Assembly (NCBI GenBank): GCA_016793885.1
Contig: JAEUHE010000131.1
Coordinates: forward strand, 1 to 38,238
Length of the DNA stretch: 38,238 bases
Reading direction: 5' to 3'
From: Verrucomicrobiales bacterium
GTDB taxonomy: Bacteria; Verrucomicrobiota; Verrucomicrobiia; Limisphaerales; UBA11320
Shown: positions 1 through 38,238 of the stretch, piece after piece
How positions within the stretch are numbered: position 1 is the first letter of the stretch
Layout of the letters: every line of letters starts with the position of its first letter
Translations under genes and position numbers: made by a program
Notes under the pieces: model-generated
What the model was told of the DNA's origin: nothing
Databases searched by the model: none
The model's input: the letters and a program-made list of their open reading frames with translations, nothing else

Positions 1-133
1 GACCCCTTACTCTTCCTATAGCCTGCGTCCCCTGACGCGGCTCCCTCCAACACGCGATGTAAGCAGTAGCGCTCGTTCCTAAACAGTTAACTCAGCCACC
101 CACTGTCTCTGCGCTCCTGCCTACTTCGCATTC

Positions 134-340
134 TTGTTGGAACTCCGTCTGTTGGCCAAGCTTAAAGGTACGCCGCTCGAGCCAGGTCAAGTCTTCCTGA
201 GCTCATCTACTGGAATCCTGCGATTCAGAGGAACCATCCAGCACGGACAGCTTCTGCAGGACCTGATCCAAAATCCACCCACCAACGCCGTTGCTTACCT
301 CAAGTCGTTGCCCAACGGATTGAAACCGAATGATCCGTGA
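134..340 (+). CDS. Doubtful small hypothetical protein or gene remnant
   Basis: A 68-codon frame opening with TTG and ending at a TGA. I do not recognise the product. The frame is open back to a TAA at 80-82, so the left end is not a clean gene start, and there is no ATG and no visible ribosome binding site. The translation has ordinary composition, with a hydrophobic stretch near its end, and could be the tail of a decayed gene. It could equally be chance, given the short length in GC-rich DNA. No neighbour shares its strand closely enough to suggest an operon. Confidence 0.18.
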   Translation: MLELRLLAKLKGTPLEPGQVFLSSSTGILRFRGTIQHGQLLQDLIQNPPTNAVAYLKSLPNGLKPNDP

Positions 341-384
341 TGAATCGGAGCGTTAGCCGAACCTGACAGGTTCGCAGAGATTGG

Positions 385-406
385 CCGGGGGTGCTAGCAC
401 CCCCGG
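385..406. repeat. Perfect 22-bp palindrome
   Basis: The left arm CCGGGGGTGCT is followed directly by its exact reverse complement, giving an 11-bp stem with no spacer. It lies 45 bp after the stop of the doubtful frame ending at 340. It has no T-tract, so it looks more like a repetitive extragenic palindrome than a classical terminator. Confidence 0.6.
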
Positions 407-423
407 AATTGCAAAAACACGGA

Positions 424-440
424 GCATCGCGCAGCGATGC
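424..440. repeat. Short perfect hairpin
   Basis: GCATCGC, loop GCA, then GCGATGC: a 7-bp perfect stem 17 bp after the 22-bp palindrome. The two together look like one compound extragenic element. Confidence 0.45.
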
Positions 441-579
441 CACCCGCTTCAGAGGCCTGCGTCACCCCTACTCCTTGAATCCGACCCGTTCCTCAATGCG
501 TTCGCCGACAGGTGGCACGCCTTTTTCCTTTCCCCCGACCGGAGGATCGGCTACGCCTTCCAGGTAATCATCATTGACT

Positions 580-1350
580 ATGCGCGCACTGCTCTCACTC
601 ACCCTGCTCACGTTGCTCATGCTCACCTCCTCGAACGCCTCGGCTGCCTCTCCGGACACCCAATGCTACGAGATGCGGATCTACTACGCCGCTCCGGGTA
701 AACTCGACGACCTGAACGCCCGCTTCCGCAACCACACCATCAAGTTGTTCGAGAAGCATGGCATGAAGAACATCGGCTACTGGATGCCGATCGAGAACCC
801 CGAGCTGAAGCTGATCTACGTGCTGGCTTACCCGAGTCGCGAGGCTCGCGAAAAGTCCTGGAAGGCGTTTGTGAACGACCCCGAGTGGAAGGCGGTCGCC
901 AAATCAACCGAAGCGAACGGCCGCCTGGTGGCCAAAGCCGAAAGCCTCTTCATGTCCGCGACGGACTATTCTCCCGTGATCGCTCCTGAGAAAGCAGCCG
1001 TGCCGCGCGCGTTCGAACTTCGCACCTACACCGCCACTCCGGGCAAGCTGTCGAACCTCAACGCCCGCTTCCGAAACCACACCGTGGAGCTGTTTCAAAA
1101 GCACGGTATGAAGAACATCGCGTATTGGAACCTCATGGCAGGGGAAAAAGGCGCCGACGACACTCTAATCTATCTGCTCGCCCACGCCTCCAAAACCGCA
1201 GGAGAGGCTTCCTTCAAGACCTTCCGGGAGGACCCGAAATGGAAGGCCGCGCGCAAGGACTCGGAAGAGAAGGCCGGCGGCTCACTCACCATCCCCGATG
1301 GCGTCAAATCCGAATACTTAGTGCCGACAGATTATTCCCAGTGGAAGTAG
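580..1350 (+). CDS. Secreted double-NIPSNAP domain protein
   Basis: A 256-residue protein with two tandem NIPSNAP domains, roughly residues 25-120 and 138-254. Both contain the same block, LNARFRNHT followed by a KHGMKNI segment, so the gene arose by internal duplication. Residues 1-22 are a typical signal peptide (MRALLSLTLLTLLML, then SNASA), so the protein is predicted to be exported. NIPSNAP domains are small dimeric alpha/beta barrels related to ABM monooxygenases, and the reaction of bacterial members is mostly unknown. I chose the ATG at 580 over the TTG at 574 because it gives a clean signal peptide. The gene converges on the DUF1501 gene, and a strong hairpin lies between them. Confidence 0.88.
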   Translation: MRALLSLTLLTLLMLTSSNASAASPDTQCYEMRIYYAAPGKLDDLNARFRNHTIKLFEKHGMKNIGYWMPIENPELKLIYVLAYPSREAREKSWKAFVNDPEWKAVAKSTEANGRLVAKAESLFMSATDYSPVIAPEKAAVPRAFELRTYTATPGKLSNLNARFRNHTVELFQKHGMKNIAYWNLMAGEKGADDTLIYLLAHASKTAGEASFKTFREDPKWKAARKDSEEKAGGSLTIPDGVKSEYLVPTDYSQWK

Positions 1351-1435
1351 ACGCGGGAATGGATGCGCAAGCGACCGAAGTCATCCCGTCCACCCAGCGC
1401 TCACAAGCACCCGGCGAATCCAGCGCCTTCCACTC

Positions 1436-1474
1436 ACCCTTACCCCCGCTTCTCCGAGAAGCGGGGGTAAGGGT
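1436..1474. terminator. Bidirectional terminator-like hairpin
   Basis: A 19-bp perfect inverted repeat (left arm ACCCTTACCCCCGCTTCTC) around a single central base; the real loop would be a few bases wider. It sits between the convergent NIPSNAP and DUF1501 genes and touches the DUF1501 stop codon. There is no T-tract on either side, so termination is inferred from position and stem strength. Confidence 0.6.
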
Positions 1475-2917
1475 TCAGACTAGAATATCCTTGATGACCT
1501 GGCCTCCGACATCGGTGAGCCGAAAATCTCTTCCCTGAAACCGGTGGGTCAGGCGAAGGTGATCAATCCCGATCAAGCGCAGCATCGTGGCATGCAGGTC
1601 GTTCACATGCACTGGGTTTTCAACGGCGTTGTATCCCAATTCATCGGTCGCTCCATAGGAAATGCCACCCTTCACACCGCCTCCCGCCAGCATCATCGAA
1701 AAGCCCTTCATATGGTGGTCCCGCCCGTCTCCTCCCTGCGACATGGGCGTCCGGCCAAATTCACCGCCCCAAACAATCAAGGTGTCCTTCAGCATGTCTC
1801 GCTCCTTGAGATCTTGAATCAACGCCGCCGTGGGCCCGTCGACCTCCTCAGCCTTGAGCCGCACATCATTCTTCACGTTGCCATGATGATCCCAGTCTCG
1901 ATGGTAGAGCTGGATGAATCGAACCCCACGCTCCGCGAGGCGTCGGGCTAGAAGACAGTTGGATGCGTAGCTCCCGTCCCCCGGCTTGGCGCCATAACGG
2001 GTCAGCATATGCGCAGGCTCCTTGGACAAATCCATAAGTTCCGGCACGCTGGTTTGCATGCGGAACGCCATCTCGTATTGCTTGATCCGAGTGGCGATCT
2101 CCGGATCCTCCACCCGCAATTCGTGAGATCGATTCAGTTTCACCGCTGCATCAATCACCTCGCGCTGCACCTTCGGGTTGATACCCGCGGGGTTGTTGAG
2201 ATACAGGATGGGATCGCCCTTGGAACGAAACTTCACACCCTGAAACTGGCTGGGCAGAAAACCGCTGTGCCACATCCGCGATGAGATGGGCTGCATCTGG
2301 CCGCCACGACCGTCCGATTGCATCACCACGAAGCCGGGCAGATCCTCCGCTTCACTGCCCAAACCATAGGTCAACCATGAGCCCAGGCTCGGGCGACCGG
2401 ACACCATGGTGCCCGTGTTCATGAAGGTGTGCGCCGGATCATGATTGATCGCTTCCGTGTGGAGCGATCTCACGATGCACAGCTCGTCGGCAACCCCTCC
2501 CAGCTTGGGGAACAGCTCACAGATCTCCTGCCCCGACTGCCCAAACTTCTTAAACGGGTGCTGTGGCCCAAAACACTTGAGCGCCTGCCCCTGCAGCTGA
2601 GCGATCGGTTGTCCCTTGGTGAAAGATTCCGGCATGGGCTTGCCATGCAGCTCGGCCAGCTTCGGCTTCGGATCCAATGTCTCCAAATGCGACGGCCCGC
2701 CTGCCATATACAACCAAATGATCCGTTTGGCCTTCGGAGCGAAGTGCAACGGCTGAACCACCCCCGGCCACTTGCCCGGCTCCGGCCGACGAACCCCAGC
2801 CTCGGATTTCAGGGGGTTCAGCAGGGAAGCCAAAGCGAAACTGCCGAGGCTTCCCGTCGTCCGACGCAGGAAGGCCCGCCGAGCCAACTGCCAGTGAAGT
2901 TCTTGATCGAAGTTCAT
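1475..2917 (-). CDS. DUF1501 family protein, probable Tat substrate
   Basis: A 480-residue DUF1501 protein, a family in the alkaline phosphatase/sulfatase-like fold that is abundant in Planctomycetes and Verrucomicrobia. Residues 13-33 resemble a twin-arginine leader: arginine pairs in RRAFLRR, then a hydrophobic run. Family landmarks include IWLYMAGGPSHLETLDPKP near residue 70, which carries the metal-site-like segment, the stretch FIQLYHRDWDHHGN, and VWGGEFGRTPMSQGGDGRDH towards the end. The start lies 4 nt after the stop of the DUF1549/DUF1553 gene, so the two are co-transcribed. That pairing is one of the most repeated gene pairs in these phyla. Substrate and catalytic activity are not established; an extracytoplasmic hydrolytic role is an inference from the fold. 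Confidence 0.93.
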   Translation of the reverse strand: MNFDQELHWQLARRAFLRRTTGSLGSFALASLLNPLKSEAGVRRPEPGKWPGVVQPLHFAPKAKRIIWLYMAGGPSHLETLDPKPKLAELHGKPMPESFTKGQPIAQLQGQALKCFGPQHPFKKFGQSGQEICELFPKLGGVADELCIVRSLHTEAINHDPAHTFMNTGTMVSGRPSLGSWLTYGLGSEAEDLPGFVVMQSDGRGGQMQPISSRMWHSGFLPSQFQGVKFRSKGDPILYLNNPAGINPKVQREVIDAAVKLNRSHELRVEDPEIATRIKQYEMAFRMQTSVPELMDLSKEPAHMLTRYGAKPGDGSYASNCLLARRLAERGVRFIQLYHRDWDHHGNVKNDVRLKAEEVDGPTAALIQDLKERDMLKDTLIVWGGEFGRTPMSQGGDGRDHHMKGFSMMLAGGGVKGGISYGATDELGYNAVENPVHVNDLHATMLRLIGIDHLRLTHRFQGRDFRLTDVGGQVIKDILV

Positions 2918-2921
2918 AACG

Positions 2922-5900
2922 TTACTCCCGGGTGATGGTCTCGTGAAGGTTCAGAATGGCGCGTGTCACCGAGGTCCAGGAAGCCAGCTCCGCCGTCTCC
3001 ACATCTTTGGAAACCGGGAGCTCGCCATGCGACAAAAGTTTCTTGGCCTCCTCAGGGTTCTGTTGGAACTCGCTCAGGTGACTGCGCTGAAGCTCGAGCA
3101 GAACCCGTTGCTCGTCGGAACGGATCGACCGACCCAGGACTCGCTGGAAGGCCAGCTCGAGACGGCGCTTGGCGCTCTTGGGCTCCGCCTGGATCAAGTG
3201 AGTGGCCAGGGATCGCGCCGCTTCCACATAGGTCGGGTCGTTGAGCATCGCCAAGGCCTGCTGAGGGATGTTCGATCGCGCACGCTCGGCAGTGGACTCC
3301 TCTCGACTGCAGGCATCAAAGGCAGCCAAGCTGGGATGCAGGAACGTCCGTTGCCAATGCGTGTAGAGTCCTCTCCGATACAACCCTTCTCCCTTGCTGT
3401 TTTGCCACTCCCGAACCGGGAAGTTCAACGGAGCCCAGTAGCCCGCCGGCTGATAAGGAAAGACCGAGGGACCGCCCACCTTATCCACCAAGAGACCGCT
3501 CACCGCCAGCGCATTGTCCCGAATGAACTCCGCTTCCAGTCGAAACGCGGATTGACGGGCATAGAGACGGTTGTAGGGATCGCGCTCGGCCAGCAGGGGG
3601 CTCGTAACGGAGGTCTGACGGTAGGCCGACGCTGTCACCATCAAGCGAATGAGATGCTTCACGTCCCAGCCGCTGTGAATAAACTCGGTCGCCAACCACT
3701 CCATCAGTTCCGGATGACTCGGGGCCTCGCCCTGAGAGCCACTGTCATACAAGGTTTTCGAAAGCCCCGTGGCATAGAACAACCGCCAGACCCGATTGAC
3801 GAAAACCCGGGCAGTCAGCCCATTGTCCGGCGCAACCAGCCACTTCGCCAAATCGAGGCGTGTCGCGCGACCCGCGCTCGACAGCTTTCCCAACACCTCA
3901 GGGACCGCGGGAGTCATCACCGGTCCCGTGTCCGCCATCCAGTTGCCGCGCGGATGAATCCGAACCTCCCGCGGAGGGCCCGACTCGGTCACCAGGCACG
4001 AAGCGATCGGCGCAATGAAGTTGCGCTTCTTTTCCTCCAACCCGGCCAAATCCTTCCGTTCATCGTCCAGGGACGGAGCGATCCGACGGTAATACTTGGA
4101 CAACTCATTGCGTTCGGACTCCGATCGCTCGGCCGCAGGTTTGCTGACCAGCTTACGAATGTCCCCCGGGAGCCCAAGCGTGCGTGACGGCGCCGGCTGG
4201 GTCGTCGCCGAAACGCGCCACTTCCCGATGAGATGCTGGCCAAACTGCGACTGGAAACTGAGCTGAAAGCGAACGACGGTGTCCGCCGTCGCTCGGAGCG
4301 GCTCCTTGAGTTCAAACACCGCGTAGTGATTCTTGCCGATCTGAGGGAGAACCGCCCAACCGGCCGTGTCCAGCTTGCCATCGATGAGCTTATCCGCCGC
4401 ATAGCCATCCTGCGAGAAATCGACCACCGCCCGGCTGAGCCGCAGTACTCGATTGGTTCCCTCGCGTCCCCCTTCCTGGATCGAGACCTCGCTCAGGACG
4501 AAATTGCCGTTGCTGGCTGTGCCCGGACCGTTGGCCGGCAGCACTGGATCGCTCAATACCTCCAGGCGAAATCCGGTCACTGTTTCCATCCCCACCGATG
4601 TCGTGAAGGTAAACTGATCCTTCTCTGGAACACTTCCCTTCACCCGGACTGCCCCGTCCGGGAGAGACTCGAATTGGGTGGTAGACGCGCTGCGCGGGGC
4701 ACCCACCGCCAACGTTCGCCACTCGGGCTCTCGGCCCATGGACTCTTCCCAGGCCTGCTGTTCCGCGGCCAGCTCAGAGGTCGGGGTTTCCAATGCCTTG
4801 CGCAATCGGCTAATCCCATCGTCAAACTCCTGAATCTGACGCTGCTGGGTTGCATTCGTGAGAAGCGTACCCCGGCCCCGCGCGCCGACGATCGGTTCCT
4901 GAATGTCGGCAAAAAAGGCGGCAAAGCTGTAGAAGTCCTTCATTGAGAAGGGATCATACTTGTGGTCGTGGCACTGGCTGCAGAGCAAGGTGGCCCCCAT
5001 CCACGCGATCGCCGTATTCCTCACTCGATCGCCAGCGTATAAGAACTCGTATTCCTTCGCTTGGGCTCCCCCCTCCTCGGTGGTTTGCAGCAATCGATTG
5101 TAGGCGGAAGCCACCTTCTGTTCCTGAGTCGCTTCGGGCAGCAGGTCGCCGGCAATTTGTTCAACCGTAAACCGGTCGAATGGTTTATTGCGACGGAAGG
5201 ACTCAATCACATAGTCCCGATAAGGCCAGACGGACATCGGCACATCGCTATGGTAGCCGACGGAGTCCGCATAGCGCACGAGATCCAACCACCACACACT
5301 CATGCGCTCGGCAAAAGCCGAGGAATCGAGCAGTCGGTCTACCCAGCGGGAATAGGCAGCGTCCGATCGATCCGCTCGAAACTGGCGAACGTCGTCGGGC
5401 TTGGGCGGCAGGCCGGTCAGATCGAGATGAAGCCGACGGAATAAAGTCTCCGCGTCCGCTTCCTTGGAAGGTCGTAGCCCCTCCTGCTCCAGTCTGCTCA
5501 GAATAAAGCCGTCGATGGGGTTCCGCACCCAGCTTTTTTTAGCCACGGCCGGGGGAGCGGGGCGGCTGAGCGGGGCGTAGGCCCAGTGCGCCTCATACTC
5601 TGCTCCCTGATCAATCCACCGCCGCACGATTTCGATTTGGCGAGGCGAAAGGGTTTTATGACTGTCCGGAGGCGGCATCAAATCATCCGCGTCCTTGGTG
5701 ATCAATCGGCGAAAAGCCTCGCTGCGGGAGCTGTCGCCCGGCACGACCGGGGCCTTGCCGTCCCGAACCCGCAAGGCCTCCTCGCGCACATCGAGACGCA
5801 GTTTTCCCTTTCGAGCCTTGGCATCGGGGCCATGACAGGCAAAACAGGTGTCCGAAAAGATGGGACGGATGTCCCGATTAAACCGTATTTTGTCTGGCAG

Positions 5901-6005
5901 AGCCGCCGAACTAGGCCCTTCCGCCCGGGCGGAAAGGCCGGCTAGGCAATAGATCCCTACCCACAGAACCAACACCGGCTGGGACACATTGAAATGACAG
6001 CGCAT
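2922..6005 (-). CDS. DUF1549/DUF1553 protein with N-terminal cytochrome c-like domain
   Basis: A 1027-residue secreted protein of the planctomycete/verrucomicrobial cytochrome type. A signal peptide covers about residues 1-30. A PSCyt1 heme domain follows, with CFACH at residues 54-58 in a block beginning RDIRPIFSDT. DUF1549 spans roughly 150-370 and ends with a second CxxCH-type motif, CSQCHDHKYDP. A beta-rich middle resembles a carbohydrate-binding or discoidin-like insert. DUF1553 occupies about 700-960, with FVNRVWRLFYATGL and HPELMEWLA. The ATG at 6005 was preferred over a TTG at 6047 because the signal peptide starts there. It is the first gene of an operon with the DUF1501 gene. A redox role in the periplasm is likely from the heme motifs; the partner substrate is unknown. 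Confidence 0.93.
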   Translation of the reverse strand: MRCHFNVSQPVLVLWVGIYCLAGLSARAEGPSSAALPDKIRFNRDIRPIFSDTCFACHGPDAKARKGKLRLDVREEALRVRDGKAPVVPGDSSRSEAFRRLITKDADDLMPPPDSHKTLSPRQIEIVRRWIDQGAEYEAHWAYAPLSRPAPPAVAKKSWVRNPIDGFILSRLEQEGLRPSKEADAETLFRRLHLDLTGLPPKPDDVRQFRADRSDAAYSRWVDRLLDSSAFAERMSVWWLDLVRYADSVGYHSDVPMSVWPYRDYVIESFRRNKPFDRFTVEQIAGDLLPEATQEQKVASAYNRLLQTTEEGGAQAKEYEFLYAGDRVRNTAIAWMGATLLCSQCHDHKYDPFSMKDFYSFAAFFADIQEPIVGARGRGTLLTNATQQRQIQEFDDGISRLRKALETPTSELAAEQQAWEESMGREPEWRTLAVGAPRSASTTQFESLPDGAVRVKGSVPEKDQFTFTTSVGMETVTGFRLEVLSDPVLPANGPGTASNGNFVLSEVSIQEGGREGTNRVLRLSRAVVDFSQDGYAADKLIDGKLDTAGWAVLPQIGKNHYAVFELKEPLRATADTVVRFQLSFQSQFGQHLIGKWRVSATTQPAPSRTLGLPGDIRKLVSKPAAERSESERNELSKYYRRIAPSLDDERKDLAGLEEKKRNFIAPIASCLVTESGPPREVRIHPRGNWMADTGPVMTPAVPEVLGKLSSAGRATRLDLAKWLVAPDNGLTARVFVNRVWRLFYATGLSKTLYDSGSQGEAPSHPELMEWLATEFIHSGWDVKHLIRLMVTASAYRQTSVTSPLLAERDPYNRLYARQSAFRLEAEFIRDNALAVSGLLVDKVGGPSVFPYQPAGYWAPLNFPVREWQNSKGEGLYRRGLYTHWQRTFLHPSLAAFDACSREESTAERARSNIPQQALAMLNDPTYVEAARSLATHLIQAEPKSAKRRLELAFQRVLGRSIRSDEQRVLLELQRSHLSEFQQNPEEAKKLLSHGELPVSKDVETAELASWTSVTRAILNLHETITRE

Positions 6006-6107
6006 AGGATCGATTACAAACCTGCCGCGTTCACCCGCAGACTGCAAAAGGAATTTTCGGAGTTTCCCTCGGAACGCCAGACATGTTAAGGCTTCTCAGA
6101 CGACACC

Positions 6108-6887
6108 ATGATGCAACGAATTCAATACCGAGTTCTCGGCGCAGCGATGCTGGTCGCCTGCCTGACCAGCGCAGCTCAATCCGAGCCCTCCACCACCATG
6201 AAGCCAGCCCCGCCCCAGCAGCTCCGCGAACGCTTCACCCACCGCGAAGTAACGCGCCATGAACTGGGATATCTACTCTCCTTTCCCGAGGGCTACGACA
6301 AGTCCAGTAAGAAGAAGTGGCCCCTCCTCCTGTTCTTGCACGGCGCCGGCGAACGCGGAACCAATTTGAACAAAGTCGCGGTGCACGGTCCGCCCAAGCT
6401 GATCGAAAAGGGGACCAAGCTGCCGTTCATCGTGGTGTCGCCGCAATGCCCTGCGGGAGAAATTTGGGACGATGCCACGCTGCTGGCTCTGCTCGATAAG
6501 CTGAGCAGGAAACACCGAGTCGATCCCAAGCGGATCTACCTGACGGGCTTGAGCATGGGGGGCTACGGCAGCTGGAGCCTGGCCACACGACATCCCGAAC
6601 GCTTTGCGGCGGTCGCGCCGATCTGTGGGGGCGGGGAGAGGATCCGATTGCTACTCATGAGCGAAAGCCAGCGGAAGGCGCTGAAAACTTTGGGCATCTG
6701 GGCCTTTCACGGAGCCAAGGATAGCGTGGTTCCGCTCGAAGAGTCCGAACGGATGATCAAGGCGGTCAAGGCGGCCGGCAACACCGCCCCCAAATTCACG
6801 ATCTATCCGGAAACGGACCATGATTCCTGGACGGAAGCCTATAACAACCCAGAACTCTTCGCGTGGTTCTTGAACTACTCGAGGTAG
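6108..6887 (+). CDS. Secreted alpha/beta hydrolase (esterase/peptidase-like)
   Basis: A 259-residue protein of the prolyl-oligopeptidase/dienelactone-hydrolase-like group of alpha/beta hydrolases. LLLFLHGAGERG near residues 75-86 forms the oxyanion region. The nucleophile elbow is GLSMGGYG, with Ser149, and the likely acid and base are Asp205 (in FHGAKDSVVP) and His238 (in TDHDSW). The N-terminus is hydrophobic and contains LVAC at residues 15-18, which could be a lipobox; a normal signal peptidase cut near SAAQSEP is also possible. The gene is transcribed away from the DUF1549/DUF1553 gene, with a 102-bp gap that should hold both promoters. Substrate is unknown; acetyl or feruloyl esters on polysaccharides are plausible. 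Confidence 0.88.
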   Translation: MMQRIQYRVLGAAMLVACLTSAAQSEPSTTMKPAPPQQLRERFTHREVTRHELGYLLSFPEGYDKSSKKKWPLLLFLHGAGERGTNLNKVAVHGPPKLIEKGTKLPFIVVSPQCPAGEIWDDATLLALLDKLSRKHRVDPKRIYLTGLSMGGYGSWSLATRHPERFAAVAPICGGGERIRLLLMSESQRKALKTLGIWAFHGAKDSVVPLEESERMIKAVKAAGNTAPKFTIYPETDHDSWTEAYNNPELFAWFLNYSR

Positions 6888-7142
6888 CAGGCCCGGGTAT
6901 GATTTCAAATGGGTGAGGCTTGGTTCCGTGTATGGAGTTCCTGCTTCAGCAGGTCCCCACGCTCAATCTCACCTGCAAGGTAAAGGCCAGCCAACCAGAA
7001 TCTGAGTTTTTCGTTTCTCATGCTTGGAGAGCAGAACGCGATTCAGTATATTTAGGATGGAAACAACGACCATCGACAAACCGTCCACCTCACTCCAGCT
7101 CTTTGTCCACCCCGATTCTTGATAAACCTTTCCGCGGACTCC

Positions 7143-8489
7143 TCACCGAAGGATCAAAGCACTTCGTCCTGAACCCTCCTGGCTGGCATACGAGTAGATC
7201 AATCCCTCGTCCGTGCTCACGAACAGACGTCCATCCGCAACGGCTAACCCCGCCGCCCGCCCAGTTACAGCACTCGCCCACAGACGATTGCCTGACGCGG
7301 CGTCATAGGCCGACACCTCGCCGTCCCCTCCCACCCATAAAGTCGTGCCCGCCAAAATCAGGGTGTGCCCCGAGGTTACCGGCTTTGTCCACAGCGTCGC
7401 TCGTCCCGGACGGCTCAATGCCTTTAATGCGGTGTCGCTCAACAGATAGCTCCGGTTGGTGGTCACAACCATCGCGTTGCCGTCATCGTAGGTCGCCAGG
7501 GTATCGCCGGCTGAACCCGACTCGGTAATGCGCCCCAACGTCCGGCCTGATCGCCCATAGAAGAACGAGTTGCCCGCCAACAACGCGAAGGTCCCCGATG
7601 CCTCACGGTCATTGTACTGGCCCAACAACGCTCCCGTCGATCGATTGAAGTAAAAGGGGTTGCTGCGTCCGCCCGGGACATAGACGCGGGTTCCCGAGAG
7701 CAGGAGATATCCCTGCATGGACCCCTGATTCAGATGGCGGGTCCTCCAATGATTGGTCGTGGTGAACTGCCCGCTGAGGGCATCGACCGCACAGAGGTAT
7801 ACTCCTTCACTCGGGAAGATCCCGGCCGCAAAATACGCCGTGCCCCGATCCACCAGAACCCCGCTGCGAACGGCCCAAGGGGAGACGGGCTGGCCGTTGT
7901 TCGGGACCCAATAATTCGTCGGGCCCGCCGGAGTGTATTTCCAGACCAACGTGCCTTGCACAGCATCGAGGCAATAGGCCGAACCGTCATCGGAACCCGC
8001 ATACACCCGTCCGGAATCCACGGTGGGTGCCATGCGCGCCGGGCCATCGGTAAAGAAGGTCCAGCGCGGTTCCCCAGTCACCGCATCGAGACTCTGAATG
8101 GTGTGGTCCGTCGCGGAGGCGAGATAGACTCTGCCTCCCGACACCGCCACGTGGTTGACACGGTCAAACAGGTTCCGCTGTTTGAACGGCCGTTGCGACG
8201 GAATGTCGACGGAGTAGTCCCGCTTGGCCTCGTCGTGCCAGGCGGGATGCGGACGCTTGACACGCGGATAGACCCAGGCCACCCCGAGATTCGTACGGAG
8301 CGCCTCCGACGTGATGCCACTGCGCTGAGCATCCCGCATATAGGTAGGCCAGTCCGCCGCAGCGACCGGCCCACACGCCGCACCGGTCCAGAATGCCAAA
8401 AGAGTGACGATGACAGCCCACCCTCGGCCTGCCCGTGTCACGAAGCGTAGGTCGTTGGCGGTGGAACCGGAGGCTTGGGTGTGACTCAT
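7143..8489 (-). CDS. Secreted PQQ-like beta-propeller protein
   Basis: A 448-residue exported protein. After a hydrophobic leader (around residues 22-43, ending near GPVAAAD) comes WPTYMRDAQRSG, the usual opening of PQQ-like propellers. Repeated blades follow, each with a variant of GRVYLASATDHTIQSLDAVTG then W. I count about six or seven blades. The ATG at 8489 overlaps the TGA of the upstream gene by 4 nt, which argues for translational coupling and against a longer start. It is the last gene of a three-gene operon, and the neighbouring upstream protein also ends in a PQQ propeller. Whether it binds PQQ or only shares the fold cannot be told from sequence. Confidence 0.88.
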   Translation of the reverse strand: MSHTQASGSTANDLRFVTRAGRGWAVIVTLLAFWTGAACGPVAAADWPTYMRDAQRSGITSEALRTNLGVAWVYPRVKRPHPAWHDEAKRDYSVDIPSQRPFKQRNLFDRVNHVAVSGGRVYLASATDHTIQSLDAVTGEPRWTFFTDGPARMAPTVDSGRVYAGSDDGSAYCLDAVQGTLVWKYTPAGPTNYWVPNNGQPVSPWAVRSGVLVDRGTAYFAAGIFPSEGVYLCAVDALSGQFTTTNHWRTRHLNQGSMQGYLLLSGTRVYVPGGRSNPFYFNRSTGALLGQYNDREASGTFALLAGNSFFYGRSGRTLGRITESGSAGDTLATYDDGNAMVVTTNRSYLLSDTALKALSRPGRATLWTKPVTSGHTLILAGTTLWVGGDGEVSAYDAASGNRLWASAVTGRAAGLAVADGRLFVSTDEGLIYSYASQEGSGRSALILR

Positions 8490-11428
8490 GGTGCAGCGTA
8501 GGAGATCGTGGACTGAATCGGGAATCGACAGGCGCAACCCGCGCTCGCCGCTGGCATCAGCACCATCCCCTCCCCGGAGATCAAGGAGAGGAAGCAACTC
8601 GAGCGAGTCCCCGCCATCTCGCGTCGTTGCTGGGTGTCGAGATCCCAGATGAACGGGGATCCCTTCGCGTAGTCCCAATTAATATAGTGAACCGCTTTGG
8701 CCGCAGCCGACATCGTGGTGCACCCGCCCCGCTCCGGCAAGCCCGACCGAATGACTGCACCGCTTTCCAAATCGTAGACGTAGGGCTCCACAATCACCTG
8801 TTTACCAACGATCACCGGGTGATACATGTGCCCGCCGTGATGATTTCGATTCCAGGCATGCGACTTTTTCCAAATCTGACTGCCATCAGCCGCTGAGTAA
8901 CAGAAGACGTTGTATTGAGTGGTGGAATCGTTGAGCACCAACCGCTCTCCGGCGTAGGAAAGGTAGAATACCACCGGATACGGGCTCACCGGAACGGCCA
9001 GGGGTTTCTCCCACAGAAGTTCCCCCGTGCGCGCGTCCAGCGCCACAATGGAGTTGCTCCTCCACAGGTTGGCGCTGTCAATGCGGCCACTGGCATAGTT
9101 GAGGATGGCCGGGTTCCGGCAATCGACGAAGTAAATCCGCCCCCCACCAATGGCGATGGTGTTGTTAATCACCACCCCGTTGGTGTAGCTCCACAGCGAA
9201 GTTCCATCGGCCTTCGCCAGGCAGAACAGGCGATGGCTGCAGATCTTCGAGATCTCGTTCAAAGCCGTGGTTGAATCATACCAAAACTCCCAGCTCCCAT
9301 CATACTTCGTGTAAAATGACCCCTTCTTCACCGAGCTGCCATAGAGCCGATCATCGACCGTGGCCACGTAGCCCCAGTCGTAACCCTCGGCCGCCTCGGG
9401 CACAGAGTAGATGCGTTGCGTTCGGCCGGTGCGCGCGTCCAGTCGGAGAACGGACTGGCGATGGGCGACCATCACCGAGGTGGAATCGGCACACCAATTC
9501 CCACCATCACGCGGCATGTTGACCCGCCGAAGCTCGGGAATTTCAAGCGACCAATACATTCGTCCATTGTGCGCATCTTGAGCCGCCAAACGGTTGTTTC
9601 CCTGGGTGTACAGGGTGCCGTTGGCGACCAGCGGAGATGGATTCCGAGCTTGCCGATCCGTGAACCCCCGGGGGCCGGGTTCTCCAAACCACTGAACTTT
9701 CATATCACGGCCCAGAACGCGCTCGTCCTGACTACAAACGGTCTGAGCCGGATCGGCAAAGTTGTGAGTCCATTGTCCGGCACCAGGCAACGCGCGACGG
9801 GTTCCTCGCAGTCCCCGTCCCGGGGTGACCACCACATCCATCGAGTCGGCAGGCACTCCTCCACGCAACCAGGCCTCCCACTCGGCCGAACGCGGAAATG
9901 AGTCGGCCATCCCGTCAGGGTTTCCCAGAAGCACGATGCCTCCAGATGGCCGCAGCACGCGAAACAGTTCGGCCGCAACTCCCGCAGGCGCTCCGCCGTG
10001 AAGCGCGGAGGAAGATAGGATCATATTGAACCAATTCTTGGTGTAAGGCAGTGCCGCCAGCGAAGTGTGAACGGCGGAGATGCGCGTCCCATACAATCCC
10101 GATGCCTGGAGCCGCAACCGAAGTTCCTGGACGACGGCGGCGTTCGAGGACACCACCATCACCTGCAGGTCCGACCGACGCACCAACTCCCAGGCCAAAC
10201 GTCCATCGATCGCCCCGTAGTCCAAAGCATAGCCCCGAGTGATTCCTGTCTCCGCCAGAATCGATTCAGCTATTTTTCCATACCACTCCGTACGGTCGTC
10301 CGCTGGGAAAGGTGCCAGCCGCGGGTCGATCGGCGGCAGGGTGTAATTGAAGTCTGTTTCAAAATCGTAGATCGGGGACGTGACTGGGGTCGAGGGAGGC
10401 AGGACATTCGCCTCGACGCGAAAGAAATACCGTGTCTTCGGCTTCAACCCTCGCAAGGTGACCTCGTGGACCGTCTTCATTACCGAATCGGCTACGACCG
10501 ACTCCAGAGCCTCCGCCACTCCCCATTCCAACGACGTCCGAACGGGGGTGGCCGTTTGCCATTCCACAACGGCGCTGCTGGGATCAGTAAATCGAACCAC
10601 CGGTCCCAACAACGGGGATGGCTTGGGCGGAGGGAGCTGGATCGTGGCGGGGAAGAGATTGCTCTGGCTCTGATAGGTGGCCAACACCTCTGGAGCCGAC
10701 AGGGTATGGCCGTAGACTGCCACTTCGCGCAACCATCCATCGAGAGGATAAAACTCGTTGTCATCCTTGTACGCCCCCAGGACATAAGGCGCGGCAGAAT
10801 AAAGAACGGCCCCCTTCTCCGTCCCCGCCGTCGCGACCAACCGCCCATTGATAAAGAGCTTCTGCTGAACTCCATCATAGGTCCCGAGCACGTGATACCA
10901 CCGATTCAATTGAAAGGCGCTGGGAGCATACAGGTAGTTCAAAGTTCCATCGCTGGTTAACGCGAAGTAAAACTTGGAGTCGTGGGCTCCCAGCACCCAG
11001 CCGCGTTCGAAATCCCCGTTGTCCTGCAGACACCCGACAATACCAGGCCACTGTCCGGCGGAGCGCATCGCCACCCACGCCCCCACGCTCAGATTGGTTC
11101 GCGGAAGCACCGTCGGCGGCAAAGCGGGAGAGAGCTGCACGAAATTTTGAACCCCATCGAACAGCACCGCTTCAGGGTCGGAGGTGAGAGTCAAAGGCCC
11201 CATGAACTGGCCGTCCGGAGAGCCCGCCTGGTTTCGCACCATTCCCCCGCTCACATTGGTTTTCGATAGCACCCATTGACCGAGTGGAGCCGCCGCCGCG
11301 ACAGGAAAGCGACAACCCAAGCAGAGGAGCACGACTATCCACAGCACAGACAGGCTTGGGCCTGCGTCGTGACGCCCCCACCTGGAGGTCCGCTTAGTCT
11401 GTCGACTTCTAGACAAAGGAAGATTCAT
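8486..11428 (-). CDS. Exported LamG / Fn3-like / methyltransferase-like / PQQ-propeller fusion
   Basis: A 980-residue multidomain protein. A leader covers about residues 25-47. A LamG/concanavalin-like domain spans ~48-250, with WVAMRSAGQWPGIVG and NRWYHVLGTYDG. A purple-acid-phosphatase or fibronectin-III type domain lies at ~270-365 (AVVEWQTATP, LKPKTRYFFRVEA). A class I SAM-methyltransferase-like domain is at ~375-510, with ALDYGAIDGRLAWEL in place of motif I and LFRVLRPSGGIVLLG as the late motif. PQQ-like repeats fill ~545-970. The first methyltransferase motif lacks the usual glycine spacing and the acidic residue after strand 2 is replaced, so the domain may not use SAM. It overlaps both neighbours by 4 nt (ATGA). 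Fusions of methyltransferase and PQQ domains occur in PVC bacteria, as far as I recall; their function is not known to me. Confidence 0.85.
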   Translation of the reverse strand: MNLPLSRSRQTKRTSRWGRHDAGPSLSVLWIVVLLCLGCRFPVAAAAPLGQWVLSKTNVSGGMVRNQAGSPDGQFMGPLTLTSDPEAVLFDGVQNFVQLSPALPPTVLPRTNLSVGAWVAMRSAGQWPGIVGCLQDNGDFERGWVLGAHDSKFYFALTSDGTLNYLYAPSAFQLNRWYHVLGTYDGVQQKLFINGRLVATAGTEKGAVLYSAAPYVLGAYKDDNEFYPLDGWLREVAVYGHTLSAPEVLATYQSQSNLFPATIQLPPPKPSPLLGPVVRFTDPSSAVVEWQTATPVRTSLEWGVAEALESVVADSVMKTVHEVTLRGLKPKTRYFFRVEANVLPPSTPVTSPIYDFETDFNYTLPPIDPRLAPFPADDRTEWYGKIAESILAETGITRGYALDYGAIDGRLAWELVRRSDLQVMVVSSNAAVVQELRLRLQASGLYGTRISAVHTSLAALPYTKNWFNMILSSSALHGGAPAGVAAELFRVLRPSGGIVLLGNPDGMADSFPRSAEWEAWLRGGVPADSMDVVVTPGRGLRGTRRALPGAGQWTHNFADPAQTVCSQDERVLGRDMKVQWFGEPGPRGFTDRQARNPSPLVANGTLYTQGNNRLAAQDAHNGRMYWSLEIPELRRVNMPRDGGNWCADSTSVMVAHRQSVLRLDARTGRTQRIYSVPEAAEGYDWGYVATVDDRLYGSSVKKGSFYTKYDGSWEFWYDSTTALNEISKICSHRLFCLAKADGTSLWSYTNGVVINNTIAIGGGRIYFVDCRNPAILNYASGRIDSANLWRSNSIVALDARTGELLWEKPLAVPVSPYPVVFYLSYAGERLVLNDSTTQYNVFCYSAADGSQIWKKSHAWNRNHHGGHMYHPVIVGKQVIVEPYVYDLESGAVIRSGLPERGGCTTMSAAAKAVHYINWDYAKGSPFIWDLDTQQRREMAGTRSSCFLSLISGEGMVLMPAASAGCACRFPIQSTISYAAP

Positions 11429-12489
11429 GGCTCAGCGATCACTCGATAGAACACCGGATGATGGCCGTTGGGCAAAATGAAAAATCCGGCACCGCCATCA
11501 CCCCGGGTCGGAGAGACTCCTGCCACTTTAAGCCAGGGCTCAAACCCCACTACAGCCGGCCGACTCTCCAAATAGTAGCTCCGACCCGGGAGCGTCGGAA
11601 ACCTGATGCGATGATGCGTGCTGTCCAGCGCCTCGATCATGAGTCCCCACCCATCGCCCGCCCACCGCGGGTCCGATCCCACTTGGACCTCAGTGCCATC
11701 CGAGACTCCGTCCCCATCGGTATCTGAATTGTCCACTCGCGTACCATGGAATTTGACTTCATCAAGGTCCGTCAACCCATCGGTATCACCGTCCCGATCC
11801 AGTCCCCAAAGCGTCACGCTAAAATCATCCAGCGAGGCTGGCAGGCCGGAAAGCCACCGGCAGAACTCGAGGCTCGAAATCGCCCGGTCCTTGAAGCCCA
11901 AGCCCCCCAATCTCCGCACCCCATCCAGCCACACGTCATAGCGGCGGTTTTCATAGTCAATCCGAATACTTACACGGCGAGGATCCTCCCCGGCCAGGCT
12001 ATAACCCTGGGTCGCCGGAAGAAAAATGCCGTTCCCCTCCCCGTCCCCATCGAGAGCCAACACGCCCCTCTGGGAGCCGAGAACCAGGACGACGCTGGCG
12101 GGGCCGCTGGGGATCATGGGCGGCCAATCAGATCCGCCACCGCTCACCAAAAAATCGACCCACACTACCGGTGCAGCCGCACGGATCCCCAGTTCGACCT
12201 CGGCTTGGCGGGCAGAGACCGATTGGGTGCCTCTACCCACCGCCGGTTGAACGACTTCCGCATCGCCTGCCAGCACCCGCCAACCCGATTGCCCGTGAAG
12301 ATTTCCTAGCACAAATGGAGGCACTGCGGCCTGCTCGAACCCGGTCAGATAGAGAACCCCAGAGTCAGGCGTCGCCGCCTCGAGGAATGGCCACAGCAAA
12401 AGCCAGCTGCCCATAAGACACACCCCACCGGCTCGACGGGCGCGTCGAAGGAAACCCAAGGACAAAAAAGGTTGAGCGGTGATCGCCAT
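11425..12489 (-). CDS. Secreted protein with thrombospondin type-3-like calcium repeats
   Basis: A 354-residue exported protein, first in the three-gene operon. The leader has a basic segment (RRARR) followed by a hydrophobic run ending near FLEAATP. The middle, about residues 40-225, is a beta-rich domain I cannot name; it may be a LamG-like jelly roll. Residues ~232-275 carry two Asp-rich loops, DRDGDTDGLTDLDE and DTDGDGVSDGTEVQ, typical of thrombospondin type-3 calcium sites. The C-terminus carries YYLES, a Trp and FYRV, a module shared with other secreted proteins here. The ATG at 12489 was preferred to a GTG at 12513; an ATG at 12414 is also possible. Its stop overlaps the next gene by 4 nt. 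Confidence 0.75.
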   Translation of the reverse strand: MAITAQPFLSLGFLRRARRAGGVCLMGSWLLLWPFLEAATPDSGVLYLTGFEQAAVPPFVLGNLHGQSGWRVLAGDAEVVQPAVGRGTQSVSARQAEVELGIRAAAPVVWVDFLVSGGGSDWPPMIPSGPASVVLVLGSQRGVLALDGDGEGNGIFLPATQGYSLAGEDPRRVSIRIDYENRRYDVWLDGVRRLGGLGFKDRAISSLEFCRWLSGLPASLDDFSVTLWGLDRDGDTDGLTDLDEVKFHGTRVDNSDTDGDGVSDGTEVQVGSDPRWAGDGWGLMIEALDSTHHRIRFPTLPGRSYYLESRPAVVGFEPWLKVAGVSPTRGDGGAGFFILPNGHHPVFYRVIAEP

Positions 12490-12579
12490 TAAATCCACAG
12501 GAACAGATAGCACACCTTAGACGAAACCTCCCGGGTCACAATGCAAAACCCTCCGCCCGCCAGTTGACGCAAGTGCCAA

Positions 12580-15500
12580 ATGAGTCAATGGTTGAGCGGA
12601 TATATGCATGTCCCGATCCGATATGACCTTCTGCGATTCTGTCTGTGGTGCCTGGTGCTGAGCATCCAGTTTCCTGCCCTCCGTCTGCTGGGACAGGAAG
12701 AGACCAAATCGTTGTTCCCCTTGGATCAGTCCTGGCGTTACAACCAAACCTCGGGCTACGCAGGCCAAACCTGGGCGGAACTGGGCTTCGACGATTCGGC
12801 CCTTCCCCAATCCGCCGGGCTGTTTGCCGCTGAATCAGGCAACCCCTTTGTTACCGCCCGACTCCGCACCCGCCTTCAACCCGGCCGATCTACCTACTAT
12901 TTCAGAACCTCGTTCCTCTTCACCAACTCCCCGGTCGGAATCACCTTGGTCTGCAGCAACCTCATCGATGACGGGGCCGTGTTTTATCTTAACGGCCGAG
13001 AGGTCAAACGGCTGCGCCTGCCAGAGCCACCCAACCCTATCCAGGACGAGACCGTCGCGGTCCCACATGAGGTGACCGCATTCGAAGTGTTCCACCTGTC
13101 GGGACCGCTCATCGAAACCAACCTTTTCCCCGGGGTCAACGTGCTGGCCGTTGAAGTTCACCAAGACCCCGAAGCCAACTCCGATGTGGTATTCGGAATG
13201 AGCTTAACGGCCGTTCTACCCGACCCTCGTCAGCCCTCGACCTTGAAGATGCCACAGGAACCCCGATCCGAAGGCCTTCGCTTCATCAACGCCTTTGATG
13301 GGTTGAGCTTCATCAACCCGGTGGCCATCAGCAGTCCTCCCGGGGAAACCAACCGCCTCTTTGTGGTCGAGCAGGCCGGGCAGATCTCCGTCATCACCAA
13401 CCTGGCTAATCCCAATCGGTCCACGTTTCTCAACATTTCAGGCCGCATCATCTCCGGCGGAGAACAGGGGCTGCTGGGACTGGCCTTCCACCCTGGTTAC
13501 GCCACGAATCGGCAGTTCTTCCTCTTTTACACCACCCGATCCACCACGACACAAGGGACCAATGCGCTCCACGATCGACTCTCCCGAATGCGGACCTCCG
13601 CGGACGACCCGAATAGCGCCGATCCCGCCACCGAGGAGATCCTTTTCGAGCAGTTCGACGAGGCCTCCAACCACAATGGGGGAGATCTTCATTTTGGACC
13701 CGATGGCTATCTCTACGTGTCCTTGGGAGATGAAGGCAGTGGCAATGACGCGTTCCTGAACAGCCAGCGGATCGATCGCGACTTCTTCGCCGGCCTGCTC
13801 CGCATCGACGTGGATGCGCGCGCAACGAGCCTCCCCGCCAACCGCCATCCGGCCAATCAAAGAGGGCCTGAGACCCCCATCCCCTACCGCATCCCGGCGG
13901 ACAACCCGTGGGTCGGAGCCACCGAATTCAACGGCCGGCCCGTGGACCCCGGTTCGGTGCGAACTGAGTTCTACGCGGTGGGGCTCCGCAACCCGTGGCG
14001 GTTCAGTTTCGATTCCCTGACCGGAGAACTCTACCTCGCCGATGTCGGACAAGGCGTTTATGAGGAAGTCAACCTGGTGCGCAAAGGTGGCAACTATGGC
14101 TGGAGCTTTCGCGAGGGCTTGCATCCTGGCCCGCGTGTTGGGCCGCCTGCGGGCGTGAGTTTTGACGGACCCATCGCCGAATACATCCATGGATCAGGAC
14201 CCGATCGCGGAAATTCCATCACCGGAGGATTGGTTTATCGCGGCTCCCGCATCCCATCTTTATATGGTGCCTATGTCTTTGCCGACTACGTCAGTGGCAA
14301 CGTCTGGGCGCTCCGCGCCACCGGCACGAATACGGTTCCTTTCACCCGGCTCACCGGTGATACCAGCATCGCGGGTTTTGGCGTCGACCCACGAAACGGC
14401 GACATTCTCTCAGCCGATCAGAGCGAAGATCAGATCAAGCGGCTAGTCTCAGATCCCGGAACCAGCGTGGGATCCGCTCTGCCTCCCACCCTTCTGCAGA
14501 CCGGGGCCTTCACCAACCTGCATCAACTCACCGATCCCACCATGGCTCTGACGCCTAACACCGGGGTGCAACCCTACGAGATCAACGTGCCATTCTGGTC
14601 CGATCATGCGCTTAAGACCCGCTGGGTATTTCGAAGCAACCCGAATCTTAAGATTCAAACGTCGATCAACGAGAGCTGGAACTTCCCTACCGGGACCGTA
14701 TGGATCAAGCACTTCGATCTGGAGCTCACCAACGGGGTGCCGGAGTCAAAGCGTCGGCTCGAGACACGCCTGTTGGTCCGAAATTCCGCCGGGGTGTATG
14801 GCGTGACCTACCGCTGGGGCAGTTCGCTGACCAACGCCAGCCTGGTCCCGGAGTCGGGGCTGGAGGAATCATTCGTTGTCCACGATGGCGGCACCACCCG
14901 CACGCAGGTCTGGCGCTATCCCAGTCGGTCTGAATGCGTCGCCTGCCACACCCCGGCCGCGGGCTACGCCCTCGGTTTCGGCACGGCCCAATTGAATCGC
15001 GATACCACCTCGTCCGGCGCCACCCAAAACCAGCTCGCTCAACTCCAGAGTGCCGGCTACTTCTCCACGCCGTTCCCCAACCCCGAGGTGCTCCCCCGCC
15101 TGGCTCACGCCACCAACGAAGCCTGGAGCGCGGAGTGGCGAGTGCGCTCCTACCTTTCCGCCAATTGCGCCTCCTGCCACCGACCCGGAGGAACCGCCCT
15201 CGGTCAATGGGATGCTCGAGCGCATGTTCCACTTTCCCAGGCTGGCATCGTTAACGGTGCGCTGACTGAGAATAGCAGTTCCGATCAGGACCGTGTCGTT
15301 GCACCCGGCTCCGAAGCGAACTCGATGCTTCTGCAACGGATCTCCACGCGAGGCCCCCGACAGATGCCGCCCCTGGGTTCAACCGTACTGGACCTTGCCG
15401 ACATCCGTCTTCTCGCCCACTGGATTACCAATGAGCTGCCTCGCACGGTGGACTTTGACACGTGGCAGTTCATTCACTTTGTCACCACAGAATCCCCTCC

Positions 15501-15828
15501 CGCGGGACCACAGGATGATCCCGACGGGGACGGACGTGACAACTGGCTGGAATGGCTCAGTGAGACTGATCCGAACAATGTCGCCAGCCGATGGGAGGTC
15601 ACCTGCAGTCGAGTCGACGGTAAGGTTGCACTCGAGTTTCCCCACCCGGCCAACCGGGCCGTTCAAGTCGAGTTCACTTCCAATCTGGATGACCCTTCGT
15701 CGTGGCGGCTGCTGGACGTGCCGTCCAATCGTTTCCTGGTGCCAGCTCAAACCTTACTGAGGACAGTAGAAGACGCTCACGATGGATCGACGGCTCGCTT
15801 CTACCGCGCTGTGATCAGCGATCCCTGA
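12580..15828 (+). CDS. Glucose/sorbosone dehydrogenase fused to a diheme cytochrome c-like domain
   Basis: A 1082-residue secreted protein. After the leader comes a jelly-roll region (~45-215, with GAVFYLNGREVKR). A soluble PQQ glucose/sorbosone dehydrogenase propeller spans ~234-625, with LLGLAFHPGY, NHNGGDLHFGPDGYLYVSLG (its His is a candidate catalytic residue), GLRNPWRFSFD and GGNYGW. A tail of ~420 residues resembles the SO2930-type diheme cytochrome family, with CVACH near 786 and CASCH near 863. Next come a calcium-loop-like DDPDGDGRDNWLEWL and a C-terminal module ending ARFYRAVISDP. The fusion suggests substrate oxidation at PQQ with electrons passed to the hemes in the same chain. 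An in-frame ATG at 12604 would give a neater signal peptide. The gene is divergent from the calcium-repeat gene. Confidence 0.88.
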   Translation: MSQWLSGYMHVPIRYDLLRFCLWCLVLSIQFPALRLLGQEETKSLFPLDQSWRYNQTSGYAGQTWAELGFDDSALPQSAGLFAAESGNPFVTARLRTRLQPGRSTYYFRTSFLFTNSPVGITLVCSNLIDDGAVFYLNGREVKRLRLPEPPNPIQDETVAVPHEVTAFEVFHLSGPLIETNLFPGVNVLAVEVHQDPEANSDVVFGMSLTAVLPDPRQPSTLKMPQEPRSEGLRFINAFDGLSFINPVAISSPPGETNRLFVVEQAGQISVITNLANPNRSTFLNISGRIISGGEQGLLGLAFHPGYATNRQFFLFYTTRSTTTQGTNALHDRLSRMRTSADDPNSADPATEEILFEQFDEASNHNGGDLHFGPDGYLYVSLGDEGSGNDAFLNSQRIDRDFFAGLLRIDVDARATSLPANRHPANQRGPETPIPYRIPADNPWVGATEFNGRPVDPGSVRTEFYAVGLRNPWRFSFDSLTGELYLADVGQGVYEEVNLVRKGGNYGWSFREGLHPGPRVGPPAGVSFDGPIAEYIHGSGPDRGNSITGGLVYRGSRIPSLYGAYVFADYVSGNVWALRATGTNTVPFTRLTGDTSIAGFGVDPRNGDILSADQSEDQIKRLVSDPGTSVGSALPPTLLQTGAFTNLHQLTDPTMALTPNTGVQPYEINVPFWSDHALKTRWVFRSNPNLKIQTSINESWNFPTGTVWIKHFDLELTNGVPESKRRLETRLLVRNSAGVYGVTYRWGSSLTNASLVPESGLEESFVVHDGGTTRTQVWRYPSRSECVACHTPAAGYALGFGTAQLNRDTTSSGATQNQLAQLQSAGYFSTPFPNPEVLPRLAHATNEAWSAEWRVRSYLSANCASCHRPGGTALGQWDARAHVPLSQAGIVNGALTENSSSDQDRVVAPGSEANSMLLQRISTRGPRQMPPLGSTVLDLADIRLLAHWITNELPRTVDFDTWQFIHFVTTESPPAGPQDDPDGDGRDNWLEWLSETDPNNVASRWEVTCSRVDGKVALEFPHPANRAVQVEFTSNLDDPSSWRLLDVPSNRFLVPAQTLLRTVEDAHDGSTARFYRAVISDP

Positions 15829-15864
15829 CGCCAAAGGCCCCGAGAGACGAGAACAGGTGGCCCG

Positions 15865-16971
15865 TCACCGCAGTCGCAGCGCCCGGCGAAGCGGCGCTTC
15901 CAAGCCGTTCGCACAGTGGTAGAACCCAAGCGAGTTGGGATGAACGCCGTCCACCAAGCCATCGGCCTGCTTGGCATTCAGCATCGCAAGACCATCGACG
16001 AAAAAGATCCGAGCGTCTCCAGAACGCCGCGCCTGCCGCACGAACCGCGCACAGAATTCGCGTTTCGAGGATTGCTCCGCCGCCACCTTTGGATCCGCTG
16101 CTTCACTCGAGAAATAAAACGGTGAAACCACCAGGATCGGGACCCGTGAAAACTTCTCCCGGAGCTTGGCCACGAACGGAGGGAGCTTCTGCTGGTAGAC
16201 CGCGAAGGAAGGGTTGGCCCAAAAATCCAACACGATGCAGGAAGGGTCCAGCTCCAACATCGCCTCCGCGATCTGGATCTCTCCAAGGCCGCTGCCACTG
16301 AAACCCAGGTTGATAAAGTCTGCATTGAGCCGTCGCTCCAGAATGGCCTGGTAAGATCCTCCCGGATTCGAGGCGCATCCACCTTGAGTGATGCTAGATC
16401 CGTAGTAAACCACGGGCTGGGAGACCGCATAAGGGGTCGGCGGCAACACCTGAGCGCCATCTTCCAAAATGAGCTCCTCGATCGTGACAGCCTTATAGAG
16501 CGGCAAATAGATTTCGACATCCCACACCGCAGCCTCCCCAGCCCATTTCCAATCGACCTTGATCACGCCCTGAGCATCGGGAGAGGCGCTCGCGCGATAC
16601 TGGCCATTCACGTAGAGATCAAAGCCATTCTCACCAATGCTCGCCATGTGATGCATGTTGGAGAAGGACGGGTTGCGCGCGCGCAGCCCCACCTGCTTCG
16701 AAGTGGTGCGAAACCGAATTCGCGCACCGCTCGGATGCTGGGCCAGTCCGCGCACCGCAGGAGTGAGAGAGGGCTGAAGGCGCGCGGGAAACCGGATCAG
16801 GCGCGGTTGATCTTCCGCGTACCAACCAAGGCCGTACACCGGCAACCGCGGATCCGGAAACGGAATGCTCTGAGCGGCGAAGGTGGTGGCAACGCAAAAC
16901 AAAGTAGCCACGACCCCGGGAACCCAATGCCAAGACGAGTGCAGAGCAGTCAGACAGTTCATGGGTGACAT
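15865..16971 (-). CDS. Secreted SGNH/GDSL-type esterase
   Basis: A 368-residue exported hydrolase of the SGNH superfamily. A leader occupies about residues 1-33. An N-terminal beta domain contains GENGFDLYVNG, which fits the GxDLY domain found in front of these esterases. The catalytic domain opens with VVYYGSSITQGG, giving Ser193 as nucleophile. GFSGSG and FWANPS provide the oxyanion Gly and Asn blocks, and DGVHPN supplies Asp341 and His344. I chose the ATG at 16971; the ATG at 16962 is nearly as good, and a longer TTG-started frame at 17070 would bury the leader. It converges on the dehydrogenase gene with a 36-bp gap. Deacylation of carbohydrates is the likely type of reaction; the substrate is unknown. 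Confidence 0.88.
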   Translation of the reverse strand: MSPMNCLTALHSSWHWVPGVVATLFCVATTFAAQSIPFPDPRLPVYGLGWYAEDQPRLIRFPARLQPSLTPAVRGLAQHPSGARIRFRTTSKQVGLRARNPSFSNMHHMASIGENGFDLYVNGQYRASASPDAQGVIKVDWKWAGEAAVWDVEIYLPLYKAVTIEELILEDGAQVLPPTPYAVSQPVVYYGSSITQGGCASNPGGSYQAILERRLNADFINLGFSGSGLGEIQIAEAMLELDPSCIVLDFWANPSFAVYQQKLPPFVAKLREKFSRVPILVVSPFYFSSEAADPKVAAEQSSKREFCARFVRQARRSGDARIFFVDGLAMLNAKQADGLVDGVHPNSLGFYHCANGLEAPLRRALRLR

Positions 16972-17132
16972 CTTCACCAAACTGCTGACCCGTTGCCAAT
17001 CCCAGAAGGAACGGCTAACCCCGCCTTTCACGAAAGGGAAGATCGCCCGCCCTATGGACCGCGGTGGCACGACACCGCTGTTCCTTCACGCCGCCTCATT
17101 CCCGCCCACGCCGGCATTCACCAGGAACACCT

Positions 17133-17182
17133 CCAGCCACTCCGCTGCGGGCACGAAAAGCGGAGACGTGTCTCCGCAGTCC
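17133..17182 (+). repeat. Short dispersed element, copy A
   Basis: Contains CCACTCCGCTGCGGGCACG, then AAAAGCGGAGACGTG, then TCTCCGCAGTCCA. A close match lies at 22577-22614 in the same orientation, and an inverted, more diverged match at 29671-29710. The internal GCGGAGA and TCTCCGC blocks form a hairpin. Confidence 0.55.
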
Positions 17183-17258
17183 ATAAAGCCACCCCACTTC
17201 CCACACCACTGGAGTAAGTTGCTTCGGACGCTGCTTTTCCTTCACCCACCGCAGAAAC

Positions 17259-17292
17259 CAAAAAGGGCACCGTGCAACTCGCACGATGCCCT
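17259..17292 (-). terminator. Intrinsic terminator of the three-repeat protein gene
   Basis: AGGGCA-C-CGTGC, loop AACTC, then GCACG-A-TGCCCT, forming an 11-bp stem with one mismatch. Read on the minus strand, it is followed at once by TTTTTGG. It begins about 30 nt after the stop codon at 17323. Confidence 0.75.
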
Positions 17293-17322
17293 CGTTGTTA
17301 ACCAACCCCAAGCTGAGGCACC

Positions 17323-19356
17323 TTACTTCGCCAGGCGATAGTAGCCGGTGCCAGCGGGCGTCAGTTCGATGGTGAAGGTTTCACCCTCTTCGACCGGCAC
17401 ATCCCCCAAGGTGGTCCAAACCGCATCCGCCCCGATCGTGGACGAAGTTTGCAGCGAGTAACCAACCTGCGTCTTCGGCCAGCTGAACTTGAGCTTGCCG
17501 TTCGCGAGGGAGGCCAAGCTCAGGCGAACGCCTTTGCAGTCCTCCAACAGGTTCACGTCCGCGAGCGGCCCGCAGGGCCGGATCACGGCGTAACGGACAC
17601 GGGAGAACGCGATCTTGCCGTTCGGATGAGAGACCACAAACCGAGCAGCGGCCTGCGGACCTTGGTTCACGCCGCTGAAATTGACGTTCGGAATCTCGAA
17701 GTACGCCTCCCGCCACTGTCCAGTCCCTTCCAGCGCGACCGCTATGCTTCCGGGGGTGAAAGCGAGCGTCTCACTGCCGAATTGCTCGGTTTTGTAGACC
17801 TCCGGACGAAACGTCTGACCGATCAGATCCGGGTCGTCGTAATAGGTCATGCAGATGGCCAGGCGCGCATTGTCCTGCGAGGAAGGTCCGAAGGGCAACT
17901 TGGGTTCCTCCCCGTCGACGACGATGGGTACGATGGCAAAATTGAGATACTGGTTATTAAACCCATTGTTGCCATCTCCTAACGCCGCTCGAATCGACAT
18001 CCGCCGGTCATTCGTGGGCCCAGCCTCCTCCTGGATCATCACCTGATCGCCGCCCGAACTGCCAGGCTGCAGCCCGACAAAGGTCCCGGCAGCCAGATCC
18101 ATTTCGGCGAAGTTGCCATATACGCCCTGGCAGATCTTGTCGTCCCGAAAGCAGTCGGCCAGGGGATCTTGATTCGCCAACGGATGAGTCCCGTTTCGCA
18201 ACACGGCCATTTCAAAGCGGGAGATCGCCACCGCCCCACCCTCAAAGATAAACCTCGGTCCAGCGGTCAACGGTGCCACATTCACGCCGAACAGGCTCAC
18301 ACCGGCCACGGTGAAGGATCGCCGACGCCAAACTCCAGTCCCCTCCAGCAATTGGCGCTGTGTTCCGATCTGGATGGATCCATCCCGATCCGTGGAAAAA
18401 GCCTCTGGTCCGAAACTGACTCCCGCCTTCTCCGGATCGTCATAGTAATCCACGCACACTTTGACCGCGTGCGGGTCATTGCACGGAAGTCCGAGGTAGT
18501 TGTCCGTGACCGCGAAGTTGATGAACGAGCCGTTCGCAACCACCGCCTTGCGCTTGTCACCCTCCGGACCAACCCCTTCGACAATGGTGGTCAATTGATC
18601 GCCGTTGTTGAGGATCACCACGTGATCCGAAGTCCCAGCATGGACATCGATGCCCACCAAATTCGTCTCGGGCTCCGGCTCACAGGGCAACGGTTCCAGA
18701 AACTTGTTGATCTCCTCGCGCGGTCCAAAGGCGCCCGGTTCACCGAACGCGATGGCCCGAACTATCAGGCCGGGCACCGCCTCGAACCGCATGGTGCCGC
18801 CGTTCACGCCCGATCCGCCGCGCACGAAACGCAGTCCAGAACCATCCGGCAGTTCGTTATTCGAAACGGAAAACAAGGCCCAGTTCCAACGCCCGTTACG
18901 CGCTTCCCGGGGAAGTTGACCACCGTTCGGGGCAGTCAGGGTCGGCAAGGATCCTTGCAGGAAGTTAAAGTTTCTCGGATTGCCGGCCGCAGTGAGGATG
19001 GCTCCGTTCCCGAAGAACTGCACCAGAATGTCGATTTGTCCAAAAGACTCCCATCGGGCGGACTGGTTGTCTTTGACATTGAGGTACTGGGCATCCGCTT
19101 TCAGGCCACCGACGCCGACAAGGGTCACCGGTGTGGTAATCTGATCCCCGCCAGTTTGGATCGCGAGAGCCGTGCCGTCCCACGACTCGCTGGGTGGACT
19201 CAAAAAGCCATCGACGGCAACATAATTAACCAGCTTTGTGGGATCAATGGTCGCCGGCCATTGTCCAGGATCAAACGGGCCTTCTTGGGCGTGCAAGCTC
19301 AGCGCGGAGAGAACAATCCCCGCGCACGCCGTTGTGAGAAACGATCGTAGATACAT
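17323..19356 (-). CDS. Secreted protein of three tandem ~200-residue repeats
   Basis: A 677-residue exported protein of unrecognised family. The leader is MYLRSFLTTACAGIVLSAL, ending near LHAQ. Three diverged repeats follow. The last two align clearly: VCVDYYDDP near residue 300 and ICMTYYDDP near 498, each followed by an EGTG-W block and a block ending in SRF or SRV. The first (~30-185) shares the YLNVKDN and G.W features but is more diverged. Loops with paired cysteines (CEPEPE, CFRDDKICQG, CGPLADVNLLEDC) separate the units. The C-terminal ~60 residues form the module seen in neighbours (YSLQTSS, then W, then YYRLAK). The ATG at 19356 was chosen because it starts the signal peptide. A terminator follows the stop. 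Function unknown; a substrate-binding or surface role would fit. Confidence 0.75.
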   Translation of the reverse strand: MYLRSFLTTACAGIVLSALSLHAQEGPFDPGQWPATIDPTKLVNYVAVDGFLSPPSESWDGTALAIQTGGDQITTPVTLVGVGGLKADAQYLNVKDNQSARWESFGQIDILVQFFGNGAILTAAGNPRNFNFLQGSLPTLTAPNGGQLPREARNGRWNWALFSVSNNELPDGSGLRFVRGGSGVNGGTMRFEAVPGLIVRAIAFGEPGAFGPREEINKFLEPLPCEPEPETNLVGIDVHAGTSDHVVILNNGDQLTTIVEGVGPEGDKRKAVVANGSFINFAVTDNYLGLPCNDPHAVKVCVDYYDDPEKAGVSFGPEAFSTDRDGSIQIGTQRQLLEGTGVWRRRSFTVAGVSLFGVNVAPLTAGPRFIFEGGAVAISRFEMAVLRNGTHPLANQDPLADCFRDDKICQGVYGNFAEMDLAAGTFVGLQPGSSGGDQVMIQEEAGPTNDRRMSIRAALGDGNNGFNNQYLNFAIVPIVVDGEEPKLPFGPSSQDNARLAICMTYYDDPDLIGQTFRPEVYKTEQFGSETLAFTPGSIAVALEGTGQWREAYFEIPNVNFSGVNQGPQAAARFVVSHPNGKIAFSRVRYAVIRPCGPLADVNLLEDCKGVRLSLASLANGKLKFSWPKTQVGYSLQTSSTIGADAVWTTLGDVPVEEGETFTIELTPAGTGYYRLAK

Positions 19357-19538
19357 AGTCGTACTTGTGTTCGAGTGAGTACCAGGCCATCCGCCGTGGC
19401 TGACAAAAGTCAGACAGCAGATCCCCCGACGTTGGCAAGGGGACGCAGGCCAACGCCTGGGAGCACTTGACGTGCAGCTTGTGGATTTCGAGGAGCTTGT
19501 TAGCAAACTGACCCGCAAAGTCAAAAGCTAAACGCGGA

Positions 19539-22355
19539 TCATCGCTTCACCGTAAGTCGAAAGAACGCAGCGGCACCGGCATTCGGAACCGAGACCAATA
19601 CTCGACCTCCTCCCGCCAAATCACTGACCGCTGTCTCGGAAGTGACCGACCATCGCTGAAGATCGACGGAAGTTTCCACCCCCACAAGCGTTCGCGGTGT
19701 CGCCGCAAACACGAGTTCAACCCGGGAATCGGCCTGAGGATGGAGATGCACAATTCGTGGCGGCACAGTCTCCCCCTCCGCCGCGACCAGCACGTCATCC
19801 AAACGCAGCAAGGCTCTTGGCCCCTTACCCGACGCAACTTGATAATACTTCCAGCGCAGGCGAACATAGGGCTGATCGTTCGCCGTCGCCGGAAGACGAA
19901 CCGGCCCCATGATCTGCTCATGTCCCGCGACCTCGTTCCGCACATACTCGACCGGTGCCCCCGTTGGATCGAGCACATCCGAAAAAAGACCGTCGCCCAC
20001 GGAGTACTGTAGCCGCAACGCGTAAGTCTGTTCGTTCGGCACGAGGGTCCCCCCCACCCAACTCACCACCACGTTCGTCACCCCCCGTGTGTCCAGAGCG
20101 AGAACCGCGCTACCCACGAAACCTGCACCTGCGGCCGCCTGCGGATCGCTGGTATTTAGAAAACCCACCCCCAAGGCATCGAGACCCTGAATCCGACTGC
20201 GACTTCCATAGGCATAGCCGAGCGTCCACTCGGAAGTGAGAGGGGTGTCCAAGCCCGGATCCCGTTGCATCGTTTGCTCGAAGAGCATGCGATCCGGATA
20301 GCTGCCGGACGGCGCCGCCTTCGGCCACGACTCGAAGAGATAGGGCCCCGACAGCAACTCGTGGGCGCGCAAATGCCGTTCGAACTGCGCCACCACATTC
20401 GATGCCCCACCCAGGGTCAACGTCCACGACTGAGTCGTGCCTAGCTGGGGCAGGCCCTTCCATCCCGCAAAGCGGTAGCCTGGGCGAGGAACCGCTTCCA
20501 AATGCACAGGGACCGCTCGAAAGTAAGTTCCGCGCCACGGAAACGTGTTCGTTGGATTGTTACCTTCGGTGCTTTCATTAATTCGCAGCGTGTTGAGCTG
20601 GAACTCCCCGGCCCCACGCGGCTCCATGTCCAAAGTGAGATTCGCAAAGCCGCCCAGCGGAAACGCCGAGACCAGGTGCTGCCGCACGTTCACGGGACGT
20701 TGACTGGCGAAGAAGCGAAGATTCGCCACCTCGGTCCTCCACCCGTTGGTAGAATCGTTGGACGTCCGCCACCGGGCGATATGATCTGCCATAGCCGGAG
20801 TCAGCATCGTTTGCATCTGCTGAATCACACTGCTCGCACGGGTCTCCCGGAAGCTGGAATTGAGCAAGTCCGCCATCGTGTTGATAAACTGGTTGCGAAA
20901 CCCGGTGTTCAACAGCAACCGACGAAAGATCAGGGTGGACCAATGGTTGGGAATTCCCAACCGGCCGTTCGGATCCTTAGCCAATGCGAGCGAATTCTCG
21001 CTCACCCCGGTCGTCCAGACATGCGCGTAGCCAAGATCGACATCGAACAACAGCCATCGCCACCGGCCATCGTGCCCGTAGGGCGCATTCGGCTCGTAGC
21101 TCGCGGTACGACGCCTCCAAAAGCGGATGTTATTGTGCGGCCAATCTGCATTGGCGAAATAGATCTCGGCCGCCTGATAGGCAATGAAGTTCTCAATGTC
21201 CATGAGCTGGCCAACCACCGCGTAATTGGTCGCGTTCGCCATATCCTTGGTCGCGATGAACTTCACCATGTCCGCGTAATGCTTCTCATCGCCGGCCAGC
21301 CCCTCCATCAACGATCCCGGCCCCTGACAAATCACTACCTCAGCTTGTGGAACCCCATAGTGATCGTTGATATAGTCAGGATCCTGCTGCTCCCTCAGAT
21401 TGTGAACTCCCCAGAATTCTCCATCCAGATAGACCACTACCGGCCGGTAGGCGAGCGTGTCGATTCGGGTGGATTGAACCAGCAGATGACAAAGCGCATC
21501 ACGCATCAGCGTGTACGCCCAATCATTACCCGAGTTGGCCAGTCGGAGGTGATCGAAGCGCGTCATCACCTCGCCCTGCCGATTCGTCAGACCTGGAAAA
21601 AAGAGGTAGCGAAAATCATCCGGAGCAAAGCCGTCGTCGATCGACTTGAGTCCAAGTGATTTCTGACGAAATGAGCGTGAAGACTGGCCTTGGATGTCCA
21701 CCACCACTCCCTGTGCAAACGCGCGACGGCCATCCGGCTCGAACCACTCTAGATAGCCCGAACGCTCCCAAGCCGGCCCTCGTTGAGTGTAGTTGGCCGG
21801 GGTGTGCCCCGTCAGCGGTTCCCCCGGATGGGTGCGCACGTAGTCGTCGAAGATGCGGCCCAACATGTAGATTCCCGTGTTGTAGTTGAAAAGATCATTG
21901 GTCGACAAAGCGATTGACACTACCGGAAGCCCGTAGGTCCTCATGGGGTTGCGCCCCGCGAAATAGGTGTGAGTTACCGACGGACCTGCCGGAGCGTTCG
22001 TCTCGTAAACCTGTGCCCGCACCACCGTTGCCTTCGGAACCAAACCTTTGGGCGGCTTCCAGCCATCCGTGTGCTGGTTTACCGTCGCCGTGCCCGGAAT
22101 CAAGGAGATGCCATTGCTCTGTCCAGCTCGATCCACAAGTGTCAACGGGCTAGTGAAGGTAGCTGAACTGTTCGAAGGCGAGTTGCCGTTGAGGGTGAAT
22201 CGAACAGAACCTGCGGGGTTCGTGGTGGAGAGCAGCAGCTCCATCGGATGCGGATAGTGTCCGCCCGGACTGGAGAATTCAGGAACCGAAGCCGCTCGTA
22301 GCGAGGAAGCGAACGCCGACATCACGAGTATGCAGCACAGCACAAAGGGGTTCAC
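19539..22355 (-). CDS. Secreted CotH-kinase family protein
   Basis: A 938-residue exported protein. After a leader (FVLCCILVMSAFASSLRAA), an N-terminal chitobiase/Fn3-like domain (~25-130) precedes a CotH-kinase domain. That domain spans roughly 135-510, with IYMLGRIFDD, DIQGQSSRSFRQKS and YLDGEFWGVHNLREQQDPDY. CotH proteins are atypical secreted protein kinases, described in Bacillus spore coats and widely found in bacteria. An InlB-type repeat follows near 585-680 (PRPGYRFAGWKG), then a beta-rich region, then the C-terminal module ending AAFFRLTVKR. The start is uncertain: GTG at 22355 gives the cleanest leader, TTG at 22385 is longer, and ATG at 22322 is probably too short. Targets of phosphorylation are unknown. 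Confidence 0.85.
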   Translation of the reverse strand: MNPFVLCCILVMSAFASSLRAASVPEFSSPGGHYPHPMELLLSTTNPAGSVRFTLNGNSPSNSSATFTSPLTLVDRAGQSNGISLIPGTATVNQHTDGWKPPKGLVPKATVVRAQVYETNAPAGPSVTHTYFAGRNPMRTYGLPVVSIALSTNDLFNYNTGIYMLGRIFDDYVRTHPGEPLTGHTPANYTQRGPAWERSGYLEWFEPDGRRAFAQGVVVDIQGQSSRSFRQKSLGLKSIDDGFAPDDFRYLFFPGLTNRQGEVMTRFDHLRLANSGNDWAYTLMRDALCHLLVQSTRIDTLAYRPVVVYLDGEFWGVHNLREQQDPDYINDHYGVPQAEVVICQGPGSLMEGLAGDEKHYADMVKFIATKDMANATNYAVVGQLMDIENFIAYQAAEIYFANADWPHNNIRFWRRRTASYEPNAPYGHDGRWRWLLFDVDLGYAHVWTTGVSENSLALAKDPNGRLGIPNHWSTLIFRRLLLNTGFRNQFINTMADLLNSSFRETRASSVIQQMQTMLTPAMADHIARWRTSNDSTNGWRTEVANLRFFASQRPVNVRQHLVSAFPLGGFANLTLDMEPRGAGEFQLNTLRINESTEGNNPTNTFPWRGTYFRAVPVHLEAVPRPGYRFAGWKGLPQLGTTQSWTLTLGGASNVVAQFERHLRAHELLSGPYLFESWPKAAPSGSYPDRMLFEQTMQRDPGLDTPLTSEWTLGYAYGSRSRIQGLDALGVGFLNTSDPQAAAGAGFVGSAVLALDTRGVTNVVVSWVGGTLVPNEQTYALRLQYSVGDGLFSDVLDPTGAPVEYVRNEVAGHEQIMGPVRLPATANDQPYVRLRWKYYQVASGKGPRALLRLDDVLVAAEGETVPPRIVHLHPQADSRVELVFAATPRTLVGVETSVDLQRWSVTSETAVSDLAGGGRVLVSVPNAGAAAFFRLTVKR

Positions 22356-22576
22356 GGGCAAAACGTAGTCCCCGGTATCACCCAAGGCAAGCCCTGCTCA
22401 CCAACCGGTAGCGGTTCTCAGCGCGGCGAAATCACCCAGCTATATCGGAATCTTAACTCCACATGGCCCACCGCTTTCCCCGCTGCGTCTCCGCGCCACC
22501 GCGCCTTCGCGTTTCTTTAGCCGCAGCGATCCAACAGAGCTCTAAAACCAGGCGTTTATAGTGGGCGCACCATAGG

Positions 22577-22614
22577 CCACTCCGCCGCGCGCAGGAAAAG
22601 CGGAGACATGTCCT
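22577..22614 (+). repeat. Short dispersed element, copy B
   Basis: CCACTCCGCCGCGCGCAGG followed by AAAAGCGGAGACATGTCC matches the copy near 17140 with few changes; similarity stops after GTC. Confidence 0.5.
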
Positions 22615-22718
22615 AAGCATTAGCCACAAGTTCTCGCTCGCTTTGGTCTCTATCCCAAGGGAATTGCGCCGGGTCGGGTGTGCTGAGAACCAGGTCGAAT
22701 TCAGCTCGTCACTCCCCG

Positions 22719-22999
22719 CGATGGTGCGGGCTTTCAGCCCTCAGCGTGTGTGGGGTGAGGAAACCTGGGGTTGTCACCCCAGGCTGGAATGATGCTGGGC
22801 CTGTGGCCCGCTGACTCAGCCACCACTAGTGAATCCCATGCGAAGCTGGGCTCAATGGCCGATGCTGAGTTTGGTAGTGGGTCGAAGGCCCTTCGGGCTT
22901 AAGCACCGACGGTGCGTCCCATCCCAGCCTGGGGTGACAACCCCAGGTGAACATCCATTTTCCCCTCCAGGGCTGAAAGCCCGGTATAAGGCCGCCGAG
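22719..22999 (+). repeat. Nested palindromic dispersed element, copy 1
   Basis: The outer arms are GGGCTTTCAGCCCT (from 22728) and AGGGCTGAAAGCCC (from 22969). The inner arms are a hairpin at 22764-22783 (CCTGGGG, TTGTCA, CCCCAGG) and its exact reverse complement at 22928-22947. Between them lie two further hairpins, GGGCC-TGT-GGCCC and GCACC-GAC-GGTGC. Each arm is itself a hairpin, so the element is palindromic at two scales. A second copy in the same orientation lies at 36522-36802. The copies share most positions, including spacing. Confidence 0.85.
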
Positions 23000-23229
23000 C
23001 CGGTCGCGACTTCACCACCTTTCTCACCCACTTCGAATCCCTGCAGTATTCTAAGGGTTGCCCTAGCAACTTGTGGGTAATGCTCAGGACTTGTCTCCGC
23101 ACCCCATAGCGCCTTTTCCTTCGCGTGAAGCTTCACAGCTTTGGAAACCGAAACGAGGCCTGGGTCATGGAGAAGAGAACGCGGTGACGCAGCGGCGCAA
23201 AGACGCGGGCGGAAAGGCGTAAGACTAAG

Positions 23230-24636
23230 CTAACTATCCGAAAGCCGTTTCCGCCACGAGGCCAGCTGCTTGGCAACCTCGCGCGTGCCCGGTGCTCCCA
23301 CAATCCGACGACGATCCATCGCTTTTTGGAGATCGAACATCTGCATCACATCGGGGCCGAATTCCTTTTCAACCGACTGAAACTCCGCCAACGAGAGCCG
23401 GTTCAATGGTTTGCCACTACGCTCGCTCAACGCCACCAAGGCCCCCACGGCATGATGTGCCTGACGAAACGCCATGCCTTTCTTGACCAAGTAGTCGGCC
23501 AGGTCGGTGGCGAGCAGGGCCGGATCGGCCGCCGCGGCCGCGCACACCGGACGATTCACCGTGCAGTTCGACAACATCCCACTCATCAGTCGCACACAGG
23601 CGCGAACGGTGTCGACCGTATCAAACAGACGCTCTTTGTCTTCTTGAAGATCCCGATTGTAAGTCATCGGCAGCCCCTTGAGTAGCGTCAGCAACGCCAT
23701 CAAGTTGCCGACCACCCGACCGGTCTTTCCCCGAGTCAGCTCAGCCACATCCGGATTCTTCTTTTGCGGCATCAGCGAGGAGCCCGTGGTGTAGGCATCC
23801 GAAATACGAATGAAGTTGAACTCGGAACTAGCCCACAGAATAAGGTCCTCCGACAGCCGGGAGAGATGAACTGCGATCAGAGCCGCAACGCTGCAGAACT
23901 CCACCATGAAATCTCGATCGCAGACGGCATCCATGCTGTTCTGACTCACTCGCGGCCGGCCGCGCTCGTCGGTAAACTCCAGCAGCTTCGCCACCATTTC
24001 CCGATCCAACGGCAGGGTGGATCCCGCGATCGCCCCGCTGCCCAAGGGGCACACGTTGAGCCTCCAATAGCAGTCGTCGAGACGGCTCCGATCGCGCTCC
24101 AACATCTCGACGTAAGCGAGCAAATGATGCGCGAAATACACCGGCTGAGCCCGCTGCAGGTGCGTGTAGCCGGGCATGATGACATCGGAGAACTGCTGCC
24201 CCAGGGCCACCAGAGTGCTTTGAAGCGTGCAAATCTCCGGCTCGAGCAGGCAAAGCTCGTCTCTCAGCCACAATCGAACATCCAGAGCCACCTGGTCGTT
24301 CCGGGAGCGAGCGGTATGCAACTTGGCTCCAGCCGGCACCCGGCGGGTCAACTCCGACTCGATGTTCATGTGCACATCTTCCAACTCCGATTTCCAGCGG
24401 AACTCGCCCCGGGCAATCTCAGCACCGATTCCGTCCAAGCCCTTGAGTATCGCCTGGAGCTCTTTCACCGTCAAAACGCCGATCTTCTGGAGCATGCGGG
24501 CATGAGCCTTGGATCCAAGGATGTCGTGACGCCACAAACGCCAATCGAACGAGATCGATTCCGAAAACTGGGCTACATCGGCGGCCGGGCCGCTGGCGAA
24601 TCGACCGCTGCGAGAGACAGGGGAACTTTTTTTCAT
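23230..24636 (-). CDS. argH: Argininosuccinate lyase
   Basis: A 468-residue cytoplasmic enzyme of the fumarase/aspartase superfamily that splits argininosuccinate into arginine and fumarate, the last step of arginine synthesis. The family signature GSSLMPQKKNPD lies near residues 282-293 and holds the catalytic serine loop. Other family blocks are HTARSRNDQVA, PGYTHLQRAQPV and NSMDAVCDRDF. Length is normal for the family. The ATG at 24636 starts just before the usual GRFASGPA region; the longer upstream frame adds non-homologous residues. No other arginine genes are adjacent, so it stands alone. It is divergent from the lipoprotein gene across 271 bp. Confidence 0.96.
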   Translation of the reverse strand: MKKSSPVSRSGRFASGPAADVAQFSESISFDWRLWRHDILGSKAHARMLQKIGVLTVKELQAILKGLDGIGAEIARGEFRWKSELEDVHMNIESELTRRVPAGAKLHTARSRNDQVALDVRLWLRDELCLLEPEICTLQSTLVALGQQFSDVIMPGYTHLQRAQPVYFAHHLLAYVEMLERDRSRLDDCYWRLNVCPLGSGAIAGSTLPLDREMVAKLLEFTDERGRPRVSQNSMDAVCDRDFMVEFCSVAALIAVHLSRLSEDLILWASSEFNFIRISDAYTTGSSLMPQKKNPDVAELTRGKTGRVVGNLMALLTLLKGLPMTYNRDLQEDKERLFDTVDTVRACVRLMSGMLSNCTVNRPVCAAAAADPALLATDLADYLVKKGMAFRQAHHAVGALVALSERSGKPLNRLSLAEFQSVEKEFGPDVMQMFDLQKAMDRRRIVGAPGTREVAKQLASWRKRLSDS

Positions 24637-24907
24637 GTTCTGCGGCCAATGAATGTGACTAGGGAAACCGCGCAGGGCAATAGTGAAGTCTCCCGAATTC
24701 TCAAGAACCAGAACAACCCGAAAAAGCCACACAACACGTTTATAGACAATTCATTAACATCACATAAACCCACCCGTGATCTCCCTCCACCGCCCCAATG
24801 AATACCCAGCAAGCCCCAGCGTCTCATCAGTAGCAATTATGATTGTATTGAATCAGCTAACAAGATCACGCTAAGGTGGTAGCTGAGACAGTCATTTGCC
24901 TACTTCC

Positions 24908-27274
24908 ATGAACGTTCCTCTGAGTCGTATTTCGGGTTTGTTAGGTGGGGTCTGGGTGGTGGCGATTACCACCGGCTGCAATGGACTCGATAGCCAAGGG
25001 CCAAAGACCGTCACGGCCGTGTCCAACACGGCTCCCCTAGTTGTGAACACGGCCACCAACCCATTGGTGCCGACGCTCGCGCCGCCAACGGCGGCCGCCC
25101 CCAGCTCAACCGTCGCCGGTGTGCCAGCTTCCACCAACACCCTGCCAGCCAAGGTCGAGCCGCCCAAAAACCTCGCTCCCGAAGTCGCCGAGATCGCCCG
25201 GCTGGCCGAGAACGGAGTTAACGAGGAAGTCATGTTGGGATTCGTCGAAAAGGGAACCAACTCCTTTAAGCTGGGACCCGATGAGCTGATTTATCTCAGC
25301 GATGTGGGGGTAGCACCGTCGGTGATCACCGCGATGCAGCGAAAATCCTCCGCTCCTGACGCCGCCGCGGCCGCCATCGCCACCAACTCGAGCGCACTCG
25401 CGAATCCGCCCGCTCAGGCTGCCACGGTCGCGCCCCAACCTCCACCTCCCACTCCCGATGGGGCCGCGCTCGCCGCTGCGCCCACCACGAACGTCATCAC
25501 GCCGAACTATGTGCCCGGTTCCCCGCTGGCGACGCCCCCGCCGCCGCCCGCGGGGCAGACTCCCGTCGTCGTGCAACAACCAGTGGTCATCCAACAGCCC
25601 GTTACCGTATCCTATTTTACTGAGGCGCTCAGCCCCTACGGCGCTTGGGTCGAGGTGGAGGGTTATGGACGCTGCTGGCGTCCAGACTACGCGGTCCTGG
25701 GTGCTGGATGGCGCCCCTATGCGGATGGAGGTCGCTGGATCTGGAGCGATCACGGGTGGTACTGGATGTCGGATTATCCCTGGGGATGGGCGACGTTCCA
25801 CTATGGCCGATGGCACCAAAGCGGACGCCATGGCTGGGTGTGGTTTCCCGACACGGTTTGGGGTCCCTCCTGGGTCTGCTGGCGCCGCACCTCCAGTCAC
25901 TGCGGCTGGGCACCGCTACCTCCGGGAGCCTACTACCGAAACTCCAGCTGGTGGTATCATGATCGCCATGTCGGGATCGATTTCGGGTTCTCTTTGGGAT
26001 TCTCGCATTTTACGTTCATCTCGTGGTCGAGGTTCTGCGACAACCGCCCCCACCATTACTACGCGTCCCACTCCCATGCCTCGAAGCTCTACCGCGATTC
26101 GACGGTGATCAACAACACCATCGTGGGAAACAACAATACCGTGGTTTTTGAAGGCGTGGGACGACAAGCCGTCGCTCGTGCCAGCCGCGCTCCAATCCCC
26201 CAGGCCGCCGTGCGGGAGACCGCCTGGACCACCGCGAGCGGTGGCGCACGCGAACGGTTGAATCAGGGTCAGGGCGGTTCGGTCCTTGAAAGCCCCCGGC
26301 TGGCCGCTGCCCCGCCCTCAGCCCCCGGAGCAAGTCCAGCGTCGGGACGATGGGCACCCACGAAAACCAGCACCAGTTCGGGACCCGCGCTAAGCGGTTT
26401 GGCAGAGACGACGCGGCCATCCGGCATCAGCCGTGAAACCGGATCAAGCTCTCCTCGCTCCAGCTTTAACCCCCTGAACGGCGGCGATAGTGGCGGATCG
26501 GTCTTCATTCCCGCCACCCGGAGCACCCCGACTCCGTCCCGTCCCGCGGCAAGCCCCGTACCAACCATCACTTCTCGATCCATCACCCCCGCTCCTGCCA
26601 CCGCACTGCAGGGCACTGCCCCCACCGGGCCGTCGGGGGCGGGTGGACGCCGCTCAACTTCAACTCCCTCCCCGTCAGCTCCATCGCTGGCCGAGCGGAC
26701 GACGATCCCTTCGACGGCACCCGTTGTTCGCCAACCCTTCGTTCCCCGGCAACAACCCGCCCCCAGCTTAGGTACCCAAGCCGGCACCGCCCCCGGACGA
26801 GCAGTGCCGCCGGAGCGTGTTGCGGGCAGTGGCCTGGTGCCAAGATCCACGGTCCCGGCGTTTCAAAGTCCGATGCCGACGACCCCGCGTTCGATCGTCC
26901 CTGCCCCCTCGCCCTCGCCTTCACCCTCGCCCGGGCCGAGCCGCCCAATCAACAATGCGGCGTCGATCCGGCCGTCGGGCTCCAGTTTTTCACCCTCTCC
27001 TGCCAGTCGAAGCCTAGCCCCCAGCCCAGAACGCTCCACTCCAACGTTCCGCTCGGCCCCGGCACCTGCCAGCGGGTTTTCCACCGCACCCGGACGGAGC
27101 TTCGCGCCCTCGGCTCCCGGCCCGAGCAGCCCCGCCCGCAGTATGGCCCCTCCCAGTTCCCCGGGACCAAGCCGATCGATCGCCCCGTCGCCAGCCCCCG
27201 CGCGGTCTGCTCCGCCGGCTGGTTCGAGTTCAGGATCGGGCGGTGGATCCGGACGTCGCGAGCGGGATCGATGA
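24908..27274 (+). CDS. Tryptophan-rich DUF6600-like lipoprotein with a Pro/Ser/Ala tail
   Basis: A 788-residue envelope protein. The leader ends at ITTGC (Cys near residue 24), a likely though not perfect lipobox. A short helical segment with EIARLAENGVNEEVMLGFV follows (~85-140), then a proline-rich spacer. The core (~220-380) has repeated YGAWVEVEGYGRCWRP, WYWMSDYPWGWATFHYGRW and GWVWFPDTVWGPSW, which fits DUF6600/YXWGXW-type proteins. From about residue 430 onward the chain is low-complexity, rich in Pro, Ser, Ala, Thr and Arg, with repeated SRSIAPSP-like words. That tail is probably disordered and may cross or coat the envelope. The ATG at 24908 was preferred over a TTG at 24896. Function unknown. 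Confidence 0.8.
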   Translation: MNVPLSRISGLLGGVWVVAITTGCNGLDSQGPKTVTAVSNTAPLVVNTATNPLVPTLAPPTAAAPSSTVAGVPASTNTLPAKVEPPKNLAPEVAEIARLAENGVNEEVMLGFVEKGTNSFKLGPDELIYLSDVGVAPSVITAMQRKSSAPDAAAAAIATNSSALANPPAQAATVAPQPPPPTPDGAALAAAPTTNVITPNYVPGSPLATPPPPPAGQTPVVVQQPVVIQQPVTVSYFTEALSPYGAWVEVEGYGRCWRPDYAVLGAGWRPYADGGRWIWSDHGWYWMSDYPWGWATFHYGRWHQSGRHGWVWFPDTVWGPSWVCWRRTSSHCGWAPLPPGAYYRNSSWWYHDRHVGIDFGFSLGFSHFTFISWSRFCDNRPHHYYASHSHASKLYRDSTVINNTIVGNNNTVVFEGVGRQAVARASRAPIPQAAVRETAWTTASGGARERLNQGQGGSVLESPRLAAAPPSAPGASPASGRWAPTKTSTSSGPALSGLAETTRPSGISRETGSSSPRSSFNPLNGGDSGGSVFIPATRSTPTPSRPAASPVPTITSRSITPAPATALQGTAPTGPSGAGGRRSTSTPSPSAPSLAERTTIPSTAPVVRQPFVPRQQPAPSLGTQAGTAPGRAVPPERVAGSGLVPRSTVPAFQSPMPTTPRSIVPAPSPSPSPSPGPSRPINNAASIRPSGSSFSPSPASRSLAPSPERSTPTFRSAPAPASGFSTAPGRSFAPSAPGPSSPARSMAPPSSPGPSRSIAPSPAPARSAPPAGSSSGSGGGSGRRERDR

Positions 27275-27675
27275 AGGATGCTCCCCCGCACCCCCAGGGG
27301 GAGGCAAAAAACTCCTGATCTCCTCAGAACGGGAAAACTCGATTTTTCTCGTGACACTCTCATTGCACGAAGGTCTATAGCAGTTCTTGACCGCAAGGGG
27401 GCGAAGTCCTTTAATTGCGGTTCGTTCTTTTTCCGCACAGCCGTCGTCGTTGCTACCTGTGCCGAGAGGTGGGATTCCGCTGGAGTCATCTCCGCATGGG
27501 TCTCCTAAACCCTCGGCCTGCCAACAAATTCATCACGACCGTACGGCGGCGAATGATGAGTGGGTAGGGTCTCAATGGAAGGGTACGCCCTGGCCATACC
27601 CCTTGACGCCGTGGTCGGCCGCCAACATACTGCGCGGCTATTTTTCGCGCCCTTAAGCCGGGAGCACAATAACGT
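27275..27675. other. rpoD leader region
   Basis: The 401-bp gap before rpoD contains a promoter candidate (27603-27631) and a GGAG ribosome binding site at 27661-27664, 11 nt before the ATG. The first part follows the lipoprotein stop and has no clear hairpin with a T-tract. No convincing gene was seen. Confidence 0.5.
27603..27631 (+). promoter_or_regulatory. Candidate sigma-70 promoter for rpoD
   Basis: TTGACG, a 17-bp spacer, then CATACT. The first box matches the consensus at 5 of 6 positions and the second at 4 of 6. Transcription would start near 27638, giving a leader of about 38 nt before the rpoD ATG. Confidence 0.5.
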
Positions 27676-29571
27676 ATGGTGAAATCCAAAGGCAGAAAGC
27701 CAGTTCCTATTAAGTCTAACAAGTCCGATACTAAGAAGCGCGGCCGCAAGCCCGAGAAAGAGAAAGAAAAAGAGAAGCCCGCACCTGCCGTCCGTGGCAA
27801 GAAGGGTTCTAGCTCGCACACTGGCTCCTCCGCAGGCGCTGGGTCGCATGGGAGCCACAGCCATGGCGACTCGAAAGCATCGCCTGCCACTGCGTCCACC
27901 CCCTCAGGGCCATCTCCGAATGTCGCTCTTCCCGGCAAGGCCGGATCCAATCCCGAGCTAGCGGAGAAGATCAAAGAGCTCATCCGCTTGGCCCAAGAGC
28001 AGGGCTACCTCACCTACAGCGACATCAACGATGCGCTGCCGGACAGCATCATCTCCCCCGAGGACCTGGACGAGATCTACAGCAAGCTCCGCAACCTCGA
28101 GATCGAGATCGTGGACCAGGCCGAGGTGGACCGGGTCAAGCAGCCCGAACCCGAGGAAGAGGACGACAAAAGCCGCCTGGACATCCTAGATGATCCAGTC
28201 CGCATGTACCTCAAGCAGATGGGGCAAGTGCCGCTGCTGACTCGCGAGCAGGAGGTCGAGATCTCCAAGCGAATCGAGGATGCCGAGAATGAGGTCAAAC
28301 GCATCATCTACAGCTTCGGCTTCAGCGGTAAGGAGCACATCGCCCTCGCCGAGAAGCTGATCAGCGAACCGCCCAAGGAAAGGTTCGATCGCGTCATCGT
28401 CGATAAAAAGATCGAAGGCCGCGAAAACCACCTCAAGGACTTGCGCCGCTTGGTCAAGGCCGTTCGCGAACTCGACCAAGATGTCGACGAGTGTTACGCC
28501 TCCTTGCTGACTTCGAACCAGAAATCGAAGTCCGATACCCTCACGACCAAGTTCAAGAAGGTCGACAAGAAGCTCCAAGATAGCTTTCCCAAGTTCTACT
28601 ATAAGCAGAAGGTCATCGAGGAGATGGCTCTGGTGGCGGAGAACATCCACGACAAGATCCAAACCAGCCTGCGCACCATCGCGGAATGGGAGGCCTTGCG
28701 CAAGACGACCCAGCAACAGACGGTGATCCTCAGCGAGCAGAAGAAGATCCGTGCGCTCGAGGAATTCGTCCGCATGGGCTACACCGAGTACCTCAAGTCC
28801 TACGCCCAGCTCAAACATTTCGCCGCCAAAGCCCTGCAGGCCAAGACCGAGATGGTGGAGGCCAACCTCCGCCTGGTAATCTCGATTGCCAAAAAATACA
28901 CCAATCGCGGACTTTCCTTTCTGGACCTCATCCAGGAAGGCAACATGGGATTGATGAAGGCGGTCGAGAAGTTCGAGTACCGCCGGGGCTATAAGTTCTC
29001 CACCTACGCCACTTGGTGGATCCGACAAGCAATCACTCGCTCCATCGCCGACCAAGCCCGGACCATTCGTATTCCCGTCCACATGATCGAAACGATCAAC
29101 AAGCTGATGCGCGTGCAGAAGCAGTTGATCCAAGATTTCGGACGCGAACCCACGCCGGAGGAGATCGCCGACGAAATGCAGATGCAGGTGGACCGCGTGC
29201 GCGCGGTTCTCAAGATGGCGCAACAGCCCATCTCCCTGCAGTCTCCCGTCGGGGACAGCGAAGACACCAACTTCGGTGACTTCATCGAGGATAAGTCGGC
29301 GGAAAATCCGTCCGAGATGACCAGCTACAGCCTTTTGAAGGATAAGCTGGCCGATGTTCTCGGCAGTCTGACCGAGCGGGAACGTAAGGTCCTCGAACTC
29401 CGCTTCGGATTGATCGACGGCTACAGCCGAACTCTGGAAGAGGTCGGCAAGCAATTCAAAGTGACGCGCGAACGAATTCGGCAGATCGAAGCCAAGGCGC
29501 TTCGCAAGATGCGTCACCCCACACGTATTCGCCAACTCCAGGGCTTCCTGGAAACCGAAGAAGTGGTGTAA
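27676..29571 (+). CDS. rpoD: Primary sigma factor RpoD (sigma-70)
   Basis: A 631-residue housekeeping sigma factor. Residues 1-85 form a Lys-rich then Ser/Gly/His-rich extension ([14 protein letters not shown]) absent from E. coli sigma-70. Region 1.1 is at ~95-148 and region 1.2 at ~172-200 ([16 protein letters not shown]). A non-conserved insert spans ~205-385. Region 2 begins [20 protein letters not shown] at residue 393 and includes the -10 recognition helix [13 protein letters not shown]. Region 3 contains [13 protein letters not shown]. Region 4 has [15 protein letters not shown] and the helix-turn-helix [14 protein letters not shown], with the first Thr at residue 597. The complete set of regions makes this the primary sigma factor and not an alternative one. 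A strong terminator follows the stop. Confidence 0.97.
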
Positions 29572-29591
29572 GCAGAAGAGTTTCCGTCATA

Positions 29592-29633
29592 CCCGGTCTG
29601 GGAGGCCTACGTCTCCCAGCCCGGGTTTTTTTT
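29592..29633 (+). terminator. Intrinsic terminator of rpoD
   Basis: Stem CCCGG-T-CTGGGAG, loop GCCTACGT, CTCCCAG-C-CCGGG, followed by eight T residues. It starts 20 nt after the rpoD stop. This is the clearest factor-independent terminator in the window. Confidence 0.92.
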
Positions 29634-29670
29634 GACGACGTCCAGAGGCGCACAAGTCTCCGTCCCACGA

Positions 29671-29710
29671 TGGACTGCGCGTGGCATGCCTCCGCTTTTC
29701 CTTCGCGCCC
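29671..29710 (-). repeat. Short dispersed element, inverted diverged copy C
   Basis: On the minus strand it reads GGGCGCGAAGG, AAAAGCGGAGGCATG, CCACGCGCAGTCCA. The AAAAGCGGAG core and the CGCAGTCCA end match the copy near 17140. Confidence 0.4.
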
Positions 29711-30067
29711 CGGACTCGAACGGGGGGAACCTAAAAACGGCAGTTGTAACCACGGATGACTCGGATGACTCGGATGGAAGAGTATTTATGAGGTTCACCT
29801 CCGACGCTTCCCAGGTGAGGATCGCCACAGCCTGATCTTTCGGGAATCTGGTTCTCAATCCGTGAGATCTGCGAAATCCGTGGTTCATCAACTGTCGGAC
29901 CCAGGTTGCACAGACAAAAGTCCAGGGACCTCATCGGGGTGCCCCGTGGTTCGGAAGCGAGTCTGGAGCGATCATGGGCTCGACGGAGTTTCTCCCTACC
30001 TTTCTATCGTGGTTACGCCCACCTCACGTATATCCTGGAGCAGCTGATGAGGAATCTCCTGCCCGCC

Positions 30068-30433
30068 TCAAGCCTGAAGCACCCGATTCACCGACCCCAG
30101 CAACTCCTCCATTGGGAGCGCTTTGCCGACATAACCATCCGCCCCGCGCTGCAGTGCCTCACGGAGCAATTCGTCGTCGTAGCCAAAACCAGTCATCATC
30201 ACCACCCGGATCTGCGGGCTATGCTCCTTGATCCGCGTCAAAAGCTTGAGCCCATCATCCTTGCCCAGGTTGATGTCCAGGATCACTACGTCCGGTTGGT
30301 CGGAGGCAACTTTCGCCATGGCGTCTGAGGCATCGGAGGCGGCCGAGATCGCAAACCCCTTCTCCTCGAAGTACAGGCAGATCAAATCCCGAAGTTGGGT
30401 ATCGTCGTCTACGGTCAATATGCGGCGCGTCAT
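30068..30433 (-). CDS. Single-domain response regulator
   Basis: A 121-residue CheY/Spo0F-like receiver with no output domain. The acidic pocket is Asp9-Asp10-Asp11, the phosphorylated residue is Asp53 (in VVILDINLGKDDG), Thr81 is the switch residue, and Lys104 is the conserved lysine. The lysine is followed by Ala-Leu-Pro instead of the usual Pro, a small departure. Its length equals one receiver domain. No histidine kinase or second regulator is adjacent, so its partner is encoded elsewhere. It probably acts in a phosphorelay or by protein binding. The rpoD gene upstream converges on it. Confidence 0.93.
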   Translation of the reverse strand: MTRRILTVDDDTQLRDLICLYFEEKGFAISAASDASDAMAKVASDQPDVVILDINLGKDDGLKLLTRIKEHSPQIRVVMMTGFGYDDELLREALQRGADGYVGKALPMEELLGSVNRVLQA

Positions 30434-30578
30434 AGCGGAACAGCTTTGTTACGCCCTGCTCTGCCCAAATGCAAGCAGTGGTCCACGGGCGTGATGCTTC
30501 TCTGTGTATCGGCACCCAATGGAAAAACTGAAGCTCAACCCTCCACAATCGTAACTCACTCTAAAACAAGATCTAACA

Positions 30579-30611
30579 ACAAGAAAGGCAGGTGATTGCT
30601 CACCTGCCTTT
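30579..30611 (-). terminator. Terminator of the small beta-rich protein gene
   Basis: AAAGGCAGGTGA, loop TTGC, TCACCTGCCTTT: a perfect 12-bp stem at 30584-30611. On the minus strand it is followed by a T-rich run (CTTGTTGTTAG). It lies about 50 nt after the stop of the gene at 30663. Confidence 0.7.
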
Positions 30612-30662
30612 CGCCCGAGCCTGGTTGTTGGGCTCTCGGGATGTTGGTTGTTTATGGCGGCG

Positions 30663-31031
30663 TTAGTCGTCTTTTCTAAATTCCACAGTCCCACAGTTTT
30701 CCCAAGCGAAGGCTATCCGGTCGCGCCCATGCACAACCAGCTTACCAGGCACGAAACAGGGGTTCCGAAACTCCTTCTCCGCGACCTGCCCCTCACCCGC
30801 CAACGTCTTGAGGTTGGCCCGGAAGGTAACCTCGCCCGCTGGCACATGGTCATCCCCCGTAATCTTCACAGCCTCAATCTCATCGCCACGCTGTTGAATT
30901 TTGACCACCTGGTCAAAATGCCCTCGGTAATGGCCGATCCACTCGCCGGAAAGGTCCAAAACACTGGCGGGAGAACCCGCTTGGTGCACGGATGGATTAA
31001 GTGACGTTTGGTTTTTGGTTGTTGGACTCAT
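30663..31031 (-). CDS. Small conserved-looking beta-rich protein, possibly FBXO31-barrel-like
   Basis: A 122-residue protein with no signal peptide or membrane segment. The first ~25 residues look disordered. The rest alternates like a small beta barrel: GEWIGHYRGHFDQVVKIQQ, AVKITGDDHVPAGEVTFRA, then GKLVVHGRDRIAFAWENC. The ITGD..VPAGE.TF.A block reminds me of the C-terminal barrel of eukaryotic F-box protein FBXO31 and its bacterial-type relatives; this is from memory and unverified. It is followed by a terminator and divergent from cimA, with a 174-bp gap. The ATG at 31031 is the only good start. Function unknown. Confidence 0.65.
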   Translation of the reverse strand: MSPTTKNQTSLNPSVHQAGSPASVLDLSGEWIGHYRGHFDQVVKIQQRGDEIEAVKITGDDHVPAGEVTFRANLKTLAGEGQVAEKEFRNPCFVPGKLVVHGRDRIAFAWENCGTVEFRKDD

Positions 31032-31065
31032 TACATGGCAATAATGGACCTGATTGACTCATTAC
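31025..31065. promoter_or_regulatory. Direct repeat in the divergent cimA upstream region
   Basis: GACTCATTAC occurs at 31025-31034 and again at 31056-31065, 31 bp apart (about three helical turns). The first copy overlaps the start codon of the minus-strand gene. It could be an operator pair or chance. Confidence 0.25.
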
Positions 31066-31148
31066 TCAACCGCTGGAGAGGACATTTTTTGCGGATCGTG
31101 AACTAGGGGTTTTACGGAGGCAAGTGCCCTTTCCCGCACAATTGTGGT

Positions 31149-31177
31149 TTGCCACTCACTCGGAATTCTTTTAGAAA
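31149..31177 (+). promoter_or_regulatory. Candidate sigma-70 promoter for cimA-valS
   Basis: TTGCCA, 17-bp spacer, TAGAAA: 5 of 6 and 4 of 6 matches. Transcription would begin near 31184, which supports the ATG at 31206 and excludes the TTG at 31149 as a start codon. Confidence 0.55.
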
Positions 31178-31205
31178 GTCCGTTCCCCGCAAGCCGGGGC
31201 CATAC

Positions 31206-32765
31206 ATGAGACCCGACGTTGAACTCTACGATACGACCCTGCGCGATGGCAGCCAGGGCGAAGGCATCAACTTTTCCGTCATGGATAAGCTGCGCATCGC
31301 CGACAAGCTCGATGCGTTCGGAGTTCACTACATTGAAGGCGGATGGCCGGGTTCGAATCCCAAGGACATCGAATTCTTTGCCTCGGCCCGTCGCAAGAAG
31401 TTCAAGAACGCGCGGCTCGCGGCCTTCGGCTCCACCCGTCGCAAAGGCGTGTCGGTCGAAAAGGACGAGCAGGTTCGCCTGCTTCTGGAAGCTCATACAC
31501 CGGTGGTTACCATCTTCGGCAAGACCTGGCTGCTGCATGTCAAAGAGGTGCTCCGCACGACGCCCGAAGAGAATCTCAAGATGATCGGTGAAACTATCCG
31601 TTTCCTGAAGGACAACGGAAAGTTTGTAGTCTACGACGCGGAGCACGCCTTCGATGGCTTTAAGGATGATTCCGATTACGCGCTCGCCACTTGGCGAGCA
31701 GCCGAGGAGGCCGGAGCCGATATCGTAACGCTTTGCGATACCAATGGCGGATGCCTGCCCTCGGAGGTCGCTCGCATGACCCAAACCGCCCGCAACAAGC
31801 TAGGGGTGAAACTCGGCATCCATACCCACGATGACATCGGCCTCGGCGTCGCCAACGCATTGGCCGCCTTGGATGTCGGAGCCAGCCACGTGCAGGGCAC
31901 CATCAACGGCTATGGGGAACGAACTGGAAACTGCAACCTCACCAGCGTCATCCCCTGCGTCGCCATCAAGATGAAGCGCAGCTGCCTGCCTCAGGCCTCC
32001 ATGCGACGCCTCAAGGAGATGTCCCAGTTCGTGGACGAGATCGCCAATCTCAGACACAACCCGCGCCAGCCTTGGGTCGGTGCCACCGCGTTCGCCCATA
32101 AGGGCGGCATGCACGTCAACGCGGTTCAAAAGATCGCCCACAGCTTCGAACACATCGACCCCGCGGTGGTAGGCAACACCCGACGCGTGCTCGTGAGCGA
32201 TCTGGCCGGCCGCAGCAACATCCTCATGAAGGCCCAGGAGCTAGGCTTCAAGTTGGATGGCGAAACGCCCGAGCTCAAGGGGATCCTCGCGCGCATCAAG
32301 GAACTCGAGCACGAAGGCTACGAGTTCGAGGCGGCCGAAGGATCGCTGGCGCTGCTGATCAGCAAAGGACTGTCTCATCGAGAGCCCCCGTTCCAGGTGG
32401 ACGGCTACCACGTGTCCATGCGCCGCGACGGTGCCAACTCGATCTGCGAGGCTACCGTGAAGGTGCGGGTCGACGGCAAGTCAGCCCATACGGTGGCTGA
32501 AGGCGATGGCCCCGTGAACGCGCTCGACGCCGCCCTGCGCAGCGCGCTGAGCAAGTTCTTCCCCGAGGTGAAGACGGTGAAACTCACCGACTACAAGGTC
32601 CGCATCCTGGAGTCGGGAGCCGGCACCGCCGCCCGAACTCGCGTGCTGATCGAATCAACCGATGGAAAAAACAATTGGGGCACTGTCGGTGTAAGCACCA
32701 ATATCATCGAGGCCAGCCTCCAGGCTTTGGTCGACAGTATGGAATATCGCCTGTCGAAGAAATAA
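31206..32765 (+). CDS. cimA: (R)-citramalate synthase
   Basis: A 519-residue enzyme of the LeuA/CimA family that joins pyruvate and acetyl-CoA to citramalate, the entry to the threonine-independent route to isoleucine. The catalytic TIM barrel starts LYDTTLRDGSQGEG (residues 7-20). It continues with YIEGGWPGSNPKD, which is CimA-like and not LeuA-like, then GIHTHDDIGLG (metal-binding His pair near 207-209) and GTINGYGERTGN. The C-terminal ~130 residues form the LeuA-type allosteric domain, normally the site of end-product inhibition. The ATG at 31206 has a GGGG-rich stretch upstream and follows the candidate promoter. The valS gene starts 51 nt after the stop. Confidence 0.93.
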   Translation: MRPDVELYDTTLRDGSQGEGINFSVMDKLRIADKLDAFGVHYIEGGWPGSNPKDIEFFASARRKKFKNARLAAFGSTRRKGVSVEKDEQVRLLLEAHTPVVTIFGKTWLLHVKEVLRTTPEENLKMIGETIRFLKDNGKFVVYDAEHAFDGFKDDSDYALATWRAAEEAGADIVTLCDTNGGCLPSEVARMTQTARNKLGVKLGIHTHDDIGLGVANALAALDVGASHVQGTINGYGERTGNCNLTSVIPCVAIKMKRSCLPQASMRRLKEMSQFVDEIANLRHNPRQPWVGATAFAHKGGMHVNAVQKIAHSFEHIDPAVVGNTRRVLVSDLAGRSNILMKAQELGFKLDGETPELKGILARIKELEHEGYEFEAAEGSLALLISKGLSHREPPFQVDGYHVSMRRDGANSICEATVKVRVDGKSAHTVAEGDGPVNALDAALRSALSKFFPEVKTVKLTDYKVRILESGAGTAARTRVLIESTDGKNNWGTVGVSTNIIEASLQALVDSMEYRLSKK

Positions 32766-32816
32766 CCGACGGCGTCTGCCGGAGTTCCGCCCGCGACCCT
32801 AATTTCTTTTTGATTT

Positions 32817-35480
32817 ATGTCCGAGATTTCCAAAGCCTACGAGCCGCAAGCCGTCGAGGAGAAGTGGTATCAATTCTGGTTGGACCAGAACTGCTTTCAT
32901 GCGGACGCCCACTCCTCCAAGCCCGCCTTCTCGATCGTCATCCCTCCGCCCAATGTCACCGGAATGCTGACGCTAGGCCATGTGCTCAACAACACCATCC
33001 AGGATATCCTCGCGCGCAAGGCCCGGATGCAAGGCTATGAGGTCCTCTGGCTTCCGGGCACCGATCATGCCGGCATTGCCACGCAGACCGTGGTGGAACG
33101 CACCCTGAAAAAACAGGGAACGATCAAACATCGGAACGATCTGGGCCGGGAGAAATTCCTCGAGAAGGTCTGGGAATGGAAGGAAAAGCACGGCGGCATC
33201 ATCATCCAACAGCTGAAGAAGCTGGGTGCTTCCTGCGACTGGTCCAGAGAGCGCTTCACCATGGACGAGGGCTATTCCAAAGCCGTGGCCGGGGTGTTCG
33301 TTGACCTCTATCGCAAAGGGCTCATCTACCGCGGAAAGCGGATGGTGAACTGGTGCCCCGCTTCTCAAACCGCTCTCTCCGATGAGGAGGTTGAGCCGAA
33401 ACAGCAGCAGGGTTGGATGTACCACTTCAAGGTGGAAGTTGCCGAGGAGCCCGGCACGTTCCTCACCATCGCAACCACCCGACCCGAAACCATACCGGGC
33501 GACAGCGCCGTGGCAGTCAATCCCAAGGACCCGCGCTACGCCCGCTTCATCGGCAAACACGTGCTGCGCCCCCTGCCCGTCGAATTCGCTCGCGAGCAAA
33601 AACTGATTCCGATCATCGGCGACGAACACGTCGATTTCGAGTTCGGCACGGGCGTGCTTAAAGTGACCCCGGCTCACGACAAGGCTGACTTCGAAATCGG
33701 GCTTCGCCACCGCCTGCCCGTGATCGAGGTCATCGAGGCCGACGGCACCATGGGACCGCTCGCCGGACGCGATCTCGCCGGCTTGGAACGTTTCGCCGCC
33801 CGCAAAGCCGCGCTCGAGATTCTTAAGGGCCTCGGGGTCCTCGAAAAGGAGGAGCGTCACACCAACAATGTCGGCTACAGCCAGCGCGCTGATGTTCCCA
33901 TCGAACCCCGGCTTTCCGAACAGTGGTTCCTCAAATACCCCAGCCTGAAACCCGCTCGTGAAGTCGTCGCGAGCGGCAAGATGAAATTCTATCCGGATCG
34001 ATGGGCCAAGGTCTATGACCACTGGCTCGAGAACATCCAGGACTGGTGCATCAGCCGTCAGCTTTGGTGGGGGCACCAGGTCCCCGTGTGGTATCGAACC
34101 GTGAATGGCCAGCAGGAGATCCATTGCGATGTGAAACCACCTACCGGCGAGGGGTGGACACAGGATACCGACGTGCTCGACACCTGGTTCAGCTCGTGGC
34201 TGTGGGCCTACGAGACGATGGATGCCGCCACTCGTAAGAAGTTTTATCCGACCAGCGTGTTGGTGACCGGACCCGACATCATCTTCTTCTGGGTGGCGCG
34301 GATGATTTTCGCCGGCTTCGAATACATGGGAGACCTTCCCTTCCACGAAGTGTATTACACCGGCATCATTCGCGACAAACAGGGCCGGAAAATGTCGAAG
34401 AGTCTCGGCAACTCCCCGGATCCGCTGGATCTGATCGCCAAGTTCGGCGCCGACGCCCTGCGATTTGGCGTCATGCGCAGCGCGCCCCTCGGGCAGGATA
34501 TCCTCTTCGATGAACAGAACGTCGAACTCGGGCGGAACTTTGCCAACAAGCTATGGAATGCCTGCCGCTTCCGGCTCATGCAAGGCGGCCCCCTCGAAGG
34601 AGAGATCGACCCGCGCCATCTCAATAGCGAGGACAAATGGATCCTGCTCAAGCTCCACGCTGCCCTGCAGGAACTCGAGATCGCCTTCAAGGAATACAAC
34701 TTCAGCCAGGCAGCCCAAGCCCTCTACCGCTTCTTCTGGAGCGAGTATTGCGATTGGTATGTGGAGGCCTGCAAGGCGGTGTTCTTTGGCACGGATGAGG
34801 CCAAGAAGACTCACAAAGTCGCGGTCATGGACTTCATCCTCAGTCACACCATCCGACTGTTCCACCCATTCATGCCCTTCATCACCGAAGAGCTATGGAA
34901 TTCGATGGGCTACAACCAGGACCTGCCAGAGGGCCAAGGGGGTCGCACCATCATGAATGCGCCTTGGCCCAAACCCTTCGATCAGGATTTCCTCTCTCAC
35001 TACGGGCTCGACCAGTGCTACCTCGAAACGGTGGACGCCAAGTTCGAACTAGTAACCCAGGGACGCAATCTCCGACGGACCGCCAACATCGCTCCTAACA
35101 AGAAAGCCAAGTTTTTCTGCAAGCCCAAGCAGGGATTCTCGAATCACGAGGTGGAGGTTTTCCGCATTCTCCTAAACGCCGAAAGCTTTGTGGTGGATGA
35201 GAACTATCAGGCCTCCAAGGGCGTGATCACCACCAGCACCCCGGTGGGAGAACTATATCTCTCACTCGAAGGTCTGGTGGATGTCGAGGCCGAGCGCAGC
35301 CGACTCACGAAGGAACTCGATAAGATCAAAGCCGAGATCGGCAAGGTCCAGGACAAGCTGGCCAACCCGGCGTTCACTCAAAAGGTACCGCCTCAAGTCC
35401 TCGCCGAACATCAGCAGCGACTATTGGACTGGCAATCGAAGCTCGCCAGCACTCAAGCGGCGCTGGATGCAGTGGGGTGA
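32817..35480 (+). CDS. valS: Valyl-tRNA synthetase
   Basis: An 887-residue class I synthetase that charges tRNA-Val. The HIGH-equivalent motif is PPPNVTGMLTLGH (ending near residue 54) and the KMSKS motif lies near residue 525 (GRKMSKSLGNSPDP). The editing domain that removes mischarged threonine is present (~190-345, with TIATTRPETIPGDSAVAVNP). WCISRQLWWGHQVPVWY and DTWFSSWLWAYE are further family blocks. The C-terminal ~70 residues form the coiled-coil tRNA-binding arm (VEAERSRLTKELDKIKAEI). Length is normal. It follows cimA with a 51-bp gap and is likely co-transcribed. It converges on a membrane protein gene with only 17 bp between stops. Confidence 0.97.
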   Translation: MSEISKAYEPQAVEEKWYQFWLDQNCFHADAHSSKPAFSIVIPPPNVTGMLTLGHVLNNTIQDILARKARMQGYEVLWLPGTDHAGIATQTVVERTLKKQGTIKHRNDLGREKFLEKVWEWKEKHGGIIIQQLKKLGASCDWSRERFTMDEGYSKAVAGVFVDLYRKGLIYRGKRMVNWCPASQTALSDEEVEPKQQQGWMYHFKVEVAEEPGTFLTIATTRPETIPGDSAVAVNPKDPRYARFIGKHVLRPLPVEFAREQKLIPIIGDEHVDFEFGTGVLKVTPAHDKADFEIGLRHRLPVIEVIEADGTMGPLAGRDLAGLERFAARKAALEILKGLGVLEKEERHTNNVGYSQRADVPIEPRLSEQWFLKYPSLKPAREVVASGKMKFYPDRWAKVYDHWLENIQDWCISRQLWWGHQVPVWYRTVNGQQEIHCDVKPPTGEGWTQDTDVLDTWFSSWLWAYETMDAATRKKFYPTSVLVTGPDIIFFWVARMIFAGFEYMGDLPFHEVYYTGIIRDKQGRKMSKSLGNSPDPLDLIAKFGADALRFGVMRSAPLGQDILFDEQNVELGRNFANKLWNACRFRLMQGGPLEGEIDPRHLNSEDKWILLKLHAALQELEIAFKEYNFSQAAQALYRFFWSEYCDWYVEACKAVFFGTDEAKKTHKVAVMDFILSHTIRLFHPFMPFITEELWNSMGYNQDLPEGQGGRTIMNAPWPKPFDQDFLSHYGLDQCYLETVDAKFELVTQGRNLRRTANIAPNKKAKFFCKPKQGFSNHEVEVFRILLNAESFVVDENYQASKGVITTSTPVGELYLSLEGLVDVEAERSRLTKELDKIKAEIGKVQDKLANPAFTQKVPPQVLAEHQQRLLDWQSKLASTQAALDAVG

Positions 35481-35497
35481 ACCGTACGGATGAGTGG

Positions 35498-36019
35498 TCA
35501 ACGAGGAGGCAAGCGCTGGAGCTCCTCCAGCCGGCGTATCCAGCGTAGGCAGATCCACAGGGGGATCGCGCCGAAAACCCCGAAGGAGCAGTCGATCAGT
35601 CGCCAACCGAAGGGGATCCCACGTAGCGGACCACAGATGAGCGCGAGCGGGATCACGAGCGCGCAGGCGATCAATCCTGCCTGCACCACCCATACATTAC
35701 GCACCGGATCCACAAAAACCCCGATGAAAAAGACAGCGATCACGAGATGAGCGAATGCCAGCCAATCTGTGCCGTATGCCAGCCAGGGGTACCGACCATA
35801 AGCATCATGCAGCCCATCGCGCACCGTGAGTATCCAATGATCAAGACCGCTGGCGTTCACGCTGGAAACTCCACCATCCAAACCGCGAATCTTCACCAGG
35901 ATATCCAGTTCCTGCTCCAAAGGGAAAGCGGTCAGTCCGCTGAGCACCAACCCAACGAGGAAAGCGCCGAGCGTCCAGCGTAGACGCCTGAGAAGTTGAT
36001 CTGCTTCTTGGTTCGTCAT
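35498..36019 (-). CDS. Four-helix integral membrane protein
   Basis: A 173-residue protein with four likely membrane segments: TLGAFLVGLVLSGLTAFPL, DWLAFAHLVIAVFFIGVFV, VVQAGLIACALVIPLALIC, and a last one around DCSFGVFGAIPLWICL. The loop after helix 1 is about 55 residues long and includes a WLAYGTDW block. I do not recognise the family. The ATG at 36019 follows the stop of the upstream small membrane protein by one base (TGA, A/T, ATG arrangement), so the two are translated together. Confidence 0.75.
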   Translation of the reverse strand: MTNQEADQLLRRLRWTLGAFLVGLVLSGLTAFPLEQELDILVKIRGLDGGVSSVNASGLDHWILTVRDGLHDAYGRYPWLAYGTDWLAFAHLVIAVFFIGVFVDPVRNVWVVQAGLIACALVIPLALICGPLRGIPFGWRLIDCSFGVFGAIPLWICLRWIRRLEELQRLPPR

Positions 36020-36020
36020 A

Positions 36021-36329
36021 TCAGCCGGGCCTGGAGGTTTGGGACGGTCGGACTGAGGTGCTGGCAGGTCCTACAACCCCTCGGGCGCATAGCCCTACGC
36101 CCACGACGAAACAGAGTGCAGCCGCCGAGACCAGGCCGACAAACTCTAGCAACCCCACCCAGCGCATGGATCCAGGTATCAGGAAAGCCAGACCAGCTTC
36201 GCCTGCCCCGCGACTCAGGAAGTCGACCAACAGCGTCGCGATGGCACACGCAGCCGTCAACCACACCAGGCCACCCACCAACCAACCTAAACGGCGCACG
36301 ACTCGTTTCAATGGAGCGGAGGTCTTCAC
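36021..36329 (-). CDS. Small two-helix membrane protein
   Basis: A 102-residue protein starting at GTG. Two membrane segments are evident: LGWLVGGLVWLTAACAIATLL and VGLLEFVGLVSAAALCFVVG. The N-terminus is basic (LKRVVRRLG) and the C-terminal ~20 residues are polar and flexible. The family is not recognised. Its stop lies one base before the start of the next membrane protein gene, which supports both being real and functionally linked. Confidence 0.55.
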   Translation of the reverse strand: MKTSAPLKRVVRRLGWLVGGLVWLTAACAIATLLVDFLSRGAGEAGLAFLIPGSMRWVGLLEFVGLVSAAALCFVVGVGLCARGVVGPASTSVRPSQTSRPG

Positions 36330-36859
36330 TTGTTCCTATAGACTCAGGTGTAACCACTTTAGGAAGCGGTCCTGAGCGGCTTAGAGTTCATCAGTTGCAC
36401 ACCCCTGCAACGCACCCTCATCGCCACCGTAGCCCGGACATCCCTCCGGAAGGAAGTCGAAAAGCGGTAGAGGGCTGCAAGTGGGTGAGATGCAGGTAGA
36501 ATTCAGCGTGCAACTTCCTGTGATAGTGCGGGCTTTCAGCCCTCCGCGTGTGTGGGGTAAGGAAACCTGGGGTTATCACCCCAGGCTGGAATGGTGCTGG
36601 GCCTATGGCCCGCAGACTCCAACGCCACGCGCGAATCCCATACGAATCTGGGCTCAATGGTCTGGGCTCGGGCTGGTATTGGGTCGAAGGCTCCTCGGGC
36701 TTCAGCACCAACGGTGCGCCTTATCCCAGCCTGGGGTGACAACCCCAGGTAAACATCCCCTCTCTTATCCAGGGCTGAAAGCCCGGGATAAGGCCGCCGA
36801 CGGCACCAACAGGAATTGCGCCAACACGGTTCCACAAAACCGACTGCCCACCAGCCAGA
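36330..36859. other. Intergenic stretch with second palindromic element copy
   Basis: The 530 bp hold an imperfect palindrome near 36440-36453 (TCCCTCCGGAAGGA) and the second ~280-bp element (36522-36802). The small membrane protein genes must be transcribed from the left part. No separate gene is convincing. Confidence 0.5.
36522..36802 (+). repeat. Nested palindromic dispersed element, copy 2
   Basis: Same layout as the copy at 22719: outer arms GGGCTTTCAGCCCT and AGGGCTGAAAGCCC; inner hairpins at 36566-36585 and 36730-36749; middle hairpins GGGCC-TAT-GGCCC and GCACC-AAC-GGTGC. Changes relative to copy 1 fall mainly in loops (TGT to TAT, GAC to AAC, TTGTC to TTATC), while the stems are kept. 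Confidence 0.85.
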
Positions 36860-37147
36860 TCACCGCAGCGCGAACATAAGCCCGATCAGTTCACCGCTCT
36901 CGCGAACCGTGGCTTTGCGACCGTGGGTTTCCTCGAAACGACGAAGTGCAAACTGCGCGACGGCTGCATCCTCGATCGAACCACCAAAGATTCCCACCAG
37001 ATAGCTCAGATCGGCCGGATTGTCCGCATCCAAGACATCCGACTCCTGACGAGCTTTCCCACCCGAGGATGGCGCCGATCCAACCAACAGCCATACAATG
37101 AACCCCAGGGCGATGAAGGTGGCAAAGATTCCCCAGATATGTTCCAT
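36860..37147 (-). CDS. Small single-helix membrane protein
   Basis: A 95-residue protein with one N-terminal membrane helix (IWGIFATFIALGFIVWLLVG), a polar linker (SSGGKARQESDV), and a helical soluble domain: LSYLVGIFGGSIEDAAVAQF, then EETHGRKATVRESGELIGLM. The ATG at 37147 fits; the TTG at 37222 would add an unlikely N-terminus. The soluble part is predicted to face the cytoplasm by charge. Family not recognised. It stands alone between the palindromic element and the dioxygenase gene. Confidence 0.6.
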   Translation of the reverse strand: MEHIWGIFATFIALGFIVWLLVGSAPSSGGKARQESDVLDADNPADLSYLVGIFGGSIEDAAVAQFALRRFEETHGRKATVRESGELIGLMFALR

Positions 37148-37309
37148 GGTGATAAAATAGATCTCGGAATAGAACTCCGCCAGTAAAGTTTCAATGCCAG
37201 TCCATGGCTGATCATTAACCAAAAAAGACTTAGAATCTCGTTCTGCGGGGTGGCCACCCGGGTTAGTCCTTGGTTCCAGGGCTTTCTGGGCGACGGCCTG
37301 CCAGAATTC

Positions 37310-37330
37310 ACCCCGACTCGGAGTCGGGGT
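37310..37330 (-). terminator. Hairpin after the dioxygenase gene
   Basis: ACCCCGACTC, one base, GAGTCGGGGT: a perfect 10-bp stem 22 nt after the stop of the dioxygenase gene. There is no T-tract, so it may act as a weak terminator or as an mRNA-end stabiliser. Confidence 0.45.
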
Positions 37331-37351
37331 GGGGACAAGTCCGACAGGCTG

Positions 37352-37882
37352 CTAGGCCGACTCGTTCCAATCAAGGCCACCAGGCAAGGCAAAGCCCGCA
37401 TACTCCAGATGCAACACGCGGCGATGATGTCCACGGGTAGAACGACCCGAAGCATGAAGCAACAAAGGCCGCATCAGCAGCACATCGCCGGCCGAGGCCA
37501 AGCAGAGAAACTCGGGCTGTTCAGCCCGCAACCTCTGGATTCTCTCGGCCGAAAGCCGACCCCAGCGATGCGAACCTGGCAGCACGCGAAGAGCCCCATT
37601 CGATGCGTCGGCGTCGTCCAGATGCAGCCGCACGGTAATCATCTGCTCAAGAAGTTCCACCGGAGGTTGGACATGAGATATTCCATCCTTAGTGCTCCAC
37701 GGCCCAAAGCCCGGCACTTCGTGACGCGCGCGAACCGCCAGCGTCAGATCTTGATGCCAGGGAACAGCCCAATTCGTGTCCGACGATTTATCGAAGTAAA
37801 TAGCACGCACGCAAACGGGCTCCAGCGGAAGATGCGGACGGACAAGCTCGAGTAACGCCCTGGATCGCGACAGCTCAGCCAC
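37352..37882 (-). CDS. PhyH-type Fe(II)/2-oxoglutarate dioxygenase, 5-prime end unclear
   Basis: From the GTG at 37882 the frame gives 176 residues of a phytanoyl-CoA dioxygenase-like protein. WHQDLTL supplies the iron-binding His43 and Asp45, LLLHASGRST the second His (143), and RGHHRRVLHLEY a candidate arginine for 2-oxoglutarate. Between them is NGALRVLPGSHRWG, typical of the family. The same frame stays open upstream to a TAA at 38116-38114, and its translation there still looks like the family (EQRGFARAIGFLSADDQRQL), yet it contains no ATG, GTG or TTG. The true N-terminus may use a rare start such as CTG (38035) or ATC (38014), or the gene may be broken. Substrate unknown. Confidence 0.75.
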   Translation of the reverse strand: MAELSRSRALLELVRPHLPLEPVCVRAIYFDKSSDTNWAVPWHQDLTLAVRARHEVPGFGPWSTKDGISHVQPPVELLEQMITVRLHLDDADASNGALRVLPGSHRWGRLSAERIQRLRAEQPEFLCLASAGDVLLMRPLLLHASGRSTRGHHRRVLHLEYAGFALPGGLDWNESA

Positions 37883-38238
37883 ACAAACATCGGCTAGAAG
37901 GCCACGACGGCCGGCGCCGAATACCGGTCCAAGGGCAACAATCAGCTGCCGCTGATCATCCGCCGAGAGAAAACCAATCGCCCGGGCGAAACCACGCTGC
38001 TCAACCTGCTGGATCCTGGATTCACTCGAGGACAGGGTGCCTACAGCCGCAGGGGCCTGCTGGGCGTGGGGCCTGAATCCCCCCTGTAGAGGTCTGTCCC
38101 GAATGGCAGTTAGTTAGCGCTTCGAAGAAATGCGGTATTTGGGACCGAAGACGCTGTTTTTGTAGTATCGGTTTCGATGGGAAATTTCGCGAAACGTTCT
38201 CCGATGTTTCATCAGGAGCGGATAAGGCTTAGGTCTGC
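37883..38238. other. Window end: upstream part of the dioxygenase frame and unassigned sequence
   Basis: Positions 37883 to about 38035 read as the N-terminal part of the dioxygenase in the minus frame. Beyond 38116 I see no clear gene; a plus-strand frame from an ATG at 38177 is open to the window edge but has only 20 codons and cannot be judged. Confidence 0.4.

Follow-up and report, generated by a model that had tools for sequence, protein, structure and literature searches.

The gene considered here lies in a 38,238-nucleotide stretch from a Verrucomicrobiales bacterium (GenBank assembly GCA_016793885.1, contig JAEUHE010000131.1, positions 1 to 38,238), which we call the window. It raises the question of whether a glucose/sorbosone dehydrogenase-type (GSDH) propeller joined to a heme-binding tail is a PQQ-dependent enzyme that passes electrons from a sugar straight to heme, as a preliminary description had proposed, or an enzyme of another kind. 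With a probability of roughly 0.55, we read it as a secreted modular diheme redox enzyme that has an open P460-like heme, rather than as a canonical PQQ sugar dehydrogenase. The open reading frame runs without interruption (Table 1). The GSDH propeller (residues 230 to 628) is followed by an SO2930-type domain with two CxxCH motifs (residues 640 to 955), and both profile matches fall within the one frame, which bears out the proposed fusion. The N terminus carries a hydrophobic segment that, judged by eye, resembles a signal peptide, and the protein is probably exported. AlphaFold modelled residues 213 to 1082 well and left residues 1 to 212 below a pLDDT of 50.

Table 1. Features of the fusion gene, with positions in the window
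Feature	Residues	Position	Strand	Remarks
Whole fusion gene	1082 aa	12580..15828	+	Start ATG 12580 or in-frame ATG 12604 (M9)
N-terminal module, earlier "jelly-roll"	40-220	12697..13239	+	54 matches in genome
Six-bladed GSDH/HHIP-type propeller	230-628	13267..14463	+	PF07995, structure match
Catalytic His (His144 of sGDH)	His365	13672..13674	+	75/75 aligned fusions
Arg228-Asn229 of sGDH	Arg470-Asn471	13987..13992	+	75/75 and 60/75 fusions
Heme-1 half, beta-sheet, P460/c'-beta-like	640-834	14497..15081	+	Profile and structure comparison
Position of the P460 heme-cross-linking lysine	Lys710	14707..14709	+	Lys in 87/97 domains
CVACH, heme-1 attachment	786-790	14935..14949	+	Invariant, 97/97
Heme-2 half, helical cytochrome c, CBB3/FoxE-like	835-955	15082..15444	+	
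CASCH, heme-2 attachment	863-867	15166..15180	+	Invariant, 97/97
Probable distal ligand of heme 2 (RQMPPLG)	Met929	15364..15366	+	97/97 domains
C-terminal DxDxDG stretch and beta module	971-1082	15490..15825	+	

All six strong SO2930-type domains of this genome are joined to GSDH-type propellers, and the same layout was found in several phyla. It was present in 44 of the best 80 loci from a longer list of matches, collected by similarity to fusion proteins, a share that rules out a rarity. Because the fusion recurs elsewhere and in six of six domains of the same genome, we also rejected an assembly artifact.

The propeller matches PF07995 with an E value of 4.3e-29 (102 bits against a cut-off of 25). 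In structural comparison (VIA), its model matched 3a9g with a Z of 40.2 (rmsd of 2.5 over 325 amino acids) and HHIP (7pgm) with a Z of 39.1. HHIP is its closest solved relative by sequence and ties with the sugar dehydrogenases by fold. To read the pocket, we used an alignment of 75 fusion propellers that leaves out seven ORFs of unusual span (five fusion, two solo) as well as 16 loci duplicating genes of the same genome, and that keeps some near-identical rows (L071/L072 and L126/L133). The quinone-facing residues of sGDH are retained: the catalytic His and the Arg in every fusion, and the Asn in 60. At the Ca2+ site (Gly247-Pro248 of sGDH), the Gly is kept as Gly490 in 74 of the 75 and the Pro is replaced, by Gln in 43; the main-chain ligands of this site are unreadable from sequence. 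The residues that clamp the PQQ carboxylates are lost. Both clamp Arg are present in all four reference chains, whereas the equivalent of Arg408 is found in none of the 75 fusions and that of Arg406 is Arg in eight and Lys in three. The window protein has Ser and Ala at these positions, and Lys377 of sGDH is also lost in the aligned fusions. The R-x-R-[DE] motif occurred in four of four references and in none of the GSDH propellers scanned from the same genome, and a relaxed version of the scan had two matches among 76 fusions and one among 46 solos. Position 537 is His in 53 and Arg in 14 of the 75. Set against sGDH, the PQQ ligands whose absence would, by the preliminary description, refute it are only partly there: the His, Arg, and Asn stand, but the carboxylate Arg pair and the Lys do not.

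The genome itself had no match to PqqC and nothing over the cut-off for PqqE (best match, 121 bits against 381). The PqqE result carries little weight, because this model also matches below the cut-off in all 14 control genomes. Among 141 genomes of the class, PqqC was found in 14 and SO2930-type domains in 31 with no overlap (Fisher P = 0.04, uncorrected for kinship). Two of nine other fusion-bearing genomes have PqqC. In a comparable Teredinibacter protein, ITC is reported to have detected no binding of PQQ by the GSDH-like domain, whether or not Ca2+ was added (PMC10916295). The lost clamp, the missing PqqC, and the Teredinibacter precedent together speak against the original identification as a PQQ sugar dehydrogenase. 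Fungal AA12 enzymes depend on PQQ even though several of its classical ligands are missing from them (PMC4133262, PMC6881789). Since AA12 holds PQQ by other residues, the PQQ-dehydrogenase reading is weakened rather than excluded.

The diheme domain matches TIGR03806, the SO2930 family, over residues 651 to 950 (profile positions 12 to 312 of 314; E = 1.7e-55), as do 41 of 41 relatives. Its score of 188.4 bits lies below the curated cut-off of 313.3 bits, which none of the 141 class genomes reaches, and we therefore call the domain SO2930-type and not a member of SO2930. The kinship suggested at the outset holds for the near-full-length match and the two CxxCH motifs but not at the level of the cut-off. 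The PVC-type heme-binding model TIGR02604 gave 19.1 bits (cut-off of 122.2). CVACH and CASCH, already noted in the tail, were confirmed in position, and their invariance in 97 of 97 distinct domains means that they are not chance occurrences; this set was drawn from 116 rows (distinct over residues 20 to 180 and at least 200 amino acids long). A single-sequence search of solved structures with the diheme domain found no relative, and a profile search found FoxE, for the heme-2 half only (4e-5). Foldseek gave no match under an E of 0.001, its best (E = 0.29) also being a P460. The cytochrome c maturation protein ResB has two partial matches over the cut-off in the genome.

The heme-1 half resembles cytochrome P460 and cytochrome c'-beta in profile and, less clearly, in predicted fold, a likeness that appears to be new for SO2930-type domains; our paper searches turned up SO2930 once, in passing, and no reading of its first half as P460-like. 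When aligned by hhalign with 33 P460 homologues, this half scored 57.5 (probability of 95.7%; E = 1e-8), against a maximum of 36.9 in 40 column shuffles with the heme motif preserved. With both profiles trimmed before the heme motif, the score was 32.5, against a maximum of 18.3 in 60 shuffles. Real c-type controls scored 25.9 (PSCyt3) and 32.2 (the heme-2 half), and the idea that PSCyt3 is closer than P460 to heme 1 was discarded. In VIA, where rows for the diheme domain mostly span residues 640 to 830, rows 1 to 11 for the heme-1 model (pLDDT, 94.4) were all P460/c'-beta, the best with a Z of 7.2 (rmsd of 3.5 over 116 amino acids), a value in the range that the aligner itself describes as common for models lacking a clear match. 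Given the limited span of these rows, the lack of other families among them carries no weight. The Pfam scan of this half was uninformative, the P460 match being confined to the heme motif (E = 0.19).

By hhalign, Lys710 pairs with Lys78 of Methylococcus capsulatus P460 (McP460), the cross-linking residue of that protein (PMC11928373). In the 97 domains this position is otherwise Gln (eight) or Arg (two), and the adjacent His711 is present in 61. W673, T729, and W746 are invariant in the set, and K710, E728, and Y744 are nearly so. Asp102 of McP460, the distal carboxylate of active P460s, pairs with Arg730, and for this reason hydroxylamine oxidation is not predicted. Apart from the CxxCH His and Met929, no Met or His in the diheme domain is conserved above 63%. 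Heme 2 is a probable His/Met cytochrome with Met929 as its distal ligand, and we infer that heme 1, which has no clearly conserved second ligand, is open on its distal side.

How such a protein might work can be outlined. The propeller, which retains its His/Arg/Asn pocket but has lost the Arg and Lys that grip the carboxylates of PQQ, would probably bind a substrate or a different ligand. The chemistry would most likely take place at the diheme unit rather than at a quinone. Heme 1 would sit in a P460/c'-beta-type beta-sheet domain with its distal side open, Lys710 being positioned to cross-link to it or to line its pocket, and heme 2 would carry electrons to or from heme 1. The more specific proposal of a class of redox enzymes with a heme-based instead of a quinone-based active site, combining a P460-type catalytic heme with Lys710 as cross-link or pocket residue, a His/Met heme 2, and a PQQ-less propeller in the fusions, is a tentative one, less probable than our general reading.

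Outside these domains, the N-terminal module, called a jelly-roll before, matched no Pfam family. Its 54 matches within the genome mark it as a genuine module, but its fold is unproven because AlphaFold left this region at low confidence. Tails that by eye resemble the C-terminal residues occur on the window proteins at 11425-12513, 17323-19524, and 19539-22385. The fusion gene had further been placed in a shared context with PQQ-propeller genes and esterases. The flanking genes, for BamB/PQQ_2 repeat proteins and an SGNH esterase, lie on the opposite strand, so the fusion gene shares no operon with them. The neighbor tally, which took up to four ORFs per locus at part of the 44 fusion loci, likewise spoke against an operon: no Pfam family occurred more than three times among the 102 ORFs beside the relatives' loci. 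The suggested sugar substrate, direct electron transfer, and pathway with the neighbors gained no support here.

Two other explanations deserve weight, and we consider both unlikely. The protein could be a PQQ-dependent sugar quinohemoprotein with PQQ lying on the His/Arg/Asn face, anchored elsewhere (for instance, at His537) and feeding electrons to heme 1 or 2. The invariant His365 and Arg470 and the mostly kept Asn471 argue that the propeller still carries out quinoprotein-like chemistry, and the nearly constant Gly490 and the His or Arg found at position 537 in 67 of 75 fusions fit this explanation too, as do PqqC in two fusion-bearing genomes and the AA12 precedent of altered ligands with a fused cytochrome. 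Against it stand the Arg408 and Lys377 equivalents, both gone, the genome without PqqC, the disjoint PqqC and SO2930-type genomes of the class, and the Teredinibacter propeller.

No more probable is a noncatalytic protein in which an HHIP-like propeller purely binds and the diheme domain does no more than transfer electrons or exchange them at the surface, in the manner of FoxE or MtrC. HHIP as nearest solved relative, the FoxE match of the heme-2 half, and the scattered genes with unconserved neighbors would suit such a role, but HHIP lacks the Arg/Asn pair whose Arg every aligned fusion keeps, and the six conserved heme-1 residues (W673 to W746) exceed what a passive carrier would seem to need.

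The preferred reading bears on annotation. Propeller relatives are labelled "PQQ-dependent sugar dehydrogenase" in family names and records, and such labels suggest extracellular sugar oxidation by bacteria without PQQ-making genes. Should the propeller be PQQ free and catalysis rest with a P460-like heme, these annotations mislead. SO2930-type diheme domains occur in many uncharacterized secreted proteins, and this widespread family would then have a first chemical hypothesis open to test, namely, that heme 1 binds ligands or carries out an oxidation, Lys710 being the residue to probe. The P460/c'-beta superfamily would extend from small single-heme to large modular secreted proteins.

Among known systems, the SO2930 family shares the TIGR03806 match and both CxxCH motifs with our protein, which differs in its fused propeller and subthreshold score. 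The six-bladed fold is common to the soluble aldose and glucose dehydrogenases (Escherichia coli YliI [2g8s], P. aerophilum 3a9g, and A. calcoaceticus sGDH), and sGDH-type enzymes also have the catalytic His, Arg228-Asn229, and Gly247; unlike them, the window protein lacks the clamp and has a fused heme domain. HHIP has GLHDP at the place of the Arg/Asn pair. Fungal AA12 CcPDH likewise combines a GSDH-like propeller with a cytochrome and a binding module, is secreted, and has some changed PQQ ligands, but its cytochrome is b-type (AA8), its PQQ binding has been measured, and its propeller is distant (6jt5; VIA Z of 29.5, 13% identity). Compared by description, Teredinibacter turnerae TERTU_3803, the protein of the negative ITC result, is also a secreted protein with a GSDH-annotated propeller (pf08450-X173), c-type heme domains (X183/X132), and binding modules (CBMs), where the window protein has its own terminal modules. 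With P460 and c'-beta proteins (PF16694; McP460 [6hiu/9hrk], NeP460, and NeCP-beta [7s5o]), the heme-1 half shares a predicted beta-sheet domain followed by CxxCH and the FPxGxVxxK motif with the cross-link lysine position. The window protein differs from them in its two hemes, its fused propeller, and the Arg at the distal carboxylate position, and the lysine stands 76 residues from the heme motif, compared with 62 in McP460.

The gene encodes a sugar-dehydrogenase-like propeller and two CxxCH motifs in one chain, as the preliminary description had proposed. The single ORF gave a Pfam GSDH match (E = 4.3e-29), a weak Pfam match to a CBB3-type cytochrome, and an SO2930-type diheme domain at residues 651 to 950 (188 bits, below the NCBIfam cut-off of 313). 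The AlphaFold model (41-row alignment; mean pLDDT, 76.8) was confident from about residue 213 onward and failed for residues 1 to 212. The propeller (residues 230 to 628) fitted two solved structures about equally well: 3a9g, a sugar dehydrogenase from P. aerophilum (Z = 40.2; rmsd of 2.5 over 325 aa), and human HHIP (Z = 39.1). Residues 40 to 220 matched no Pfam family and form an abundant module without a name; it is matched at 54 genomic sites, many of them inside open frames 2000 to 3000 aa long. The C-terminal beta tail (W..L...FYR type) looks, by eye, like three other tails in the window and could serve this lineage for sorting or anchoring.

Features of the window and of one paralogous locus (L010)
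Feature	Position	Strand	Description
Fusion ORF	12580-15828	+	1082 aa encoded
Heme motifs of fusion protein	residues 786, 863		CVACH at 786; CASCH at 863
N-terminal module	12697-13239		residues 40-220
C-terminal beta tail	15490-15825		in fusion gene
Similar tails, at ends of	11425-12513; 17323-19524; 19539-22385
Overlapping ORFs	7143-8678; 8486-11428	-	different frames; PQQ_2/BamB repeats in both
Neighbors of fusion gene		opposite	TSP3-repeat protein, BamB/PQQ_2-repeat proteins, SGNH esterase, CotH protein
Farther out			PSCyt/PSD1-DUF1501 pair, sigma-70 factor, argininosuccinate lyase, LeuA-like enzyme
Farther out			class I tRNA synthetase, valyl type
Fusion paralogue (L010)	10056-16001		2972-aa open frame; many similar repeats after diheme domain

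The genome (8.7 Mb in 274 contigs; completeness, 95.7%), placed in the Verrucomicrobiota by its closest relatives, has six SO2930-type domains above 160 bits, and each shares an ORF with a GSDH propeller. The diheme domain was detected at an E of 1e-20 in 31 of 141 genomes of the class. Beyond the class, fusions occur in records labeled Planctomycetota, Polyangia, Winogradskyella, and Gammaproteobacteria, some being metagenome bins that may be mislabeled; a Pseudoalteromonas replicon carries one with 29% identity across residues 207 to 949. The gene had been described as adjoining a PQQ-propeller operon and esterases. Proteins of these kinds do adjoin it (BamB/PQQ_2 and one SGNH esterase), but the fusion gene is alone on its strand, and neighbors were not conserved across fusion loci. 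The overlapping ORFs are possibly a single methyltransferase-PQQ_2 gene with a frameshift, or two genes.

Modeled alone (pLDDT, 94.4; pTM, 0.91), the diheme domain starts with strands (first 140 residues); the first CxxCH lies in a helix, and the second in the helical portion that follows. Foldseek returned nothing under an E of 0.001, its first row being cytochrome P460 (E = 0.29). With VIA-align, the top 11 rows for residues 640 to 830 were exclusively cytochrome P460 or c'-beta structures (9hrk, Z = 7.2, rmsd 3.5, 116 aa; 7s5o, 7.1; 7ead, 6.5), a Z of about 7 being weak alone according to the tool's note. We therefore compared the heme-1 half (residues 640 to 834) with a P460 profile built from 33 homologues (probability, 95.7%; E = 1e-8; score, 57.5). 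Shuffles retaining the heme motif scored at most 36.9 (40 trials); with the motif removed, the score was 32.5, versus at most 18.3 in shuffles (60 trials). Five propeller windows scored 10 to 15, and other real c-type profiles gave 25.9 (PSCyt3) and 32.2 (the protein's own heme-2 half).

In the aligned core, FPTGTVWIK (residues 702 to 710) pairs with FPDGSVLAK of P460, and counting along M. capsulatus cytochrome P460 equates Lys710 with Lys78, its cross-linking residue (Table 2, PMC11928373). Of 97 domains, 87 have Lys at position 710, 8 have Gln, and 2 have Arg; 28 of the 33 P460 homologues share this Lys. Sequence and model place a P460-like core with this lysine in the heme-1 half; the P460 link is a computational result that needs an experiment. 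Several of the ten Gln/Arg-bearing proteins (loci L001, L006, L050, L068, L078, L121, L125, L132, L143, and L145) have a third CxxCH, and the set offers a natural contrast. Since Arg730 occupies the P460 distal carboxylate position, hydroxylamine oxidation is not predicted. His711 (61/97) is the sole partly conserved extra His near heme 1. At heme 2, Met929 is invariant (97/97), and the heme-2 half (residues 835 to 955) resembles FoxE (4e-5).

The preliminary description had read the protein as a PQQ sugar dehydrogenase. In A. calcoaceticus soluble glucose dehydrogenase and relatives, His144, Arg228, and Asn229 contact the quinone end of PQQ, and Lys377 and C-terminal arginines contact its carboxylates (PMC6881789). 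Among 75 aligned fusion propellers, the quinone-facing residues persist (His144 and Arg228, 75/75; Asn229, 60/75), as does Gly247 (74/75), but the carboxylate clamp does not (Arg408, 0/75; Arg406, 8/75). Both arginines and an R-x-R-[DE] motif are present in all four reference chains, and the motif was absent from all own-genome GSDH propellers scanned. The Lys377 column (Val here) carries little weight because only one of the four references has Lys. Forty-five solo propellers of the clade show the same pattern in this alignment, so clamp loss is not linked to fusion. Clade features, His/Arg at 537 (67/75) and Asp569 (73/75), could serve another ligand or a PQQ that is held differently. The genome has 25 GSDH-domain matches and no PqqC, which casts doubt on PQQ annotations across the set. 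PqqC exceeded the cut-off in 14 of the 141 class genomes (11 from one family), with no overlap with the 31 diheme-bearing genomes (Fisher P = 0.04, uncorrected for kinship), and was present in 2 of 9 fusion-bearing genomes outside the class sample. The literature is mixed: the Teredinibacter TERTU_3803 propeller was reported to show no PQQ binding by ITC, whether calcium was present or not, and no glucose dehydrogenase activity (PMC10916295), whereas the fungal pyranose dehydrogenase CcPDH is PQQ dependent though it lacks several of these contact residues (PMC4133262). A PQQ sugar dehydrogenase is thus an unproven and, we think, less likely reading.

The architecture, heme motifs, and clamp loss are evident from the sequence or the model. 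On this basis, heme 1 may be open and reactive and heme 2 may act as an electron shuttle; the propeller would present or modify a substrate through its kept His/Arg/Asn pocket, and the protein is probably exported.

The component parts belong to known families. Apart from one passing mention, our literature searches turned up nothing about the SO2930 family, and "diheme," "fusion," and "multi-domain" do not occur in a 2025 P460 review. Related X183/X132 cytochromes are described for Cellvibrio (PMC8981238; PMC12542752) and PSCyt proteins for freshwater Verrucomicrobia (PMC5615132). The GSDH-cytochrome combination has already been published for Teredinibacter (PMC10916295; PMC12055684), where TERTU_3803 shares with our protein the propeller annotation and the fused cytochromes, and also for fungi, but with other domains.
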